Source of the DNA: Tepidiformaceae bacterium
Lineage (GTDB): Bacteria > Chloroflexota > Dehalococcoidia > Tepidiformales > Tepidiformaceae
Direction of reading: 5' to 3'
Assembly: GCA_958295975.1 (NCBI GenBank)
Contig: OY282446.1
Span: forward strand, 1,341,289-1,405,288
Length of the DNA stretch: 64,000 bases
Shown here: in pieces, positions 1-64,000 of the stretch
How the letters are laid out: every line of letters begins with the position of its first letter
How positions within the stretch are numbered: the stretch's first letter is position 1
Program-made: the position numbers and the translations under genes
The notes under the pieces: generated by a model
What the model was told of the DNA's origin: nothing
Seen by the model: the letters and a program-made list of their open reading frames with translations, nothing else
Database searches by the model: none

Positions 1-1293
1 TCATTCGCGTTCCTGGGATGGAGCGTCCACCGCGCCTTCGGCGGCGCCATCCTCGCCGTGATCCTCGTCCTCCTGCTCTTCGACCACAACACCCTGGCGG
101 GGCTTCACGCCACCATCGGGACGGAATCGACGTTCGTCTCGCTGCTGTGCGTGATGGCCGGCGGTCTGGCGCTGCTGGCGGGACGGCCGCGCTGGCAGCT
201 GGCCGCTGTCTCCGCGTTCGCCTGCGGCCTGGCCATCATGGTGCGGCCCGCCGCGCTCAGCCTTCTGCCGATCTGGCCGCTTGCGCTGTGGTTCGTCTGG
301 GGCAAGGGCGCCGGGCAACGGACGCGCCTGCTGGCGGCGGTCGTCGTCCCCCTGCTGCTCTGCTTCCTCGCCGAGAACGCGGTCTGGCATCTGAAGCACG
401 ATGCCGGGCTCGGAGACCGCCCGCTCCTCGCCAACCGGCACGTGTTCGCCAAGGCGCTGGTGCTGGGGCCGGAGCCGGTCGTGGACGCCGCCGCCCTGGC
501 GCTTGCGGTGGACGCGGGCCGGACGGAGATGGCGCCCGCGCGCGCGCTCATCGCCGGAGCTCCCGACTGGCGGGCGCGGACGCTGTTGCTGCGCCAGTTC
601 GAGGTCGCGGCCCAATACCCGACCGACTCCCGCGTGTCCGGCGAGGAGCTGCGGGCGATCGCCCGGCGGCGCGGCGTCACCGGGAACGAACTCCAGGGCG
701 ACGTGGGCTGGGCGGCCATGTTCGGCGCGCCGGGCGACTGGCTCGCGAACGCGCTCACCCACTACCGCGGGCTCTGGAGCGCGTACTGGCTCTTCGACGC
801 GGATTCCATCGCGCGCTACGAAGCGTACACGGCGGGGCTGGACGACAGCCCGCTCTTCCGCGAGGCGCGCGTGTTCGACCCGCTCGTCGAGTCGGCATCC
901 TGGCCACCCTGGGAACGTCTCGCGCGCTTCCTGCCCGGGGTGGAGAGCCTCGACTGGCTCCCCACCGTGAACACCACGCGCTGGAAACAGGGAGCGGGAC
1001 TGCTGGCCTCGGCGCTGGCGATCATGCTCGCCCCGTGGCAGCGCCTCCGGCGCGGAACGCGCGGCGCGGACGCACGGCTGGCCGTCGCCGCCCTCGCCGG
1101 CCTGGCGGTGCACGGTCACTTCCTGCTGATCGGCCTTACCGGCGTGGCCACGCCGCGCTATGCTCACGCCATGTGGCCGCTGATGGCGCTGTGCGTCGTG
1201 CTGGTAACCGCGTGGGCGCTCGAACGCGCGCGCGAATGGTGGAACTGGTCCGGGCCGCGCTTCCCCGCCGTCCGCCGGGCGGAACCGGCATGA
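1..1293 (+). CDS. Multi-pass membrane protein, glycosyltransferase-39-like, 5' end missing
   Basis: The reading frame is open from the first base of the window, so the N-terminus is missing and about 430 C-terminal residues remain. Strongly hydrophobic segments alternate with short loops at the start, followed by a roughly 190-residue soluble region and further membrane segments near the C-terminus. The arrangement resembles GT-C fold (PMT/GT39-type) membrane glycosyltransferases that use polyprenyl-phosphate sugars; the catalytic N-terminal acidic motif would lie outside the window, so the function is inferred from shape and context. Its TGA overlaps the ATG of a GT2 polyprenyl-phosphate-sugar synthase-like gene, which could supply the lipid-linked donor. 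Confidence 0.6.
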   Translation, partial: SFAFLGWSVHRAFGGAILAVILVLLLFDHNTLAGLHATIGTESTFVSLLCVMAGGLALLAGRPRWQLAAVSAFACGLAIMVRPAALSLLPIWPLALWFVWGKGAGQRTRLLAAVVVPLLLCFLAENAVWHLKHDAGLGDRPLLANRHVFAKALVLGPEPVVDAAALALAVDAGRTEMAPARALIAGAPDWRARTLLLRQFEVAAQYPTDSRVSGEELRAIARRRGVTGNELQGDVGWAAMFGAPGDWLANALTHYRGLWSAYWLFDADSIARYEAYTAGLDDSPLFREARVFDPLVESASWPPWERLARFLPGVESLDWLPTVNTTRWKQGAGLLASALAIMLAPWQRLRRGTRGADARLAVAALAGLAVHGHFLLIGLTGVATPRYAHAMWPLMALCVVLVTAWALERAREWWNWSGPRFPAVRRAEPA

Positions 1294-2273
1294 CGCCCGA
1301 TTCCGCCGCCGGCTTGGACGTGGCCGTGCTCCTGCCCTGCCGCAACGAAGCGGAGACGATCACCGGCGTGGTCGGGGCGTTCCGCGCGGCGCTGCCCGAC
1401 GCCCGCTGCTACGTCTACGACAACGCATCCACGGACGGCACCGCCGAGGCCGCCGCCGCCGCCGGCGCAGAGGTGCGCTCCGAGCCCGTCGCGGGCAAGG
1501 GCAACGTCGTGCGCCGCATGTTCATGGACGTCGAGGCCGACGCCTACGTCCTCGCCGACGGCGACGGCACCTACGAGGCCGCCGCCGCCCCGCGCATGGT
1601 CGAGCGGCTCGTCGCCGGGAATCTGGACATGGTGGTGGGGACGCGCGTGGACGCCGCGGGCCAGCGCGCCCGGCGCCGCGGGCACGGCCCCGGCAACGCC
1701 CTGCTGGGCTGGCTCGTGCGCGCGCAGTTCGGCGGCGGCTTCACCGACGTCAGCTCGGGCTACCGCGTGCTGTCGCGCCGTCTGGTCAAGTCCATTCCCA
1801 TCACCTCGCGGCAATTCGAGATCGAGCCCGAATTGACGGTCCACTGCGCGCACCTGCGGCTGCCCTGCGCCGAAATGCCCACCCGCTACGTCGAGCGCCC
1901 GCCGGGGGGCGAGAGCAAGCTGGGCACGATGCGCGACGGGCGGCGCGCGCTCCTCGCCATCGCCCTGCTGGTGCGCGACGTGTATCCCATCCGCTTCTTC
2001 TCGATCATCGGCGCGGCCTTCGCGCTGGCGGCGCTGGGGCTGGCGATTCCCCTCTTCCTCACCTGGCTGGAGAGCGGCCTGGTGCCGCGCTTCCCCACGG
2101 CCATCCTGTGCGTCGGGCTGGGGGTGGTCGCCTGTAGCGCCTTCCTCGCCGGGCTCGTGCTCGACGGCGTCAGCCAGAGCCTGCGCCAGACGAAGCTGCT
2201 GGAGTACATGCGCCATCCGTCGGTGCGCGAGGCGCTCGCGCGCGGGCGCGGGGACGGCGCGCATGGGGATTAG
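1290..2273 (+). CDS. GT2 family glycosyltransferase with C-terminal membrane segments (DPM1/dolichyl-phosphate-sugar synthase-like)
   Basis: A 327-residue protein starting at an ATG inside an ATGA overlap with the upstream gene. The first ~230 residues are a GT-A fold: a VAVLLPCRNE N-terminal strand, a YDNASTDGT nucleotide-binding loop, and a DGDGTY acidic metal-binding motif. The C-terminal ~80 residues contain two hydrophobic helices. This is the layout of enzymes that transfer a sugar from a nucleotide donor to polyprenyl phosphate at the cytoplasmic face. Coupling with the upstream membrane glycosyltransferase suggests one cell-envelope glycosylation step. Its stop codon lies inside the CIRCE element of the next operon, so the two transcription units abut directly. 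Confidence 0.8.
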   Translation: MTPDSAAGLDVAVLLPCRNEAETITGVVGAFRAALPDARCYVYDNASTDGTAEAAAAAGAEVRSEPVAGKGNVVRRMFMDVEADAYVLADGDGTYEAAAAPRMVERLVAGNLDMVVGTRVDAAGQRARRRGHGPGNALLGWLVRAQFGGGFTDVSSGYRVLSRRLVKSIPITSRQFEIEPELTVHCAHLRLPCAEMPTRYVERPPGGESKLGTMRDGRRALLAIALLVRDVYPIRFFSIIGAAFALAALGLAIPLFLTWLESGLVPRFPTAILCVGLGVVACSAFLAGLVLDGVSQSLRQTKLLEYMRHPSVREALARGRGDGAHGD

Positions 2274-2296
2274 CACTCGCGCGCGGAGAGTGCTAA
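2270..2296. promoter_or_regulatory. CIRCE operator for HrcA
   Basis: A perfect inverted repeat, TTAGCACTC - 9 nt - GAGTGCTAA, matches the consensus CIRCE element exactly. It sits 21 bp before the hrcA start codon and its first bases include the TAG stop of the preceding glycosyltransferase gene. By family knowledge HrcA binds CIRCE and represses the heat-shock operon; here that predicts autoregulation of hrcA-grpE-dnaK. Confidence 0.97.
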
Positions 2297-2317
2297 CATG
2301 TCCGCGAGAGGTCCAGC

Positions 2318-3382
2318 ATGGCGTTATCAGAGCGGCGAGCCAGAATCCTCGCCCTTATCGTCGAAGACTACGTGGACAGCGCCCAGCCGATCGGCTCGGC
2401 CACGCTGGTGGCGCGCCACGACCTCGACCTCTCCAGCGCCACCGTGCGCAGCGAGATGGCCGCGCTCGAGGACGACGGCCTCATCACCCACCCCCACACC
2501 TCCGCCGGGCGCGTGCCCAGCGACCGCGGCTACCGCACCTACGTCGGCTCGCTCATGAACGAGCGCCCCCTCACCAGCGAGGAGGAGCTGACCATCCTCC
2601 ACCAGTTCCACCAGAGCGTGGCCGACCTCGAACGCTGGGTGGCGCTCTCCGCCAGCGTGCTCGCCAACGCCATGCGCAACGCCGCCATCGCCACCCTGCC
2701 CCGCCCCGCCGAGGCGCGCCTGCGCCAGCTCCAGCTGGTCGAACTCACCGGCGAGCGCGTCCTCCTCATCGCCGTCATGAACGACGCCGCCGTGCGCCAG
2801 CAGTCCTTCGAATACGCCGAGGGCGTCACGCAGGAGCGGCTCACGCGCCTCGCGGGCCGCCTCAACGAGCGTCTGGCGGGGCGCGCGGCGGAGGAGATCG
2901 CCGCCCTCGCCCCGGCGCCGGGCCCCCACGCCGCCCTCGAGGCGCTCGTGCTCCGGTGCGTGGCCGAACTGGTGCGCGACGAGTCCGCCGCCGCCGCCGA
3001 GCCGCCCGTCATTGAGGGCGTGCGCGAACTGCTGCGCCAGCCCGAATACGAGGGCGACAGCGACCGCCTGCTCGACGCCCTCGAGGCCGTGGAGCGTTCC
3101 CGCCTGCGCCGCGCCATCCCCGACCGCCCCCTCGGCGCGGAGGACGTGGCCGTCGTCATCGGCGACGAAAACGCCGACGGCCCCTACCGCGACATGAGCT
3201 TCGTGCTCGCCCGCTACGGCCCGCCCGGCGGCGTGGGCGGCGTCGTCGGCCTGCTCGGCCCCACCCGCCTCCACTACCCCGAGGCCGTCGCCCACGTGCG
3301 CTACGTGCGCGACGTGCTCACCGAACTCACGCGCCGCTTCTACGGCGAGACGGGCGCGCCCGCGTCCGGGGAGGACCGATGA
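2318..3382 (+). CDS. hrcA: Heat-inducible transcription repressor HrcA
   Basis: A 354-residue protein, normal length for HrcA. The N-terminal winged helix (residues ~1-75) shows the family pattern of LIVEDYVDSAQPIGS, then SSATVRSEMA and a HPHTSAGRVPSDRGYR segment; the rest is the GAF-like dimerisation and inserted domain. It represses class I heat-shock genes by binding CIRCE and needs GroEL for full activity in studied species. The perfect CIRCE lies just upstream, so the gene is almost certainly autoregulated. The TGA overlaps the grpE ATG (ATGA), indicating translational coupling. An ATG at 2298 is in another frame and was not used. Confidence 0.96.
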   Translation: MALSERRARILALIVEDYVDSAQPIGSATLVARHDLDLSSATVRSEMAALEDDGLITHPHTSAGRVPSDRGYRTYVGSLMNERPLTSEEELTILHQFHQSVADLERWVALSASVLANAMRNAAIATLPRPAEARLRQLQLVELTGERVLLIAVMNDAAVRQQSFEYAEGVTQERLTRLAGRLNERLAGRAAEEIAALAPAPGPHAALEALVLRCVAELVRDESAAAAEPPVIEGVRELLRQPEYEGDSDRLLDALEAVERSRLRRAIPDRPLGAEDVAVVIGDENADGPYRDMSFVLARYGPPGGVGGVVGLLGPTRLHYPEAVAHVRYVRDVLTELTRRFYGETGAPASGEDR

Positions 3383-3990
3383 GCGACGAACGCCCGCGGC
3401 CCGTCGACCGCCGCGCCGCCGCGCGCATGGCCGCCGCCGAAGACGCCGCGCCCGAAGACGCGCCCGCGCCCGCCGTCGCCGTGCCCGAAGACGCCGCCGC
3501 GGAGCCCTCCGCGCCCGACGAACTGGCCGAAGCGCTGGCCCGCGCCGAACGCTTCGAGGCCAGCTGGAAGCGCGCCGCCGCCGACCTCGCCAACTACCGC
3601 CGCCGCGTCGAGCGGGAGCGCGCCGAACAGCAGCGCCTCGCCCGCGCCGCCCTCGTGCTCGGCATCCTGCCCGTGCACGACGACTTCGCGCGCGCCGCCG
3701 AGACGCTCGACGACGCCCTCGCCGGGAACGGCTGGGTGCGGGGCGTGCTCGCCATCCAGCGCAAGCTGGCGGCCCTGCTCGAAAGCATGGGCGTGGAGGA
3801 AATCCCCGCCGCCGGCGAACCCTTCGACCCTTCCCGCCATGAGGCCGTGGCCCGCGCGCCCGGCCCCGACAACGTCTGCCTCGACGTCGCCCAGCGGGGC
3901 TACAGCCTCGACGGCGGCCTCATCCGCCCCGCCCTCGTCGTCGTCGGCGACGGCGAGGCGCCCGATGCCCCCGCCGACGCCGACGCCTGA
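3379..3990 (+). CDS. grpE: GrpE nucleotide exchange factor
   Basis: A 203-residue protein. A disordered Ala/Glu/Pro-rich N-terminus (~50 residues) precedes a long helical region and the C-terminal beta domain with the family signature around [20 protein letters not shown]. GrpE dimers release ADP from DnaK to restart the chaperone cycle. It lies between hrcA (ATGA overlap) and dnaK (31 bp downstream), the classic order in Gram-positive-type heat-shock operons. Confidence 0.95.
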
Positions 3991-4021
3991 CCCGCACATC
4001 GCCGCAAGGAGAACGCGAACC

Positions 4022-5935
<1,914 letters not shown>

Positions 5936-5941
5936 CGTCCC

Positions 5942-6493
5942 GTGGAGATTCCCGACGCCACCCTGCGCGACCTGCGCGAGGTCGGGCGCGACCTCTACCG
6001 CCTCGGCCTCGTCAGCAGCCGCGGCGGCAACCTCAGCGTGCGCGACGGCCACGCCCTCTGGATCACGGGCACGGGCGCCATGCTCGGCTACCTGGGCGCG
6101 CGCGACGTCAGCCGCGCCCTCCCCGACGGCGCCCACGATCCGCCCCCGCCCTCCAGCGACACCGTCCTCCACTGGACCATCTACGCCACCACGGACGCGG
6201 GGGCCGTGGCCCACGCCCACCCCCGCCACGCCGTCGCTCTCTCCTTCGAGCGCGACCGCTTCACGCCGGAGGACGCCGAGGGCCGCATCCACCTGCGCGA
6301 GGTCCCCGTGGTCGCGCCCGGCCCGCTGCAGGAGCAGCAGCTCGCCGAGGCCCTGCGCGAGGCCCGCGTGGCCATCCTGCGCGGCCACGGCGCCTACGCC
6401 CGCGCCGCCTCCCTGTGGGACGCCCTCCACTGGATCACCGCGCTCGAGGAGAGCGCGCACGTCGCTTGGCTGCGGCGCCTCGCCAGCCGCTAG
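5942..6493 (+). CDS. Class II aldolase/adducin family protein
   Basis: A 183-residue protein beginning with GTG six bases after dnaK. It shows the family fold: an SSRGGNLSVR N-terminal motif, an ITGTGAMLG loop, and zinc-binding histidines at H91, H93 (AHAHPRH) and H149 (RGHG). The usual catalytic glutamate in the PSSE motif appears as Asp (SSD, residues 71-73), which may change the chemistry. Members cleave or rearrange sugar phosphates (L-fuculose-1-P, L-ribulose-5-P) or dehydrate methylthioribulose-1-P; the substrate here cannot be told from sequence. It occupies the place where dnaJ often lies, so it may be co-transcribed with the heat-shock genes by position only. Confidence 0.8.
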   Translation: MEIPDATLRDLREVGRDLYRLGLVSSRGGNLSVRDGHALWITGTGAMLGYLGARDVSRALPDGAHDPPPPSSDTVLHWTIYATTDAGAVAHAHPRHAVALSFERDRFTPEDAEGRIHLREVPVVAPGPLQEQQLAEALREARVAILRGHGAYARAASLWDALHWITALEESAHVAWLRRLASR

Positions 6494-6510
6494 GGCCCCC
6501 TCCCGTCTGC

Positions 6511-6516
6511 TACCAT
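6511..6516 (+). promoter_or_regulatory. Extended -10-like TACCAT, leaderless start
   Basis: TACCAT lies 6 nt before the ATG at 6523, so transcription would begin at or within a base or two of the start codon. No Shine-Dalgarno sequence is present between them. One of a set of similarly placed TAnnnT boxes in this window. Confidence 0.55.
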
Positions 6517-6522
6517 CGCGCC

Positions 6523-7365
6523 ATGATCGTCGACGCCCACGCGCATCTCTTCCCGCCCGCGCAGGCGCGCGCCCGCGAGGCCATCGCCGCGCGCGACGCG
6601 GGCTTCGCCGCGATCTACGCCAGCCCCCGCGCGGACATGGCGGGCGCGCCCGAGCTGCTCGCGGCCCTGCGCGCGGACGGCGTGGACCTGGCCGTCGCCC
6701 TCGGCTTCGCCTTCGCCGCCGCGCGCGACCTCGCCGAACAGAACGAGTACCTGCTGGCCGCCGCCGCCGAGGCCCCCGCCGCCATCGCGCCCTTCGCCAC
6801 GGTCAATCCCGCCCTGCGCGGCTGGGAGCGCGAGGCCCGCCGCGCGCTCGCCGCCGGGGCGCGCGGCTTCGGCGAGCTGCGCCCCGGCGACCAGGGCTGG
6901 GACCCGCTCGGCGCGGAGGGACGCCGCCTCGCCGCCCTCGCCGGGGATGCCGGGGCCGCCCTCCTCTGGCACGCGAGCGAGCCCGTGGGCCACGCCTACC
7001 CGGGCAAGGCGGGCGGCCTCTCCCCGACGCAGCTGATCGAGGTCGCCGCCGCCGCCCCCGCCGTCGCCATGGTGGGCGCGCACCTGGGCGCGGGCGCCTC
7101 CTTCTACCTCGCCATGCCCGAAGTGCGCGGAGCCGTCCCCAACCTCCTCTTCGACACCGCCGCCGCCAGCCTGCTCTACGAACCCGCGAGTGTCGCCCGC
7201 CTGGTGGAGGCGGCGGGCCGCGACCGCGTCCTCTTCGGCTCCGACTTCCCCCTGCGGCGGCCCGGCGCGGAGCTGCGGCGCGCGCTCGCCGGACTCGATG
7301 CCGAAGCCGCCGCCGCCGTCTCCGGCGGGAACGCCCGCGCCCTCCTGCTTCGAGACCGCCGGTGA
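6523..7365 (+). CDS. Amidohydrolase family (TIM-barrel) metal-dependent hydrolase
   Basis: A 280-residue protein. The start was placed at the ATG giving MIVDAHAHLF, the typical N-terminal HxH metal motif (H6, H8) of amidohydrolase_2 / ACMSD-like enzymes; the upstream open frame is a shadow of the aldolase. LLWHASEP carries a mid-barrel metal histidine, and LFGSDFPLRRP near the C-terminus carries the catalytic Asp. Such enzymes hydrolyse or decarboxylate small cyclic or aromatic acids; the substrate is unknown. Its TGA overlaps the GTG of thpR. Confidence 0.82.
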   Translation: MIVDAHAHLFPPAQARAREAIAARDAGFAAIYASPRADMAGAPELLAALRADGVDLAVALGFAFAAARDLAEQNEYLLAAAAEAPAAIAPFATVNPALRGWEREARRALAAGARGFGELRPGDQGWDPLGAEGRRLAALAGDAGAALLWHASEPVGHAYPGKAGGLSPTQLIEVAAAAPAVAMVGAHLGAGASFYLAMPEVRGAVPNLLFDTAAASLLYEPASVARLVEAAGRDRVLFGSDFPLRRPGAELRRALAGLDAEAAAAVSGGNARALLLRDRR

Positions 7366-7970
7366 CCGCTCCGCCGGAGAAGAGCCACCGCCTGTTCGTC
7401 GCCTGCGAACTCTCCGGGGACGTGCGCGCGACCGTCGGCGGGCTGGTCGAGACCCTGCGCGGCCAGAGCGAGGGGGCCGTGCGCTGGGTCGATCCGCGCA
7501 GCCTGCACGTCACCCTCAAGTTCCTCGGCGAGGCCCCCGAACGCAGCATCCCCGCCGTCAAGGTCGCCCTGCAGGAGGCGGTCGTGCGCCACTCCCCCTT
7601 CACCCTCGAGCTGGACGGCATCGGCATGTTCGGCGGGCGCGAGGGGCTGCGCGTGCTGTGGGCCGCCGTGGCTGGCGACGTGCTCCGGCTGGAGGCGCTC
7701 GCCCGCGACGTGAACCGCGCTCTCGCCGTGGTCGGCTTCCCGCCGGAGACTCGCCCCTTCCGCCCGCACCTCACGCTGGGCCGCGTGCGCGACCACGTGC
7801 CCACGCGCCAGCGCGCCGAAATCGAGGTGGCCGCGGGCAAGGTCGAGGTGCCCGCCAGCGAGTGGGTCACCGACGCCATCGCGCTCGTCCGCAGCCGTCT
7901 CCAGCCCACCGGCCCGCGCCACGACATCCTCGCCACCTTCCCCCTGCGCGCCCCCCGCGCCCAATCCTGA
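7362..7970 (+). CDS. thpR: RNA 2',3'-cyclic phosphodiesterase (ThpR/LigT family)
   Basis: A 202-residue protein of normal length, starting at GTG in a GTGA overlap. Two HxT motifs define the 2H phosphoesterase fold: H49-V-T51 in LHVTLKFLGE and H136-L-T138 in PHLTLGRV. The enzyme hydrolyses 2',3'-cyclic phosphate RNA ends to 2'-phosphate and may act in RNA repair or turnover. It is translationally coupled to the amidohydrolase, with no obvious functional link. Confidence 0.93.
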   Translation: MTAPPEKSHRLFVACELSGDVRATVGGLVETLRGQSEGAVRWVDPRSLHVTLKFLGEAPERSIPAVKVALQEAVVRHSPFTLELDGIGMFGGREGLRVLWAAVAGDVLRLEALARDVNRALAVVGFPPETRPFRPHLTLGRVRDHVPTRQRAEIEVAAGKVEVPASEWVTDAIALVRSRLQPTGPRHDILATFPLRAPRAQS

Positions 7971-7983
7971 CCGGGAGGAACCC

Positions 7984-8916
7984 ATGCCCGCCGACGCCCA
8001 TCCCGAACCCACCGAGGACGAGGTCCGCGGCTACTTCGAGAGCTGCAGCAACTGGGGCCGCTGGGGCCCCGACGACAACGCCGGCACGGTCAACCTGATC
8101 ACGCCGCAGAAGCGCCGCGAGGGGGCCGCCCTCGTGCACAGCGGGCGCGCCGTCTCCCTCGCCTACCCCCTCGACACGGTGGGCGGGCCCGGCAACCGCA
8201 ACCCCGCCCAGCACTTCCTGCGCTTCGACCACCGCGCCTCCGCCGACTACATCGGCCTCGTCTTCCACGGCTACGCCACCACGCACGTGGACGCCCTCTG
8301 CCACATCTTCTGGGAGGGCAAAAGCTGGAACGGCAGGCCCGCCGCCGAAACGGTCACCTCCGCGGGCGCGCGCTCCGGCGACGTGGCCGCCTGGAAGGAC
8401 GGCATCGTCACGCGCGGCGTGCTGCTCGACGTCCCCCGCCTGCGCGGCGTGGACCACGTGACCGTGGACGCCCCCGTGCGCGGCCACGAGCTGGAGGCCG
8501 CCGCCGAGGCCGAGGGCGTGGAGCTGCGCCCCGGCGACGCCGTGCTCGTGCGCGGCGGACGCCCCGCCTGGCTGGCCGCCAACCCCGACGCCGCGCCCGG
8601 CGTGCCCCCCGTGCCCGGCCTGCACGCCGACTGCGTGCCCGTGCTGCGCCGCCGCGACGCCGCCATCCTCGGCTGGGACATGCTCGACGCGCGCCCCACG
8701 CCCTACCCCATGTTCGAGGATCCGCCCGCCCCCGGCGGCCCCGTGCACGTGCTCGCCATCGTCCGCCTCGGCCTGCCCCTGCTCGACAACGCCTTCCTCG
8801 ACCCGCTCGCCGAGGCCTGCGCGGAGGAGGGCCGCTGGGAGTTCATGCTCACCGTCGCGCCCCTGCATGTGCGCGGCGGCACCGGCTCCCCCGTCAACCC
8901 CATCGCCCTCTTCTGA
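7984..8916 (+). CDS. Cyclase family protein (kynurenine formamidase-like metal hydrolase)
   Basis: A 310-residue protein with an AGGAA ribosome-binding site before the ATG. The metal-binding signature of the family, H-x(5)-H-x-D-x(3)-H, is seen at H95, H101, D103 and H107 (HGYATTHVDALCH). Long N-terminal extensions with the NWGRWGPDDNAGT-type segment are typical of the larger bacterial cyclase-family enzymes often labelled putative isatin hydrolase or kynurenine formamidase. The reaction is hydrolysis of an amide or lactam; the substrate cannot be set from sequence alone. It stands between ThpR and a lipoprotein. Confidence 0.85.
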   Translation: MPADAHPEPTEDEVRGYFESCSNWGRWGPDDNAGTVNLITPQKRREGAALVHSGRAVSLAYPLDTVGGPGNRNPAQHFLRFDHRASADYIGLVFHGYATTHVDALCHIFWEGKSWNGRPAAETVTSAGARSGDVAAWKDGIVTRGVLLDVPRLRGVDHVTVDAPVRGHELEAAAEAEGVELRPGDAVLVRGGRPAWLAANPDAAPGVPPVPGLHADCVPVLRRRDAAILGWDMLDARPTPYPMFEDPPAPGGPVHVLAIVRLGLPLLDNAFLDPLAEACAEEGRWEFMLTVAPLHVRGGTGSPVNPIALF

Positions 8917-8977
8917 TTCGCCACTCGCCGCCCGCGCCCCTACGATGGGCGCAGCCAGATCGGGAAGGGACGGGATT

Positions 8978-9982
8978 ATGCCGAAGCGCGCCATGCTCGC
9001 GATCGGGGGAGCGCTCGCCGCCCTGCTCCTGCTCGCCTGCGGCGACGACCGCCTCTCGCCGGAGGAGTACTTCCCCCGCGTGCAGGCCATCGCCGACGAC
9101 GTCAACGGGACCGTCGGCGCGGGCGCGGACCGGCTCGCCGCCGCGGGCGCGGACCCCGCCGCCAGCGAGGCCTCCCTCGTGGAGGCGGTGCGGGCGTTCT
9201 TCGTCACGCTCGCCGATGCCCTCGACGCCGCCAACACCGACCTCGCCGACCTCTCGGACTCGCCCGACGGCGTGGAGGACGCCCACGCCGCCTTCGCCGC
9301 GCAGACCATCGACCTCGCCGCCGCTTTCCGCGACCTCTCCGATCGCCTCGCCGACGCCGCGAGCTTCGACGATCTGAACGCCGTCCTCGCCCCGCTCGAT
9401 CCGTCGTTCGGCCTCGACGCGGAGTTCCTCGCCGCCTGCGAGGGGCTGGAGCGCGCCGCCGCCGATGCCGGGCAGCCGCTCGACATGCAGTGCGCCCTCG
9501 ACCTGATCCCCGAGGACGCCTTCACCGTTGCGGACCCCGCCGCCGCCTACTTCGAGGCGCTACAGGCCATCGCCGACGTCACGAACGAGGACATCGAGGC
9601 CCTGGCGATCGCCTACGCGGAGGCGCAGGAGGCGGCCCGCTCGGCGGGGGATCTGACCGCGGCCATCGCCGCCTACTTCCGCGAGAGCGCCCTCGTCATG
9701 GACGCCGCCGCGCAGCAGGGCGGCGCCCTCCCGCCCCCCGCCGCCGTGCGCGCCGCCCACGACGTCTTCCTCGCCGAGCTGGGGAACCTCGCCAGCCAAT
9801 TCGGCGAGACCGCCTGGCGCATCGACAACGCGGGCGACATCGACGAGGTGAACGACATCCTCGAGTCCCTGCCCGAATCGTTCGGGCGGCCCGCGGAGTT
9901 CGCCGCCGCCTGCGACGCCCTCGAACGGGCCGCCGCGGACGCCGGGCTCGCCCTCGAGCTCGGCTGCGGGGAGGAGAGCTGA
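8978..9982 (+). CDS. Secreted lipoprotein with internal duplication, unknown function
   Basis: A 334-residue protein. The ATG at 8978 gives a lipoprotein signal: basic MPKRA, a hydrophobic stretch and a lipobox LLLAC with Cys21. After processing, the protein consists of two diverged copies of an Ala/Asp-rich helical domain, residues ~26-170 and ~182-334. Both contain the same closing block: SFG...AEF.AAC..LERAAADAG and a final Cys, so each repeat ends with a pair of cysteines about 20 residues apart. I do not recognise the family. A gggaaggga ribosome-binding region precedes the start. Confidence 0.75.
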   Translation: MPKRAMLAIGGALAALLLLACGDDRLSPEEYFPRVQAIADDVNGTVGAGADRLAAAGADPAASEASLVEAVRAFFVTLADALDAANTDLADLSDSPDGVEDAHAAFAAQTIDLAAAFRDLSDRLADAASFDDLNAVLAPLDPSFGLDAEFLAACEGLERAAADAGQPLDMQCALDLIPEDAFTVADPAAAYFEALQAIADVTNEDIEALAIAYAEAQEAARSAGDLTAAIAAYFRESALVMDAAAQQGGALPPPAAVRAAHDVFLAELGNLASQFGETAWRIDNAGDIDEVNDILESLPESFGRPAEFAAACDALERAAADAGLALELGCGEES

Positions 9983-9984
9983 CC

Positions 9985-10752
9985 ATGCCCGAAGAGAACG
10001 GCGGCGAATTCCTGCCCGAACGGGCGATGGTCGTCGTCGCCCACCCCGACGACGCCGAGTTCATGGTGGCGGGCACCGCGGCCAAATGGGCCGCGCGCGG
10101 CGCCGAGGTGACCTACGCCGTCATCACCAACGGCAACAAGGGCAGCGAGGACCCGGAGATGACGCCCACGCGCCTCGCCGAAATCCGCGAGGCCGAACAG
10201 CGCGCCGCCGGGCGCATCCTCGGCGTCCGCAACTTCGAGTTCCTCGGCTACGAGGACGGCTACCTCGTGCACACGCTCGACCTGCGCCGCGACATCACCC
10301 GCCTCATCCGCCGCTACCGCCCCGACGTGGTCGTCACCTTCGACCCCACCGCGCGCTTCATGTACGACGCCTACGCCAACCACCCCGACCACCGCGCCGC
10401 CGGCGACGCCACCGTGGACGCCATCTTCCCCAGCGCCCGCGACCGCCTCACCTTCCCCGAGCTGCTCAGCGACGGGCTGGAACCGCACAAGGTGCAGCAG
10501 CTGTGGATGGGCGCCGCCGCGGGCGTCAACGCCAACGTGTGGGTGGACATCGGCGAGACCGTCGAGCTGAAGAAGCGCGCGCTGCTGGCCCATCCCAGCC
10601 AGCTGGGGGAGGAGGTGGCCGGGTTCGCCCTGCAGATGGCGCGCGGCCAAGCCGAGGGCCAGCCCTTCGAGTACGCCGAGGCCTTCCGCCGCATCGTCTT
10701 CGACCAGCCCCGCGAGGCCCGCCTCCCCCGCGAGGAGACCTTCGGCGCCTAG
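9985..10752 (+). CDS. PIG-L/LmbE family N-acetylsugar deacetylase
   Basis: A 255-residue protein starting at an ATG 3 bp after the lipoprotein gene. The zinc site signature AHPDD (H20, D22, D23) and a C-terminal NHPDH motif identify a LmbE-like deacetylase. Family members deacetylate GlcNAc-linked compounds (mycothiol, bacillithiol, teicoplanin, GPI precursors). Without an adjacent MshA/BshA glycosyltransferase, the substrate is open. Overlap with the lipoprotein operon suggests co-transcription. Confidence 0.88.
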   Translation: MPEENGGEFLPERAMVVVAHPDDAEFMVAGTAAKWAARGAEVTYAVITNGNKGSEDPEMTPTRLAEIREAEQRAAGRILGVRNFEFLGYEDGYLVHTLDLRRDITRLIRRYRPDVVVTFDPTARFMYDAYANHPDHRAAGDATVDAIFPSARDRLTFPELLSDGLEPHKVQQLWMGAAAGVNANVWVDIGETVELKKRALLAHPSQLGEEVAGFALQMARGQAEGQPFEYAEAFRRIVFDQPREARLPREETFGA

Positions 10753-10866
10753 CGGACGAGGGACGGGTCCGCGATCCAGCCCTCCAGCGGGTCGCAACGA
10801 GCCAGCGACGCTGAAGACTGGCTTGATCATGGCGCTGGTCGTCTACTATTCCAGAGAATTCAGCGG

Positions 10867-12426
10867 CTAGGATGCGCTTAGCTGTCGCCAGTTGGTGATC
10901 TGCTCCTGGAATGGGATCAGAAATTCGGCGATTTCTCTATCGCGATTCTCCGTTTCCATCTGCCCGACGATTCTGGCGATCTCGGCAGGAGCTCGGTTCA
11001 CTTCGGAAGCGAGCGCATCTAGTCTGGTCTTGGCAACATCACGCTGCTGAACATCCTCTCCCAACATCTGTTCGATGTCACTCATCCGTCGGCGTATGTC
11101 CTCGGAATTCATTCCCAAGGATGTCCCGTACTCCTCGTATCGAATCCTGAGCGTCTCCCAAATCCAGCATTCCGGAGAATTATTCCCGGGAAGGAACAAC
11201 GGCTGAACATTGCCTCCAGATTCGCTGGCCGCGCTCTTGATGCTGGATTCCATCTCCCGTGCATCACCATCCAGCACGAAGAGAAAGCTGTTCAGTTTGT
11301 TGAACTTGCCCAGTGTCCGCACATGGGCAGGGAATTCGTTCTTTCCCGCGTTCCTGCCGATGCTAAAATCCTCATGACGAAGGCCCATTCTCGTATTCAA
11401 CACGTCCAAGACGCCACGGACTACTCCTTCTGCGACTGCGTCTTCGCATAGAATCGAGATCCGGTCCCGTGATTGGCCATAAAGAGATCGCTGGAAGATG
11501 TCGCGATAGGCGGGCATCATCAGGACATCCGCTGTCTTGTCGTCTCGTTCCAAAAAGATCCGCGCATCCTGGGGAACGCTGTCCAGTATCACGGGGCTGT
11601 GTGAGGCGACGATGATTTGCAGTTGCTGACGCAGAGCAATGCGTTGAAGCTCCAGCATAACCTGTTGCTGTGTGTACGGATGTAGCCCAGTATCGACCTC
11701 ATCGATCAGAATCAATGCGTTATGCAGTTGAGAGATGTCTCTGGACATACGAATGATGGCCCGTTCTCCGGACGACATGTGGAACTCCGAATACCGCGTG
11801 TCATTCTCCGAATCCACTTCGGCAAAAAGAAGGTCACGGTTTTGAGTACTGATGACCGAGAGATTGCGGTAGCGTTGGCGCAGAATGCGATGGGCGAAGA
11901 CAAGAAGGTTGGGTGTCATGGGATCTGTAGTGTAATCCTTCCGCGCGATCTGCAAAATACTACGCACTTCCGAAGGATTGGAGAGATTCGAGAGCGTGCG
12001 GAGGTAAAGATGGCGTTCGGGTTGCGTGTTCCCCCTACGCTTCCAGCGATTTCCTCTCCTCCAATACATCGAAATTCGCTCATTCTCGTGCAAATAGTGG
12101 AACGCCAATTCCGTTTGCGCGGTATCGTCGGAAAGACTGCCCCCCTCTCGCTGATCCGTGAAGTTGGGGAAGAGCGTGCTGGGGACGAATTCGCGCGGTC
12201 CCCTGCCGGGCACGCGGTAGGCGCAGGCGCAGGCGAACAGCACCGTGGACTTTCCGCAGCCGTTCGGGCCAGCCAGCACGCAGACCGGGTAGTTGAACGG
12301 CACGCGCAGATCCCGGATACCACGGAAGTTTTTGACGCGGACTTCCAGCAGGGCATCATCACGCTGGGGACTGCTCGCGCGCAGGGCCCTCCACACTTCT
12401 TCGAGTTCGCTGGCGATCAGGGACAT
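10867..12426 (-). CDS. OLD-family ATPase with C-terminal TOPRIM-like nuclease domain, in a lower-GC island
   Basis: A 519-residue protein. The N-terminal half is an ABC/SMC-type ATPase: Walker A GPNGCGKST (~53-61), a signature SSGERAIIRM region, Walker B LILIDEVDTGLH (~234) and an H-loop ASHSP (~279). The second half has TOPRIM-like acidic motifs ILCEDAVAEG (~325) and FVLDGDAR (~380), as in overcoming-lysogenisation-defect nucleases. The gene is clearly less GC-rich and uses different codons than its neighbours, and has no partner gene (no UvrD-like GajB, no HNH PtuB). A TAAGAT -10-like box lies about 15 bp before the start. It is probably a mobile defence gene; whether it acts alone is unknown. 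Confidence 0.82.
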   Translation of the reverse strand: MSLIASELEEVWRALRASSPQRDDALLEVRVKNFRGIRDLRVPFNYPVCVLAGPNGCGKSTVLFACACAYRVPGRGPREFVPSTLFPNFTDQREGGSLSDDTAQTELAFHYLHENERISMYWRRGNRWKRRGNTQPERHLYLRTLSNLSNPSEVRSILQIARKDYTTDPMTPNLLVFAHRILRQRYRNLSVISTQNRDLLFAEVDSENDTRYSEFHMSSGERAIIRMSRDISQLHNALILIDEVDTGLHPYTQQQVMLELQRIALRQQLQIIVASHSPVILDSVPQDARIFLERDDKTADVLMMPAYRDIFQRSLYGQSRDRISILCEDAVAEGVVRGVLDVLNTRMGLRHEDFSIGRNAGKNEFPAHVRTLGKFNKLNSFLFVLDGDAREMESSIKSAASESGGNVQPLFLPGNNSPECWIWETLRIRYEEYGTSLGMNSEDIRRRMSDIEQMLGEDVQQRDVAKTRLDALASEVNRAPAEIARIVGQMETENRDREIAEFLIPFQEQITNWRQLSAS

Positions 12427-12763
12427 GTTGCTTCGGTTCTGATCTTAGTGTCTTACAGGGGGGCGCGCCACCCCGCAAGGGTGAGGGCGTTGCCGTGTGG
12501 GCGAGGAAAAAGGTCGTCCGCTCTAAAGTCAGCCGGTGGGGCGCTTGACAAGCCCGCGCGCGGCGCGGACGATCCCGCGTGCCGCCGATCCGCGCGCGGA
12601 CGGCGAGCCTGGGAGAACGGAACTCACGCACGCTCCAGTCCGCCCGGACCCCGCGTGGCCGGTACGGATGGCGAGCCGCGTTCGGCGCCCGCGCCCCGAC
12701 CGGCTCCATCCCTCCGCCCCCGCCCCGCAGCCAGGCGGCTGGCCGTTCCGGAGGGGAGCCGCC
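12427..12763. other. 337-bp intergenic region upstream of the pan operon
   Basis: No convincing gene is seen. The left part belongs to the promoter side of the minus-strand OLD gene (TAAGAT near 12442-12447 on the minus strand). A TTGACA at 12545-12550 is followed 17 bp later by GACGAT, a weak promoter candidate for panD. The rest is GC-rich with no clear riboswitch, terminator or repeat that I can recognise. Confidence 0.4.
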
Positions 12764-13165
12764 ATGCGCACGATGCTCGCCGCCAAGATTCACGGGGCCA
12801 CCGTCACCGAGGCCAACCTCGACTACGAGGGCTCCATCACGCTCGATCCCGCGCTCATGGAGGCCACCGGCCTCATCCCCTACGAGCACGTGCACGTGCT
12901 CGACATCACCAACGGCGCGCGCCTCGAGACCTACGCCATCCGCGGGATCGAGGGCTCCGGCGAGGTCTGCATCAACGGGGCCGCCGCCCATCTCGTCGAC
13001 GAGGGCGACCGCGTGATCGTCCTCTCCTACCGCCAGATGGAGGAGGCGGACGCGCGCGACTTCGCGCCCCGCATCGTCTATCTGGGCGAGGGCAACGCCA
13101 TCGTGCGGCGCGCGCGCGGCGAGGGCGCCCGCCAGCGCGGCGGCGAGACCGCCCGCGCCCGCTGA
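12764..13165 (+). CDS. panD: Aspartate 1-decarboxylase proenzyme
   Basis: A 133-residue protein close to the usual length. It makes beta-alanine from aspartate for pantothenate synthesis. The self-cleavage site is in YEGS, between G23 and S24, where the serine becomes the pyruvoyl cofactor; the TNGAR and NGAAAH blocks are also conserved. The ATG at 12764 follows a GGAGGGGAG ribosome-binding site; the upstream part of the open frame is a shadow. First gene of panD-panB-panC, 11 bp before panB. Confidence 0.95.
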   Translation: MRTMLAAKIHGATVTEANLDYEGSITLDPALMEATGLIPYEHVHVLDITNGARLETYAIRGIEGSGEVCINGAAAHLVDEGDRVIVLSYRQMEEADARDFAPRIVYLGEGNAIVRRARGEGARQRGGETARAR

Positions 13166-13176
13166 GGAGGTTTGTC

Positions 13177-14022
13177 ATGGCGCGCCTGTCCATCCACACG
13201 CTGGCCCGCTGGAAGCGCGAGGGCCGCCGCTTCGCCATGCTCACCGCCTACGACCACGCGCTGGCCCGCCTCGTCGAGCAGGCGGGCGTGCCCGTCGTGC
13301 TCGTGGGCGATTCCCTCGGCCCCGTCATGCTCGGCTACGACTCCACCGTGCCCGTCACCATGGAGGACATGCTCCACCACACGCGCGCCGTGGCCCGCGC
13401 CACCGAGCGCTGCATCGTGGTGGCCGACATGCCCTTCATGAGCTACCAGGCGGGCGCGGACGAGGCCATGGCCAACGCCGGCGCCCTGCTGCGCGCGGGG
13501 GCCACGGCGGTGAAGCTGGAGGGCGGGAGCGCCGTGGCCCCGCTCGTGCGCCGCATGGTCTCGGCGGGCATCCCCGTCATGGGTCACCTCGGCCTCACGC
13601 CCCAGTCCGTCAACCAGTTCGGCGGCCACAAGGTGCAGGGCCGCACGCCCGCCGCCGCCGCCCGCATCATCGGCGACGCGCGCGCGCTGGAGGAGGCGGG
13701 GGCCTTCGCCATCGTGCTGGAAACCGTGCCCGCGCCCCTCGCCCGCATGGTCGCCGAGCGCATCGACGTGCCCGCCATCGGCATCGGCGCGGGGCCCGAC
13801 TGCGATGCCCAGGTGCAGGTCCTGCACGACCTGCTCGGCCTCTACGACGACCAGCGCCAGTTCCGCCACGCGAAGCGCTACGCCGTGCTCGGCGAGGCCG
13901 TGCGCGGGGCCGTGCGCGCCTACGTCGACGAGGTGGTCGCGGGCGAATTCCCCACCGAGGCCGAGAGCTTCCCCATGGAGGAGGAGACGCTGGGCGAGCT
14001 GCGCCAGTCCGCCCGCGCCTGA
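13177..14022 (+). CDS. panB: 3-methyl-2-oxobutanoate hydroxymethyltransferase
   Basis: A 281-residue protein of normal length. A strong TGAGGAGG ribosome-binding site precedes the ATG. PanB transfers a hydroxymethyl group from methylene-tetrahydrofolate to 2-oxoisovalerate, giving ketopantoate. Family motifs include MLTAYDHALARL, the metal-binding VGDSLGPVMLGYDST, and a GHLGLTPQSVNQFGG block. Encoded between panD and panC, so the operon supplies both halves of pantothenate except for ketopantoate reductase (panE), which is not in the window. Confidence 0.96.
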   Translation: MARLSIHTLARWKREGRRFAMLTAYDHALARLVEQAGVPVVLVGDSLGPVMLGYDSTVPVTMEDMLHHTRAVARATERCIVVADMPFMSYQAGADEAMANAGALLRAGATAVKLEGGSAVAPLVRRMVSAGIPVMGHLGLTPQSVNQFGGHKVQGRTPAAAARIIGDARALEEAGAFAIVLETVPAPLARMVAERIDVPAIGIGAGPDCDAQVQVLHDLLGLYDDQRQFRHAKRYAVLGEAVRGAVRAYVDEVVAGEFPTEAESFPMEEETLGELRQSARA

Positions 14023-14030
14023 GCCGCCCC

Positions 14031-14867
14031 GTGGACGCGCTGGCCACGCCCGCGGAGATGCGCGCCTGGCGCGGGGCCCGCCCCGGCGGCCTCGGCCTCG
14101 TCCCCACCATGGGCGCCCTGCATGAGGGCCACCTCTCCCTCGTGCGCCGCTCCCTCGCGGAAAACGCCGCCACCGTCGCCAGCATCTTCGTCAACCCCGC
14201 GCAGTTCGGCCCCGGCGAGGACTTCGAGCGCTACCCCCGCGACGGGGAACGCGACCTGCGCCTCCTGCGCGAGCTCGGCGTGGACGCCGTCTACCTGCCC
14301 TCCCCCGCCGCCATGTACCCCGACGGCTACGAGACCTGGGTGACCGTGGATGGCCTCGCGCGGCGGCTGGAGGGCGCCTCCCGCCCCGCCCACTTCCGCG
14401 GCGTCGCCACGGTGGTGACGAAGCTGCTCAACGCCGTGCGCCCCGACCGCGCCTACTTCGGGCGCAAGGACGCCCAACAGCTGCGCGTCGTGCGGCGGCT
14501 CGCGCGCGACCTCGACCTGCCCGTCGACGTCGTCGCCTGCGACACCGTGCGCGAGCCCGACGGGCTGGCCATGAGCAGCCGCAACGCCTACCTCTCGCCG
14601 CCGGACCGCGCCGCCGCGCCCGTCCTCTCCCGCGCCCTGGCGGCGGCGGCGGCGCGTTTCGCCGCGGGCGAGCGCTCCTCCGACGCGCTGCGGGCGGCGG
14701 CGCGCGCAACGCTGGAGGCGGAGCCGCGCGCCGCCATCGACTACGTCTCCCTCGCCGACTCCGCCTCCCTCGCCGAGATCGCGGGCGAGGCGGATGGCCC
14801 CGCGCTCCTCTCCCTGGCCGCGCGCTTCGGCCCCGTGCGCCTCATCGACAACGTCGAGCTGGGCTGA
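14031..14867 (+). CDS. panC: Pantothenate synthetase (pantoate-beta-alanine ligase)
   Basis: A 278-residue protein starting with GTG 8 bp after panB. It adenylates pantoate and joins it to beta-alanine. The HIGH-like PTMGALHEGHLSL motif, the QFGPGEDFERYPR block and FGRKDAQQLRVV are diagnostic, and an SSRN motif (KMSKS equivalent) follows. Completes the panDBC operon. Confidence 0.96.
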   Translation: MDALATPAEMRAWRGARPGGLGLVPTMGALHEGHLSLVRRSLAENAATVASIFVNPAQFGPGEDFERYPRDGERDLRLLRELGVDAVYLPSPAAMYPDGYETWVTVDGLARRLEGASRPAHFRGVATVVTKLLNAVRPDRAYFGRKDAQQLRVVRRLARDLDLPVDVVACDTVREPDGLAMSSRNAYLSPPDRAAAPVLSRALAAAAARFAAGERSSDALRAAARATLEAEPRAAIDYVSLADSASLAEIAGEADGPALLSLAARFGPVRLIDNVELG

Positions 14868-14885
14868 TCGCGGCGGGCGCGCTGC

Positions 14886-14891
14886 TACACT
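14886..14891 (+). promoter_or_regulatory. -10-like TACACT before uvrB
   Basis: TACACT lies 9 nt before the uvrB ATG, with no ribosome-binding site between, consistent with a leaderless or nearly leaderless transcript. Confidence 0.5.
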
Positions 14892-14900
14892 GCCCCCGTC

Positions 14901-17021
<2,121 letters not shown>

Positions 17022-17074
17022 CCCGCGCGCACGCCGCCGCCGGGGCGTAGGCTTGACCCGTCAGGAGGCGCGCC

Positions 17075-17539
17075 ATGCCCAGCCGCCGAGCGCAGATCGC
17101 GATGACCGACGAGGAGCGCGAGCGCTTCCTCGAGGAGGGCTGGACGCTCCAGCTGGCCACCAACGGCCCCGGCGGCTTCCCCCACCTCGCCGCCATGTGG
17201 TACGTGATGCGGGACGGCCTCATCCACTTCACCACCTTCACCAAGAGCCAGAAGATCGTGAACGTGCGCCGCGACCCGCGCATCACGGCCATGCTGGAGA
17301 CGGGCCGCGCCTATGCGGAATTGCGCGGGCTCGTCATCCGCGGCGAGGCCGAACTCGACGAGGACGTGCGCGCCACCGCCGCCATCATGTCGCTCGTGGC
17401 CAACAAGTACCGCGGCATGCCCGTGCCCGCGGAGACGCCGGAGGCGGCCCTGCCCGCCGCCGCCAAGCGCGTGACCGTGCGCATCCGCCCCGACCGCGTC
17501 TACAGCTGGGACCACACCAGGCTGGGCGGGCGCTACTAG
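17075..17539 (+). CDS. PPOX-class split beta-barrel flavin/F420-binding protein
   Basis: A 154-residue protein with a CAGGAGG ribosome-binding site. It shows the pyridoxamine-5'-phosphate-oxidase-like fold: an N-terminal LATNGPGGFPHLAAMWYV strand pair, FTTFTKSQKIVNVRRDPRI (phosphate-binding region) and a C-terminal VRIRPDRVYSWDHTRLGGRY tail. Related proteins reduce F420-dependent substrates or bind FMN; cofactor choice is not settled here. Its stop overlaps the ruvC stop by 4 bp, tail to tail. Confidence 0.82.
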   Translation: MPSRRAQIAMTDEERERFLEEGWTLQLATNGPGGFPHLAAMWYVMRDGLIHFTTFTKSQKIVNVRRDPRITAMLETGRAYAELRGLVIRGEAELDEDVRATAAIMSLVANKYRGMPVPAETPEAALPAAAKRVTVRIRPDRVYSWDHTRLGGRY

Positions 17540-18015
17540 CGCTCCAGCCGCGCGTGCGCCCAGTGCGTGATGGCCACGGCCAGCGCGTCGGCGGCGTCGG
17601 CGGGGCGCGGCGTCGCGCTCATGCCCAGCTGCAGCCGCACCATCTCCGCGATCTGCGCCTTCTCCCCGCGCCCGTAGCCCGCCACCGTCTGCTTCACGAG
17701 CGCGGGCGCGTACTCGTGCGCCTCCAGCCCCGCCGCCGCCAGCGCCAGGATGGCCGCGGCGCGCGCGTGCCCCAGCGCCAGCGCCGAGCGCGCGTTCACG
17801 CCCACGAACGAAGCCTCCACCGCCGCCGCGTCCGGCGACCACGGGGCCAGCGCCTCGCGCACGCCGTCGCGGATGGCCACCAGCCGCCGCGCGAGCCCGT
17901 CGGCGGCGCGCGTGCGCACCACCCCGTGCGCCACGTGGCGGCACTGGTCGTCCGCGATCTCGACGATGCCGTAGCCCGTCGCGTTCAGCCCCGGATCGAT
18001 GCCCGCGATGCGCAT
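17536..18015 (-). CDS. ruvC: Holliday junction resolvase RuvC
   Basis: A 159-residue protein. The ATG at 18015 gives MRIAGIDPGLNATGYG, the expected RuvC N-terminus; the longer open frame is a shadow. The four acidic catalytic residues are D7, E67, D140 and D143. RuvC cuts four-way junctions resolved from recombination. It sits downstream of yebC on the minus strand, the common yebC-ruvC order; ruvA and ruvB are not nearby. A TAGCGT box (18023-18028) 7 nt upstream suggests its own leaderless start. Confidence 0.95.
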   Translation of the reverse strand: MRIAGIDPGLNATGYGIVEIADDQCRHVAHGVVRTRAADGLARRLVAIRDGVREALAPWSPDAAAVEASFVGVNARSALALGHARAAAILALAAAGLEAHEYAPALVKQTVAGYGRGEKAQIAEMVRLQLGMSATPRPADAADALAVAITHWAHARLER

Positions 18016-18022
18016 GGTCCGC

Positions 18023-18028
18023 ACGCTA
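18023..18028 (-). promoter_or_regulatory. -10-like TAGCGT before ruvC
   Basis: On the minus strand TAGCGT lies 7 nt before the ruvC ATG, with no ribosome-binding site, matching the leaderless pattern seen elsewhere in the window. Confidence 0.45.
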
Positions 18029-18065
18029 CGGGGGCGCGGGCGCGAGCGCGAAGCCCCCGCGGTCG

Positions 18066-18815
18066 CTATCCCGCGTACCGCTCCAGCAGCTCCTCGTCGA
18101 AATCGGCGTTCGAATAGACGCGCTGCACGTCCTCCAGATCCTCCAGCCCGTCCAGCAGGCGCAGCGTCTGCGCGGCGGCGTCCCGCTCCAGCGCGATCGT
18201 GGCCGTGGGCGTCATCACGAGGTCGGCGAGGTCGATCGCGTAGCCCGCCTCCGCCAGCGCCCGCCGCACGTCCTCCAGTTCGCCCGGCGCCGTCTGCACC
18301 TCCACCGCGTCCTCCGCGGTCTCCACGTCCTCGGCCCCGGCCTCGATGGCGGCCAGCGCGATCTCGTCCGCGTCGCGCTCCCCCACGGCCACGGAGATGG
18401 CCCCGCGCGGCTCGAACTGCCAGGCCACGGAGCCGTTCTCGCCGAGGCTGCCGCCCGCCTTCGCGAACTCGTGGCGCACGGCGGCCACCGTGCGGTTGCG
18501 GTTGTCCGTCACGGCGGTCACGAGGATGGCCGCCCCGCCCGGCCCGTAGCCCTCGTAGCTGACCTCCAGCAGCTGCTCGCCGTCCGCCCCGCCGGCGGCC
18601 CTGGCGATGGCGCGCGCGATGTTGTCGTTGGGCATGTTCGCCGTCTTCGCCCGCTGCACCGCCAGGCGCAGCTTCACGTTCATGTCCGGATCGGCGCCGC
18701 CCGCCCGCGTCGCCAGCTGCAGCTCGCGGGCCAGCTTCGTGAAGAGCGCGCCCCGCTTCGAGTCGGCGGCGGCCTTCTTCCGCTTGATGGTCGACCATTT
18801 CGAGTGGCCGGACAT
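18066..18815 (-). CDS. yebC: YebC/PmpR-family translation factor or regulator
   Basis: A 249-residue protein of standard length. It begins MSGHSKWSTIKRKKAAADSKR, followed by LARELQLATRAGG, NDNIARAI and YEGYGPGGAAILV, all highly conserved in the family. Members were described as transcriptional regulators and more recently as ribosome-associated factors easing translation of proline stretches. It lies upstream of ruvC in the same direction. Confidence 0.95.
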   Translation of the reverse strand: MSGHSKWSTIKRKKAAADSKRGALFTKLARELQLATRAGGADPDMNVKLRLAVQRAKTANMPNDNIARAIARAAGGADGEQLLEVSYEGYGPGGAAILVTAVTDNRNRTVAAVRHEFAKAGGSLGENGSVAWQFEPRGAISVAVGERDADEIALAAIEAGAEDVETAEDAVEVQTAPGELEDVRRALAEAGYAIDLADLVMTPTATIALERDAAAQTLRLLDGLEDLEDVQRVYSNADFDEELLERYAG

Positions 18816-18876
18816 GGGCGCTCCCGTTCCGTCGGCGTTCGCGTCCAGTGTAGCGCGGCCCGCCGCCGGGCCGCGC

Positions 18877-19656
18877 CTACTCGCCCCAGGCGGCGTTCAG
18901 CCGCGCGCCGAGCTCGTCGATGACGTGGTGATCGGTGAAATTCGCCTGCAGCGGGCTCACGCTCACGTACCTGTGCAGCAGCGCCCAGATGTCCGTGCCC
19001 GGCGGCGGGTCCAGCGCGGTGGGCTCGAAGGCGCGCCGCCGCAGCTCCCCGCTCGTCTCCCCCATCCGCTCCAGGTGGAAGTAGCCGCGCCGCGCCACGC
19101 GCGTCACCAGCATCCCCCGGATATCCTCGAACGGTACCAGCGGGATGTTCACGTTGAGGAAGACGGACGGCGGCAGGCGGCCCTCGATCTCCTCGCGGCA
19201 GACGATGGCCGCCACGCGCTCCGCCGCGTCCCAGTCCACCTCCGTGCGCGGCGTCATGCCGTAGGACACGGCCAGCGAGGTGATGCCCCGGAAGTGCCCC
19301 TGCAGGGCCGCCCCCACGGTGCCGCTGGCGGTCAGATCGTTGCCCATGTTCGCGCCCTGGTTGATGCCCGAGATGAGCAGGTCGGGCGGCTCGTCCAGCA
19401 CCCCGTGCAGCCCCACGATGACCGCCGAGGCGGGCGATCCGTTCACGCGCCAGGCGTCCACCCCGGCCACCGGCGATTCGATGCGCGTCCACGTCAGCTC
19501 CCGCCGCAGCGTCAGGCTGCCCCCCACGGCGCTCTGGTTCTCGCTCGGCGCCACCACCGTCACCTCGCAGTCGAGGGACGCGCAGGCCCGCGCCAGCGCC
19601 CACAGGCCGGGCGAATCGTGGCCGTCGTCGTTGCTGATGAGGATGCGGCGCGGCAT
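18877..19656 (-). CDS. surE: 5'/3'-nucleotidase SurE
   Basis: A 259-residue protein; the start at 19656 gives MPRRILISNDDG with the metal-binding D10-D11 pair. A SENQSAVGGS loop and the ISGINQGANMGND motif complete the active site. SurE removes phosphate from nucleoside monophosphates and short polyphosphates and is linked to stationary-phase survival. It is the first gene of a minus-strand run surE-yebC-ruvC. A TAGCAT box lies 8 nt upstream of the start. Confidence 0.95.
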   Translation of the reverse strand: MPRRILISNDDGHDSPGLWALARACASLDCEVTVVAPSENQSAVGGSLTLRRELTWTRIESPVAGVDAWRVNGSPASAVIVGLHGVLDEPPDLLISGINQGANMGNDLTASGTVGAALQGHFRGITSLAVSYGMTPRTEVDWDAAERVAAIVCREEIEGRLPPSVFLNVNIPLVPFEDIRGMLVTRVARRGYFHLERMGETSGELRRRAFEPTALDPPPGTDIWALLHRYVSVSPLQANFTDHHVIDELGARLNAAWGE

Positions 19657-19664
19657 CGCCCGCG

Positions 19665-19670
19665 ATGCTA
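19665..19670 (-). promoter_or_regulatory. -10-like TAGCAT before surE
   Basis: Minus-strand TAGCAT is 8 nt before the surE ATG without a ribosome-binding site, as in the other leaderless candidates. Confidence 0.45.
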
Positions 19671-19691
19671 CGCCATCGCCGCGCCGTCGGC

Positions 19692-20246
19692 TCAGACGGC
19701 GCGCACGCCCTCCACGATCAGGCCCGCCGCCAGCGCCACCGCCAGCGCCCCCGTGAGCCGCGCCAGCGCGTCCGCCACGGGCCGGCTCCGTCCCGCCGCC
19801 AGCGCCGTCGCGCCCGCCGCGACCGCGATCGCGATCAGCGCCGCCACTGCCGCGCCCGCCTCGTCCCCGTCGCCGCCGCGGGAGATGGCGGCGGCCAGCG
19901 CCGCGGGCCCGGCCAGCAGCGGGAAGGCCAGCGGGAAGAGCGCCCCGCGCCAGCCGCCCTCCGCCGGCCACGCGAACGGCCCGAAGACGATCGTCGCCGC
20001 GCCCGTCGCCGCCAGCACGATCCCGGCGGAGACGCGGAACGTCTCCGCCTCCAACTCCAGCGCCGACAGGATCGCGTCCGCGCCGAAGGCGACGGCCAGC
20101 AGCGGCGCGGCGGCGGCGAGGAAGCCGATCGCCGCCGCCAGCGCCCGCGCGCGCCCGCGGTCGGGGGCCGCCGTCATGGCGGCGAAGGCCGCCGCCGGGT
20201 TCACCGCCGCGGCCAGCAGCAGGAGCGTCAGCCAGAAGCCGCTCAC
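19692..20246 (-). CDS. MarC/UPF0056-like integral membrane protein
   Basis: A 184-residue, very hydrophobic protein with about six membrane helices. The GTG start at 20246 lies in a GTGA overlap with the upstream AlbA_2 gene. The block AFPLLAGPAALAAAIS, and ETFRVSAGIVLAATG before it, match the MarC family pattern (PLAIPLLAGPG and FRIAGGILL). The length is slightly short for the family. MarC proteins are widespread membrane proteins without a settled substrate. Translational coupling links it to the regulator upstream. Confidence 0.7.
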   Translation of the reverse strand: MSGFWLTLLLLAAAVNPAAAFAAMTAAPDRGRARALAAAIGFLAAAAPLLAVAFGADAILSALELEAETFRVSAGIVLAATGAATIVFGPFAWPAEGGWRGALFPLAFPLLAGPAALAAAISRGGDGDEAGAAVAALIAIAVAAGATALAAGRSRPVADALARLTGALAVALAAGLIVEGVRAV

Positions 20247-21913
20247 GGTCCCCCCTCGCGTCCCGCCGCGCCGCTGGCGGCTGCCGGATGGTAACGGCGG
20301 GCGCGCGTCTTGCCCACGGCGCGAACGAGCCCGGCGGCGACGAGTTCGTTCAGCAGCGTGCGGATGGCCGTCCGGTCCTCGCCAAGCAGCCGCGCGCCCT
20401 CGGCGGTCGAGATGCTTCCGCGCTGGTCGATTTCGTTGAGGAGCGCCTGCCTCCGGCGTCGCTGCGCCTCCATGCCCTCGCTGCCGGCGCGGAGCACGAC
20501 CTCGTGGGACAGCACGTAGCGCGTCCCGCCCCCGCGTCCCGTTCGCACGAGCAGGCCCTTCGCCACGGCCCCCGCGAGGATGTCGCCGGGGTCGGCCCCG
20601 GGCAGCAGCTCCCGCAGCCGCCGCCGCGTAATCGCTCCCCGCTGCCGCGTTTCCACGAGCGCGAGGCGCTCCTCCCTGCTCATCGGGAAGTCGGCGAGCA
20701 GGGCGATCCACGCCTGATCGTCGATGCTCACGAGGATGCGGTTGTACAGGGTCACGGTCACCGAGCTGTCGGTGGCGCTGATGTCCGGCGGGGTCATGAG
20801 GCGCGCGTCCATCTCGCGGAACATGCGGTCCACGCCCTCGCCGTACTCCTCCACCAGGCCCAGCGTCTTGAGCACGCCCATCAGCCTGCGGTTGCGGCTG
20901 TAGTGCTCCTCGCGCATGTTCTCCACCGTGATGTGGCCCGGCAGCGGCCCCGGGCTGCGGATCTCCAGGCGATCATCCCAGATCGTGATGTCCGTGGTCG
21001 CTCCCGTCAGCCCGTAGTCCCGGTGCGCGAGCGCATTGAGCACGGCTTCCCGGATGACGGCGTCCGGGTATTCCGGCAGCGCCTCGCGCCGCGCCCCGGC
21101 CACGACCTCGTACCGCTTCGTGTGGCGTTCGATGAACCGCAGGCAGCACGCGAGGACGTCCAGCAGCGGGCCGGAGCACTCCTCGCGGTCGAGGGAGGCC
21201 CCCGGGCCCGGGCCGATGCCCTCCCTCCGCACGAGCTGCACGGCGGCGCCCCGCACCGATTGCCGCGGGTCCGCGGCGAAGAGCAGCACCGCCGCCCTCA
21301 GCGCGCGGAAGGGAGGCTCGGCCGTGAGCGCGACGCCGAGGTCGACGAGCGCGCGCGGGATGCGGGCGCGCCGCACCGCTGGCCTGCCGCTGGCGGCGAG
21401 CGCCTCGTTCACGCGCGACAGATCGAGGGTCTCGGGCCCGTACCCGACCGGCTCGTCCTCGCCGGAGCGCTCTTCCCGCTCGCGCACGAAGCGCGCGAGC
21501 ATGTCGCCGCGTAGCGGTTGGCAGTCGCCGCCCACGCGCCGCAGGAGCCTGCCGTCGGGAGCGGTCACGATCCGCCCGCGCACTTCGGGAACTGCGGTCA
21601 CGGTCAGCTCGGCGTCGCCCACGTGGATGGCGCGAACCTGCACCTCGACGTGGCACTCGTTGGCGAAGCGCGTGATCCGGTCGAGGGTTCTCTGCGAGAA
21701 CGGGCAGCCGACGATGTTGAGGTCCCGATCGACCCCGTGGACGATCAAGCCCCCGTCGGTCATCGCCATGGCCGGGATCGTGTCGAGGATCTCCCGGGAG
21801 ACCCCGCGCTTGAAGTCGAGCGCCTCGTGCTCGATCCGGCCGAACCGCGCCCAGAACTCATCGTCCGTGAGGCGATCGGGGAGTTCGGCGAGGTCGTGGC
21901 GGGCGGGAACCAT
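20243..21913 (-). CDS. AlbA_2 / Schlafen-like ATP-binding protein with winged-helix C-terminus (COG2865-like regulator)
   Basis: About 556 residues from the ATG at 21913 (MVPARHDL); an ATG at 21961 would add 16 residues but runs back across the first leader repeat, so the shorter start is preferred. Residues ~15-125 form the AlbA_2 domain (ALDFKRGVSREIL, MTDGGLIVHGVD). Next comes a GHKL-type ATPase-like region with LNALAHRDYG and EYGEGVDRMFREM, typical of HATPase_c_4 proteins. The last ~170 residues contain two winged-helix-like segments. Proteins of this layout are taken as transcriptional regulators or RNA-processing factors; the role here is unknown. The leader holds two ~77-bp diverged repeats. 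Confidence 0.8.
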   Translation of the reverse strand: MVPARHDLAELPDRLTDDEFWARFGRIEHEALDFKRGVSREILDTIPAMAMTDGGLIVHGVDRDLNIVGCPFSQRTLDRITRFANECHVEVQVRAIHVGDAELTVTAVPEVRGRIVTAPDGRLLRRVGGDCQPLRGDMLARFVREREERSGEDEPVGYGPETLDLSRVNEALAASGRPAVRRARIPRALVDLGVALTAEPPFRALRAAVLLFAADPRQSVRGAAVQLVRREGIGPGPGASLDREECSGPLLDVLACCLRFIERHTKRYEVVAGARREALPEYPDAVIREAVLNALAHRDYGLTGATTDITIWDDRLEIRSPGPLPGHITVENMREEHYSRNRRLMGVLKTLGLVEEYGEGVDRMFREMDARLMTPPDISATDSSVTVTLYNRILVSIDDQAWIALLADFPMSREERLALVETRQRGAITRRRLRELLPGADPGDILAGAVAKGLLVRTGRGGGTRYVLSHEVVLRAGSEGMEAQRRRRQALLNEIDQRGSISTAEGARLLGEDRTAIRTLLNELVAAGLVRAVGKTRARRYHPAAASGAAGREGGP

Positions 21914-21917
21914 GCGG

Positions 21918-22071
21918 AGATGATAAGACAAACTTGGTCCTGTAAACCAGTCATAGACCATTCACAGGAATATGTTCGCCAAAATCATCGCGGAAGATGA
22001 TAAGATAAACTAGTCCGCAAAATCAGCTGATTAATCTATTTGGGAATATGTTTGTCGAAACATGCTTCCCG
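21918..22071. repeat. Two diverged tandem copies of a ~77-bp leader element
   Basis: Unit 1 starts at 21918 and unit 2 at 21995. Each begins with the 17-mer AGATGATAAGAyAAACT (one mismatch, 21918-21934 and 21995-22011), and each has GGAATATGTTyGyCrAAA about 49 bp later (21967 and 22043). Between them similarity is weaker. Unit 2 also has a perfect palindrome AATCAGCTGATT (22021-22032) and ATGTTT-4-AAACAT (22048-22063). The stretch is AT-rich compared with its surroundings and lies directly before the AlbA_2 gene, so it is likely a duplicated promoter/operator. Confidence 0.7.
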
Positions 22072-22072
22072 C

Positions 22073-23254
22073 TCACGGCGCGGCCCCGCGGCTGGCCAGA
22101 ATCGCCCGCGTCAGCGCCAGCCCCGAGAGCGCGTGCTGCTGGTCGTCCATGCGCGTGACGCCGTCGCGGAACCACGCGCCCCGAACCAGCTCGGCCCGCG
22201 CCGCGCCGCCCGCTCCGGCGTCCGTCGTCTGGCGGTCGGCGAGCAGCGCCGCCCCGCAGATGGCGCGCTCCGCGATTTTGGGTTCGAGGTCGGCCAGCCG
22301 CTCGTCGGCGCGCGCCAGCCGCCAGAGCGAGGTCAGCCCCTCCACCCACGTGCCCAGCCCCGCCGCGCGCGAGCGCACGCCATGGAGGCGCGCGTTCAGC
22401 TCCCCGCCCGTGCGCTGCGATTCCACCCGCACGAGGAAGCCGAAGCGCTCGGCCAGCGACCGCGCGTAGGCCGCGTGATGCTCCGCCAGCGGCCAGTCCG
22501 CCATCTCCGCCAGCCCGTAGGCCGCCCACTGGTCCGCCCACGGCGGGAAGTCGATCCCCTCCGCCTCGTCCCGTTCCAGCGCCAGGTAGTCCGCGATGAG
22601 CAGCGCGGGCTCGTCCCAGCCATCCTCCGGGAAATGCCGGTGCATCTGCGCCAGCGCCCAGAACGCCTCGCCCGTGGCGTAGCGCGAGGTCACGGACGGG
22701 TCGGGCGCGCCCGTGGACTCCAGCCAGTAGTTGAGCATGGCCCCGTCGGCGCGCTGCATGACGACGAGGAAGCGCGCCAGCTCGCGCATCAGCCCGTCGC
22801 GCTCCGTCTCGCCCGTGGCCAGCCGCCGCTGCGTCAGCCCCGCCAGCATGAGCGAGCTCGCGCCCAGCTTGACCCGCCCCGTGCGCGGCGTCCGCAGCGC
22901 CGCCCAGTCCCCGTGCCGGATGAGGTTCGCCTCCATCCAGGCCATGCCCCGGTCGGCGGCGGGCAGCAAGTCGATGTCGCCCAGCGCCACCGCCTGGTAG
23001 AGCGACATCGTCACGCCCGCGTGGCGCACGGCGTTGTAGTCGTCCGGGATGGCGTCCGCCTCCGCGTCGTACTCGTAGACGTACGAGCCGTCGGGGTGCT
23101 GGGCGGCCTCGATCCAGCCCGCCGCTCCCGCCGCCGCCGCCTCCAGCCCCGCTGGCGAGAGCTCGGGGCAGCGTTGCGGCGCCGCCGTGGTCAGCCGCAG
23201 CAGCGCCATCCCGGCGAGGCAGACGCCGAGGGCGACGCTGGCCGCCGCCAGCAC
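22073..23254 (-). CDS. Exported or membrane-anchored alpha/alpha-toroid-like protein, unknown function
   Basis: A 393-residue protein starting with GTG 1 bp after the SMP-30 gene. The first ~25 residues are a hydrophobic signal or anchor. The remainder is helix-rich with Trp/Asp-rich repeats (WIEAAQHPDGSYVYEYD, FWALAQMHRHFP, WADQWAAYGLAEM), as in six-hairpin/terpenoid-cyclase-like alpha/alpha toroids that act on polysaccharides or isoprenoids. I cannot name the family. It is the last gene of a CoA-transferase - lactonase - toroid run on the minus strand. Confidence 0.6.
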   Translation of the reverse strand: MLAAASVALGVCLAGMALLRLTTAAPQRCPELSPAGLEAAAAGAAGWIEAAQHPDGSYVYEYDAEADAIPDDYNAVRHAGVTMSLYQAVALGDIDLLPAADRGMAWMEANLIRHGDWAALRTPRTGRVKLGASSLMLAGLTQRRLATGETERDGLMRELARFLVVMQRADGAMLNYWLESTGAPDPSVTSRYATGEAFWALAQMHRHFPEDGWDEPALLIADYLALERDEAEGIDFPPWADQWAAYGLAEMADWPLAEHHAAYARSLAERFGFLVRVESQRTGGELNARLHGVRSRAAGLGTWVEGLTSLWRLARADERLADLEPKIAERAICGAALLADRQTTDAGAGGAARAELVRGAWFRDGVTRMDDQQHALSGLALTRAILASRGAAP

Positions 23255-23255
23255 G

Positions 23256-24194
23256 CTAGCCCTCCCCGGCCTGGAAGTTCAGCCGCAGCCCCGCCGTGGG
23301 CCAGCCGTCGAAGGCCACCAGCTTGCCCATGCTCCCCAGCGTCACGTAGAGCGTGCGCAGCCCGGGGCCCGCGAAGCAGGCGTTCGTGGTGATGCGGTCG
23401 GGCAGGGGATAATGCTCGACGCGCGCCCCGTCCGGCGAAATCGAGGTGACGCCGCCGTTGATGATCGTGGCCACGATCACGTTCCCCTCCGCGTCCACGC
23501 AGAGCGAGTCCCACATGGCGAACTGGTGCGGCGGCGCGACCGGCGCGGTGGCCACCACGCGCCGCCCCCCGACCTGCCCGGGCGCTTCGATATCGAACGC
23601 CCACAGCCGCCCCGTGGGCGTCTCCGCCACGTACAGCGTGCGCTCGTCCGGGCTCAGCCCGATGCCGTTCGGGCGCTCCAGCGGGAAGATGATCTCGCGG
23701 ATGAAATCCCCCGACGGCGAGGCGTAGAACACGCCCGTGATGTCCTGCGTGCGCCCGTGCCGCTTCCCGTGGTCGGTGAAGTAGAAGTTCCCCTCGCGGT
23801 CGAAGACGAGGTCGTTCGGGCCCTTCAGCGGCTCGCCCTCGCACTCGCGGTAGACCGTCGTCACCTCCGCGCCGTCCGCGCTCACGCGCTGGATCTGGCC
23901 GCCGATGTACCCCGTCGGGCGGGGACCGGGCAGGATCGTGCGCTCCCCGCCGGAGGTTCTGCCCTCCGACCACTCGAAGCCGCCGTTCTGCGTCACGTAG
24001 ATGGCGCCGTCGGGGCCGATGGCCGCGCCGTTGGGCCCGCCCCCCGTCTCCGCGAACGTCTCGCGCCGCGACCCGTCCGGCGAGACGCGCGTGAGCCTCC
24101 CCCCGCGAATCTCCGTGAAGAGGATGTCGCCGCCGGGCAGCTCCAGCGGCCCCTCCGCGAACTCGATGCCTTCCGCCACCGTGCGGTACTCCAT
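23256..24194 (-). CDS. SMP-30/gluconolactonase-family sugar lactonase
   Basis: A 312-residue six-bladed beta-propeller protein. Metal-binding residues typical of the family are visible: the Glu in EFAEGPLEL (near residue 15), KGPNDLVFD and ERPNGIGLSPDERTLYVAE. Members open sugar or aromatic lactones using calcium. Four bp separate it from the CoA transferase upstream. The neighbours suggest a catabolic or detoxification context, but no substrate is identifiable. Confidence 0.87.
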   Translation of the reverse strand: MEYRTVAEGIEFAEGPLELPGGDILFTEIRGGRLTRVSPDGSRRETFAETGGGPNGAAIGPDGAIYVTQNGGFEWSEGRTSGGERTILPGPRPTGYIGGQIQRVSADGAEVTTVYRECEGEPLKGPNDLVFDREGNFYFTDHGKRHGRTQDITGVFYASPSGDFIREIIFPLERPNGIGLSPDERTLYVAETPTGRLWAFDIEAPGQVGGRRVVATAPVAPPHQFAMWDSLCVDAEGNVIVATIINGGVTSISPDGARVEHYPLPDRITTNACFAGPGLRTLYVTLGSMGKLVAFDGWPTAGLRLNFQAGEG

Positions 24195-24198
24195 GCCC

Positions 24199-25404
24199 CT
24201 ACGCCTCCGTTGCGGGGTGCTGGTAGGCCGCGCCCGACGCCCGCAGCGCCGCGATGCGCTCCGCGTCGCAGCCGATGGACGCCAGCACCTCGTCCGTGTG
24301 CTCGCCCGTCAGCGGCGCGCCCCCGCGCACGCTCCCGGGCGTTTCGCCCAGCTTGGGCGCGATGCCCACCTGCCGCACCGGCCCGATGGGCGTGTCCACC
24401 TCCACGACCATGCCGCGCGCGCGGTTGTGCGGGTCCGCCGCGATGTTCTCCTGCTCCAGCACGGGCGCGGCGCAGATGTCATGCCGCGACAGCTCCTCCA
24501 TCCACTCGTCCGCCGTGCGCGTGGCGAACGCGGCCTCGAAGCGCGCGCGCATGGCGGGCCACGCCTCCGCGTCGTGCTGCCGCTCCAGGAACTCCTCCGT
24601 CCCCAGCGCGCGGCAGAGCGCCCCGTAGAAATGCGGCTCGATGCTGCCGATGGAGAACCAGCGCCCGTCGGCGCAGCGGTAGGTGTCGTACCAGGGGCGC
24701 GCGCCCGTGAGGAAGCCCTCGCCCGGGCGCAGCGGCGGCCCACCCGCGAAGAATCCGGTCATCGCGCTCGTCATCAGCGAGAGCACGCCGTCGCTCATGG
24801 CCACGTCCACCTCCTGCCCCCGTCCCGTGCGCTCCCGCGCGAGCAGGGCCGTGCAGATGGCGAAGGCCGCCATCAGCCCCCCGCCCGCGAAGTCCGCCAG
24901 CAGGTTCACGGGGATGGCCGGCGGCGTCCCCGGACGCCCGATCACGCCCAGCGCCCCGCCGATGGCGATGTAGTTGATGTCGTGGCCCACGAGGTCGCGG
25001 TACGGCCCCGTCTGCCCGAAGCCCGACAGCGAGCAGTAGACGACGCGCGGGTTGATGGCCGCGACCGTCTCGTAGTCCACCCCCAGCCGCTTCACCACCC
25101 CCGGCCGGAACCCCTCCAGCACCACGTCTGCGCCCTTCGCCAGCTCGTGGAAGACGGCGCGTCCCTCCTCGTGCTTCAGGTTCAGCGCGATCGAGCGCTT
25201 CCCCCGCCCGAGGGCGTTGTGGGCGGCAGCGCGTCTGGCCGCCTCCGCGTCGGCGTGCCCCGCGCCCAGCTTGCCGGAAACGCCCGGCGCGGCCTCCACC
25301 AGCAGCACGTCGGCCCCGAAATCGGCCAGCAGCATCGAGCAGTAGGGCCCCGGCGCGAGGCGGGAGAGGTCGAGGACGGTGATGCCGTCGAGGGCCATGG
25401 GCAT
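24199..25404 (-). CDS. CaiB/BaiF family III CoA-transferase
   Basis: A 401-residue protein with the family N-terminus [25 protein letters not shown] and VEAAPG loop, [11 protein letters not shown], and the catalytic Asp at D142 in VGHDINYIA. It moves CoA between carboxylic acids by a covalent Asp-anhydride mechanism. First gene of a minus-strand operon with the SMP-30 lactonase and toroid protein. Its promoter region is shared with the divergent sucD and contains a 16-bp inverted repeat that includes a TAGAAT -10-like box 32 bp upstream. Confidence 0.9.
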
Positions 25405-25432
25405 GGCGGGCTCCTCCGTGGCGCGTGGCCGC

Positions 25433-25481
25433 CGCCATTCTAGCGCGCTGGCGCGGGCCCGCCGTGCGCGCGAGAATGGCG
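25433..25481. promoter_or_regulatory. Inverted repeat with paired -10-like boxes between divergent genes
   Basis: Left arm 25433-25448 and right arm 25466-25481 are inverted copies of a 16-mer with one mismatch, separated by 17 bp. The left arm read on the minus strand contains TAGAAT and the right arm on the plus strand contains GAGAAT at the same position, so each arm points a -10-like box toward its own gene (CoA transferase, sucD). It may be a dimeric operator or a symmetric divergent promoter. Confidence 0.5.
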
Positions 25482-25532
25482 CGCCCCCTCCGGCGGGGCC
25501 ATCAACGTGGCGCGGCGCGCGCGGGAGCTTCG

Positions 25533-26402
<870 letters not shown>

Positions 26403-26412
26403 ACTCGATCCC

Positions 26413-26676
26413 ATGCCGCCCCTTCACTCCGACGCCGCCATCCCCCCGGGGGAGTTCCTGCGCGAGCACCTCGACGACCTCGGCATGAGCCAGACCGAGC
26501 TCGCGCGCCGTATCGGACGCCCGCGCCAGGTCGTCAACGAGATCGCGTGCGGGAAGAAGGCCATCACCGCCCAGACCGCGCTCCGGCTGGAGCGCGCGCT
26601 GGAGACGCCCGCGCACGTCTGGCTGGGGCTGGAGCAGGAGTACCGGCTCGCGCTCGCGCGCCAGCGCCCCGCCTGA
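26413..26676 (+). CDS. HigA-like XRE-family antitoxin/regulator
   Basis: An 87-residue helix-turn-helix protein. The N-terminal IPPGEFLREHLDDLGMSQTELARRIGRPRQVVNEI and the later ALRLERALETPAHVWLGLEQEYRL segment match the HigA family antidote pattern. HigA normally follows a HigB mRNA-cleaving toxin, but no HigB is found on either side. It may be a solitary regulator or a leftover of a broken module. It lies just before the restriction-modification island. Confidence 0.75.
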   Translation: MPPLHSDAAIPPGEFLREHLDDLGMSQTELARRIGRPRQVVNEIACGKKAITAQTALRLERALETPAHVWLGLEQEYRLALARQRPA

Positions 26677-26743
26677 GCCTGGCCTCTGGTTGCGGGCGAA
26701 CGGCCATTGCCCTAGGCTCAGCCCAACTTTTCCGGAGGAGCCT

Positions 26744-26785
26744 GTGACCGACGGCGAGACTTCGGAGATTTACTCGGTGCTCTAG
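26744..26785 (+). pseudogene. 5' remnant of a small gene interrupted by the restriction-modification island
   Basis: A GGAGGAG ribosome-binding site at 26734-26740 precedes GTG at 26744 and a 13-codon frame (VTDGETSEIYSVL) ending in TAG. Codon use is GC-rich like the host, and composition drops right after it. The matching 3' end seems to lie beyond the restriction-modification genes (28380-28445), where a SHOCT-like tail ends. Joined, they would make a short SHOCT-domain protein. This is inference from position and composition; a short leader peptide is the alternative. Confidence 0.35.
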
Positions 26786-26849
26786 GAACTGGACGGCGGT
26801 ATCGCCTCTGTCTGCCAGACTAGATGTACTGAGAAGGGAGATGAATCGA

Positions 26850-27758
26850 ATGGTCACCACGCTTTCTCCTGACACCAGTGAACTCGCGCTTACGGAGCAG
26901 CATGGCGAGTACATCGGCGATCTTCAGCGTGCCATTTTCTACTGCGAGAGCAGCGAGAACATGTCGCATATTCCCGATGCATCCGTTCATCTCACTGTTA
27001 CGAGCCCGCCTTACTGGAGCGCTATCGACTACGACGTTCACGTCAGTGATCGAACGGCGTGGCATCGCAACGGAGCGTACAATAGGGCTGGCAACGACTT
27101 CGATGACTGGTTGACTACCATGGAGCGCGTCTTCGCCGAGACCCTGCGCGTGACTGCCCCCGGTGGCTTCTGCGCCGTCGTTATGGGCAGTATTCTCAAG
27201 GAAGGCAGACGGCTGCCGTTGCCGCAGTATCTGACCGTTCGGATGTGTGATATCGGCTGGGAGTTTCAGGAGGAGATCGTCTGGAACAAGGTGACCGGGG
27301 GAGTGGGACGCGCGGGATCGTTCATTCAGCACCCGCGCGCGGGCTACTACTATCCGAACATCATGACCGAAAGCATTCTGGTGTTTCGTCGCGAGGGCGA
27401 GAAGCGACGCGGATCGGCTATCGCACTTCCCATCGATGACGTGTTCACGCGCGATATCGCCAATAACATCTGGCACATCGCGCCTGTGCCGCCGAAGCAG
27501 ATCGAGCATCCGTGTCCGTTTCCCAGTGAGCTGGTTCGCCGTCTCGTGCGGCTCTACAGCGACGAGGGCGACACGGTGCTTGATCCATTCGTGGGAAGTG
27601 GTACGACTGTCAGCGTGGCCGTTCGCGAGGATCGATACGGCATCGGCTACGACATCGAGCAGACGTACATTGACATCGCACGCGAGATGGTGATTCATCC
27701 GCCTACGCCTCGCAAGAATCAACTCATTCCGGCGGTGAGGAAGGTGGCTGTTCGATGA
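26850..27758 (+). CDS. Type II DNA methyltransferase, beta-class (N4-cytosine or N6-adenine)
   Basis: About 302 residues. The ATG at 26850 was preferred over 26841 because the GGGAG ribosome-binding site ends at 26840, directly against the earlier ATG but 9 bp from the later one. Catalytic motif IV TSPPYW (residues ~51-56) comes before the AdoMet-binding motif I DPFVGSGTT (~245), the order of beta-class enzymes; an SPPY motif is usual for N4-cytosine methylation. The gene is visibly lower in GC than its neighbours. Its TGA overlaps the restriction enzyme's ATG, so the pair is translationally coupled. Confidence 0.9.
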   Translation: MVTTLSPDTSELALTEQHGEYIGDLQRAIFYCESSENMSHIPDASVHLTVTSPPYWSAIDYDVHVSDRTAWHRNGAYNRAGNDFDDWLTTMERVFAETLRVTAPGGFCAVVMGSILKEGRRLPLPQYLTVRMCDIGWEFQEEIVWNKVTGGVGRAGSFIQHPRAGYYYPNIMTESILVFRREGEKRRGSAIALPIDDVFTRDIANNIWHIAPVPPKQIEHPCPFPSELVRRLVRLYSDEGDTVLDPFVGSGTTVSVAVREDRYGIGYDIEQTYIDIAREMVIHPPTPRKNQLIPAVRKVAVR

Positions 27759-28378
27759 ATTCGCGATTCAATGTCGAGCGGCGTGCGTTCGAATACCTGC
27801 GCGAGAACATGCCGGATGATGCGCGCACCGAGTTTCTTGACGCACTCAAACAGATCGTGCTTCAGTACAATACCACCATTCCCGAGAATCGCTTTACCGT
27901 GGGCGGCGTCGTGGAGCATCTGGTGTGTGCGCTGCTCAAGGCTACTGGTCTGAACGTCACTTTCATGGCAGACGAGGATCATGGCTACGATCTGATGCTG
28001 CCGCATGGCAAAGGTCTAAGTGTCAAGAGTCAGTTCACGCGTAATCGTCAAGGCATTGGTCTCATCAACACTAGAGGCAACACCAAGCCGGAACGATGGA
28101 AAGATGCCACACTGTTTGTCATCAGAGATACGGGTATCGTCTACGGAGACGCGGACGTTCCAGGAATCGGCAGTTTTCTGAATCCGAAAGGTGATCAGCT
28201 TGTGCTGCGTCCCGGCGGACTATCTCTGCTGGAGAGCGATCCCACGCGTGTGATCGCAATGCCTGTTCCCACAAAGCCTGATAAGAATGCGGCGGGTAAA
28301 AGCCTCAAGGTCAGCACGTCGTTGGCTCGCGAGTTGCTTCAGCGCTATCCCGTTCTGCGGGATGCGTATATGCCTTAG
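27755..28378 (+). CDS. Putative type II restriction endonuclease (PD-(D/E)XK fold)
   Basis: A 207-residue protein starting inside an ATGA overlap with the methyltransferase. I do not recognise the exact family. A possible PD-(D/E)XK active site is formed by E54 (VVEHLV), D79 (GYDLML) and S89-V90-K91 (LSVKSQ), with the expected spacing of a D-(n)-(E/S)xK pair. Position directly after a DNA methyltransferase and shared low GC make it the cognate endonuclease; recognition sequence is unknown. Confidence 0.75.
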   Translation: MNSRFNVERRAFEYLRENMPDDARTEFLDALKQIVLQYNTTIPENRFTVGGVVEHLVCALLKATGLNVTFMADEDHGYDLMLPHGKGLSVKSQFTRNRQGIGLINTRGNTKPERWKDATLFVIRDTGIVYGDADVPGIGSFLNPKGDQLVLRPGGLSLLESDPTRVIAMPVPTKPDKNAAGKSLKVSTSLARELLQRYPVLRDAYMP

Positions 28379-28379
28379 C

Positions 28380-28445
28380 CACTCTGGCCAAGGCATCACC
28401 CAGAAAGAGTTCGACGCCCAGAAGGCCCGCCTGCTCGGTTCCTGA
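28380..28445 (+). pseudogene. 3' remnant of a SHOCT-domain gene after the restriction-modification island
   Basis: Two bases after the endonuclease stop, the frame reads HSGQGITQKEFDAQKARLL-GS-stop, which is the C-terminal half of a SHOCT (short C-terminal) domain: a glycine turn, I-T-x-x-E-F, and K-A-x-L-L. It lacks a start codon and its other half. GC-rich codon use returns here, marking the right border of the island. The likely 5' part is at 26744. Confidence 0.5.
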
Positions 28446-28488
28446 CCCGATTCCCGCGCCCCGCGCTGGCCCGTGCCCGCGCCGCCCG

Positions 28489-28494
28489 TACAAT
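28489..28494 (+). promoter_or_regulatory. -10-like TACAAT before the aminotransferase
   Basis: TACAAT is 7 nt before the ATG at 28502, with no ribosome-binding site, consistent with a leaderless transcript. Confidence 0.5.
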
Positions 28495-28501
28495 CGCGGC
28501 C

Positions 28502-29665
28502 ATGCCCCGCCGCTCCCCCGTCGCCTCGCGCACGTCCGTCTTCTCCGAGTCCGTCATCCGCGAGATGACGCGCCTCGCCTTCCAGCACGGCGCCATCAAC
28601 CTCGCCCAGGGCTTCCCCGACTTCCCCGCCCCCGACTTCGTCAAGCGCGCCGCCGTCGAGGCCATCGAGGCCGACGTGAACCAGTACGCCATCACCTGGG
28701 GCGATCCCCGCCTGCGCGCCGCCATCGCCGCCAAGTCCCGCCGCCACTACGGCCTCGAGCTCGACCCCGAACGCGAGGTGACCGTCACCTGCGGCGCCAC
28801 CGAGGCCATGATGGCCGCCATGCTCGCCTTCGTCGAACCCGGCGACGAGGTGGTCGTGTTCGAGCCCTTCTACGAGAACTACGTGCCCGACGCCGCCATG
28901 AGCGGGGCCGTCCTGCGCTTCGTCACCCTGCGTGGCCCCGACTTCGCCTTCGACCCCGACGAGCTGCGCGCCGCCTTCGGCCCCCGCACGAAGGCCATCA
29001 TCGTCAACTCCCCCAACAACCCCAGCGGCAAGGTGTTCGACCGCGCCGAGCTGCGGCAAATCGCCGCCCTCTGCCAGGAGTTCGACTGCCTCTGCTTCAC
29101 CGACGAGATCTACGAGCACATCCTCTTCGACGGGCGCGCGCACGTGCCCATGGCCACGCTGCCGGGCATGGAGGAGCGCACCGTCGCCATCGGCGGCCTC
29201 TCCAAGACCTTCAGCGTCACGGGCTGGCGGATCGGCTACGTGCTCGCGCCCCCGCCCCTCAGCGAGGCCGTGCGCAAGGTGCACGACTTCCTCACCGTGG
29301 GCGCGCCCGCCCCCCTCCAGCGGGCCGCCGCCGTCGCCATCGAGCGCGGCGACGGCTACTACCCCGAGCTGCGCGCCATGTACGAGGGCAAGCGCGACCG
29401 CCTGCTCGTGGCCCTGCGCGAGGCCGGCTTCGCCTGCCACAAGCCCGCGGGCGCCTACTACGTCATGGCCGCCTTCGACGGCCTCGGCTTCGACGGCGAC
29501 GACACTGCCTTCGCCCTGCACCTCATCGAGCGCGCGGGCGTGGCCCCCGTGCCCGGCTCCAGCTTCTACCGCGACGCGGAGGCGGGCGCGCGTTTCGTGC
29601 GCTTCACCTTCTCCAAGTCCGACGCCACGCTGTCCGAAGCCGCCCGCCGCCTCGCCGCCCTCTAG
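28502..29665 (+). CDS. Class I/II PLP-dependent aminotransferase (kynurenine/methionine aminotransferase-like)
   Basis: A 387-residue fold-type I enzyme. The N-terminal INLAQGFPDFPAPD motif is typical of the kynurenine-oxoglutarate / methionine (YbdL-like) transaminase group. NSPNNPSGKVF binds the cofactor region, DEIYEH holds the PLP-contacting Asp, and the Schiff-base Lys is K235 in GGLSKTFSVTGWRIGY. A C-terminal Arg in RFVRFTFSK binds the substrate carboxylate. It ends tail to tail with the OGG1-like gene. Confidence 0.9.
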   Translation: MPRRSPVASRTSVFSESVIREMTRLAFQHGAINLAQGFPDFPAPDFVKRAAVEAIEADVNQYAITWGDPRLRAAIAAKSRRHYGLELDPEREVTVTCGATEAMMAAMLAFVEPGDEVVVFEPFYENYVPDAAMSGAVLRFVTLRGPDFAFDPDELRAAFGPRTKAIIVNSPNNPSGKVFDRAELRQIAALCQEFDCLCFTDEIYEHILFDGRAHVPMATLPGMEERTVAIGGLSKTFSVTGWRIGYVLAPPPLSEAVRKVHDFLTVGAPAPLQRAAAVAIERGDGYYPELRAMYEGKRDRLLVALREAGFACHKPAGAYYVMAAFDGLGFDGDDTAFALHLIERAGVAPVPGSSFYRDAEAGARFVRFTFSKSDATLSEAARRLAAL

Positions 29666-29677
29666 CGGGCGGTGCGA

Positions 29678-30517
29678 TCATCTGAGCGGCGAGCGCTGGT
29701 CGAGGAAGAGCATCTGCCCCGCGTACCCGGCGTGGTCGCCGAACGTCTCGCGGACCCACTCCAGCAGCCGCACGTTCTTCGCGCCGGGGGTGTACTTCTT
29801 CCCGTAGTACCTCTCCAGAGCGGCCCCGATGTTCGCATCCACGGGGAACGCCCCATCGTGGCCCAGGGAGAAGAGGCAGACGCAATCGGCGATCTTGTAG
29901 CCGATGCCGGGGTATTTCTTCAGCCGCTCCCTCGCTTCCGCATGCGACGAACGCAGCGTATCCAGCTTCAGCTTGCGGGCGGCGACATCCCGGGCAACCT
30001 GATGGATGATGTCCGCCTTGCTCAGGCCAAATCCCCAATTCTGCCGATCAGCCTTGGGCACCTTTGCCAGACGGTCCGCCGCAGGGAACGCATTGCGCTT
30101 CTCGCCATCAAGGGTCAGCGGCTCTCCATACTTGTCCGCCAGCTTCTCGACCATGTCAGCGATGCGCTCGACCTTGGCCCTGGGCGAGCAGATGTAGGCG
30201 ACGAGACACTCCCACGGATCCTGCCGCAGCACGCGGATGTGGCCGTACTTCTCGATCAGCCCGGGCATGTGTTCGGGGTCCGCAGCGCGCATGGCCTTGT
30301 GGACGGCCCCGATGTCCTGATCGAGCCGGAAGTAGTGCGTGACGTCGTCAGCGGGCGCGCCGCCCTCGAACTCAATGCCGTCGTCGGCGTTGCGGACCCT
30401 GATCAAGTGGCCGCCGACGATGCCGTAGAACCAGCCGTCCCGCTCGGTCCAGCGGAAGGCCTGCGAGTTGAGCCAGTCGGCTTCCAGCCGGAACGGCTGG
30501 GGGGCGGGCAGGTACAC
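29678..30517 (-). CDS. OGG1-family 8-oxoguanine DNA glycosylase/AP lyase
   Basis: A 279-residue protein. The GTG at 30517 was chosen because GGAGGAG lies about 8 bp upstream. It has the OGG1 hallmark SQAFRW (18-23), a helix-hairpin-helix KKYPGIGYKIADCVCLFSL with catalytic K208, and D227 in FPVDANI. By family knowledge it excises 8-oxoG and nicks the abasic site. It lies 31 bp after a YgiT/DUF4258 pair on the same strand and is less GC-rich than the host genes, so it may have arrived with them. Confidence 0.88.
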   Translation of the reverse strand: MYLPAPQPFRLEADWLNSQAFRWTERDGWFYGIVGGHLIRVRNADDGIEFEGGAPADDVTHYFRLDQDIGAVHKAMRAADPEHMPGLIEKYGHIRVLRQDPWECLVAYICSPRAKVERIADMVEKLADKYGEPLTLDGEKRNAFPAADRLAKVPKADRQNWGFGLSKADIIHQVARDVAARKLKLDTLRSSHAEARERLKKYPGIGYKIADCVCLFSLGHDGAFPVDANIGAALERYYGKKYTPGAKNVRLLEWVRETFGDHAGYAGQMLFLDQRSPLR

Positions 30518-30548
30518 GATGGTGGCTCCTCCTCGGAGATGGGCGCAC

Positions 30549-30803
30549 TCAGCGCGGCGTCGACCGAACAGGGGCGGGCGCGGACGTTTCCGCAGCGCTC
30601 TCCGCGTCCCCGGCGGAATCCAGCAGAGCGTACCAGCGGCGCGAGATTCGTTCGGCGTCGCGTCCCATGAGCACCTGCTCGCCACACGACGGGCAGCGAT
30701 AGCCGGAGACATCTTCCCGCAGGATGCGGCCGTCACCGGTCGCCCGCTCGAAAACGAAGTCCTCGGGGATCAGATCAACCGAGCACTCACGGCACCGCTT
30801 CAC
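30549..30803 (-). CDS. YgiT-type zinc-ribbon protein (MqsA-N-like, putative antitoxin)
   Basis: An 84-residue protein starting at GTG in a GTGA overlap with the DUF4258 gene; GGAGG precedes it. Two CxxC knuckles (C4/C7 and C37/C40) form a zinc ribbon, the arrangement of YgiT-type proteins that pair with small toxins. The helix after the ribbon (DAERISRRWYALL) could bind its partner or DNA, and the tail is disordered. Pairing with DUF4258 is common in bacterial genomes and is taken as a toxin-antitoxin-like module, not proven here. Confidence 0.75.
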   Translation of the reverse strand: MKRCRECSVDLIPEDFVFERATGDGRILREDVSGYRCPSCGEQVLMGRDAERISRRWYALLDSAGDAESAAETSAPAPVRSTPR

Positions 30804-31189
30804 TGGATCCTCCTCCGCAGGTCGCCGGACCACCGCCCCGCATCGGGCCTGTAGACGGTGATCAGGCGAACGTCGGGAGCATGCGTCACCACGACATGGT
30901 ACACGATGCCGCTCGGCCCCCGGCAGAGCATAAGACACGACGGCCCCCTCGGGTCGGTGGGATAGTCCTCGATGATCTCTGGCGCGCCTCTTCGTATCCC
31001 CTCGGCCATGTCTTCAAGCTTGATGGCGCGGTTGAACGACTGGATCACGGCGTGCTCGGTGATTTCATAGCTTCGATCCTGAAATGCATCGACGATGGTG
31101 CGTAGTGCGGGCCGCTCCCGCCTCGGACGAAGCGGCAGGCGCGCATGGGCGGCCCGTAGCCAGCGAACGACTCTGGAACGCACGGACAC
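30800..31189 (-). CDS. DUF4258 protein (putative toxin partner)
   Basis: The conserved part covers roughly the last 85 residues: YEITEHAVIQSFNR, EGIRRGAPEIIEDYP, SCLMLCRG, YHVVVTHAPDVRLITVYRPD. This is the DUF4258 pattern of small RelE-like-fold proteins found beside YgiT zinc ribbons. The start is uncertain: the frame runs on far upstream as a shadow of metH, and the nearest usable start codons are GTG at 31189 and 31183. It overlaps the zinc-ribbon gene by 4 bp (GTGA). Confidence 0.65.
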   Translation of the reverse strand: MSVRSRVVRWLRAAHARLPLRPRRERPALRTIVDAFQDRSYEITEHAVIQSFNRAIKLEDMAEGIRRGAPEIIEDYPTDPRGPSCLMLCRGPSGIVYHVVVTHAPDVRLITVYRPDAGRWSGDLRRRIQ

Positions 31190-31240
31190 AGTGGGCCACT
31201 CTAACCGCCCGCGCGGCGAACGCGCCCCGCCTGCTACCCT

Positions 31241-34200
31241 GTGCTCCGACACCGCCCGGGGGTTGGACCGTTCCCGTACGTCGCGCGCGACCTTCCGTTC
31301 CTCAACCGGCTGCGCGAACAGGTGCTGTTCGCGGCGGGCCCCATCGGCTCGTCCATCCTCGCGCGACGCCCCACGCCCGACGACTACGACGGGCTCGACG
31401 GCTGCAACGAGTACCTCACCATCTCCAGGCCGGAACTGATCGACGACATCCAGCGCGGCTTCTACGCGGCGGGCTGCGACGCCGTCGACGCCGCCACCTT
31501 CGGGGCCAACCGCGTGGTCTTCGCCGAATACGGCATCGCCGACCGCGTGCGCGAGATCAACCGCCTGGCCGCCGAACGCATCGGGCGCGTGCGCGACGAA
31601 TTCGCCACGCCCGACTGGCCGCGCTACGCCTTCGGCACCATGGGCCCGGGCACGAAGCTGCCCTCGCTCGGCCACGTCACGTACGCCGAGCTGGTGGAGA
31701 GCTACCGCGAGCAGGCGCTGGGGCTGATCGAGGGCGGCATCGACGTGCTCAAGGTCGAAACCTGCCAGGACCTGCTGCAGGCGAAGGCGGCGCTGGGGGC
31801 CATCGAGGACGCCTTCGCGGAGACGGGCGCGCGCCTGCCCGTCATCGCCAGCGTCACCATCGAGACCACGGGCGCGATGCTGCTCGGCTCCGACATCGCC
31901 TGCGCCCTCACCACGCTGGAGGCGCTGGACGCCGTGGACGTGATCGGCGTCAACTGCGCCACCGGGCCGGAGCAGATGGTGGAGCACGCGCGCCACCTCA
32001 CGCGCCATTCGCGCCGCCCCGTGTTCATCGGGCCGAACGCGGGCATCCCCGAACTGCGCGGCGGCGAGACCGTCTACCCGCTGTCCCCGGAGGCGTTCGC
32101 GCGCCACCACCGCATCTTCGTGGAGGAGCTGGGGGCGAGCGTCGCCGCGGGCTGCTGCGGGACCACGCCGGAGCACTTCGCGCGGGCCATCGAGGCCGTG
32201 GGGCGTCCCCGCCCGCCCTCGCGCCCGTCCACGACGGAAGCGGCCTGCAGCTCGCTCTACACGAGCGTGCCCTTCGAGCAGGACGCCTCCGTGCTGCTGG
32301 TGGGCGAGCGCCTGAACGCCACCGGCTCGCGCGCCTTCCGCGAGCTGCTGCTGGCGGGGGACGAGGAGGGCGCGGTGGCGCTGGCGCGCGAACAGACGGA
32401 GCGCGGGGCGCACGCGCTCGACCTCATGGTCGACTACGTGGGCCGCACGGGCGCGCCGGACATGGCGCAATTCGCGGGCGCGCTGCGCACGCGGGCCACG
32501 GCCCCGCTGATGTTCGACTCCACCGAGGCGGAGGTGGTGGAAACGGCCCTCGCGCTCTACGGCGGCAAGGCCATCGTGAACTCCATCAACCTCGAGGACG
32601 GCGAGCGCAAGATCACGCGCTTGCTGCCCCTCATCAAGCGCTTCGGCGCGGCGGCGGTGGCGCTCGTCATCGACGAGGAGGGGCAGGCGCGCACCGTCGA
32701 ATGGAAGCTGCGCGTGGCCCGCCGCATCCACGAAATCGCCGTCGCGCGCCACGGCATGGAGCCGGGCGACCTGCTCTTCGACATGCTCACCTTCCCCCTC
32801 GGCGGCGGGCAGGAGGACCTGCGCGGCGACGCCCGCGAGACGCTGGAGGCCATCCGCCGCGTGAAGGCGGAGCTGCCCGGCGTGCACACCATCCTCGGCG
32901 TCTCCAACGTCTCCTTCGGCCTGAAACCGGCGGCGCGGCGGGTGCTGAACTCCGTCTTCCTCGCGGAAGCGACGGAGGCGGGGCTGGACGCGGCCATCGT
33001 CAACGCCAGCCAGATCCTGCCCCTCAACCGCATCCCCGACGACCGCATCGCGGCGGCGCGCGACCTCATCCACGACCGCTGGCGGGAAGGGCGCGACCCG
33101 CTCCTCCACTTCCTCTCGCTCTTCGACGAGGCGGACGCGGGCGCGGCGGCGCGGACGGCGGAGGAGCGCGCGGCGGCGCCCGTGGAGGAGCGCCTGCGGC
33201 GGCGCATCGTGGACGGCGATCGGCGCGGCCTCGAGGCCGACCTCGACGAGGCGCTCGCCGCGCTCGACGCCCTCGCCATCATCAACGAGCACCTGCTCGA
33301 GGGGATGCGGGAGGTGGGCGAGCTCTTCGGCGCGGGCCGCATGCAGCTCCCCTTCGTGCTGCAGAGCGCGGAGACCATGAAGGCCGCGGTGCGCCATCTG
33401 GAGCCGCACATGGAGCGCGCCGCGGGCGCGGACAAGGGCCGCATCGTGCTCGCCACCGTGCGCGGCGACGTGCACGACATCGGCAAGAACCTGGTCGACA
33501 TCATCCTCTCCAACAACGGCTACGCCGTGCACAACCTCGGCATCAAGCAGCCCATCGCGGCCATCGTCGAAAAGGCGCTGGAGGTGGACGCCCACGCCAT
33601 CGGCCTCAGCGGCCTGCTGGTGAAGAGCACCGTCGTCATGCGCGAGGACCTGGAGGAGCTGAACGCGCGCGGCCTCTCCCGCTTCCCCGTGCTGCTCGGC
33701 GGCGCGGCCCTCAACCGCCGCTACGTGGAGGAGGACCTGCGCGCCGTCTACGAGGGCGAGGTCCACTACTGCCGCGACGCCTTCGAGGGGCTGGCCACGC
33801 TGGGACGCGTGGTCGCGGGCGAGGGCCTGGCCCCCGCGCCCCGCGCACCGAGCGCCCCCCCGTCCGCGCCGGAAGCGCCGCCCCCCGCGCCCGTCGGCGA
33901 CGGCGGCCCGGAGCGCTCCGCGGTGGCGCGCGACGTTCCCGTGCCGCGCCCGCCCTTCTGGGGCAGCCGCGTCGTGCGCGGCGTGCCCCTGCCCGACGTC
34001 TTCGCCTTCGTGAACGAGACCGCCCTCTTCCGCGCCCAGTGGGGCTACCAGCGCGGCGACCGCGACGCCGGGGCCTACGAGGCCTTCCTCGACGCCGAGG
34101 TGCGCCCCGTCTTCCGCCGCTGGCAGGAGCGCGCCATCGCCGGGGGCCTGCTCACGCCGCAGGTGGTCTACGGCTACTTCCGCTGCCGCGCCGAGGGCGA

Positions 34201-34750
34201 CGACCTGCTCGTCTGGCCGGAGGTCGAGGGCGCGGACGCGCGCCCCGCGGGCGAACCCGTGCGCTTCTCCTTCCCGCGCCAGGCCGGGGGACGGCGGCTG
34301 TGCATCGCCGATTTCTTCCGCGACGCGGCCAGCGGCGAGTACGACGCCGTCGCCTTCACCGTGGCCACGGTGGGGCCGCGCGCGAGCGAACTGGCGGCGG
34401 AGCTGTTCGAGGCCGACGAGTACCGCGAGTACCTGCACTTCCACGGCTTCGGCGTGGAGAGCGCGGAGGCGCTGGCCGAGCTGTGGCACGCGCGCGTGCG
34501 CGCGGAGCTGGGCATCGCGGGCCGCGACGCTACGGAGAAACGGGAGCTGTTCAAACAGGGCTACCAGGGCTCGCGCTACTCCTTCGGCTACCCCGCCTGC
34601 CCCGACCTGGAGCAGCAGACGGGCATCGCCGCCCTGCTGCGCCCGGAGCGCATCGGCGTCGCGCTGGGCGAGACGTTCCAGTGGCATCCGGAGCAGACGA
34701 CGAGCGCCATCGTGGTTCACCATCCGCAGGCGCGCTACTTCACCGCCTGA
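31241..34750 (+). CDS. metH: Cobalamin-dependent methionine synthase
   Basis: A 1169-residue protein with the full MetH layout. Homocysteine-binding domain ~1-320 with zinc Cys in VIGVNC (~237) and GCCGTTPEH (~304). Pterin/methyl-folate domain ~345-610 from VLLVGERLNATGS. Cobalamin cap ~650-730 and B12-binding domain with GDVHDIGKN (~741), whose His ligates cobalt. A Pro/Ala linker ~865-905 and the AdoMet activation domain with RYSFGYPACPDLE (~1111). It is slightly shorter than E. coli MetH (1227 residues). The GTG at 31241 keeps the FLNRLRE helix before the first barrel; an alternative GTG at 31322 would lose it. No cobalamin riboswitch was recognised upstream. Confidence 0.95.
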   Translation: MLRHRPGVGPFPYVARDLPFLNRLREQVLFAAGPIGSSILARRPTPDDYDGLDGCNEYLTISRPELIDDIQRGFYAAGCDAVDAATFGANRVVFAEYGIADRVREINRLAAERIGRVRDEFATPDWPRYAFGTMGPGTKLPSLGHVTYAELVESYREQALGLIEGGIDVLKVETCQDLLQAKAALGAIEDAFAETGARLPVIASVTIETTGAMLLGSDIACALTTLEALDAVDVIGVNCATGPEQMVEHARHLTRHSRRPVFIGPNAGIPELRGGETVYPLSPEAFARHHRIFVEELGASVAAGCCGTTPEHFARAIEAVGRPRPPSRPSTTEAACSSLYTSVPFEQDASVLLVGERLNATGSRAFRELLLAGDEEGAVALAREQTERGAHALDLMVDYVGRTGAPDMAQFAGALRTRATAPLMFDSTEAEVVETALALYGGKAIVNSINLEDGERKITRLLPLIKRFGAAAVALVIDEEGQARTVEWKLRVARRIHEIAVARHGMEPGDLLFDMLTFPLGGGQEDLRGDARETLEAIRRVKAELPGVHTILGVSNVSFGLKPAARRVLNSVFLAEATEAGLDAAIVNASQILPLNRIPDDRIAAARDLIHDRWREGRDPLLHFLSLFDEADAGAAARTAEERAAAPVEERLRRRIVDGDRRGLEADLDEALAALDALAIINEHLLEGMREVGELFGAGRMQLPFVLQSAETMKAAVRHLEPHMERAAGADKGRIVLATVRGDVHDIGKNLVDIILSNNGYAVHNLGIKQPIAAIVEKALEVDAHAIGLSGLLVKSTVVMREDLEELNARGLSRFPVLLGGAALNRRYVEEDLRAVYEGEVHYCRDAFEGLATLGRVVAGEGLAPAPRAPSAPPSAPEAPPPAPVGDGGPERSAVARDVPVPRPPFWGSRVVRGVPLPDVFAFVNETALFRAQWGYQRGDRDAGAYEAFLDAEVRPVFRRWQERAIAGGLLTPQVVYGYFRCRAEGDDLLVWPEVEGADARPAGEPVRFSFPRQAGGRRLCIADFFRDAASGEYDAVAFTVATVGPRASELAAELFEADEYREYLHFHGFGVESAEALAELWHARVRAELGIAGRDATEKRELFKQGYQGSRYSFGYPACPDLEQQTGIAALLRPERIGVALGETFQWHPEQTTSAIVVHHPQARYFTA

Positions 34751-34780
34751 GGGCGCTTGCGCGTCCGCGCCTTCGCGCCC

Positions 34781-34786
34781 TACCAT
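34781..34786 (+). promoter_or_regulatory. Candidate promoter of the rrf2-cysK region
   Basis: TACCAT at 34781-34786, followed by an unusually AT-rich stretch (34785-34812) containing TTGACG and TCGAC, lies between metH and the Rrf2 gene. It is the only AT-rich segment nearby and may be the promoter or Rrf2 operator; no exact consensus is visible. Confidence 0.3.
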
Positions 34787-34860
34787 TTGTTGACGCGATT
34801 ACTCGACTTTTCGCGGGAGGCGATTCCGGCGGCGGGCGCGCCCGTCGCGGGACCAGCGAC

Positions 34861-35298
34861 ATGCGCGGTTCGACACGCGGCGACTACGGGCTTCGCGCCC
34901 TCATCGAACTGGCCGGCCATCGCGGCCGCGGTCCGCTCCAGTGCTCCGAGATCGCCCTGCGCCGCCACGTGCCCGAACAGTATCTCGACCAGCTGCTCAC
35001 CACCCTGCGCAAGGCCGGCTTCGTGCGCTCCCTGCGCGGCCCCGGCGGCGGCCACGAGCTCGCCCGCGACCCCGCCGACATCCCCGTGCTGGACGCCATC
35101 GTCGCCCTCGAGGGCAGCCTCTCCCCCGTCGCCTGGCTCGACGAACCCCCCGACCGCACCGACCACCCCCACCAGTGCGGCCAGCGCGAAATCTGGGAGC
35201 GCATCCGCGACGCCACCAGCGCCATCCTCGCCTCCTACACCATCGCCGACCTCCTCGCGAAGGAGCCGAAGGCGGTCGCGGGCCGGTACCGCATATGA
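34861..35298 (+). CDS. Rrf2-family transcriptional regulator (CymR/IscR-like)
   Basis: A 145-residue winged-helix regulator starting at the ATG that gives MRGSTRGDYGLRALIELA. It has CSEIALRRHVPEQYLDQLLTTLRKAGFVRSLRGPGGG, the conserved DNA-binding and wing region. Only two cysteines are present, C28 and C106; the three-Cys cluster of IscR is not complete, so an IscR-type Fe-S sensor is unlikely. Its stop overlaps cysK (ATGA), which fits a CymR-type regulator of cysteine synthesis. Regulation of the downstream cysK-E1-cysO-cysM genes is inferred. Confidence 0.88.
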   Translation: MRGSTRGDYGLRALIELAGHRGRGPLQCSEIALRRHVPEQYLDQLLTTLRKAGFVRSLRGPGGGHELARDPADIPVLDAIVALEGSLSPVAWLDEPPDRTDHPHQCGQREIWERIRDATSAILASYTIADLLAKEPKAVAGRYRI

Positions 35299-36242
35299 GC
35301 GCGCCCGACGTCACCGCCCCCGTGCGCCCCGCCCTGGCCGCGTCCGTGCTCGACCTCGTCGGGGGCACGCCCCTCGTGCGCCTCAACCGCGTCGTGCCCG
35401 AAGGCTCCGCCGCCATCTACGGCAAGCTCGAAAGCATGAACCCCGCGGGCTCCGTGAAGGACCGCATCGCCCTCGCCATGGTCGAGGAGGCCGAGCGCGA
35501 CGGCCGCCTGCGCCCGGGCGCCACCATCGTCGAGCCCACCTCGGGCAACACCGGCATCGGCCTCGCCATGGTCGCCGCCGTCAAGGGCTACCGCCTCATC
35601 CTCACCATGCCCGAGGACATGTCCGTCGAGCGCCGCCGCCTCTTCGAGCGCTTCGGCGCGGAGGTGCGCCTCACGCCCGCCATCGAGGGCATGACCGGCG
35701 CCGTCTTCGCCGCCAGCCAGATCGCCGAGAGCGAGCCCGACGCCTTCGTGCCCCAGCAGTTCGAGAACCCCGCCAACCCCGAGGTCCACCGCCGCACGAC
35801 CGCGCGCGAGATCCTGGCCGCCACCGGCGGCGCGCTCGACGCCTTCGTGGCCGCCGTGGGCACGGGCGGCACCATCACCGGCGTGGGTCAGGCGCTGCGC
35901 GCGGAGCTCGGCGATGGCGTCCTCATCGTCGCCGTCGAACCCGCCCGCTCGCCCGTGCTCAGCGGCGGGCGTCCGGGCCTCAGCGGCATCCAGGGCATCG
36001 GCGCCAGCTTCGTGCCCGGCGTGCTCGACCGCGGGGTCTACGACGAGATCATCCGCGTCGAGGACAAGGACGCCTTCGCCATGACCGCCCGCCTCGCGCG
36101 CGAGGAGGGGCTGCTCGTGGGCATCTCCGCCGCCGCCAACGTGGTCGCCTCGCTGGCCGTGGCCGCGCGTCTGGGCGCGGATGCCCGTATCGTCACCATC
36201 CTCTGCGACACCGGGGAGCGTTACCTCAGTGTCGACCTCTAG
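35295..36242 (+). CDS. cysK: Cysteine synthase A (O-acetylserine sulfhydrylase)
   Basis: A 315-residue PLP enzyme. The PLP Lys is K55 in NPAGSVKDRIA; PTSGNTG (81-87) binds the substrate carboxylate and GTGGTITG (189-196) the phosphate. GIQGIGASFVPG is the CysK-type loop, so the usual donor would be O-acetylserine with free sulfide. It overlaps the Rrf2 gene and precedes the E1-like gene by 58 bp. A second cysteine synthase of different type (CysM) lies 1.5 kb downstream. Confidence 0.93.
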   Translation: MSAPDVTAPVRPALAASVLDLVGGTPLVRLNRVVPEGSAAIYGKLESMNPAGSVKDRIALAMVEEAERDGRLRPGATIVEPTSGNTGIGLAMVAAVKGYRLILTMPEDMSVERRRLFERFGAEVRLTPAIEGMTGAVFAASQIAESEPDAFVPQQFENPANPEVHRRTTAREILAATGGALDAFVAAVGTGGTITGVGQALRAELGDGVLIVAVEPARSPVLSGGRPGLSGIQGIGASFVPGVLDRGVYDEIIRVEDKDAFAMTARLAREEGLLVGISAAANVVASLAVAARLGADARIVTILCDTGERYLSVDL

Positions 36243-36300
36243 TCCGTCCCGTGGCGGCTCGCGCCGCCCCCACGCCCCCGGCCAGAGCGAGGCAGAGCCC

Positions 36301-37410
36301 GTGACCGTCAACGTCTACGTTCCCACCCCCTTCCGCCACCTCGTCGGCAACCGCGTGCGCGTGCGCGCCGCCGGGGGGAACCTGCGCGAGGTGATGGACG
36401 ACCTCGACGTCCAGTTCCCCGGCTTCGCCGCCCAGGTGCGTGACGGCAGCGGCGAAATCGCCACCCACATCGGCGTCTACGTGAACCAGATCGAGGTGGA
36501 GGCGCTCGACGGCGAGGCCACCGCCCTCGCCGTCGGCGACGAGGTCGCCTTCATCCCCGCCCTCGCCGGCGGCGCCGGCGTCGCGCTCACCCCCGAAATG
36601 GTCGAGCGCTACAGCCGCCACCTGATCATGCCCCAGGTCGGCAGCGTGGGGCAGCGCGGGATCATCGCCGCGCGCGTGCTCGTCGTGGGCGCGGGCGGCC
36701 TCGGCTCCCCCGTCGCCCTCTACCTCGCCCTCGCCGGCGTCGGCACCATCGGCCTGATCGACTTCGACGTGGTCGACCGCTCCAACCTGCAGCGCCAGAT
36801 CCTGCACCAGACGGCCGACATCGACCGCCCCAAGGTCGAATCCGCGCGCGAAACCCTGCTCGCGCACAACCCCAACGTCGACGTCGTCCTGCACGAGGCC
36901 CCCCTCACCAGCGACAACGCCTTCGAGGTCATCGGCCAGTACGACATCGTCGTGAACGGCGCCGACAACTTCGCCACGCGCTACCTCGTGAACGACGCCT
37001 GCTACCTGCTGGAGAAGAAGCTGGTGGACGGCTCCATCCTCATGTTCGACGGGCAGGCCACGACCTACCTGCCCGGCCAGGGCTGCTACCGCTGCCTCTA
37101 TCCCGCGCCGCCGCCGCCAGGCATGGTGCCCAGCTGCGCCGAGGCGGGCGTGCTCGGCGCCATGTGCGCCACCATCGGCAGCATCCAGGCCACGGAGGTG
37201 CTCAAGCTGGTGCTCGGCCAGGGCCAGCCCCTCGTCAACCGCCTGCTGCTCTACGACGCCCTCTCCCTCGAATTCCGCACCGTCCGCATCCGCCGCGACC
37301 CCGAGTGCCCCCTCTGCGGCGACCATCCGACCATCACCGAACTGATCGACTACGAGGCCTTCTGCGGCTCGCCCTTCCCCCACCCGGGGGACGCCGACGC
37401 GCCCGCCTGA
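36301..37410 (+). CDS. Fusion of a ubiquitin-like sulfur-carrier domain with an E1-like (MoeB/ThiF) adenylyltransferase
   Basis: A 369-residue protein from the GTG at 36301. Residues 1-91 are a beta-grasp ubiquitin-like domain resembling MoaD/CysO, ending in AGG at 89-91, but the chain continues straight into an E1 domain (LTPEMVERYSRH from ~96). The E1 has the ATP loop GAGGLGS (130-136), RSNLQRQILH, the NGADNFATR Asp region, zinc CxxC pairs C262/C265 and C336/C339, and PSCAEAGVLG with C279. There is no C-terminal rhodanese domain as in MoeZ. It most likely activates the free carrier CysO encoded next, giving the thiocarboxylate used by CysM. The fused Gly-Gly cannot be adenylated unless the chain is cut. 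Confidence 0.88.
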   Translation: MTVNVYVPTPFRHLVGNRVRVRAAGGNLREVMDDLDVQFPGFAAQVRDGSGEIATHIGVYVNQIEVEALDGEATALAVGDEVAFIPALAGGAGVALTPEMVERYSRHLIMPQVGSVGQRGIIAARVLVVGAGGLGSPVALYLALAGVGTIGLIDFDVVDRSNLQRQILHQTADIDRPKVESARETLLAHNPNVDVVLHEAPLTSDNAFEVIGQYDIVVNGADNFATRYLVNDACYLLEKKLVDGSILMFDGQATTYLPGQGCYRCLYPAPPPPGMVPSCAEAGVLGAMCATIGSIQATEVLKLVLGQGQPLVNRLLLYDALSLEFRTVRIRRDPECPLCGDHPTITELIDYEAFCGSPFPHPGDADAPA

Positions 37411-37429
37411 TCCCCGCCAGGAGCAGATC

Positions 37430-37729
37430 GTGACCCCTTCCGCCGCGCCCGCGCCCACCGTCCGCATCCGCGTCACCTCCGTCCTGCAGAAGCTCACCGG
37501 CGGGCAGAAGGAGATCGAGGCCAGCGGCGCCACCGTGGCCGCGGTCGTGGACGACCTCGAGGCGCGCCATCCCGGCTTCAAGGGCCAGCTCTACGGCGAG
37601 GACGGCCAGCTCCAGCGCTTCGTCAACGTCTACCTCAACGACGAGGACATCCGCTACACCGGCGGCGTCGCCACCGCCCTCGCCGAGGGCGACGTGCTCG
37701 ACATCCTGCCCGCCCTCGCCGGGGGCTAG
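37430..37729 (+). CDS. cysO: CysO-type ubiquitin-like sulfur carrier protein
   Basis: A 99-residue beta-grasp protein with a CAGGAG ribosome-binding site before GTG. It closely follows the CysO pattern: KLTGGQKEIEASG, QRFVNVYLNDEDIRYTGG and ILPALAGG, ending in a free C-terminal G98-G99. In Mycobacterium the CysO C-terminus is converted to a thiocarboxylate that feeds sulfur to CysM. It lies between the E1 fusion (19 bp) and cysM (10 bp), so all pathway parts except a JAMM protease (Mec) are together. Confidence 0.9.
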   Translation: MTPSAAPAPTVRIRVTSVLQKLTGGQKEIEASGATVAAVVDDLEARHPGFKGQLYGEDGQLQRFVNVYLNDEDIRYTGGVATALAEGDVLDILPALAGG

Positions 37730-37739
37730 CGCCGCCGCC

Positions 37740-38684
37740 GTGGCCCGCCATCGCTCCATCCTCGACCTCATCGGCGACACCCCCCTCGTCGAGCTGCGCT
37801 CCTTCGCGCCCCGCCCCGGCGTCCATCTCTACGCCAAGCTGGAGGGCCAGAACCCCACCGGCTCCGTCAAGGACCGCATCGCCAGGGCCATGATCGAGGC
37901 CGCCGAGGCGCGCGGCGAGCTCAAGCCGGGCGACGCCATCCTCGAGCCCACCTCCGGCAACACCGGCATCGGCCTCGCCCTCATCGGCAAGCTGCGCGGC
38001 TACCGCGTCGTCTGCGTCATGCCCGCCAACGTCAGCGAGGAGCGCTCCCTCCTGCTCCGCTCGCTCGGCGCCGAAATCGTCTACTCCCCGGGCGAGCTCG
38101 GCTCCAACGGGGCCATCGCCAGGGCGAAGGAGATCGTGGCCGCCAACCCGGGCCGCTACCACTTCCCCTACCAGTACGGCAACGAGGCCAACCCCGCCGC
38201 CCACGAGCGCGGCACCGCCCGCGAAATCCTGCGCGACCTGCCCGAGATCACGGCCTTCGTCGCCGGGCTGGGCACGGGCGGCACGCTCACGGGCACGGGC
38301 CGCGGCCTGAAGGCGCACGACCCCGCCATCCGCGTCATCGCCGCCGCCCCCCATCCCGGCGACAACGTGCAGGGCCTGCGCGCCCTCGAGGAGGGCTTCA
38401 TCCCCGAGGTGCTCGACGAGTCCGTGCTCGACGGCAAGGTCGTCGTGGACAGCCGCACCAGCTTCGCCTGCACGCGCGAGCTCCTGGAGAAGGAAGGCGT
38501 CTTCGCGGGCGTCAGCAGCGGCTCCGTCGTGCGCGCCGCGCTCAAGGCCGCCGAGCGCCTGGAGGGCGAGCAGCACATCGTCTGCCTGCTCGCCGACGGC
38601 GGCTGGAAGTACCTCAGCTCCGGCCTCTGGACCACCGACTGGAGCGACCTCCCCGGGGACGTCGACGAGATGATCTGGTGGTAG
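37740..38684 (+). CDS. cysM: CysM-type cysteine synthase (O-phosphoserine sulfhydrylase-like)
   Basis: A 314-residue PLP enzyme starting with GTG. PLP Lys is K44 in NPTGSVKDRIA, with PTSGNTG (70-76) and GTGGTLTG. Unlike the CysK upstream, its substrate loop reads GLRALEEGFIPE; R214 lines up with the arginine (Arg220) that gives mycobacterial CysM preference for O-phosphoserine. The long C-terminal tail (to DEMIWW) resembles that enzyme, which uses CysO thiocarboxylate as sulfur donor. Neighbouring cysO makes that role likely. Confidence 0.9.
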   Translation: MARHRSILDLIGDTPLVELRSFAPRPGVHLYAKLEGQNPTGSVKDRIARAMIEAAEARGELKPGDAILEPTSGNTGIGLALIGKLRGYRVVCVMPANVSEERSLLLRSLGAEIVYSPGELGSNGAIARAKEIVAANPGRYHFPYQYGNEANPAAHERGTAREILRDLPEITAFVAGLGTGGTLTGTGRGLKAHDPAIRVIAAAPHPGDNVQGLRALEEGFIPEVLDESVLDGKVVVDSRTSFACTRELLEKEGVFAGVSSGSVVRAALKAAERLEGEQHIVCLLADGGWKYLSSGLWTTDWSDLPGDVDEMIWW

Positions 38685-38694
38685 CGCCGCGCCG

Positions 38695-39528
38695 CTAGGT
38701 CCCCTCCGTCTCCATCCCGTTGCCGAGCGCGCCGTGGAGGAACCCCTGCCGCAGGTCGATCTTGTCCCGCTCGCTGATCTCGTAGCCGATGGCCGCGTTC
38801 GCATGGCGCAGGAGTTCACGGTCGATGTGGGGCGGAATCCTGCGGCTGCCCGGCAGCCTGCTGCTGTGGCGGAGCGCATCCACATCCTCGGCGCCCGCGT
38901 CCGTGCGCCACGTCTGCCCGAAATCGACGCCGGCGTCGTACGCTGCGCGCTCGGAAGCGTCCGCGGGCGTCTCCTCGAATTCGCGCAGCCGGAAGCTGGG
39001 CGCGAGCCGCTCGCGGTCGAGCGCGATCACGTCGTCCGCCTCGCGCATGAGCGTCGTCGCCACGGTCTGCTCGCCCACCAGCCCGATCCCCACCAGTACC
39101 ACGCGCACCCCCATGTCCTGCGCCTCCACCACGCCCTGGCGCAGGTCCTCGTCGCCGCCCAGCAGGTAGGCCGTGCTGATCGCCCGATTCTGCGAAAGGC
39201 GGATGAGGTCGCGCACGATCAGCGAATCGACGCCCTTCTGCACGAACCCCTCGCCTCGCGCCACCGTGTTGCCCAGCCGCACCTTCACGCCCGGCTGGTG
39301 CGCGACGGCGTTCTGCGACGGGGAAGGCGTGCCCCCGGGCGCGCCGTCGTACCAGTACGTGCGGAGGTGGCGCTCGGACGGCTCCGCCTCCGCGCCCAGC
39401 TCGGCGAGCATCCGCGTGATCTCGCCGAAGTCGATCTCGATGTGCCCCCGGTGCCTCACGTTCAGGCACAGCTCGCCGCCCGTCGCGTACAGGTAGCCGG
39501 CGTCCACGAACCACGCGAACTGCTGCAT
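38695..39528 (-). CDS. NYN-domain (PIN-like) ribonuclease candidate
   Basis: A 277-residue protein. The ATG at 39528 gives MQQFAWFVDAGYLYATGG, with D9 as the first catalytic Asp. KGVDSLIVRDL and LLGGDEDLRQGVVEAQDMGVRVVLVG provide the further acidic residues of the NYN/PIN-like fold. The C-terminal ~100 residues are charged and unassigned. NYN proteins are usually RNases. Convergent with cysM and divergent from the LLM gene. Confidence 0.8.
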   Translation of the reverse strand: MQQFAWFVDAGYLYATGGELCLNVRHRGHIEIDFGEITRMLAELGAEAEPSERHLRTYWYDGAPGGTPSPSQNAVAHQPGVKVRLGNTVARGEGFVQKGVDSLIVRDLIRLSQNRAISTAYLLGGDEDLRQGVVEAQDMGVRVVLVGIGLVGEQTVATTLMREADDVIALDRERLAPSFRLREFEETPADASERAAYDAGVDFGQTWRTDAGAEDVDALRHSSRLPGSRRIPPHIDRELLRHANAAIGYEISERDKIDLRQGFLHGALGNGMETEGT

Positions 39529-39564
39529 CGGGACCAAGCGTAACCGCCGCCCGCCCCGCCCCGC

Positions 39565-39570
39565 TACACT
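39565..39570 (+). promoter_or_regulatory. -10-like TACACT before the LLM oxidoreductase
   Basis: TACACT lies 7 nt before the ATG at 39578 and no ribosome-binding site intervenes; leaderless candidate. Confidence 0.5.
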
Positions 39571-39577
39571 GCCCCCC

Positions 39578-40483
39578 ATGCGCTTCGGCGTCACGCTCCC
39601 CAACGCGGGCTACGGCGGCGAGCCCGAAACGCTGATCGCGCTCGCCGTCGAGGCCGAGCGCGCGGGCTGGGACGGCGTCTTCCTCTGGGACACGCCCTAC
39701 GCCGCCGCCCCCGACGAGCCGCCCCCGTCCTTCGCCGACGCCTGGGCGCTGCTCGCCGCCATCGCCGTGCGCACGGAGCGCGTGCGCCTCGGCACCATGC
39801 TCACGCCCCTCGCCTGGCACCGCCCCTGGCTCATCGCGCGGCAGGCGGCCACGCTCGACCGCCTCTCCGGCGGGCGCTTCACGCTCGCCGCGGGGCTGGG
39901 CGCGCCGCCCGACGAGGGCCCCTGGTTCGGCGGCGACGAGCCAGACCGGCGCACGCGCGCGGCCATGCTCGACGAGGCCCTCGCCATCCTCGACGGCCTC
40001 TGGAGCGGCCAGCCCTTCGCCTTCGCGGGCGACCACTTCTCCCTGCGCGAGGTCGCCTTCACGCCGACGCCCGTGCAGCGCCCCCGCGTCCCCGTGTGGG
40101 TGGTCGGCGCCTGGCCGCGCGACCCCGCCAGCTGGCCCCGGCGCAAGTCCATGCGCCGCGCCATCCGCTACGACGGCCTGCTCCCCAACGTCTTCGACCG
40201 CGACGGCGCGCCCGTCTTCGACGCCTCCGAAGCGGAGGCGCTGGCCGACCTGCGCGCCATGCGCGACTGGGTCGAGCGCGAGCGCCCCGACGGCGGCCCC
40301 TTCGATGTCGTGATCGAGCGCGAGCTCGCCCCGCTCGACGCCGAAGCGAAGCGCGCCGCCGCCGCGCGCTGGGAGGAAGCGGGCGCCACCTGGTGGCTCG
40401 ACGACGCCTGGTGGGAGATGTGGAACCACCCCGACGACCCCGAGCCCCTGCGCCAGCGCATCCGCCGCGGCCCGCCCCGCTAG
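39578..40483 (+). CDS. LLM-class flavin/F420-dependent oxidoreductase
   Basis: A 301-residue TIM-barrel protein of the luciferase-like family. It shows MRFGVTLPNAGYGGEPE, ERAGWDGVFLWDTPY, TERVRLGTMLTPLAWHRPW, RLSGGRFTLAAGLG and PRVPVWVVGAWPR, all typical of the group. Members use reduced FMN or F420 to oxidise or reduce small substrates; neither cofactor nor substrate can be fixed here. It stands alone between the NYN gene and the tup operon. Confidence 0.87.
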   Translation: MRFGVTLPNAGYGGEPETLIALAVEAERAGWDGVFLWDTPYAAAPDEPPPSFADAWALLAAIAVRTERVRLGTMLTPLAWHRPWLIARQAATLDRLSGGRFTLAAGLGAPPDEGPWFGGDEPDRRTRAAMLDEALAILDGLWSGQPFAFAGDHFSLREVAFTPTPVQRPRVPVWVVGAWPRDPASWPRRKSMRRAIRYDGLLPNVFDRDGAPVFDASEAEALADLRAMRDWVERERPDGGPFDVVIERELAPLDAEAKRAAAARWEEAGATWWLDDAWWEMWNHPDDPEPLRQRIRRGPPR

Positions 40484-40539
40484 CCGCCTGCGGCCCTGCC
40501 CGCTATGCTGCGCGCGGCATATCGCCGCCGGAGCGCGCC

Positions 40540-41376
40540 GTGCCCGTCCGCCGCCTGCTCGCCGCCGCCTGCGCCCTCGCCGTGCTCGCCGCCGCCTGCG
40601 GCGGTTCCGGGGACGGGGACGGCGGCGCCATCATCCTCGCCACCACCACCTCCACGCGCGACAGCGGCCTGCTCGACGAGCTCGTGCCCCGCTTCGAGCG
40701 CGAGACCGGCATCCGCGTGAAGGTCATCGCCGTGGGCACGGGCGCGGCCCTGCGCATGGCGGGCGAAGGCAACGCCGACGCCGTGCTCGTGCACGCCCCC
40801 GAGGCCGAGGCCGCCTACGTGGCCAGCGGCGACCTCGTCGGCGGACGCCTCGTCATGGCCAACGAATTCGTCATCGTGGGCCCGCCCGCCGACCCCGCCC
40901 GCGCCGCCGCCGCGCCCGACCTGCGCGCCGCCGTCGCCGCCATCGCGGCGCATGGGCGCTTCGTCTCGCGCGGCGACGACTCCGGCACGCACCAGCGCGA
41001 GCTCGCCCTCTGGCGGGCCGCCGGCGTCGACCCCCGCGCCGTGGCCCGCGAGGAGACCGGCCAGGGCATGGGCGCCACCCTCGCCATCGCCAGCGAACGC
41101 CGCGCCTACACCCTCGCCGACCGCGGCACCTGGCTCGCCTTGCGCGACGCGCTCGACCTCGCCGTGCTCGTCGAGGGCGGCGTGGACCTCCGCAACGTCT
41201 ACCGCGTGCACGTGGTCAACCCCGAACGCCACGACGGCGTCGAGGCCGCCCGCGCGGAGGCCTTCGCCGCCTTCCTCGTGGCCCCCGCCACGCAGGCGCT
41301 CATCGGCCGCTTCCGCGCCGCCGAATTCGGGCGCTCCCTCTTCTCGCCCGCCGCCGCGGCCGGGGGCGGGGGATGA
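40540..41376 (+). CDS. tupA: Tungstate ABC transporter, substrate-binding lipoprotein TupA
   Basis: A 278-residue protein starting at GTG with a GGAG site upstream and a TATGCT -10-like box at 40504-40509. Lipobox LAAAC gives Cys20. The sequence TTTSTRDSGLLD (35-46) is the TupA anion-binding signature that separates tungstate from sulfate or molybdate binders; the DDSGTHQRE block supports it. First gene of tupABC; it overlaps tupB. It may supply tungsten for molybdopterin-type enzymes. Confidence 0.9.
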   Translation: MPVRRLLAAACALAVLAAACGGSGDGDGGAIILATTTSTRDSGLLDELVPRFERETGIRVKVIAVGTGAALRMAGEGNADAVLVHAPEAEAAYVASGDLVGGRLVMANEFVIVGPPADPARAAAAPDLRAAVAAIAAHGRFVSRGDDSGTHQRELALWRAAGVDPRAVAREETGQGMGATLAIASERRAYTLADRGTWLALRDALDLAVLVEGGVDLRNVYRVHVVNPERHDGVEAARAEAFAAFLVAPATQALIGRFRAAEFGRSLFSPAAAAGGGG

Positions 41377-42068
41377 GCGCCATCGGCGAGGGCCTGCTGG
41401 AGGCGCTGCGCCTCGTCGTGCGCGGCGACGCCGAGCTCTTCGCCATCGCCGGGCGCACGCTCCTCGTCTCCGGCACGGCCACCGCCCTCGCCATGCTCGT
41501 GGGGACGCCCCTCGGCTACCTGCTCGGACGCGCCCGCTTCCCCGCGCGCACGCTCATCCTCGCCGCCGCGGGCACGGGCATGGGCCTGCCCCCGGTGGTC
41601 GCGGGCCTCGTCATCTGGCTGCTGCTCGTGCGCAGCGGCCCCTTCGGCGGCCTCGACCTGATCTACACGAAGCAGGCCATGATCGTCGCCCAGTTCGTCA
41701 TCGCCCTGCCCCTCGTCACGGCCTTCACCGCCGCCGCCATCCAGGCCCTGCCCCCGCGCCTGCCCGACCTGCTGACCGTGCTCGGCGCGGGCCGCGCGCG
41801 CGCCTTCTGGCTGCTCGCGCGGGAGGCGCGCCTGGGCCTGCTGGCCGCCGTCATCGCGGGCTTCGGGGCCGTCGTCTCCGAGGTCGGCGCCTCCATGGCC
41901 GTGGGCGGCAACCTCGCGGGCGACACGCGCGTGCTCACCACCGCCATCGTCACCGAGACCAGCCGCGCCGCCAACGAGCGCGCCATCGCCTACGGCCTCG
42001 TGCTGCTGGCCATGGCCTTCGCCGTGGTGATCGTGCTCACCGTCGTGCAGCAGCGCGGCGCGCGCTGA
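41373..42068 (+). CDS. tupB: Tungstate ABC transporter permease TupB
   Basis: A 231-residue inner-membrane protein with five to six predicted helices and the permease EAA-like loop region (TVLGAGRARAFWLLAREARLG). TupB forms the channel for tungstate with TupA and TupC. Starts in an ATGA overlap with tupA and its TGA shares a base with the tupC ATG. Confidence 0.9.
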   Translation: MSAIGEGLLEALRLVVRGDAELFAIAGRTLLVSGTATALAMLVGTPLGYLLGRARFPARTLILAAAGTGMGLPPVVAGLVIWLLLVRSGPFGGLDLIYTKQAMIVAQFVIALPLVTAFTAAAIQALPPRLPDLLTVLGAGRARAFWLLAREARLGLLAAVIAGFGAVVSEVGASMAVGGNLAGDTRVLTTAIVTETSRAANERAIAYGLVLLAMAFAVVIVLTVVQQRGAR

Positions 42069-43015
42069 TGGAGGCGCGGCTCGAAGGCGTCGCCTTCTCC
42101 TACGGCGACCGCCCCGCTTTGGAAACGGGCGACCTGCGCTTCGCCGCGGGGCGCGTGACCGCCCTGCTCGGCCCCAACGGGTCGGGCAAATCGACGCTGC
42201 TGCGGCTGCTGGCCGGGCTCGAACGCCCCCGCCGCGGGCGCGTGCTGCTGGACGGACGCCCCGCGCCCGCCGCCCGCGCCGCCGTCGCCTACGCCTTCCA
42301 GGAGGCGGTCTTCCTCTCCGGGACGCTGCGCGCCAACCTCGACCTCGCCCTGCGCCTGCGCGGCCTGCCCGCCGCCGCCCGCCGCGCGCGCCTGCAGGAG
42401 GCCGCCGCCGCCTGCGGCGTGGCCCGCCTGCTGGACCGTCCCGCCGCGCGCCTCTCCGGCGGCGAGGCGCAGCGCGCCAACCTCGCCCGCGCCCTCTCCC
42501 TGCGCGCCCCCCTCACGCTGCTCGATGAGCCCCTCGCGGGCTTCGACGAACGCGGGCGCGCGCGCCTGCTCGCCGAGCTGCCAGACCTCCTGCGCCGCTT
42601 CGCCGCCACCGTCGTGCTCGTCACGCACGACCGCGAGGAGGCGCTGCGGCTGGCCGCCGACGTCGTCATCCTGCGCGAAGGGCGCGTGTGCGCCGCCGGG
42701 GAGCGGCGCGCCGTCTTCGCCGCGCCCCCCGACCCGGAGACGGCGGCCTTCCTCGGCTACGCCCTCGTGCCCGCCGATGGCGGCCTCGCCGCCGTCGCCC
42801 CCGGCGCCCTGCGCCCCGGCCCGGGCGATTTCACCCTCGCCCTGCGCGTGGAGGAGGTCGTCGACCTCCTCTCCGGCGTCGAGGTGGCGGGCCGCGTCGG
42901 CGGGGAGCGCGTGGCCGCCGTCTTCCCCCCCGACGCGCCCGCGCCCGCGCGCGGCGATCGCGTGGTCGTGGGCGCGCCCGCCGCCGCCGTCGTGGCCTTT
43001 CCCGCCCCCGGTTGA
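42068..43015 (+). CDS. tupC: Tungstate ABC transporter ATPase TupC
   Basis: A 315-residue ABC ATPase. Walker A GPNGSGKST (35-43), Q-loop AYAFQEAVF, signature LSGGEAQRANLARAL, Walker B LTLLDEPL and H-loop VTHDREEAL are present. After ~235 residues comes an extra ~80-residue Val-rich beta domain (TOBE/MOP-like), common in molybdate/tungstate ATPases and possibly a regulatory oxyanion site. Its stop codon lies in a TTGACA hexamer of the next promoter. Confidence 0.9.
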   Translation: MEARLEGVAFSYGDRPALETGDLRFAAGRVTALLGPNGSGKSTLLRLLAGLERPRRGRVLLDGRPAPAARAAVAYAFQEAVFLSGTLRANLDLALRLRGLPAAARRARLQEAAAACGVARLLDRPAARLSGGEAQRANLARALSLRAPLTLLDEPLAGFDERGRARLLAELPDLLRRFAATVVLVTHDREEALRLAADVVILREGRVCAAGERRAVFAAPPDPETAAFLGYALVPADGGLAAVAPGALRPGPGDFTLALRVEEVVDLLSGVEVAGRVGGERVAAVFPPDAPAPARGDRVVVGAPAAAVVAFPAPG

Positions 43016-43039
43016 CAGGCGCGCCCGCGCCCGTAGCAT
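43012..43039 (+). promoter_or_regulatory. Sigma-70-type promoter, TTGACA-N16-TAGCAT
   Basis: TTGACA (43012-43017) and TAGCAT (43034-43039) with a 16-bp spacer form the best -35/-10 pair in the window. The TGA of tupC is inside the -35 box. About 107 nt of untranslated leader follow before the SWIM-protein ATG at 43147. Confidence 0.6.
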
Positions 43040-43146
43040 GGAAGCCACGATGGATGCGCGGACGGCCCCTCGCGTGTTTCCGGCGTCGCCGTAGGGCGGC
43101 GCCGTTTCGCGTCCGGCGCGCCCGCGCGGGAGGGTTCCCGACCGCC

Positions 43147-43410
43147 ATGCAGTCGAGCATCATCGGCAAGATCGAGAAGGCCCGGCGCTACGCCGCCGAG
43201 CCCGATCGCATTCGCCTCGACGGCGTCAGCGCCACCGTGCGCGGCGACAACGGCGAGCACCAGGTGGCGCTCTCCGGCGACGACTGGTCCTGCACCTGCG
43301 GCTTCTTCGCGGAATGGTCGATCTGCAGCCACACGATGGCGCTCGAACGGGCGCTCGCGGGCCTCGTCCCCGCCCAGCCCCTGCCCGTGAGCCGCGCCTC
43401 CGGCGGCTGA
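43147..43410 (+). CDS. Small SWIM-type zinc-finger protein
   Basis: An 87-residue protein from the ATG at 43147. It contains CxC-x8-CxH: C49, C51, C60 and H62 in WSCTCGFFAEWSICSHTMALE, the SWIM zinc-finger pattern. The preceding residues form a strand-rich segment (ATVRGDNGEHQVALSGDD). SWIM fingers occur in DNA- and protein-binding proteins; a stand-alone version of this size has no fixed function. It has its own promoter and leader and lies 19 bp before murT. Confidence 0.8.
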   Translation: MQSSIIGKIEKARRYAAEPDRIRLDGVSATVRGDNGEHQVALSGDDWSCTCGFFAEWSICSHTMALERALAGLVPAQPLPVSRASGG

Positions 43411-43429
43411 CGCCCCGGCCCGCGGCGGC

Positions 43430-44806
43430 GTGAACGCGCGCATCCCGCTCGCCCTCGGGGCGGCGCGCGCCGCCGCCGCGCTCGGCCGCCGCCTGGGACG
43501 GGGCGGCGGCACCGCCCTCCCCGGCCTCCTCGCCGAACGCATCGCCCCCGACGCCGCCTCCGCCCTCGCCCGTCCCCTCGCGGGCGGCGCCGTGCTCGTC
43601 ACGGGCACGAACGGCAAGACCACCACCGCCCGCCTGCTGGCGGGCATGCTGACCGCCGCCGGACGGCCCGTCGTGCACAACCGCGAGGGCTCGAACCTCA
43701 CGCGCGGCATCGTCTCCGCCCTCGCCGCCGCCGCAGACTGGCGCGGACGCCCCCGCGACGCCCGCGCCATCGCCCTCATGGAGACGGACGAGGCCGCCCT
43801 GCCCGCCGCCGTGCGCGCCCTGCGCCCCCGCGCCGCCGCCTTCACCAACCTCTTCCGCGACCAGCTCGACCGCTACGGCGAGGTCGAGACCGTGGCCGCG
43901 CGCTGGCGCGAGGCGCTCGCCCTGCTGCCGCCCGACGCCACGCTCGCGCTCAACGCCGACGACCCCGCCGTGGCCGAGCTGGCGCTCGACTGGCGCGGCC
44001 CCGTGCACTGGCACTCCCTCGCGGGCGCGCGCGCCGGCACGGGCGATCCCGGCCCCGCCGACGCGCGCTGGTGCCGCGCCTGCGGGGCCGCCTACCGCTA
44101 CGCCGCGCGCTACGCCGCCCACCTCGGCGACTGGCGCTGCGACGGCTGTGGACGCGCCCGCCCCGTCCCCGACACCGCCGCCCTCGCGGTCGAGCGCGCG
44201 CCCGACGGCCTGCGCCTCGACGTCTCCGGCCTGGGCGAGACGCTCCTGCCCCTGCGCGGCCTCTACAACGCGGGCAACGCCCTCGCCGCCGTCGCCCTCG
44301 CGCGCGTCCTCGGCCTGCCGCCGGACGCCATCCGCGCGGGCCTCGCCGCCGCCCGTCCCGCCTTCGGGCGCGGCGAAACGGTTGAGTTTGGGGGCCGCCG
44401 CCTGCGCCTGCTCCTCTGCAAGAACCCGGCGGGCGCCACCGAGGCCCTGCGCCTGCTCGCCGAGGACGGCGCCGCCGAGGTCGCCTTCCTGCTCAACGAC
44501 CGCTTCGCCGACGGACGCGACGTGAGCTGGATCTGGGACGCCGGCTTCGAGCGGCTGGCGGGCAACGTGCGCCGCTGCCGCGCGGGGGGCGACCGCGCCG
44601 CCGACGCCGCCCTGCGCCTGCGCTACGCGGGCTGGCCCGCGCCCGCCAGCGTGACGCGCTCGCCCGCCGCCTTCCTCGACGCCGTCGCCGCCGCGCCCGC
44701 CCGCGACGGCCCCGTCGACGTGCTCGTCACCTACACGGCCCTGCTCGACCTGCGCGCCGAGCTGTCCCGCCGCGGCGCCGTTGCGGGGGCGGCGGTCAGC
44801 GGCTAG
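43430..44806 (+). CDS. murT: MurT-type Mur ligase (lipid II amidation, ligase subunit)
   Basis: A 458-residue Mur-ligase-fold protein starting with GTG. ATP loop GTNGKTTT (59-66), a FTNLFRDQLDRYGE motif, an inserted zinc ribbon with CxxC pairs (WCRACG ~215 and WRCDGCG ~238), and a C-terminal MurT (DUF1727) domain with LLNDRFADGRDVSWIWD, whose Asp is needed for amidation. MurT works with the glutaminase GatD to turn D-Glu into D-isoGln in lipid II. gatD normally follows but is not seen here. Confidence 0.9.
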   Translation: MNARIPLALGAARAAAALGRRLGRGGGTALPGLLAERIAPDAASALARPLAGGAVLVTGTNGKTTTARLLAGMLTAAGRPVVHNREGSNLTRGIVSALAAAADWRGRPRDARAIALMETDEAALPAAVRALRPRAAAFTNLFRDQLDRYGEVETVAARWREALALLPPDATLALNADDPAVAELALDWRGPVHWHSLAGARAGTGDPGPADARWCRACGAAYRYAARYAAHLGDWRCDGCGRARPVPDTAALAVERAPDGLRLDVSGLGETLLPLRGLYNAGNALAAVALARVLGLPPDAIRAGLAAARPAFGRGETVEFGGRRLRLLLCKNPAGATEALRLLAEDGAAEVAFLLNDRFADGRDVSWIWDAGFERLAGNVRRCRAGGDRAADAALRLRYAGWPAPASVTRSPAAFLDAVAAAPARDGPVDVLVTYTALLDLRAELSRRGAVAGAAVSG

Positions 44807-44860
44807 CGCCCGGCGCGTGTATTCGCCGCCCCCTTCGCTGGCGGCCTACGCGCTACCGTG

Positions 44861-44866
44861 TACCAT
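44861..44866 (+). promoter_or_regulatory. -10-like TACCAT before the XRE gene
   Basis: TACCAT is 6 nt before the ATG at 44873, with no ribosome-binding site; leaderless candidate. Confidence 0.5.
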
Positions 44867-44872
44867 GGGCGC

Positions 44873-45109
44873 ATGACGCCTTCCGCGGGCGAGCGCGACC
44901 CCGGCGCGCGCGTGCGCCGCCTGCGCCGCCGCGCGGGGCTGAGCCAGGCCGCCCTCGCCCGCCGCCTCGGCGTGCGCCAGCAGACGGTGAGCGAATGGGA
45001 ACGGGGCCGCTACGCCCCGCGCGGCGCCAGCCTCACCGTGCTGCGCATGTTCGAGGAGGAGGTCGAGCCCTGGGACGCCTCGCCGCCGCAGCGGGAGGAG
45101 ACGCCGTGA
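44873..45109 (+). CDS. Small XRE-family DNA-binding protein
   Basis: A 78-residue single helix-turn-helix protein: VRRLRRRAGLSQAALARRLG and VRQQTVSEWERG are the HTH core. The acidic C-terminus follows directly. The ATG at 44873 was chosen over the GTG at 44858, which lies upstream of the -10-like box. The TGA overlaps the GTG of the DUF2851 gene (GTGA), so the pair is made together and the XRE protein may control it. Confidence 0.8.
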   Translation: MTPSAGERDPGARVRRLRRRAGLSQAALARRLGVRQQTVSEWERGRYAPRGASLTVLRMFEEEVEPWDASPPQREETP

Positions 45110-46317
45110 GCGCCGCCGCCGCCCTCGCGCCCGCGCCCGCGTGGCCGTCCCTCGCCGACGAACCCGCGCCGTGGGACGCCGCCCCGCGCGGCGAGGCCGC
45201 CCTCGCCGCGCGCTGGTTCGCGGGGCTGCGCGCCCCCGCGCGCGTGGAGGACGGACGCTCCCTGCGCGTGCGCTTCCCCGGCGTGCCCGCCCCCGGCCAC
45301 GGCCCCGACGCGCGCGACGCCGTGGTCGAGCTGGACGGCGCCGAGCTGCGCGGCGACGTCGAGTTCCACCTGCGCGCCAGCGGCTGGCGCGCCCACGGCC
45401 ACCACCGCGATCCCGCCTACGCCCGCGTCGTCCTGCACGTGGTCGAGGAGAACGACGGCGGCGCCCTCGCCACCCTCCACGACGGCGGACGCGCCATCGC
45501 CCTCGCGGTCGCGCCCCGCCCCGCCGTCCCGCCGCCCGCCTTCGAGCCGCCCTGCGCGGCCTGCGCCCGCCTCGCCCCGCCCGACGCCGCGCTCGAACGG
45601 CTGGGCCTCGAACGCCTGCGGGAGAAGGCCTCGCGGGCGCGGCACTGGGCGGCGGCGCGCGGCCCCGCGCCCGTGCTCCACGCGCTCGCCCTGGAGACGC
45701 TGGGCGGACGGCGCAACCGCGAGGCCTTCGCCGCCATCGCCCGCCGCCTGCCCCTGCCCGCCCTCCTCGAACGCGCCCCCGCCGCTCCCGCGGAGGGGCG
45801 CACGGAAGCCCTCGCCGCCGCCCTGCGCGAGGCCGCGCGGGGGCTGCCCCTGTCGCGCCGCGGCCTGCGTCCCGCGGCTTTCCCCGAACGCCGCCTGGAG
45901 GCGCTGGCCGCCCTCTGCGCCCGCCTCTGGCCGGATGCGCGCCCCGTCTGGCCGGAGGCGCTGGCCGATCCCGCCGCCGCGCCCCGCGCCCTGCGCGTCC
46001 CCGGCATCGGCGCCGCCGCGGCCCTCGAACTGACCGTCAACGCCGTCCTGCCCGCCGCCCTCGGCGCGCGCCTCTGGCCCGCGGACGAGGCCATCGCCCG
46101 CTTCCGCGCCCTGCCCGCGCCCGCCGCCTACGGCCAGCTGCGCCCCCTCGCGGGCTGGCTCGGCGGGGGCGGGCGCGACCCCTTCGCCCGCGCCGCCGCC
46201 CTGCAGGGCGGCCTGCGCCTGCACGATCGCCACTGCGCCCGCGGCGGCTGCGGCGCCTGCCCCCTCTCCGCGCCGCCGCCGCGCGCGTGCGGGATCGCGC
46301 GCGAGGGGGGAGAATAG
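45106..46317 (+). CDS. DUF2851 family protein
   Basis: A 403-residue protein with a GGGAGGAG site before GTG. It matches the DUF2851 layout: [33 protein letters not shown] near residue 85-120, a helical middle, and a C-terminal [15 protein letters not shown] cysteine cluster that could bind metal. The function of the family is unknown; the N-terminal region has a nuclease-like acidic/His pattern, which is only suggestive. It is coupled to an XRE regulator. Confidence 0.75.
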
Positions 46318-46363
46318 CGGCGGCGGCCAACCGGCCCGCGCCGCCGCCGCGAGAGGGGAGCGC

Positions 46364-47767
46364 ATGAAGACCATCGCCGCCAAGATCTGGGAGCAGCACC
46401 TCGTGCGCCGCGAGGCGGGCCTCCCCGACCTGCTCTACATCGACCTCCACCTCGTCCACGAGGTCACCTCCCCGCAGGCCTTCGAGAGCCTGCGCCTCGC
46501 CGGGCGGCGCGTGCGCCGCCCCGACCGCACCCTCGCCACCGTCGACCACAACGTGCCCACCACGGGCCGCGACCTGCCCTGGGACGACCCCCTCTCCATC
46601 CGGCAGGTGGAGACGCTGCGCGCCAACTGCGCCGAATTCGGCGTGCCCTTCTTCGACATCGCCGACCCCCGCCAGGGCATCGTGCACGTCGTCGGCCCCG
46701 AGCAGGGCTTCAGCCAGCCGGGCATGACCATCGTCTGCGGCGACAGCCACACCTCCACCCACGGCGCGCTCGGCGCCCTCGCCTTCGGCATCGGCACCTC
46801 CGAGGTCGAGCACGTGCTCGCCACGCAGACCCTGCCCCAGGCCCCCCCGCGCACCATGGCCGTGGAGGTGAACGGCGAGCTCGCCCGCGGCGTCACCGCC
46901 AAGGACGTGATCCTCAACGTGATCAACGCCATCGGCGTCGGCGGCGGCACCGGCCACGTCGTCGAGTACCGCGGCGACGTGGTGCGCGCGCTCTCCATGG
47001 AGGGCCGCATGACCGTCTGCAACATGAGCATCGAGGCGGGCGCGCGCGCGGGCCTGGTCGCGCCCGACGACGTCGCCTTCGCCTGGCTCGAGGGGCGGCC
47101 CGCCAGCCCCGCCGGGGCCGCCTGGGAACGCGCCCTCGACCGCTGGCGCGCCCTCGCCAGCGACGAGGACGCCGCATTCGACGCCGTCGTCGAACTCGAC
47201 GGGGCCGCGCTCGAACCGTGCGTCACCTGGGGCACGAACCCCGCCCAGAGCGCGCCCGTCACGGGGCGCGTGCCCGACCCCGCCGACGCCTCCGGCGAGG
47301 CCGCCCGCGAGCAGACCGCGCGCGCCCTCCGCTACATGGACCTCGAACCGGGCGCGGCCCTCGCCGACATCCCCCTCGACCGCGTCTTCATCGGCTCCTG
47401 CACGAACTCCCGCCTCGAGGACCTGCGCGCCGCCGCCGCCTGCGTGCGCGGACGGCGCGTGGCCAACCGCGTGCGCGCCATGGTGGTGCCCGGCTCCGGC
47501 CTCGTGAAGGCCGCCGCCGAGGCCGAGGGGCTGGACGAGGTCTTCCGCGCCGCCGGCTTCGAGTGGCGCGACGCGGGCTGCTCCATGTGCCTCGGCATGA
47601 ACCCCGACATCCTGCTCCCCGGCGAGCGCTGCGCCTCCACCTCCAACCGCAACTTCGAGGGCCGCCAGGGGCCCGGCGGGCGCACCCACCTCGTCAGCCC
47701 GCAGATGGCCGCCGCCGCCGCCATCGCCGGCCACTTCGTCGACGTGCGCGACTGGGAGATGGACTGA
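46364..47767 (+). CDS. leuC: 3-isopropylmalate dehydratase large subunit
   Basis: A 467-residue protein of normal length with a strong GAGGGGAG ribosome-binding site. The [4Fe-4S] cluster cysteines are in [12 protein letters not shown] and [35 protein letters not shown] and [26 protein letters not shown] are further signatures. With LeuD it converts 2- to 3-isopropylmalate in leucine synthesis. First of leuC-leuD-micropeptide-aat-leuB. Confidence 0.97.
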
Positions 47768-48384
47768 TGCGCAGGTTCGAAACCGTCCGCGGCGGCGCGC
47801 TCCCCCTCAACCGCGCCGACGTCGATACCGACCAGATCATCCCCGCCAAGTACCTCAAGCGCATCGAGCGCAGCGGCTTCGGCGAGTTCCTCTTCGACGA
47901 CTGGCGCAAGGACCCCGAATTCGTCCTCAACGATCCCGCCTTCGCGGGCGCGCCCGTGCTCCTCGCGGGCGCGAACTTCGGCTGCGGCTCCTCCCGCGAG
48001 CACGCCCCCTGGGCGCTGGAGGACCACGGCTTCCGCGCCCTCATCGCCCCCTCCTTCGCCGACATCTTCCGCAACAACTGCGCCAAGATCGGCCTCCTCA
48101 CCGTCACCCTCGCGCAGGCCGACGTCGAGTTCCTCATGGCCCGCGCGGAGGAGCTGCCCGACGCCGCCATCGTGGTGGACCTCGAAACGCAGACGGTGGC
48201 CACCGCCGACGGCGCCTTCCGGCGCTCCTTCGAGATCGACCCCGCCGTGCGCCGCAACCTGCTGGAGGGGCTCGACGCCATCGGCCTCACGCTCGAGCGC
48301 GAGGACGACATCGCCGCCTTCGAGGAGCGGCGCGCCGACGACCACTACCCCTCCACCGTCCCCGCCGCGGAGGAGTCCGCGTGA
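47767..48384 (+). CDS. leuD: 3-isopropylmalate dehydratase small subunit
   Basis: A 205-residue protein starting on the last base of the leuC stop (TGATG). It has DVDTDQIIPAKYLK and GANFGCGSSREHAPWAL, the swivelling domain signature. It completes the LeuCD enzyme. Its stop overlaps the GTG of the CC-rich micropeptide. Confidence 0.96.
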   Translation: MRRFETVRGGALPLNRADVDTDQIIPAKYLKRIERSGFGEFLFDDWRKDPEFVLNDPAFAGAPVLLAGANFGCGSSREHAPWALEDHGFRALIAPSFADIFRNNCAKIGLLTVTLAQADVEFLMARAEELPDAAIVVDLETQTVATADGAFRRSFEIDPAVRRNLLEGLDAIGLTLEREDDIAAFEERRADDHYPSTVPAAEESA

Positions 48385-48545
48385 GCGGCGGCGCGCCCCG
48401 CCCCGACCTCGCCGCCGCGCGCGCCAACTGGCGGCGTTCGCCCCTGCCCTTCGGCCCCCGCCTGCGCCTCGCCCTGCGCAACAACTGGCGCAAGCTGCGC
48501 GCGCGCGCCGGTTGCTGCGGGGACTACGGCCAGCCCGGCTGCTGA
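48381..48545 (+). CDS. Cys-rich 54-residue micropeptide, unknown function
   Basis: A 54-residue protein, below usual gene-finder limits, starting at GTG in a GTGA overlap with leuD. The basic middle part contains LRNNWRKLRARAG, followed by CCGDYGQPGCC and the stop. The two cysteine pairs around a GxYGxPG turn suggest a metal site or disulfide knuckle. The strict overlap and regular codon use support a real gene. I recognise the general CCGxxGxPGC style from small hypothetical bacterial proteins but cannot assign a function. Confidence 0.65.
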   Translation: MSGGAPRPDLAAARANWRRSPLPFGPRLRLALRNNWRKLRARAGCCGDYGQPGC

Positions 48546-48564
48546 GCGGCCCCCCCGCCGTCCG

Positions 48565-49317
48565 GTGCGGACGGATCCGGTGACGCGGCCCCCTGAGCCC
48601 CCCGCCTCCGCCCTGCCCTTCGTCGCCGTCGGCGGGGGCGAACGCCCGCCCCTGCCCCTGCCCCCCTGCCGCTACGTCTTCCCCGATCCGCGCGAGGCCC
48701 CGGCCGGGGGCCTCGTCGCGCGCGGCGGCGACCTCGCCCCCGAGACGATCGTGGCGGCGGCGCGCGCCGGGCTCTTCGCCTGGCCCCACGGCGGCGTGGA
48801 CGCGCTCTGGTGGTCCCCCGACCCGCGCGCCATCCTGCGGCCCGAACGCCTGCACGTCCCCCGCCGCCTCGCGCGGCGCGTGCGCCAGGGCCGCTTCCGC
48901 GTCTCCCTCGACGCCGACTTCGCGCGCGTCATCGCGGGCTGCGCCGCCCGCCCCGGGGGCACCTGGATCACGCCCGCGCTGCTGCGCGCCTGGCTGCGCC
49001 TGCACGCCCTCGGCCGGGCCCACAGCTTCGAGGTGCGCGACGAGGGCGGCGCGCTCGTCGGCGGCCTCTACGGCCTGCGCGCGGGCGGCCTCTTCCAGGC
49101 CGAGTCCATGTTCCACCGCGCCGCCGACGCCTCCAAGGTGGCCCTGCTCGCCCTCTGCCGCCACGCCCTCGCCAGCGGCGTCTCCCTCATCGACGCGCAG
49201 CTGCCCGCGCCCCACCTCGCCGCCCTCGGCGCGGAGACCGTCTCGCGCGACCGCTACCTCCGCCTGCTGGCCGCCGCCCTCGCCGCGGATCGCCCCGCGT
49301 TCGCGCCGAACCGCTAG
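48565..49317 (+). CDS. aat: Leucyl/phenylalanyl-tRNA-protein transferase
   Basis: A 250-residue protein. Family motifs: FPDPREAPAGGLVARGGDLAPETI, LWWSPDPRAIL, HVPRRLARRVR, GTWITPAL, AHSFEVRDE, VGGLYGL, ESMFHRAADASKVAL and HLAALGAETVSRD. It adds Leu or Phe to N-terminal Arg/Lys of proteins for ClpS-ClpAP degradation. The start is uncertain (GTG 48565 or GTG 48580). It sits within the leucine gene cluster; its TAG stop is the first half of the leuB -10 box. Confidence 0.93.
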   Translation: MRTDPVTRPPEPPASALPFVAVGGGERPPLPLPPCRYVFPDPREAPAGGLVARGGDLAPETIVAAARAGLFAWPHGGVDALWWSPDPRAILRPERLHVPRRLARRVRQGRFRVSLDADFARVIAGCAARPGGTWITPALLRAWLRLHALGRAHSFEVRDEGGALVGGLYGLRAGGLFQAESMFHRAADASKVALLALCRHALASGVSLIDAQLPAPHLAALGAETVSRDRYLRLLAAALAADRPAFAPNR

Positions 49318-49320
49318 ACT
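49315..49320 (+). promoter_or_regulatory. -10-like TAGACT overlapping the aat stop codon
   Basis: TAGACT begins with the aat stop and ends 6 nt before the leuB ATG, with no ribosome-binding site; leaderless candidate. Confidence 0.5.
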
Positions 49321-49326
49321 GCGCCC

Positions 49327-50421
49327 ATGACCGCCTTCCCCATCCTCCTCGCCCCCGGCGACGGCATCGGCCCCGAAGTGCTCGAAGAGGCGCTCAAGGC
49401 GCTGGCCGCCGTCGAACGCCGCTTCGGCCACGAGTTCCAGTACGAGCGCGCCGTCGTCGGCGGCGCCGCCATCGACCGCCACGGCACCGCCCTGCGCGAC
49501 GAAACGATCGAGGCCGCTCGCCGCTCGCGCGCCCTCCTCTTCGGCGCCGTGGGCGGCCCCAAATGGGACGACCCCGGCGCCGCCGTGCGCCCCGAACAGG
49601 CCATCCTCGGCCTGCGCAAGGGGCTGGGCCTCTACGCCAACCTGCGCCCCGTGCGCGTCAACCCCCTCCTCATCGAGGACGCCGCCATCAAGCCCGAGGT
49701 CCTGCGCGGCGTCGACATGATCGTCGTGCGCGAACTCACCGGCGGCGTCTACTTCGGCAAGCCCCGCAAGCGCTGGACCAACAGCCGCGGACGCCAGGCC
49801 GTCGACACCGTGCGCTACAGCGAGCGCGAGATCGCGCGCATCCTGCGCACCGGCTTCGAGCTCGCCCGCGGCCGCCGCCGCAAGCTCACCAGCGTGGACA
49901 AGGCCAACGTCCTCGACACCAGCCGCCTCTGGCGCGAGATCGCCGTCGAACTCGCGCGCGAATACCCCGACGTCGCGCTCGACCACCTGCTCGTGGACGC
50001 CTGCGCCATGCACCTCGTCACCCATCCCGCCGACTTCGACGTCATCGTCACCGAGAACATGTTCGGCGACATCCTTACCGACGAGGCCTCCGTCCTCGCC
50101 GGGTCCATGGGCATGTTGCCCTCCGCCAGCCTCGGCGCGCGGGGGCGCGGCGGCGCGGGCATGGGCATGTACGAACCCATCCACGGCACCGCCCCCGACA
50201 TCGCCGGGCAGGGCAGGGCCAACCCCATCGCCATGATCCTCAGCGTCGCCCTCATGCTGCGCCACTCCCTCGCCCTCGAGGCCGAGGCTGCCGCCGTCGA
50301 GGCCGCCGTGGACGCCGTGCTCGCCGACGGCTACCGCACCGCCGACATCGAGGCCGAGGGCGCCGCCGTCGTCGATACCGCGCGCATGGGCACGCTCGTC
50401 GCTGAACGCCTGTCCGCGTGA
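49327..50421 (+). CDS. leuB: 3-isopropylmalate dehydrogenase
   Basis: A 364-residue protein of standard length. It has [22 protein letters not shown], the arginine-rich [31 protein letters not shown] and the NAD-binding [17 protein letters not shown]. It oxidises and decarboxylates 3-isopropylmalate to 2-oxoisocaproate. Separated from leuCD by the micropeptide and aat; a leaderless-type promoter in front suggests partly independent expression. Confidence 0.97.
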
Positions 50422-50453
50422 GCGTGCCGCCCCACGCGCGTCCGCGAGATTGG

Positions 50454-50459
50454 TAGGAT
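50454..50459 (+). promoter_or_regulatory. -10-like TAGGAT of the citrate synthase gene
   Basis: TAGGAT lies 57 nt before the ATG at 50517, leaving an ordinary leader with a GCGAGG-type ribosome-binding region. Confidence 0.35.
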
Positions 50460-50516
50460 GGACCCCACACACCAACCCGTCGGGCGTCCCGCGCCCGCGT
50501 GAGAGCGAGGCTCCTC

Positions 50517-51680
50517 ATGACCGGCCCCGAAATCCAGCGCGGCCTTGAAGGCGTCAACGTGGCCGCCACCAAACTCTGCAGCATCGACGGCAGGGCGGGC
50601 GAACTCATCTACGCCGGCTACGACATCTATGACCTCGCCGCCAACGCCACCTTCGAGGAGACCGCCTTCCTGCTCTGGAACCTGCGCCTCCCGAACGCCC
50701 GCGAACTCGCCGACCTCAAGGCCCTGCTCATCGCCGAACGGCCCCTCTCCGACCTGAACGGCGCCCTCATCCCCGAGCTGGCCGGCCACGCCCGCCCCAT
50801 GCGTTCCCTTGAGATCTGCATCACCGCGCTCGGCGCGCTCGACCCCTATTCGAACGACTTCTCCCCCGCCCAGCTGCGCTGGACGGCGGCGCGGCTGACG
50901 GCGCGCATGCCCACCGTCGTCTCCGCCTTCCACCGCCAGCGCCAGGGCCTCGACATCCTGCCTCCGCGCGACGACCTCGGCCACGCCGCCAACTTCCTCT
51001 GGATGCTGCGCGGCGAGGAGCCCGGCGAGCTGGAGGCGCACGTCTTCGACGTGGCCATGACGCTCCACGCCGAGCACGAGATGAACGCATCCACCTTCTC
51101 CGCCCTCGTCACCGCCTCCACCATGAGCGACATGTACTCGGCCATCGCCTCCGCCATCGGCACGCTCAAGGGCCCCCTCCACGGCGGCGCCAACGACCGC
51201 GTCTTCCAGATGCTCGACGAGATCGGCGAGCCCGCCAACGTCGAGCCCCACATCGAGGCCATGCTCGCCCGCGGCGAGCGCGTCATGGGCATCGGCCACC
51301 GCGTCTACAAGACCACCGACCCGCGCGCCATCATCCTCGAACAGCTCGGCGAACGGCTCGCCGAAATCTCCCCCGACCGCCACTACTTCGACCTCTCCCG
51401 CCAGGTGCGCGACTATCTCGCCGAGCGCCTCGCGGGCCGCCCCCTCTACCCCAACGTCGACTTCTTCAGCGCCTCCGTCTACCGCATGCTGGGCATCCCC
51501 AACGACCTCTACACCCCCATCTTCGCCGTCGCCCGCATCGCCGGCTGGAGCGCCCACCTGCTGGAGCAGTACGCCGACAACCGCCTCATCCGCCCGAACG
51601 CCGTCTACGCCGGGGAGAAGTCGCGCGCCTACGAGCCCATCGAGGCCCGCGGCCAGGGGGAGGCCTCTACCCCTCGCTGA
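50517..51680 (+). CDS. gltA: Citrate synthase
   Basis: A 387-residue protein; the ATG at 50517 gives MTGPEIQRGLEGVNVAATKLCSIDG, a usual start for the short, dimeric type II-like citrate/2-methylcitrate synthases. LHAEHEMNASTF, GPLHGGANDRV, MGIGHRVYKTTDPR and NVDFFSASVY include the catalytic His, His and Asp. It condenses oxaloacetate with acetyl-CoA. A 2-methylcitrate synthase role is not excluded. Its 3' end overlaps the flavin-reductase gene tail to tail by 14 bp. Confidence 0.93.
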   Translation: MTGPEIQRGLEGVNVAATKLCSIDGRAGELIYAGYDIYDLAANATFEETAFLLWNLRLPNARELADLKALLIAERPLSDLNGALIPELAGHARPMRSLEICITALGALDPYSNDFSPAQLRWTAARLTARMPTVVSAFHRQRQGLDILPPRDDLGHAANFLWMLRGEEPGELEAHVFDVAMTLHAEHEMNASTFSALVTASTMSDMYSAIASAIGTLKGPLHGGANDRVFQMLDEIGEPANVEPHIEAMLARGERVMGIGHRVYKTTDPRAIILEQLGERLAEISPDRHYFDLSRQVRDYLAERLAGRPLYPNVDFFSASVYRMLGIPNDLYTPIFAVARIAGWSAHLLEQYADNRLIRPNAVYAGEKSRAYEPIEARGQGEASTPR

Positions 51681-52353
51681 GCTCCGCGAGGCCCTCGTCG
51701 CCCTCGCGTTCGCGCAGGTCGGCTGCGCGCGCCTCGCCTTCCTCCCGTTCCTCGCGCTCGGCGGCGCTCTCGCCCAGGAGCCCGCCCTGCGCGTCCACCG
51801 CGAACGCCGCCTCGCGCGCGTCCAGCGCCTGCGCGTACCAGCTTCCCCCCAGGAACGTGAGCGGGCTGAAGACGCGCTCCTCCAGCAGCCAGCGCTCCGC
51901 GTAGGCCTCCTCCAGCGCCTGCACGCTCACCACCTCGCCCGCGAACAGCACGTGGTCGCCCGTGGGGATCACGTCGCGCAGGCCGCACTCGATCCACGCC
52001 AGGCAGCCGTCGAGCAGGGGCGCGTCCACGCGCAGCGCCGCGAACGTCTCCAGCCTGCTCCCCTCGATCTTGTTCTCATCCGCGCCGGTGCGGCTGCCGA
52101 AGAAGGCCGTCTCGCGCAGCAGCTCCGGCCCCGGAATGTTGAGCGCGAACTCCTCGCTGAAGCGGATCATGTCCGCCGTGTGCCGCCCCGGATGCAACAC
52201 CACGCCCACCATCGGCGGCCCCATCGACAGCGGCGCCGTCCACGCCGCGGGCGCGGCGTTGGCTTCCCCCCGCCAGCTCGTCGTGACGATGCTCACCGGC
52301 CCCGGATTCAGCAGCCTGCGGGCGTCGGCGGGATCGTAAAGGCGGCGCGGCAC
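51667..52353 (-). CDS. Flavin reductase-like FMN-binding split-barrel protein
   Basis: About 228 residues from the GTG at 52353 with a GGGAAGC site before it; the longer frame is less likely. LLNPGPVSIVTTSWRGEANAAPAAWTAPLSMGPPMVGVVLHPGRHTADMI is typical of the flavin-reductase (DIM6/NTAB) family, with NIPGPELL and GDHVLFAGEVV later. The C-terminal ~45 residues are an Arg/Glu-rich charged tail that is not part of the fold. The natural substrate is unknown. Confidence 0.82.
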   Translation of the reverse strand: MPRRLYDPADARRLLNPGPVSIVTTSWRGEANAAPAAWTAPLSMGPPMVGVVLHPGRHTADMIRFSEEFALNIPGPELLRETAFFGSRTGADENKIEGSRLETFAALRVDAPLLDGCLAWIECGLRDVIPTGDHVLFAGEVVSVQALEEAYAERWLLEERVFSPLTFLGGSWYAQALDAREAAFAVDAQGGLLGESAAEREEREEGEARAADLREREGDEGLAELSEG

Positions 52354-52456
52354 GCTTCCCTCCCGCGCCCGCCAGGCGTCGCGGCGCGGACGGGACGGCG
52401 GGGGGAAGGTACGAACCGCCGCCGCCCCTGTCAATTTCGCGCCCGCGCCACCCGCC

Positions 52457-52462
52457 TATACT
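52457..52462 (+). promoter_or_regulatory. -10-like TATACT before tsaE
   Basis: TATACT is 6 nt before the tsaE ATG without a ribosome-binding site; the closest match to a classical -10 box in the leaderless set. Confidence 0.5.
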
Positions 52463-52468
52463 GGACGC

Positions 52469-52939
52469 ATGACCGTCGCGGACGAGGCGACCGTCGCCAG
52501 CGATGGCGAAGAGGCCACGCGCGCCCTCGGCGAGCGGCTCGGCGCGCTCCTGCGCGCGGGCGACGTCGTGCTCCTGCGCGGCGAGCTGGGCAGCGGCAAG
52601 ACGCGCCTCGCGCAGGGCATCGGGCGCGGCCTCGGCTGCCCCGGCCCCATCGCCAGCCCCACCTTCGTGCTCGTCAACGAACACCGCGGGCGCGAGCGCC
52701 TCTACCACGCCGACCTCTACCGCATCGCCGAAGCCGCCGAGCTGGACGAACTGGGCCTGCGCGAAGAGGCCGAGCGGGGCGTGCTCGTGGTGGAATGGCC
52801 CGAACGCGCCGCTGGCCTGCTGCCCGCCGCCACGCTCACCGTCGAGCTCGCGCCCGTGGACGAATGCGGTCGCCTGCTGCGGCTGCGCGCCGGGGACGGG
52901 CGCGGGCGCGGGATCATCGCCGCGCTGGGGCTGGCGTGA
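52469..52939 (+). CDS. tsaE: tRNA threonylcarbamoyladenosine ATPase TsaE
   Basis: A 156-residue P-loop ATPase with Walker A GELGSGKT (38-45), an ASPTFVLVNEH motif (switch/ strand with Thr-Phe) and HADLYRI. TsaE works with TsaB and TsaD to place t6A on tRNA. Its TGA overlaps the tsaB GTG. Confidence 0.94.
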   Translation: MTVADEATVASDGEEATRALGERLGALLRAGDVVLLRGELGSGKTRLAQGIGRGLGCPGPIASPTFVLVNEHRGRERLYHADLYRIAEAAELDELGLREEAERGVLVVEWPERAAGLLPAATLTVELAPVDECGRLLRLRAGDGRGRGIIAALGLA

Positions 52940-53565
52940 GCGCCGTCCTCGCCATCGACACGGCCTCGCCCCGCTTCGCCCTGGCGCTGGCCCGCGAGGA
53001 TGTGGCCGAGCCGTTCGCCGCGGTCGCCGCCGAGCCGTTCGGCCACGCCGCCCTGCTCGCGGCCATCGGCGAACGCCTGCGCGGCGCCCCCCTCGAGGCG
53101 GTCGTGGCCGTGTGCGGGCCGGGCGCCTATTCGGGATTGCGCGCGGGCCTCGCCGCCGCCCAGGGCCTCGCCCTCGCGCGGGGCTGCGCGCTCGCGGGCC
53201 TTTCCACGCTGGAGGCCGTGGCCGCCGCCCATCCCTCCCCCGCGCTCACCGCCATCCATCCCGCCGGACGGGGGCAGTTCGCCGTCCAGCGCTTCCGCGG
53301 TCCCAATCCCGACGGCCCCATGCGCCTCGCCGCCCCCGACGAGCTGGCGGACGAAGCGCCGCTGGCGGGCGAGGGCGCGGGCGAGCTGGGCGGCGTCGAG
53401 GTCGCCCCGCTGGAGCGCGCGCGCGCCGCCCTCGCCCGCTACCGCGCGGGGGCGCTCGCGCCCGTGGCGGGCCTGACCGCGATCTACGCGCGCGAACCCG
53501 CCGTCACGCCGCCGCGCCGTCCCTTCGGTCCCGCTGGCGCGCAGCGTTCCGCGCCAGCACGATAG
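52936..53565 (+). CDS. tsaB: tRNA threonylcarbamoyladenosine complex subunit TsaB
   Basis: A 209-residue protein of the ASKHA fold: VLAIDTASPRFALAL at the N-terminus and GPGAYSGLRAGLAAAQGLAL in the middle are the TsaB signature. It dimerises with TsaD for t6A synthesis. No rimI or tsaD follows; ndk is next, 4 bp after the stop. Confidence 0.93.
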   Translation: MSAVLAIDTASPRFALALAREDVAEPFAAVAAEPFGHAALLAAIGERLRGAPLEAVVAVCGPGAYSGLRAGLAAAQGLALARGCALAGLSTLEAVAAAHPSPALTAIHPAGRGQFAVQRFRGPNPDGPMRLAAPDELADEAPLAGEGAGELGGVEVAPLERARAALARYRAGALAPVAGLTAIYAREPAVTPPRRPFGPAGAQRSAPAR

Positions 53566-53569
53566 GGGC

Positions 53570-54031
53570 ATGACCGCCGAACGCACCCTCGTCCTCGTCA
53601 AGCCCGATGCCATGCAGCGCGGCCTCGCCGGAACCATCCTGCAGCGGCTCGAAGGCCGCGGCCTGCGCCTCGTCGGCCTCAAGCTGACGCGCATCGACGA
53701 GCCCCTCGCGCGCCGCCACTACGCCGAGCACGAGGGCAAGCCCTTCTTCGCCGACCTCGTCGCCTACATCACCAGCAGCCCCGTCGTGGCCGCCGTCTTC
53801 GAGGGCGCGGACGCCGTCGCCGCCGTGCGCGCGAGCGTGGGGGCCACCAACCCGGCGAAGGCGGCGGCGGGCACCATCCGCGGCGATTTCGGGCTGGAAA
53901 CGGGCCGCAACCTCGTGCACGCCAGCGACGGCCCCGAAAGCGGCGAGCGCGAGACCGCCCTCTTCTTCGCCCCCGCCGAGCTCATCGCCTGGACCCGCGA
54001 CGCCGACCGCTGGATCTCGGAGAACCCCTGA
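53570..54031 (+). CDS. ndk: Nucleoside diphosphate kinase
   Basis: A 153-residue protein of usual size. LVLVKPDAMQRGLAG, GTIRGDFG and the catalytic phospho-His H117 in NLVHASDGPESGERE are diagnostic. It balances nucleoside triphosphate pools. It appears co-transcribed with tsaE-tsaB. Confidence 0.95.
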   Translation: MTAERTLVLVKPDAMQRGLAGTILQRLEGRGLRLVGLKLTRIDEPLARRHYAEHEGKPFFADLVAYITSSPVVAAVFEGADAVAAVRASVGATNPAKAAAGTIRGDFGLETGRNLVHASDGPESGERETALFFAPAELIAWTRDADRWISENP

Positions 54032-54056
54032 CGCGGGCGCGCAGGGGGACGGCCTG

Positions 54057-54062
54057 TATGCT
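54057..54062 (+). promoter_or_regulatory. -10-like TATGCT before the cyclophilin gene
   Basis: TATGCT lies 27 nt before the GTG at 54090, with a GGAG ribosome-binding site in between, an ordinary leader. Confidence 0.35.
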
Positions 54063-54089
54063 GGGGCCATCCCCGCCATCGGAGCACCC

Positions 54090-54599
54090 GTGAAGCAGTA
54101 CCAGGCGCCCCCCGCCCTCGCCATCGACGCCGCGCGGCGCTACACCGCCACCATCGAGACCTCCGCCGGGTCCATGGTCGCCGACCTGTTCGCCGACGAG
54201 GCCCCCGCCACGGTCAACAACTTCGTCTTCCTCGCCCGCGAGGGCTTCTACGACGGCGTCATCTTCCACCGCGTGATCAGCGGCTTCATGATCCAGGGCG
54301 GCGACCCCACGGGCACGGGCCGCGGCGGCCCCGGCTACCGCTTCGACGACGAACCCGTGACGCGCCCCTACGCGCGCGGCACGCTGGCCATGGCCAACGC
54401 CGGGCCCAACACCAACGGCAGCCAGTTCTTCGTCATGCACGCCGATTACCCGCTGCCGCCCAGCTACACCATCTTCGGCAAGCTGAGCGACGGCGAGGAG
54501 GTGGTGGACGCCATCGCCGCCGCCGAAACCGGCCCCAACGACCGCCCCGCCGAACCCGTCGCCATCACCGCCGTGGTCATCGCCGAGTCCGCGGACTGA
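54090..54599 (+). CDS. Cyclophilin-type peptidyl-prolyl cis-trans isomerase
   Basis: A 169-residue cyclophilin: VIFHRVISGFMIQGGDPTGTGRGGPGY with the catalytic Arg, NGSQFFVMHADYPLPPSYTIFGKL, and no signal peptide, so cytoplasmic. It speeds proline isomerisation in protein folding. Starts at GTG with GGAG upstream; its 3' end overlaps the MFS gene by 23 bp tail to tail. Confidence 0.94.
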   Translation: MKQYQAPPALAIDAARRYTATIETSAGSMVADLFADEAPATVNNFVFLAREGFYDGVIFHRVISGFMIQGGDPTGTGRGGPGYRFDDEPVTRPYARGTLAMANAGPNTNGSQFFVMHADYPLPPSYTIFGKLSDGEEVVDAIAAAETGPNDRPAEPVAITAVVIAESAD

Positions 54600-55794
54600 C
54601 GCCGTCCTCCGCCGGGGGCGCGTGGCCGTGGACGCGCCCGTAGACGAGCGTGAGCAGGGCCGTGCCCGCCGCCAGCGCCGCCGTCGCGCGGAACGCCGCG
54701 GGCGCGTCCACCGCCTCCGTCACGAAGCCCCCGATGGCCGGGCCGATGGCCAGCCCCAGCCCGCTCAGCGCCACCGACCAGCCGATCAGCGCCCCCCGGT
54801 GCGCCGCGGGCGCGAGGTCCATGACGGAGGCGTTGAGCGCGGGCACCTGCAGCACCTGCCCGCCGAAGATCACCGCCGCCGCCGCCATCGCCAGCGGGAT
54901 GCTGGACGTGCCCGCGACCGTCAGCGCGCCCGCCACGATCAGCGCCTGCGCCAGCAGCAGCGGGCGCGTCCGCCCGATGCGGTCCGAGAGGTGCCCGGCG
55001 GGCACGTAGAGCGCCCCGCCCACCGCCACCGCCGGCAGCAGCAGGATCGTGAGCCGCGCGAAGGAAACGCCCAGCACGTCGTCGCCGTAGGGCCGGATGG
55101 CGGGCACGAGCGAACTCACGCCCACCGTGGCCGCGAGGATGAGCGCGCTCAGGAAGAACAGCCGCGCGGAGAGCGCCCCCCGCAGCGGCGCGTGCCGCGA
55201 CGGCGCGTCCTCCCGCTCCCCGCGCGCGACGTCGCGCACCCACGCCCGCGTCGTCAGCAGCGCCGCCGCCACCGCCGCCACGGCCAGCCCGAAGAGCGCG
55301 TCCGGCGACGTTCGCACCAGCAGGGCCCCGATCAGCGCGCCCAGCCCGAAGCCGAACAGCTGCCCCACGTTGAGGAAGCCGACCACCTTGCCCCGCTCCG
55401 CGGGCGCGTAGCGGTCCGCGCCGAGGGCGTAGGTGGCGGGCCAGATGAAGGCCGTGGACACGCCCAGCAGGGCGGCGAAGGCCAGATAGGCGCGCTCCTC
55501 GCGCACGGCGGCCATGAGCGCCAGCGCCGGGATCATGAGCGCGAAGCCGATCAGCAGCGCCCGCCTGCGCGGAATGCGGTCGCTGATCGCCCCCGCGGGC
55601 GTCTCCGCGAGGAAGCGCGCCCCCCCGTAGAGGGCCAGCAGGTAGCCGCCGAAGGCGTCGCCCGCGCCGAGGCCGTTCGGCGCGAACTCCTGGAAGACGG
55701 CGAACAGCACGACCCCCAGCGCCACCTGCGCGCAGAAGACGCTCAGCCCCAGCGCGTGGGGCGCTCCCCGCACCCATGCCAGCCACGAACGCAT
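54577..55794 (-). CDS. Major facilitator superfamily transporter
   Basis: A 405-residue protein with about 12 membrane helices. The A-motif-like GGARFLAETPAGAISDRIPRRRALL after helix 2 and the later PAGHLSDRIGRTRPLL loop mark two MFS halves. Substrate unknown; drug or sugar export is typical for such MFS_1 members. A TAGCAT box is 6 nt before the ATG, leaderless in style, divergent from the SirB1-like gene. Confidence 0.88.
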   Translation of the reverse strand: MRSWLAWVRGAPHALGLSVFCAQVALGVVLFAVFQEFAPNGLGAGDAFGGYLLALYGGARFLAETPAGAISDRIPRRRALLIGFALMIPALALMAAVREERAYLAFAALLGVSTAFIWPATYALGADRYAPAERGKVVGFLNVGQLFGFGLGALIGALLVRTSPDALFGLAVAAVAAALLTTRAWVRDVARGEREDAPSRHAPLRGALSARLFFLSALILAATVGVSSLVPAIRPYGDDVLGVSFARLTILLLPAVAVGGALYVPAGHLSDRIGRTRPLLLAQALIVAGALTVAGTSSIPLAMAAAAVIFGGQVLQVPALNASVMDLAPAAHRGALIGWSVALSGLGLAIGPAIGGFVTEAVDAPAAFRATAALAAGTALLTLVYGRVHGHAPPAEDGVSPRTRR

Positions 55795-55800
55795 CGGTGA

Positions 55801-55806
55801 ATGCTA
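55801..55806 (-). promoter_or_regulatory. -10-like TAGCAT before the MFS gene
   Basis: Minus-strand TAGCAT is exactly 6 nt from the MFS ATG at 55794. Confidence 0.5.
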
Positions 55807-55861
55807 GCCGCGCGCCCGTCCCGCGCCATCCCGCCCGCTGGCCCCGCCCGCCGCGCGTGGC

Positions 55862-55867
55862 TACGCT
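55862..55867 (+). promoter_or_regulatory. -10-like TACGCT before the SirB1-like gene
   Basis: TACGCT is 6 nt before the ATG at 55874. It would start the long overlapping run to herA. Confidence 0.45.
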
Positions 55868-55873
55868 GGCGGA

Positions 55874-56710
55874 ATGCCGCCGGAGACGCCCGCTCAGGCA
55901 TTCGCGCTCGCCATCGCCGGGCGCGACCACGAGGTCGACCTCTTCGGCGGGGCCGTCGCCATCGCCCGCCTGGGCCGCGACGGCGTCGACGCCCACGCCC
56001 TCGCGCGCGAGCTCGACCTCATGGCCGAGGCCGTGCTCGCGCGCGCCGGGGAGGGCGCGGGGCCGGAGGCGCTGGCCGACGCCATGGCCGCCGAGCTGTT
56101 CGTCGCCCGCGGCTTCCGCGGCAACCGCGAGCGCTACGGCGACCCCGCCAACAGCTACCTCGACCGCGTCGTCGAGCGCCGCCTCGGCATCCCCATCACC
56201 CTCTCCCTCGTCTACCTCGAAATCGCCGGGCGCGTCGGGCTCGAATGCGACGGCGTCGGCTTTCCCGGCCACTTCCTCGTGCGCTGCGGGGGCGCCGGCG
56301 GCTTCTTCGTCGATCCCTTCAACGCGGGCGAGCGCCCCACGCGCGAGGGCCTGCTGGAGCGCCTGCGCGACTCCCCGGGCGCGACCGCCAGCCCCGACGC
56401 CCTCCTCGCCGCCGTCACGCGCCGCCAGATCCTGCAGCGCATGCTGGTCAACCTCTGCATCGCCTACCGCGGCGAGGATGACGCCGCGCGCTGGATCGCC
56501 GCCCTCGGCCTGCGCCTGCGCCTCGAATCCTGGAACGCCGCCCTCCATCTGGAGCGTGGCCTGCTCCATCACCGGCGCGGCGCGGACGCGCTTGCCCTGT
56601 CCGATCTCGAACGGTATGTTGAAAGCGGCGGCGCGACGCCCGATCCGCGGGTGTCGCGCATCCTCGACGAACTCCGCGCGCGGCGCGGGCGGGAAAGGGA
56701 GTCGCGGTGA
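55874..56710 (+). CDS. SirB1-like transglutaminase-fold protein
   Basis: A 278-residue protein. RGNRERYGDPANSYLDRVVERRLGIPITLSLVYLEIAGRVGLECDGVGFPGHFLV is the Transglut_core2 (SirB1) pattern. The catalytic Cys of true transglutaminases is not in the expected position; the nearby His in PGHFLV and Asp in FVDPFN remain. A short TPR-like helical tail follows. Function unknown. First gene in an overlapping run with crp, gdpd and hemW. Confidence 0.82.
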   Translation: MPPETPAQAFALAIAGRDHEVDLFGGAVAIARLGRDGVDAHALARELDLMAEAVLARAGEGAGPEALADAMAAELFVARGFRGNRERYGDPANSYLDRVVERRLGIPITLSLVYLEIAGRVGLECDGVGFPGHFLVRCGGAGGFFVDPFNAGERPTREGLLERLRDSPGATASPDALLAAVTRRQILQRMLVNLCIAYRGEDDAARWIAALGLRLRLESWNAALHLERGLLHHRRGADALALSDLERYVESGGATPDPRVSRILDELRARRGRERESR

Positions 56711-57480
56711 CCGGTCCAGCCGCCAGCGAACCCCCCGCCGTGCGCAGGCGCGATCCCCTGCGTCGCCCCGTCGCCTGGTACCTGCGCCAGCTCTCGCGCG
56801 TCATGAACGTGCTCACGGACGAGGAGCTGGCGCATCTCATCCCCCACCTCAGCGAGCGTCGTTTCGCGCCCCGCCAGTTCCTCTTCTCCGCGGGCGAGCC
56901 CCCGGAGCGCGTCTTCCTGCTGCTCAAGGGCCGCGTGAAGCTTTACCACGTGGCGGACAACGGCAAGGAGGTCATCCTCGACATCGCGGGCAAGGGCGAC
57001 CTCGTGGGGGACATGGCCATCGTCGAGGGCCCGGAGCGTGCCACCTGCGCCCGCGCCCTCGAGGAAACCGCCGCCGTCAGCATCTCGCGCGAGGACTTCT
57101 TCCACGTGATGCAGCGTTCGCCCAGGCTGGCCTTCGCCGTGGCCGAGCTCATGGCCGCCCGCCTCGCGGGCATGCAGCGCACCTTCATGAACCTCGTGGC
57201 CAAGCCCGTGTCGGGCCGTCTCGCCGACGCGCTGCTGGATCGCGTGCGCGACCGCGAGATCCGCCTCGGCCTGACGCACGAGGAGCTGGCCCAGACCATC
57301 GGCACGAGCCGCGAGACCGTCACCGCCCTGCTCAGCCGCTTCGTCGCGCTCGGGGCCATCGCGCCCGCGGCGGGGGGCTACCGGCTCGCGGACGAGGAGA
57401 CGCTGCGCGCCATCTCCAGCGGGGACATCGCCGTCTCGCCCCGCCATCCCGTCCGGGAGCCGAGCGCGGCCGCGCCTTGA
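56707..57480 (+). CDS. Crp/Fnr-family transcriptional regulator
   Basis: A 257-residue protein. Cyclic-nucleotide-binding domain ~45-160 (ERVFLLLKGRVKLY, KGDLVGDMAIVEGPERA) and a C-terminal winged helix LTHEELAQTIGTSRETVTALLSRF. No four-Cys Fe-S cluster of Fnr is seen, so Crp-like sensing is more likely. The GDLVGD region lacks the full cAMP-binding Arg-Ser pair (it reads PERATCAR), so the effector is open. Overlaps the SirB1-like gene and gdpd. Confidence 0.9.
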   Translation: MTGPAASEPPAVRRRDPLRRPVAWYLRQLSRVMNVLTDEELAHLIPHLSERRFAPRQFLFSAGEPPERVFLLLKGRVKLYHVADNGKEVILDIAGKGDLVGDMAIVEGPERATCARALEETAAVSISREDFFHVMQRSPRLAFAVAELMAARLAGMQRTFMNLVAKPVSGRLADALLDRVRDREIRLGLTHEELAQTIGTSRETVTALLSRFVALGAIAPAAGGYRLADEETLRAISSGDIAVSPRHPVREPSAAAP

Positions 57481-58175
57481 GCCGCTCCGGCGCGGACGTT
57501 CTCCCGCTGCGCGCCCCCGGCGGGCCGCCCGCGCTCATCGCCCACGGCGGCGGCAACGACCCTGCGCTCGCGCGCCGCGCGCTGGCCGATGGCGCCGATT
57601 TCCTCGAGGTCGACCTGTGGGTGCGCTGCGGGCGTTTCGAGGCCCGCCACGAGCGCCATCTGCCCGGCCCCCTGCCCGTCCTCTACGAACGCTGGTACCT
57701 GCGCGCCGCGCCGCGCCCGATCTACCGGCTCGAGCACCTGCTGCCCGCCTGCCACGGACGCGCGGGCGTCTTCCTCGACCTCAAGAACGGGGCGGACGTC
57801 GCGCCCGCGCTCGTGCGCCGCGCGCTGGCCGGGCCGGGCGGACGCGGCGCGCGCGTGGCCGCCTCCTCCCAGAACTGGCCGCTGCTGCGCGGGGTCAAGG
57901 CCGCATGCCCCGACATCGACCTCTACTACTCCGTCGATACGCCCGCGCAGTTCGACCTCTTCCGCTCCGTGGCGGAGCGCGATCCCCTGCCCGCGGGCGT
58001 CTCCTGCCGCCATTCGCTGCTCTCCGAACGCGCCGTCGCCCGCTTCCACGCGGACGGCCTGGCGGTCGTCGCGTGGACCGTGGACGACGCGGACCGCGCG
58101 CGCGCGCTGGCCCGCTGGGGCGTGGACGCCATCACCGCCAACCGCGCCGCCGCCATGCGCGCCGCCCTCGCATGA
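57477..58175 (+). CDS. Glycerophosphodiester phosphodiesterase-like protein
   Basis: About 232 residues. The start is taken as TTG at 57477, in a TTGA overlap with crp; no other start codon fits. IAHGGGNDPALARRALADGADFLEVDLWV followed by EARHER is a variant of the GDPD motif HRG...E-x-D...H, and WTVDDADRARALARWGVDAITANR is the C-terminal signature. HGGGN replaces the usual HRG, so the catalytic His is kept but the Arg is lost; activity should be tested. It would cleave glycerophosphodiesters. Confidence 0.78.
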   Translation: MSRSGADVLPLRAPGGPPALIAHGGGNDPALARRALADGADFLEVDLWVRCGRFEARHERHLPGPLPVLYERWYLRAAPRPIYRLEHLLPACHGRAGVFLDLKNGADVAPALVRRALAGPGGRGARVAASSQNWPLLRGVKAACPDIDLYYSVDTPAQFDLFRSVAERDPLPAGVSCRHSLLSERAVARFHADGLAVVAWTVDDADRARALARWGVDAITANRAAAMRAALA

Positions 58176-59338
58176 GCGCCCCGCTCGCCGTTTACGCGCA
58201 CGTCCCCTTCTGCCTGCGCGTCTGCGGCTACTGCGACTTCAACGCGCACGCGGGCATGGACGGGCTGAAGCGCGCCTACGCCGATGCCGTCGTGGCCGAA
58301 ATCGAGGGCTGGAGGCCGCGCATCGCCGGGCGCGCCGTCGCCTCCATCGCCTTCGGCGGCGGCACCCCCGGCGAGATGCCCCCGGAGTCGCTCGCCGCCA
58401 TCATCGGGGCCGTGCGTGCCGCCGCGCCCCTCGCGCCCGACGCCGAGATCGGCATCGAGGCCAACCCCGGCACCACCTCCGGCGCGGCCCTGCGGGAGCT
58501 CGTGCGCGCGGGCGTGAACCGCGTCTCCTTCGGCGCGCAGAGCTTCGCCGCCGCCGAGCTGGCCTTCCTCGACCGCATCCACACGCCCGAGGCCACCGCC
58601 GCCGCGCTGGCGCTGGCCCGCGACGCCGGGGTCGCCAGCGTCAACCTCGACCTCATGTACGGCCTGCCCGGGCAATCGCCCGCGGCCTGGGAGGCCACGC
58701 TCGACCACGCCCTGCGGCTCGCGCCCGACCACCTCTCGCTCTACGCCCTCACGGTCGAGCCGGGCACGCCCCTGGCCGCGCGCGTGGAGCGGGGCGAGGT
58801 CGCGCCCGCCGACCCCGACCGCGTGGCGGACCTGTACGAGGCCGCGGGCGAGCGCCTCGAGGCCGCGGGCTACCGCGCCTACGAGCTGTCTAACTGGGCA
58901 CGCCCCGGCCACGAGAGCCGCCACAACCGCGTCTACTGGACGTACGGCGACTACCTCGGCGTGGGCGCGGGCGCGCACGGCTTCCTCGACGGCGAGCGCT
59001 TCGAGAACGTGGCCCATCCGCGCGCCTACCTGCAGGCGGTGGCGCGCGACGGACGCGCCCTCGCCCGCGTCGAACGGCCCGACGCCGCCACCGCCATGTC
59101 CGACTGGATCGCGCTCCGCCTGCGCCTCGTGGAGGGGTTCGCGCCCGCCGCGTTCGCCGACCGCTTCGGCGTGTCCCTCGCCGCCGCCGCCGGTCCGCCC
59201 TTCGACGCCTGCCGCGAGGCCGGGCTGCTGGAGGAGGCAGGCGGCAGGCTGCGCCTCACGCGCCGCGGACGCCTCCTGCACAACGAGGTCGCCGTGCGCG
59301 CGCTCGACCACCTCCGCGGGCGCGCGGGCGTGGCATAA
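58172..59338 (+). CDS. hemW: HemW (heme chaperone, radical-SAM protein)
   Basis: A 388-residue protein beginning at an ATGA overlap. The radical-SAM cluster ligands are C14, C18 and C21 in HVPFCLRVCGYCDFN; FGGGTPGEMP, EANPGTT, NRVSFGAQSF and DLMYGLPGQ follow, and a C-terminal HemN_C-like domain is present. HemW binds heme and delivers it to respiratory enzymes; it lacks coproporphyrinogen oxidase activity. It lies 14 bp before selB. Confidence 0.92.
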   Translation: MSAPLAVYAHVPFCLRVCGYCDFNAHAGMDGLKRAYADAVVAEIEGWRPRIAGRAVASIAFGGGTPGEMPPESLAAIIGAVRAAAPLAPDAEIGIEANPGTTSGAALRELVRAGVNRVSFGAQSFAAAELAFLDRIHTPEATAAALALARDAGVASVNLDLMYGLPGQSPAAWEATLDHALRLAPDHLSLYALTVEPGTPLAARVERGEVAPADPDRVADLYEAAGERLEAAGYRAYELSNWARPGHESRHNRVYWTYGDYLGVGAGAHGFLDGERFENVAHPRAYLQAVARDGRALARVERPDAATAMSDWIALRLRLVEGFAPAAFADRFGVSLAAAAGPPFDACREAGLLEEAGGRLRLTRRGRLLHNEVAVRALDHLRGRAGVA

Positions 59339-59352
59339 TCGCGGGCAGGCAG

Positions 59353-61215
59353 ATGTACGTCGTCGGTACCGCCGGTCACGTGGACCACGGCAAGAGCGCC
59401 CTCGTGCAGGCCCTCACCGGCATCGACCCCGATCGCCTCCGCGAGGAGAAGGAGCGCGGCCTCACCATCGACCTCGGCTTCGCCTGGCTCACGCTCCCCT
59501 CCGGGCGCGAGATCAGCATCGTCGACGTGCCCGGCCACGAGCGCTTCATCAAGAACATGCTGGCGGGCGCGGGCGGCGTCGATCTGGCCCTGCTCGTGGT
59601 GGCCGCCGACGAGGGGCCCATGCCCCAGACGCGCGAGCACCTGGCCATCCTCGACCTGCTCGACGTGCCCGCCGCCGTCGTCGCCATCACCAAGTGCGAC
59701 CTCGCGGAGGACGACTACGTCGATCTGGTCGAGGCCGAGATCGAGGAGACGCTGGCCGGTTCGCGGCTGGCGGGCGCGCCCGTCGCGCGCACCTCCGCCC
59801 GCGACGGCGCGGGGCTGCCCGCGCTGCTGGCCGTCCTCGACGCCGCCCTCGACGCCATCCCCCCGAAGCGCGACCTGGGCCGCCCGCGCCTGCCCATCGA
59901 CCGCGCCTTCACCATCCGAGGCTTCGGCGCGGTGGTGACGGGCACGCTGCTCGACGGCGCGCTGCAGACGGGGCAGGAGGTGGAAATCCAGCCCGGTGGG
60001 CTGCGCGGGCGCGTGCGCGGGCTGCAGCGCCACGGCGAGCGGGTCGAGCGCCTCGCCCCCGGCACGCGCGCCGCCGTGAACCTCAGCGGCGTCCGCGCCG
60101 GGGAGCTGCGGCGCGGCATGGCGCTGGCCGCGCGTGGCGTGCTCCGCCCCGTGCGCTCGCTCGACGTGCGCCTGCGCGCGACCGGCCTGCTGCGCCATCC
60201 GCTCGCGCACGACGCGGGCGTCACGGTGCTCTCCGCCACCGCCGAATCCGAGGCCCGCGTGCGCTTCCTCGATTGCGACGAGCTGGGCCCGGGCGAGACC
60301 GCCTGGGCCCAGCTGGCGCTGGAAACGCCGGTGGCCGTACTGCCGCGCGACAGCTGCGTGGTGCGCACGCCCAACGAGACGGTGGCGGGCGGCCCCATCG
60401 CCGCCGTCAACGCGCGCCGCCACCGCCGCCGCCACGCCCCCGTGCTGGCCGCGCTGGCGCGCCAGCTGGAGGCGCCCCCCGCCGAACGGCTCGCCGACGC
60501 CCTCGCGGACGGCCCCCTGCCGCTGGAGGGCATCGGCGCGGCGCTCGCGCTGGACGCCGCCGGAGCCGCCGCCGCCGTGCGCGAACTGACCGCCGCCGCG
60601 CGCGCGGTGGAGCGCGGACCGCTGCTCGCGGGCCGCCCCTGGCTCGACGCCGCCGTGGCCGCGCTGGCCGCCGCCGCGCGCGACTGGCTGGCCGCGCATC
60701 CCCTGCGCCGCGCCGCCCCGCGCGAGCCGCTGCGGAGCGGCCTCGGCCTCGAACCGGCGCGCTTCGAGATCGCCGTCGCCGAGGCGTGCGCGAGCGGCGC
60801 GCTGGCCGCGGACGCGGGCGGCGGCCTGCACCCGCCCGGCTACGCCGTCCGCCTCGCCGACGCCGCGCGGGAGCGCGCCGACGCCTTCGTGGCCGCGCTG
60901 AAGGCCGGCGGCGCCAGCCCCCCCACCGACGACCCGCCCCCGCCCGACCTGCTCGGCTGGCTCGTGGACGAGGGGCTGGTGGTGGCCACGGGCGCGGGCG
61001 TCGTCTTCGAGGCGGGCGTGCACGCCGCCATCGTGGAGCGCATCCGCGAGCGCATCCGCGAGCACGGCTCCATCAGCCTCGCCGAAACGCGCGACCTGCT
61101 CGGCGCGAGCCGCAAGTACGCGCAGGCGCTGCTCGAACACCTCGACGCCACGCACGTCACGCGCCGCACCGGCGACGTGCGCGTGCTGCGCTCCCCCGCG
61201 GAGGCCCGCCGGTGA
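59353..61215 (+). CDS. selB: Selenocysteine-specific elongation factor SelB
   Basis: A 620-residue protein. GTPase domain: GTAGHVDHGKSALVQALTG, DVPGHERFIKNMLAG, TKCD. Translation-factor domains 2 and 3 follow (RAFTIRGFGAVVTGTLLDG is typical), then ~200 residues of winged-helix repeats that read the SECIS hairpin (ending LLGASRKYAQALLEHLD). SelB carries Sec-tRNA to UGA codons, so the organism should use selenocysteine. selA, selC and selD are not in the window. Its stop overlaps nurA. Confidence 0.93.
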   Translation: MYVVGTAGHVDHGKSALVQALTGIDPDRLREEKERGLTIDLGFAWLTLPSGREISIVDVPGHERFIKNMLAGAGGVDLALLVVAADEGPMPQTREHLAILDLLDVPAAVVAITKCDLAEDDYVDLVEAEIEETLAGSRLAGAPVARTSARDGAGLPALLAVLDAALDAIPPKRDLGRPRLPIDRAFTIRGFGAVVTGTLLDGALQTGQEVEIQPGGLRGRVRGLQRHGERVERLAPGTRAAVNLSGVRAGELRRGMALAARGVLRPVRSLDVRLRATGLLRHPLAHDAGVTVLSATAESEARVRFLDCDELGPGETAWAQLALETPVAVLPRDSCVVRTPNETVAGGPIAAVNARRHRRRHAPVLAALARQLEAPPAERLADALADGPLPLEGIGAALALDAAGAAAAVRELTAAARAVERGPLLAGRPWLDAAVAALAAAARDWLAAHPLRRAAPREPLRSGLGLEPARFEIAVAEACASGALAADAGGGLHPPGYAVRLADAARERADAFVAALKAGGASPPTDDPPPPDLLGWLVDEGLVVATGAGVVFEAGVHAAIVERIRERIREHGSISLAETRDLLGASRKYAQALLEHLDATHVTRRTGDVRVLRSPAEARR

Positions 61216-62372
61216 CCCTGCGCATGGAGGCCGTGGCCGCCGCCCTGCCCGCGCTGCTGGAGCGGCACGGGGAGACGCGCCTGGCGGCGGGCGCGGCCAT
61301 CGCCGGGGCGCGCGCGGCCCTGCGCCGCTGGAGCGACGATCCCGACGCCGCCCGCGCCCGCATCGAGGCGGCGCTGCGGGGCCGCGCCGTCCCCCACGCG
61401 CTCCCGCTCGACGAGGCGGGGGGCGATCCCGCCGCCGTCTTCCCCGCCCCCGCCTTCCCCCCGCTCACGGTCGTGGCCGTGGACGGCTCCTCCATCGCGC
61501 CCGACCGCTTTGCCGCCGCCCCCTGCTTCGTGATCAACACCGGCTACGCCTGCCTCTCCTACGACGGATCCGTCGAAACGGCCCTCGGCTCCGATCCCGA
61601 GCTGGGGCTCGACCGCGACCTCTTCGCCGCGGACGGCGGCGGCGAGCTGCGGCGCGCCCCGCGCGGGCTGATCGTGAACCTGCTGCGCGACGTGCGCGAG
61701 CTGGAGCGCGGCACCGAGCTGGCCGAACCCGTCTGCGCGCGCGGCGACGCCGTGCTCCTCATCGACGGCACGCTGCTCCCCTGGGACCTGCACGCCCGCC
61801 AGGCCTCGGACGCCGCCCTCGAGCCGTACCGCGCGCGCACCCTCGCGGCGCTCGACCGGCTGCGCGGGTGCGGCGAGGCGCTCGCCGTCGGCGCCTACGT
61901 CTCCGCGTCCGCCGCGCGCGAGGTGGCGGTCAGCCTCGAGGCGCTCGCGCCCCCGCCCTCCGGCGCCCCGCCCGTGACCGATGGCGACGTGTTCCGCGGG
62001 CTCCTCGCCGACGGCCAGCGCAGCGCCCTCTTCCGCTCCCGCAGCAGCCTGCGCGGGCGCGTCGAGGAGCTCCTGCCCGGCCACGAGGTCGCCTTCTTCT
62101 ACCTGCGCGCGGGCGACGACGTGGCGCGCGTCGAGCTGCCCGTCTGGGCCGCCTCCGCGGAGCGGGCGCAGCGCCTCCACGCCGCCCTCGTCGACCAGTG
62201 CCGCCGCTGCGAGGGCTACCCCCGCGCCCTGCAGGAGGCGCACGAACAGGCCGTCATCTCCGCGCGCGACCGCGCCTGGTTCGAGCGCCTGCTCGAGCGG
62301 TTGGAGGGGGAGCGCGGCGCGCCCCGCCGCCACGCGGGCAAGCAGCGCAGCAAGCGCGTGCGCGCGCTGTGA
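61212..62372 (+). CDS. nurA: NurA-domain DNA repair nuclease
   Basis: A 386-residue protein starting at GTG in a GTGA overlap. NurA acidic motifs appear at VVAVDGSSIAPDR (~95) and AVLLIDGTLLPWDL (~180), with FYLRAGDDVARVELPVWA later. NurA is a 5'-3' nuclease that joins HerA in end resection. The gene order NurA - small protein - HerA supports this. The C-terminal tail is strongly basic. Confidence 0.85.
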   Translation: MTLRMEAVAAALPALLERHGETRLAAGAAIAGARAALRRWSDDPDAARARIEAALRGRAVPHALPLDEAGGDPAAVFPAPAFPPLTVVAVDGSSIAPDRFAAAPCFVINTGYACLSYDGSVETALGSDPELGLDRDLFAADGGGELRRAPRGLIVNLLRDVRELERGTELAEPVCARGDAVLLIDGTLLPWDLHARQASDAALEPYRARTLAALDRLRGCGEALAVGAYVSASAAREVAVSLEALAPPPSGAPPVTDGDVFRGLLADGQRSALFRSRSSLRGRVEELLPGHEVAFFYLRAGDDVARVELPVWAASAERAQRLHAALVDQCRRCEGYPRALQEAHEQAVISARDRAWFERLLERLEGERGAPRRHAGKQRSKRVRAL

Positions 62373-62959
62373 GCGGGACCTGCCGCGTCGTCCGCGCGGG
62401 CGTGCGCGCCTTCGATTGCGCCTACGCGCGCTACACGAGCGAGCCCTTCGCGCTGGGGCAGATGCTCGCCGTGCGCGAGGGGCCGTGCTTCACCTTCGGC
62501 GTGGTGGCGGACAGCGAGAGCGGCCCCGAGGACCCCGCCCGCCCCATCCTCCCCCGCGGCGAGCCCGGCCAGAGCGCCGCCGAGGTGCTGGCCGGGAACC
62601 CCGAAATCCCGCTGCTGCTGCGAACCACGCTCGCCGCCGCCGTCTGCGGCCACGTCGAGCGCGAGGTGGCGCGCCCCTTCCCGCCCCCGCGCCCGCCGCC
62701 GCTGCTGGCCGAGGTGCACGCCGCCACCGACGAGGAGAAGGTGCGCGTCGCCGCGGGCGGCGGCTTCCTCGTGCCCCTGCTCGCCAACCCCGCCGTGGAC
62801 GACGCCGTGGTGGCCGCCGCCATCCGCGACGTGGCCCGCGCCTCCGGTCCCGACGCGCGCGCCTTCACCGTCCGCGCGGGCAAGGAGCTGGCGCGCCTGC
62901 TCAAGGCCGAGCCCTCGCGTCTGACCAGCATCCTGCGCGCCGTGGAGCCGGGGCCGTGA
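62369..62959 (+). CDS. Small protein between NurA and HerA, unknown function
   Basis: A 196-residue protein in GTGA overlaps on both sides. The N-terminal ~55 residues (SEPFALGQMLAVREGPCFTFGVVADSESG) look strand-rich and may be a HAS-barrel-like domain like that at the HerA N-terminus; the rest is helical with a basic C-terminus. I do not recognise it otherwise. Its fixed position suggests a third subunit or adaptor of a NurA-HerA resection complex. Confidence 0.65.
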   Translation: MSGTCRVVRAGVRAFDCAYARYTSEPFALGQMLAVREGPCFTFGVVADSESGPEDPARPILPRGEPGQSAAEVLAGNPEIPLLLRTTLAAAVCGHVEREVARPFPPPRPPPLLAEVHAATDEEKVRVAAGGGFLVPLLANPAVDDAVVAAAIRDVARASGPDARAFTVRAGKELARLLKAEPSRLTSILRAVEPGP

Positions 62960-64000
62960 GCGAATCGCCGCGCGCCCCCGACGGCGGCGGCCCCCTCGGC
63001 GCGGTGGTCGGCGGCTCCCTCGCGAAGGGGCTGGAGGTGCGCCTCGACGCGGGCCGCACGGCGCAGCTGGGCCAGTACGCCATGACGCGCATCGACGGCG
63101 GCGCGCGCCTGCTCGGCATGGTCACCGACGTCGTGCTCAAGTCCGTGGACGCCGGGCCCACCGTGTGGCCGCCGGGCGACGGCGACTCCTCCCTGCTGGG
63201 CGAGGTGCTGCGCGATACGGGCGTCTACACCGCCGTCGCCGTCGACCCCTACCTCGAACTCCCCGACGCCGGGGGCGAACCCTCCCGCGCGCGCCGCCTG
63301 CCGGGCCACTTCGCCCCGGTCCACGCCGCCGACCAGCCCGCGCTCGACCGCGCCTTCTCCACGGAGGGGCGCGCGGCCATCCCCCTCGGCGCGCCCCTGG
63401 GCATGGAGCGCCTCGACGTGGCCATCGACTTCGAGCGCCTCTTCGAGCGCTCCGCGGGCGTGTTCGGCAAGAGCGGCACGGGCAAGAGCGTGCTCGTCCT
63501 GCAGATGCTCGACGCCATGCTCATGCGCTCCGCCGCCGCCCGCGCCAACGGCGAACGCACCGTGGCCCTCGTCTTCGACATGCACGACGACTACGGCTGG
63601 GGCATGAAGTTCCAGGGTGCGGGCGTGAGCGAGCTGCGCTCCCTCAAGGACCGCCACCCGACCGACGTCGAGCTATACTCGCTCGAGGCGGACGCCCCCC
63701 GCTCGGACGGGCGGGTGCTCGTGGGCACGCGCGACATCCAGCCCGACGACCTCGAGGTGCTGCGCGAGACGCTCAACCTCACCGACCACGCCGTCGAGGC
63801 CGCGCGCGATTGCCGCGGGCGCTTCGGCCCCGGCTGGATCGACGAGATGCTCGCCAGCGACCCCACCCCCGCGCTCGTGGCCAAACTCTGGCGCGACGCT
63901 CCCGACGAGCAGGTCACCTGGCCGCAGGTCGGCGCCCGCATCGGCTATCCGGGCTCGCTCGAAAACCTGCGCCGCGGCCTCCGCAACCTCGCCCGCAAGG
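62956..64000 (+). CDS. herA: HerA-like hexameric ATPase/DNA translocase, 3' end cut by window
   Basis: About 348 residues are visible and the frame runs to the last base. N-terminal HAS-barrel GAVVGGSLAKGLEVRLD and IDGGARLLGMVTDVVL; Walker A GVFGKSGTGKSVL (~174) with the FDMHDDYGWG Walker-B-type motif (~205). HerA pumps DNA to NurA. The GTG lies in a GTGA overlap with the preceding small gene. The usual DEAHxF motif and C-terminus lie beyond the window. Confidence 0.87.
   Translation, partial: MSESPRAPDGGGPLGAVVGGSLAKGLEVRLDAGRTAQLGQYAMTRIDGGARLLGMVTDVVLKSVDAGPTVWPPGDGDSSLLGEVLRDTGVYTAVAVDPYLELPDAGGEPSRARRLPGHFAPVHAADQPALDRAFSTEGRAAIPLGAPLGMERLDVAIDFERLFERSAGVFGKSGTGKSVLVLQMLDAMLMRSAAARANGERTVALVFDMHDDYGWGMKFQGAGVSELRSLKDRHPTDVELYSLEADAPRSDGRVLVGTRDIQPDDLEVLRETLNLTDHAVEAARDCRGRFGPGWIDEMLASDPTPALVAKLWRDAPDEQVTWPQVGARIGYPGSLENLRRGLRNLARK

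Follow-up and report, generated by a model that had tools for sequence, protein, structure and literature searches.

Two described kinds of control region come closest to the leader analysed here. A signature reported for leaderless genes in high-GC bacteria is a TANNNT signal that precedes the start by about 12 bp, according to the available part of the source (PMC3160421). AbiE-type antitoxin promoters, as presented in the accessible part of another study, belong to autoregulated genes and carry several inverted-repeat operators (PMC7319586). Among the matches listed for promoter duplication in the literature we found no comparable case, and no title among those listed for AlbA_2/HATPase_c_4 proteins reported a test of whether they bind or control their own repeated promoters.

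We studied a 64-kb stretch of a 2.4-Mb genome, called the window below, and in it the 159 bp (21914-22072) that separate the stop of a 393-aa gene from the ATG of a gene whose product matches Pfam SLFN_AlbA_2 and HATPase_c_4 (the AlbA_2 gene). Going by the DNA and its relatives, this leader is probably the AT-rich promoter region of an accessory gene, duplicated once, with a gene-side copy of the leaderless TANNNT type. The features are collected in Table 1.

Table 1. Features of the AlbA_2 leader and its surroundings, in window coordinates.
Feature	Position	Strand	Remark
10-bp direct repeat (CCGTGAGCGG on minus strand), downstream insertion end	20239..20248	.	contains GTGA stop/start overlap with MarC
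AlbA_2 / HATPase_c_4 gene	20243..21913	-	556 aa, missing at this site in relatives
ATG start codon of AlbA_2 / HATPase_c_4 gene	21911..21913	-	
Gene-proximal leader copy	21914..21988	-	75 nt, ATG 21988 to base preceding ATG 21913
TATCAT, proposed leaderless-promoter -10 element	21920..21925	-	6 nt before ATG
8-codon frame (MILANIFL, then stop), possible start of distal-promoter transcript	21962..21988	-	stop directly before in-frame ATG 21961; probably incidental
Block 2, proximal (TTTTGGCGAACATATTCC on minus strand)	21967..21984	-	
Gene-distal leader copy	21989..22063	-	75 nt
TATCAT of distal copy	21997..22002	-	8 nt before ATG 21988
Perfect 12-bp palindrome AATCAGCTGATT	22021..22032	.	distal copy only
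Block 2, distal	22043..22060	-	
6-4-6 inverted repeat	22048..22063	.	distal copy only
10-bp direct repeat CCGTGAGCGG, upstream insertion end	22069..22078	.	contains 393-aa gene stop
393-aa gene, upstream neighbour	22073-23254	-	

An inserted gene between the 393-aa gene and MarC

The 393-aa gene is present in 34 of 37 relatives, and 29 of these loci were compared. Using tblastn, MarC was found behind it in 28 of the 29 (L140 is a contig end just past the stop) and AlbA_2 in none; the AlbA_2 protein likewise gave no match at E 1e-20 in any of 35 same-genus and same-family relatives. All eight genus relatives show the 393-aa gene overlapping the MarC gene through ATGA, and junctions inspected by eye show an overlap in most relatives, with a short gap in L151 (at the L145 junction the stop search ran on into MarC). 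Since MarC lies directly behind the 393-aa gene in relatives, with no AlbA_2 gene between them, gene and leader together represent a derived insertion, about 1.83 kb long. Outgroups matter for this assignment, because among the nine genomes of the genus it is the window genome whose 393-aa gene has diverged furthest. MarC looks native, its divergence from the genus scaling as for the 393-aa gene. Both neighbours are intact after the insertion, and the GTGA coupling to MarC has been recreated. The 10-bp direct repeat stands at both insertion ends; a match this long between windows so far apart has a chance P of 0.04. We propose that the accessory gene entered, with its leader, the stop/start overlap of an old pair formed by the 393-aa gene and the MarC gene.

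Close relatives of the inserted protein were not found in the collections searched. Across 400 genomes of the phylum, the best non-self match listed has 37% identity, with E up to 1e-40 and three candidates considered in each genome; among plasmids 163 records match, all at less than 60% identity and none covering 80% of the query, and exact peptide patterns brought up no closer homologue in genome or viral collections. One solved structure, 3lmm, matches the whole protein, over residues 41-380, and none matches its C-terminal part, for which the fold predicted without an alignment is uninformative (mean pLDDT 55.8). The protein also matches PADLOC Argonaute-associated models (pAgo E 5.9e-15, residues 38-393), a similarity that the AlbA_2/HATPase region common to both probably explains. 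An N-terminal extension by 16 codons from ATG 21961 was rejected as non-coding, with a GC3 of 0.44 vs 0.92 in the gene.

A tandemly duplicated, AT-rich leader

For comparisons within the genome we surveyed the window together with 20 evenly spaced 20-kb stretches (464 kb), in which a crude gene caller called 440 genes and supplied the gene starts, 398 of which were examined. The leader has 39% GC vs 73.5% in the window, where it is the lowest-GC window of 150 bp (38.7%, 10-bp steps). In the 464-kb sample 139 called gaps measure at least 60 bp; the one that holds the leader (40.9% GC over 159 bp) exceeds all others in AT content, and among all 150-bp windows the leader ranks fourth in AT-richness. 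The AlbA_2 gene itself is near native in composition (GC 72.5%, GC3 0.92, 12th-13th percentile of 283 genes). A near-native gene behind a 39% GC leader fits either of two origins: the donor was GC-rich but its promoter AT-rich, or the leader has been under selection for AT.

Other parts of the window are also lower in GC. A two-kilobase stretch at 10753-12763 (59% GC; 150-bp windows down to 48%) is one in which the crude gene caller found no gene. At 26413-26676 a HigA-type antitoxin is followed by a lower-GC stretch, in which an N6/N4 DNA methyltransferase (26841-27758) lies beside a 207-aa neighbour without a family match; the region 26413-28378 is possibly a restriction-modification island.

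The leader consists, from 21914 to 22063 on the minus strand, of two diverged tandem copies of about 75 bp each. In a refined alignment 55 of 79 columns are identical, gaps counted, and the two 78-bp halves, aligned globally, score 59, beyond all of 5000 dinucleotide shuffles (mean 18.1, sd 4.4, maximum 40.5). The longest exact ungapped run between the copies, 11, is within the range of shuffles (mean 6.1, maximum 14, n=2000), and Tandem Repeats Finder at a minimum score of 30 does not call the array. A simple ungapped repeat score of 14.5, that of this leader, is reached by 21 of 398 leaders genome-wide and by 5 of 120 leaders with a gap of at least 100 (the leader itself included in both counts), as well as by 11 of 252 coding controls. 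This score is thus not rare in the genome, and the significance of the duplication rests on the local shuffles. ATGs at 22063, 21988 and 21913 on the minus strand are spaced by exactly 75 nt and all stand in the AlbA_2 frame, with stops between them; one heads each leader unit and the third is the gene start.

Two direct repeats within the copies had drawn attention to the leader. Block 1, AGATGATAAGAyAAACT, occurs at 21918-21934 and 21995-22011 with 16 of 17 positions matching and a spacing of 77; the two occurrences of block 2 match at 15 of 18 positions with a spacing of 76. The first-pass annotation had described a strikingly AT-rich segment made of two diverged tandem copies, with the blocks at the same offsets and the gene-side unit running up to the start codon, and our analysis agrees on each of these points. 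Its further claim, that preservation is limited to the two blocks, is not supported by the distribution of matches, since match runs between the copies are no more clustered than under random placement (p=0.26); in the middle part alone, a short stretch, clustering has p 0.095. The leader is a real tandem duplication of an AT-rich, putative promoter region that arrived with the accessory gene, and we infer that the duplication arose once, long ago.

The same alignment bears on whether the second copy matters. The duplication may be a chance event of which the gene-side copy alone has any role, the distal copy decaying and the AT-richness stemming from donor DNA. Such a neutral relic would account for copies that are about 70% identical, with match runs as in random divergence, for palindromes that are not common to both copies and for the failure to find a related leader elsewhere. 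The adjoining coding DNA, however, is near native in composition while the leader still has 39% GC, and leader repetition recurs at another AlbA_2 gene of the genome. We consider this explanation unlikely. The distal copy is possibly inert.

The borders of the AT island suggest another origin, a small MITE-like mobile element inserted before the gene. An inverted repeat matching at 11 of 12 positions (21903-21914 and 22061-22072) lies at these borders, as terminal repeats would, with P about 0.004-0.007. But the leader is single-copy in the genome and no target duplication accompanies it, the direct repeats bounding gene and leader rather than the leader. The phage collection yielded one 26-base match at E 0.5 and the plasmid collection none, so that a mobile element of this kind appears extremely doubtful.

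A candidate leaderless promoter in each copy

In gene direction, block 1 leads into TATCAT-CTCCGC-ATG. The genome survey gives this arrangement a context. TANNNT shows a sharp peak at spacers of 6-9 nt before start codons, being present there at 39 of the 215 starts that have 40 bp or more of upstream gap, vs 5 of 145 where the gap is under 20; the controls are 13 of 6514 internal in-frame ATG/GTG codons and 35 of 1767 other intergenic ones. The motif and Shine-Dalgarno sequences nearly exclude each other. Among the 215 starts, 2 have TANNNT together with a Shine-Dalgarno 4-mer, 37 have TANNNT only, 84 the 4-mer only and 92 neither, so that the 4-mer accompanies 2 of 39 TANNNT starts vs 84 of the remaining 176. 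Many genes therefore look leaderless in this genome. Laboratory strains of Deinococcus and Mycobacterium smegmatis also employ leaderless promoters of the TANNNT kind. No -35 consensus was visible by eye in 53 aligned TANNNT cases. Among the matches listed for Gemmatimonadetes / Gemmatimonadota, the available part of PMC10783764 included, we found no paper on leaderless genes in that phylum.

The AlbA_2 start fits this class. Its TATCAT stands at the modal spacer of 6, and none of GGAG, AGGA or GAGG occurs at spacers 3-11. A simple Bayes estimate for a leaderless start is 0.86, taking as background a chance of about 3% for TANNNT at a given spacer in DNA so AT-rich. Against this assignment, a promoter scanner that models sigma-70 with a -35 box reports no site on the gene strand and one on the plus strand. 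By eye, a TTTACA-like element lies 15 nt upstream of the proximal box and is absent from the distal copy.

Its position and the survey make the -10 region of a leaderless promoter the best interpretation of block 1. The first-pass annotation had taken the two blocks for binding sites, perhaps of the AlbA_2 protein; a pair of regulatory units remains a fair reading, except that block 1 would serve as a -10 region and not primarily as an operator. A TATCAT box at this 6-nt spacing would place the first transcribed base on the A of the ATG or beside it, giving a leaderless mRNA. In the distal copy the same box is retained, from which a second, longer transcript may arise. We hypothesize that, in a genome of 73% GC, the AT-rich leader acts as a promoter whose strands separate easily, and that this promoter would keep the accessory gene, together with MarC coupled to it via GTGA, expressed independently of the upstream operon.

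A longer transcript could in principle form a leader RNA device, in which the 8-codon leaderless frame and a hairpin attenuate or reinitiate AlbA_2 translation. The distal TATCAT lies 8 nt ahead of ATG 21988, and the TGA of the frame is followed at once by the in-frame ATG 21961. Against such a device, the fold energy is ordinary (z -1.48, matched by 18 of 200 shuffles), the three Rfam matches all fall far below the gathering score, and the 16-codon extension has a non-coding GC3. We regard it as very improbable.

Private sites, a paralogue and known systems

Beyond their place in the putative promoter, the blocks were sought elsewhere. Block 1 has only 2 sites in the 2.4-Mb genome within 1 mismatch, the nearest other one at 2; block 2 has only 2 within 2 mismatches, the nearest other at 3. 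A site for a global regulator is ruled out by this uniqueness of both blocks. Homologous loci did not yield them either: in the 450 bases before the match at 35 such loci (two from the window genome) the blocks were not found, the best candidates having 5 and 6 mismatches and none beating shuffles; at 8 of the 35 the match starts at least 96 residues into the protein, and the leader is partly or not covered. The combined-block pattern has no exact match in the genome collection. Single blocks have 21 and 7 exact matches in viral contigs, with no contig common to both, which we take as chance. A conserved leader in relatives was discarded as well, 24 of 59 matching a 181-base query at E up to 1, with short hits of best E 0.05 that are attributable to chance.

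The palindrome and the 6-4-6 inverted repeat that had been claimed for the second copy are both present, and in that copy only; a 6-6-6 inverted repeat spans the junction of the copies at 21984-22001. In shuffled leaders a perfect 12-bp palindrome occurs with P about 0.05 and at least one inverted repeat with arms of at least 6 with P 0.235, while three such repeats together have P 0.004 (base-shuffled leaders). The same symmetric site was not found in each copy, the palindromes being distal or across the junction.

The window genome has four HATPase_c_4 matches at E 0.001. Seven of eight genus relatives lack such matches, and the eighth (G005) has two, both partial; in the family, other HATPase_c_4 genes occur in 4 of 37 relatives. 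One of the paralogues (L010:1405-2805) also has a repeated leader (L010:1147-1439; G000:C1:982338-982630), in which a 108-bp unit occurs in 2.7 copies, 94% identical. Every copy contains an ATG with first codons and a 21-bp palindrome (9-3-9), TACTCTAAC-ATT-GTTAGAGTA or a one-base variant. This palindrome occurs 4 times in the genome at up to 1 mismatch, and allowing up to 3 mismatches gives the same number, three in the leader and one 36-56 bp past the stop, where it forms the core of a longer hairpin. In the protein of this paralogue, weak Pfam matches point to a winged-helix region at the C-terminus (HTH_20 27.2 bits, cut-off 27, C-terminal piece).

The two leaders belong to the same gene family and share tandem upstream copies with an ATG before the gene, one having a gene-private palindrome and the other gene-private blocks. 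They differ in that the paralogue has a 108-bp unit in 2.7 copies at 94%, first codons included and sequence unrelated, and has TANNNT (spacer 9) in the gene-side copy only, whereas TATCAT is present in both copies of the AlbA_2 leader. The remaining two paralogues have no leader repeats. In a scan of 36 loci only the AlbA_2 gene and this paralogue exceed all 60 shuffles, some other starts being uncertain; a repeated leader is absent in 33 homologous loci of other genomes. Six further HATPase_c_4 loci of the family, some with unclear starts, have none either, and repeated leaders were rejected as a family trait on these counts (2 of 36 scanned loci, none of the six).

Repeats of other kinds were also seen. 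Another HATPase_c_4 paralogue has a 21-bp tandem repeat within its coding region (L130:4191-4315). Long repeats precede a few unrelated genes of the window genome, among them 115-bp and 66-bp shift repeats upstream of two unrelated genes (L110:8447-8628 and L110:2153-2408); located ahead of the proposed -10 boxes or of the starts, these resemble dispersed repeats.

Together, these sites permit an operator array, in which the copies would be bound by the AlbA_2 protein as a repressor or modulator of its own promoter, and duplication would supply more operators. The blocks are confined to this leader, at 2 sites each with no other within 1 mismatch, and the paralogue has its own repeated palindrome (3 sites in the leader, 1 behind the gene) and a candidate winged helix. 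Conversely, no palindrome is common to the two 77-bp copies, the blocks are not enriched over uniform divergence and were not found upstream of the 35 homologous loci, and Pfam finds no helix-turn-helix in the C-terminus of the 556-aa AlbA_2 protein. We therefore treat the array as a tentative possibility; it and the promoter reading can both be true. The private repeated palindrome at the paralogue makes self-regulation of AlbA_2 genes plausible, as a candidate. It is plausible too that a duplicated private control region is a habit of these genes in this genome, although two of four is a small number. Quite improbable, in our view, is a general scheme in which AlbA_2/HATPase_c_4 genes are single-gene inserts into the stop/start overlap of coupled pairs, each with a private, self-controlling tandem module of promoter, operator and start whose repetition recurs and is selected.

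We favour the duplicated promoter with a leaderless gene-side copy. The locus then offers a concrete picture of an accessory gene added to a very GC-rich, tightly packed genome with its neighbours unharmed, by way of its own AT-rich promoter of putative leaderless type and a recreated GTGA coupling. It also raises the question of self-control by AlbA_2/HATPase_c_4 proteins through binding at their repeated promoters; the paralogue, with its 21-bp palindrome, is the better gene to start with.

The anatomy of the promoter is already known, and the AlbA_2 leader is a modest new example of it. Like AbiE-type promoters, as far as the accessible part of that study describes them (PMC7319586), the leader has several candidate sites before a regulator-like gene; unlike them, its copies share no palindrome, and the sites are predicted from sequence. 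The resemblance to leaderless TANNNT genes, taken from the available part of their description (PMC3160421), lies in a box whose first T stands 12 nt ahead of the start codon (6 nt of box and 6 nt of spacer) and in a start without a Shine-Dalgarno motif in a high-GC genome. In contrast to those genes, the AlbA_2 transcript start is a predicted one, and its box lies inside a tandemly duplicated, exceptionally AT-rich unit.

Follow-up and report, generated by a model that had tools for sequence, protein, structure and literature searches.

ThaI, the restriction enzyme to which the endonuclease described here comes closest in predicted fold, recognises CGCG. Some restriction-modification (RM) systems have entered genomes with a long target duplication, and others have been carried by insertion sequences (PMC3031569 and references therein). 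Their movement between bacteria is already known, and RM systems are reported to be enriched in sponge symbionts, where they are among the lateral transfers (PMC8163846). We analysed a 64,000-nucleotide stretch of DNA (the window) from a Tepidiformaceae bacterium whose 2.40-Mb genome is a single contig. Our results indicate that it very probably carries a Type II RM pair that is complete and was acquired horizontally, lying between a sucD-higA gene pair and an aminotransferase gene and abutting a SHOCT remnant (Table 1).

Table 1. Features of the RM locus and its surroundings, in window coordinates
Feature	Coordinates	Strand	Basis
Succinyl-CoA ligase subunit alpha (sucD), flanking gene	25533..26402	+	NCBIfam NF004230/TIGR01019 above cut-off
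HigA-family antitoxin, flanking gene	26413..26676	+	NCBIfam TIGR02607 above its cut-off
GGAGGAG (26734-26740), GTG (26744) and 13-codon frame, VTDGETSEIYSVL then stop	26734..26785	+	Sequence; candidate start of broken gene
DNA methyltransferase, 305 aa	26841..27758	+	PF01555, E 1.3e-38; PADLOC MTase_II, E 1.7e-64; PDB 2zie, E 2e-30
Type II restriction endonuclease, PD-(D/E)XK, 207 aa	27755..28378	+	Linkage, alignment, predicted fold
Remnant: SHOCT C-terminal half, GITQKEFDAQKARLLGS then stop	28392..28445	+	Pfam PF09851, positions 15-28 of 28
PLP-dependent aminotransferase, flanking gene	28502..29665	+	PF00155, E 4.7e-66

The RM stretch spans ~1.55 kb and has a GC content of 0.54-0.60, compared with mostly 0.70-0.75 outside it (500-nt intervals). 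The initial annotation had described low-GC methyltransferase and endonuclease genes at this position, and we confirmed two intact genes within the GC dip. No HigB gene was found beside the HigA-family antitoxin gene. Copies of this antitoxin with 74-77% identity occur in two congeners, where the neighbouring sequence is the end of another small gene; the antitoxin gene therefore seems to move independently as well. Elsewhere in the window, GC content drops again (0.53 at 11001-12000), and this second low-GC region contains the gene for a 519-aa protein (10867-12426, minus strand) that reads like an AAA/OLD-type ATPase and is possibly another acquired defence gene. A 572-aa protein (20243-21961, minus strand) combines Schlafen/AlbA_2 and RecG-like C-terminal ATPase domains; its gene adjoins unusually AT-rich intergenic DNA at ~21960-22065, in a genome of 73% GC.

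The methyltransferase has its motifs in the order TSPPYW, then DPFVGSGTT, which places it in the beta-class N4/N6 type; its TSPPY motif suggests N4-cytosine methylation as the probable modification. An alternative start, ATG 26850, is better spaced from an AAGGGAG site. Scanning 84,980 species, one genome each, with this enzyme as the query yielded 79 loci, to which it is at most 62% identical. Thirteen places in the source genome resemble the window methyltransferase, suggesting that this genome encodes many DNA methyltransferases.

Searches of the product of the second gene against Pfam, NCBIfam, and PDB gave no match, and PADLOC returned solely a spurious one (E 0.08). When the protein itself was used to scan genomes, plasmids, phages, and viral contigs, no relatives were recovered. 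Relatives surfaced solely through the linked methyltransferase, next to which they lie in ~20 of the 79 loci. The start of the endonuclease gene shares 4 nt (ATGA) with the methyltransferase stop, and the same overlap recurs in 8 of 19 measured pairs. In an alignment of 21 endonuclease sequences, Glu-44, Asp-79, Ser-89, and Lys-91 are invariant and Glu-54 is nearly so (≥90%). Asp-79, the Ser-89-x-Lys-91 element, Glu-44, and Glu-54 together form a PD-(D/E)XK pattern.

Structure comparison likewise predicted a restriction-enzyme fold. The AlphaFold (AF2) model of the endonuclease (pLDDT 89, pTM 0.88) had PDB entry 3ndh as its top structural match, with Z 12.3 and an rmsd of 3.9 over 165 residues (model residues 10-182). 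Foldseek concurred (E 1.2e-3, probability 1.00). The search output describes 3ndh merely as a restriction endonuclease with DNA; we take it to be R.ThaI. NaeI followed at Z 9.5, and all other structures scored 7.5 or less. The model thus assigns a predicted ThaI fold to the endonuclease; searches for homology to ThaI with a single sequence or a profile gave no match. The linked methyltransferase and endonuclease genes, with no specificity or translocase subunits, conform to a Type II RM arrangement. Together, these data identify the product of the second gene as a restriction endonuclease.

The pair appears intact and complete, and we infer that it restricts and modifies DNA, although restriction could have been lost through subtle mutation. 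Beside nine close relatives of the methyltransferase, the endonuclease is broken, partial, or missing, suggesting that the cutting half has been lost repeatedly among them.

Next, we considered how the pair came to lie in this genome. The endonuclease was found neither in 8 congeners nor in 29 further genomes of the family. In a methyltransferase tree of 75 rows, the window enzyme fell within a 26-row clade with support 100/100, separate from most Chloroflexota rows and composed of Pseudomonadota (12), Poribacteria (9), Bacteroidota (2), Chloroflexota (2), and the window enzyme itself. Its end branch is long (1.14), which makes its sister group and exact place within the clade unsure. A recognisable endonuclease adjoins the methyltransferase in 18 of the 25 other members, being partial or broken in 2 of those 18. 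This mixed-phylum, fully supported clade argues for horizontal acquisition of the pair. The initial annotation had proposed such an acquisition into host DNA, and the GC dip, the absence from congeners, and the cross-phylum clade all bear it out.

Poribacteria are sponge symbionts. Isolate prefixes such as APA, CAR, COS, RHO, and STY match sponge species of PMC8163846, and these names point to a possible link of the clade members with a sponge habitat. A more general scheme, which we regard as speculative and unlikely as a whole, would be that a compact cassette of two RM genes, whose ThaI-fold endonuclease goes unrecognised by sequence libraries, crosses phyla, perhaps for the most part between sponge symbionts, and enters small coding genes without a mobility gene or target duplication.

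The endonuclease stop codon occupies 28376-28378, and the short frame that follows ends in the C-terminal half of a SHOCT domain. Taken alone, the Pfam score of this tail is modest (14.5 bits, with an E value of 0.12 for one genome). We therefore derived a position matrix from 21 further SHOCT domains, excluding this one, and used it to score ~604,000 15-mers from the window and the family loci. The tail scored 40.2 bits and the next best distinct 15-mer 19.4. The right tail is therefore genuine SHOCT sequence, far above chance, and the proposal that the right end of the island abuts a truncated SHOCT gene is upheld. The tail, comprising the last 17 codons, follows the C-terminal helix pattern GxITxxEFxxxKxxLL near the protein end, and its G-x-I-T spacing is broken at the junction. 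The first SHOCT helix, LxxLxxLxxxG, is absent in frame before this half; for this reason we term it a remnant rather than a SHOCT gene. The initial annotation was right in placing the C-terminal half just past the endonuclease stop; strictly, its description of the frame as lacking a start does not hold, since in-frame ATGs occur at 28362 and 28287, both within the endonuclease gene.

On the left, the GGAGGAG site and the 13-codon GTG frame are present as described. GGAGGAG ahead of a start codon occurs at just 5 sites in the window, counting both strands, which makes it quite plausible that a real gene starts at GTG 26744. Read through its TAG, the left frame (VL, stop, ELD) can be aligned, without a frame change, with SHOCT columns one to six. 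The p value of this resemblance is ~0.04, ~4% of arbitrary start frames matching as well. Fusing the left and right frames brought no gain, the Pfam SHOCT score staying at 15-16 bits. We also tried ALATLA (28372-28389), which is out of frame, as a rival start of the helix; it scored about the same as the left candidate (~2% each), so that helix matches this short carry little weight. The composition had been said to change where the left frame stops. Instead, the best change point lies at ~26725, upstream of the GTG, and the 39-nt frame itself scores as island-like (+0.18 bits/nt); this change point is weak evidence, since a reduced GC content is also a property of intergenic DNA. The assignment of the left frame as half of a SHOCT gene is thus not established.

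We then searched for the empty site and for signatures of insertion. No insertion sequence, transposase, integrase, or terminal inverted repeat was found at the island ends, and searches for sigma-70-type promoters, RNA families, and a tRNA attachment site were negative. A target-site duplication had been anticipated near 26785 and 28380; the longest direct repeat there is 6 nt, and shuffled sequences usually give at least 6. A joined SHOCT query did not recover the predicted uninterrupted reading frame, starting VTDGETSEIYSVL and ending ITQKEFDAQKARLLGS, in 38 genomes of the family, 393 of the class, or 400 of the phylum, samples that overlap. At the DNA level, neither fragment had a counterpart in 36 relatives, SHOCT-family searches gave no orthologue of the broken gene, and no SHOCT motif flanked the RM pair in the 79 related loci scanned.

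In relatives we did not encounter the arrangement that the initial annotation had named as contrary to its reading, with both fragments present but no RM genes; the congeners carry other genes at both flanks. Their aminotransferases are 80-86% identical to that of the window. An empty site beside this gene was rejected as a candidate, since all 8 congeners have instead a DUF385-type gene upstream (read from translations), as was one after sucD or HigA, where different genes come next. The flanking gene order is broken in congeners, which limits the comparison of SHOCT sequences at the same place. In a genome of another genus, sucD, a DUF385-type gene, and the aminotransferase gene are contiguous and no SHOCT gene lies among them, indicating that the sucD-aminotransferase neighbourhood is old.

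Three origins can be weighed for the sequences at the two junctions. In one, with about an even chance of being correct, the SHOCT tail is the leftover of a larger gene whose 5' part was deleted at or before the arrival of the RM pair, and the left GTG frame is an unrelated leader. In 89% of proteins, the SHOCT domain is found no more than 50 residues from the C-terminus (PMC3581485), and a larger gene, since lost, is accordingly no less likely to have left this tail than a 41-codon gene. All the Chloroflexota SHOCT domains that we read out end larger proteins, and the left half gains no support from the profile; a larger parent gene was, however, not found at this position in relatives. The reading of the initial annotation, a clean insertion into one SHOCT gene of ~41 codons running from GTG 26744 to 28445, in which the TAG would have arisen later and the left frame would supply the helix start VL-ELD, appears doubtful to us. 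It draws on the rare GGAGGAG site, the in-frame alignment of the left frame, and the genuine SHOCT character of the right half, and if true it would fix the precise insertion point. Against it stand the marginal left resemblance, the Pfam score unchanged on joining, the absence of the intact mini-gene from all the genomes sampled, the larger proteins that carry SHOCT tails in Chloroflexota, the lack of a target duplication, and the shift in composition ahead of the GTG.

An origin of the tail, the left frame, or both in the donor, arriving with the RM pair rather than forming part of the host sequence, is improbable. In composition the left frame resembles the island and the right tail is neutral, and no host orthologue of either fragment was found, all of which would be compatible with this origin. 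Against it, none of the 79 related loci scanned has a SHOCT motif beside the RM pair. Our verdict is an ordinary but well-supported RM acquisition next to gene debris, with the split mini-gene unproven.

Under the acquisition favoured here, the RM pair would have arrived by non-homologous joining, a likely route since neither transposase, integrase, terminal inverted repeat, nor target duplication was found. Of the SHOCT gene, all coding sequence ahead of the tail would have disappeared, most probably at this arrival or through later decay, and the insertion itself may have caused the truncation. Once in place, the methyltransferase would protect the host sites, and the predicted ThaI-fold PD-(D/E)XK endonuclease would cut incoming unmodified DNA.

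Compared with the inserted RM systems of PMC3031569, the window locus lacks a detectable target duplication, insertion sequence, or integrase; it shares with them the presence of RM genes in one genome and not in its relatives, within foreign-looking DNA. The methyltransferase matches the profile of beta-class N4/N6 enzymes (PF01555; 2zie, a putative methylase) over its full length and differs from the described members in that its nearest relatives are uncharacterised genes, mostly from metagenome-assembled genomes. NaeI (1iaw, 1ev7), the second structural match of the endonuclease over 141 residues, differs from it by the lower score, 16% identity, and a length of ~300 aa against 207 aa. R.ThaI is the best structural match, also at 16% identity and with no sequence-profile match. 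What this analysis modestly adds is an endonuclease family for which Pfam, NCBIfam, and PADLOC have no model, and which is linked to a methyltransferase clade spanning at least four phyla and is tied to R.ThaI by its predicted fold.
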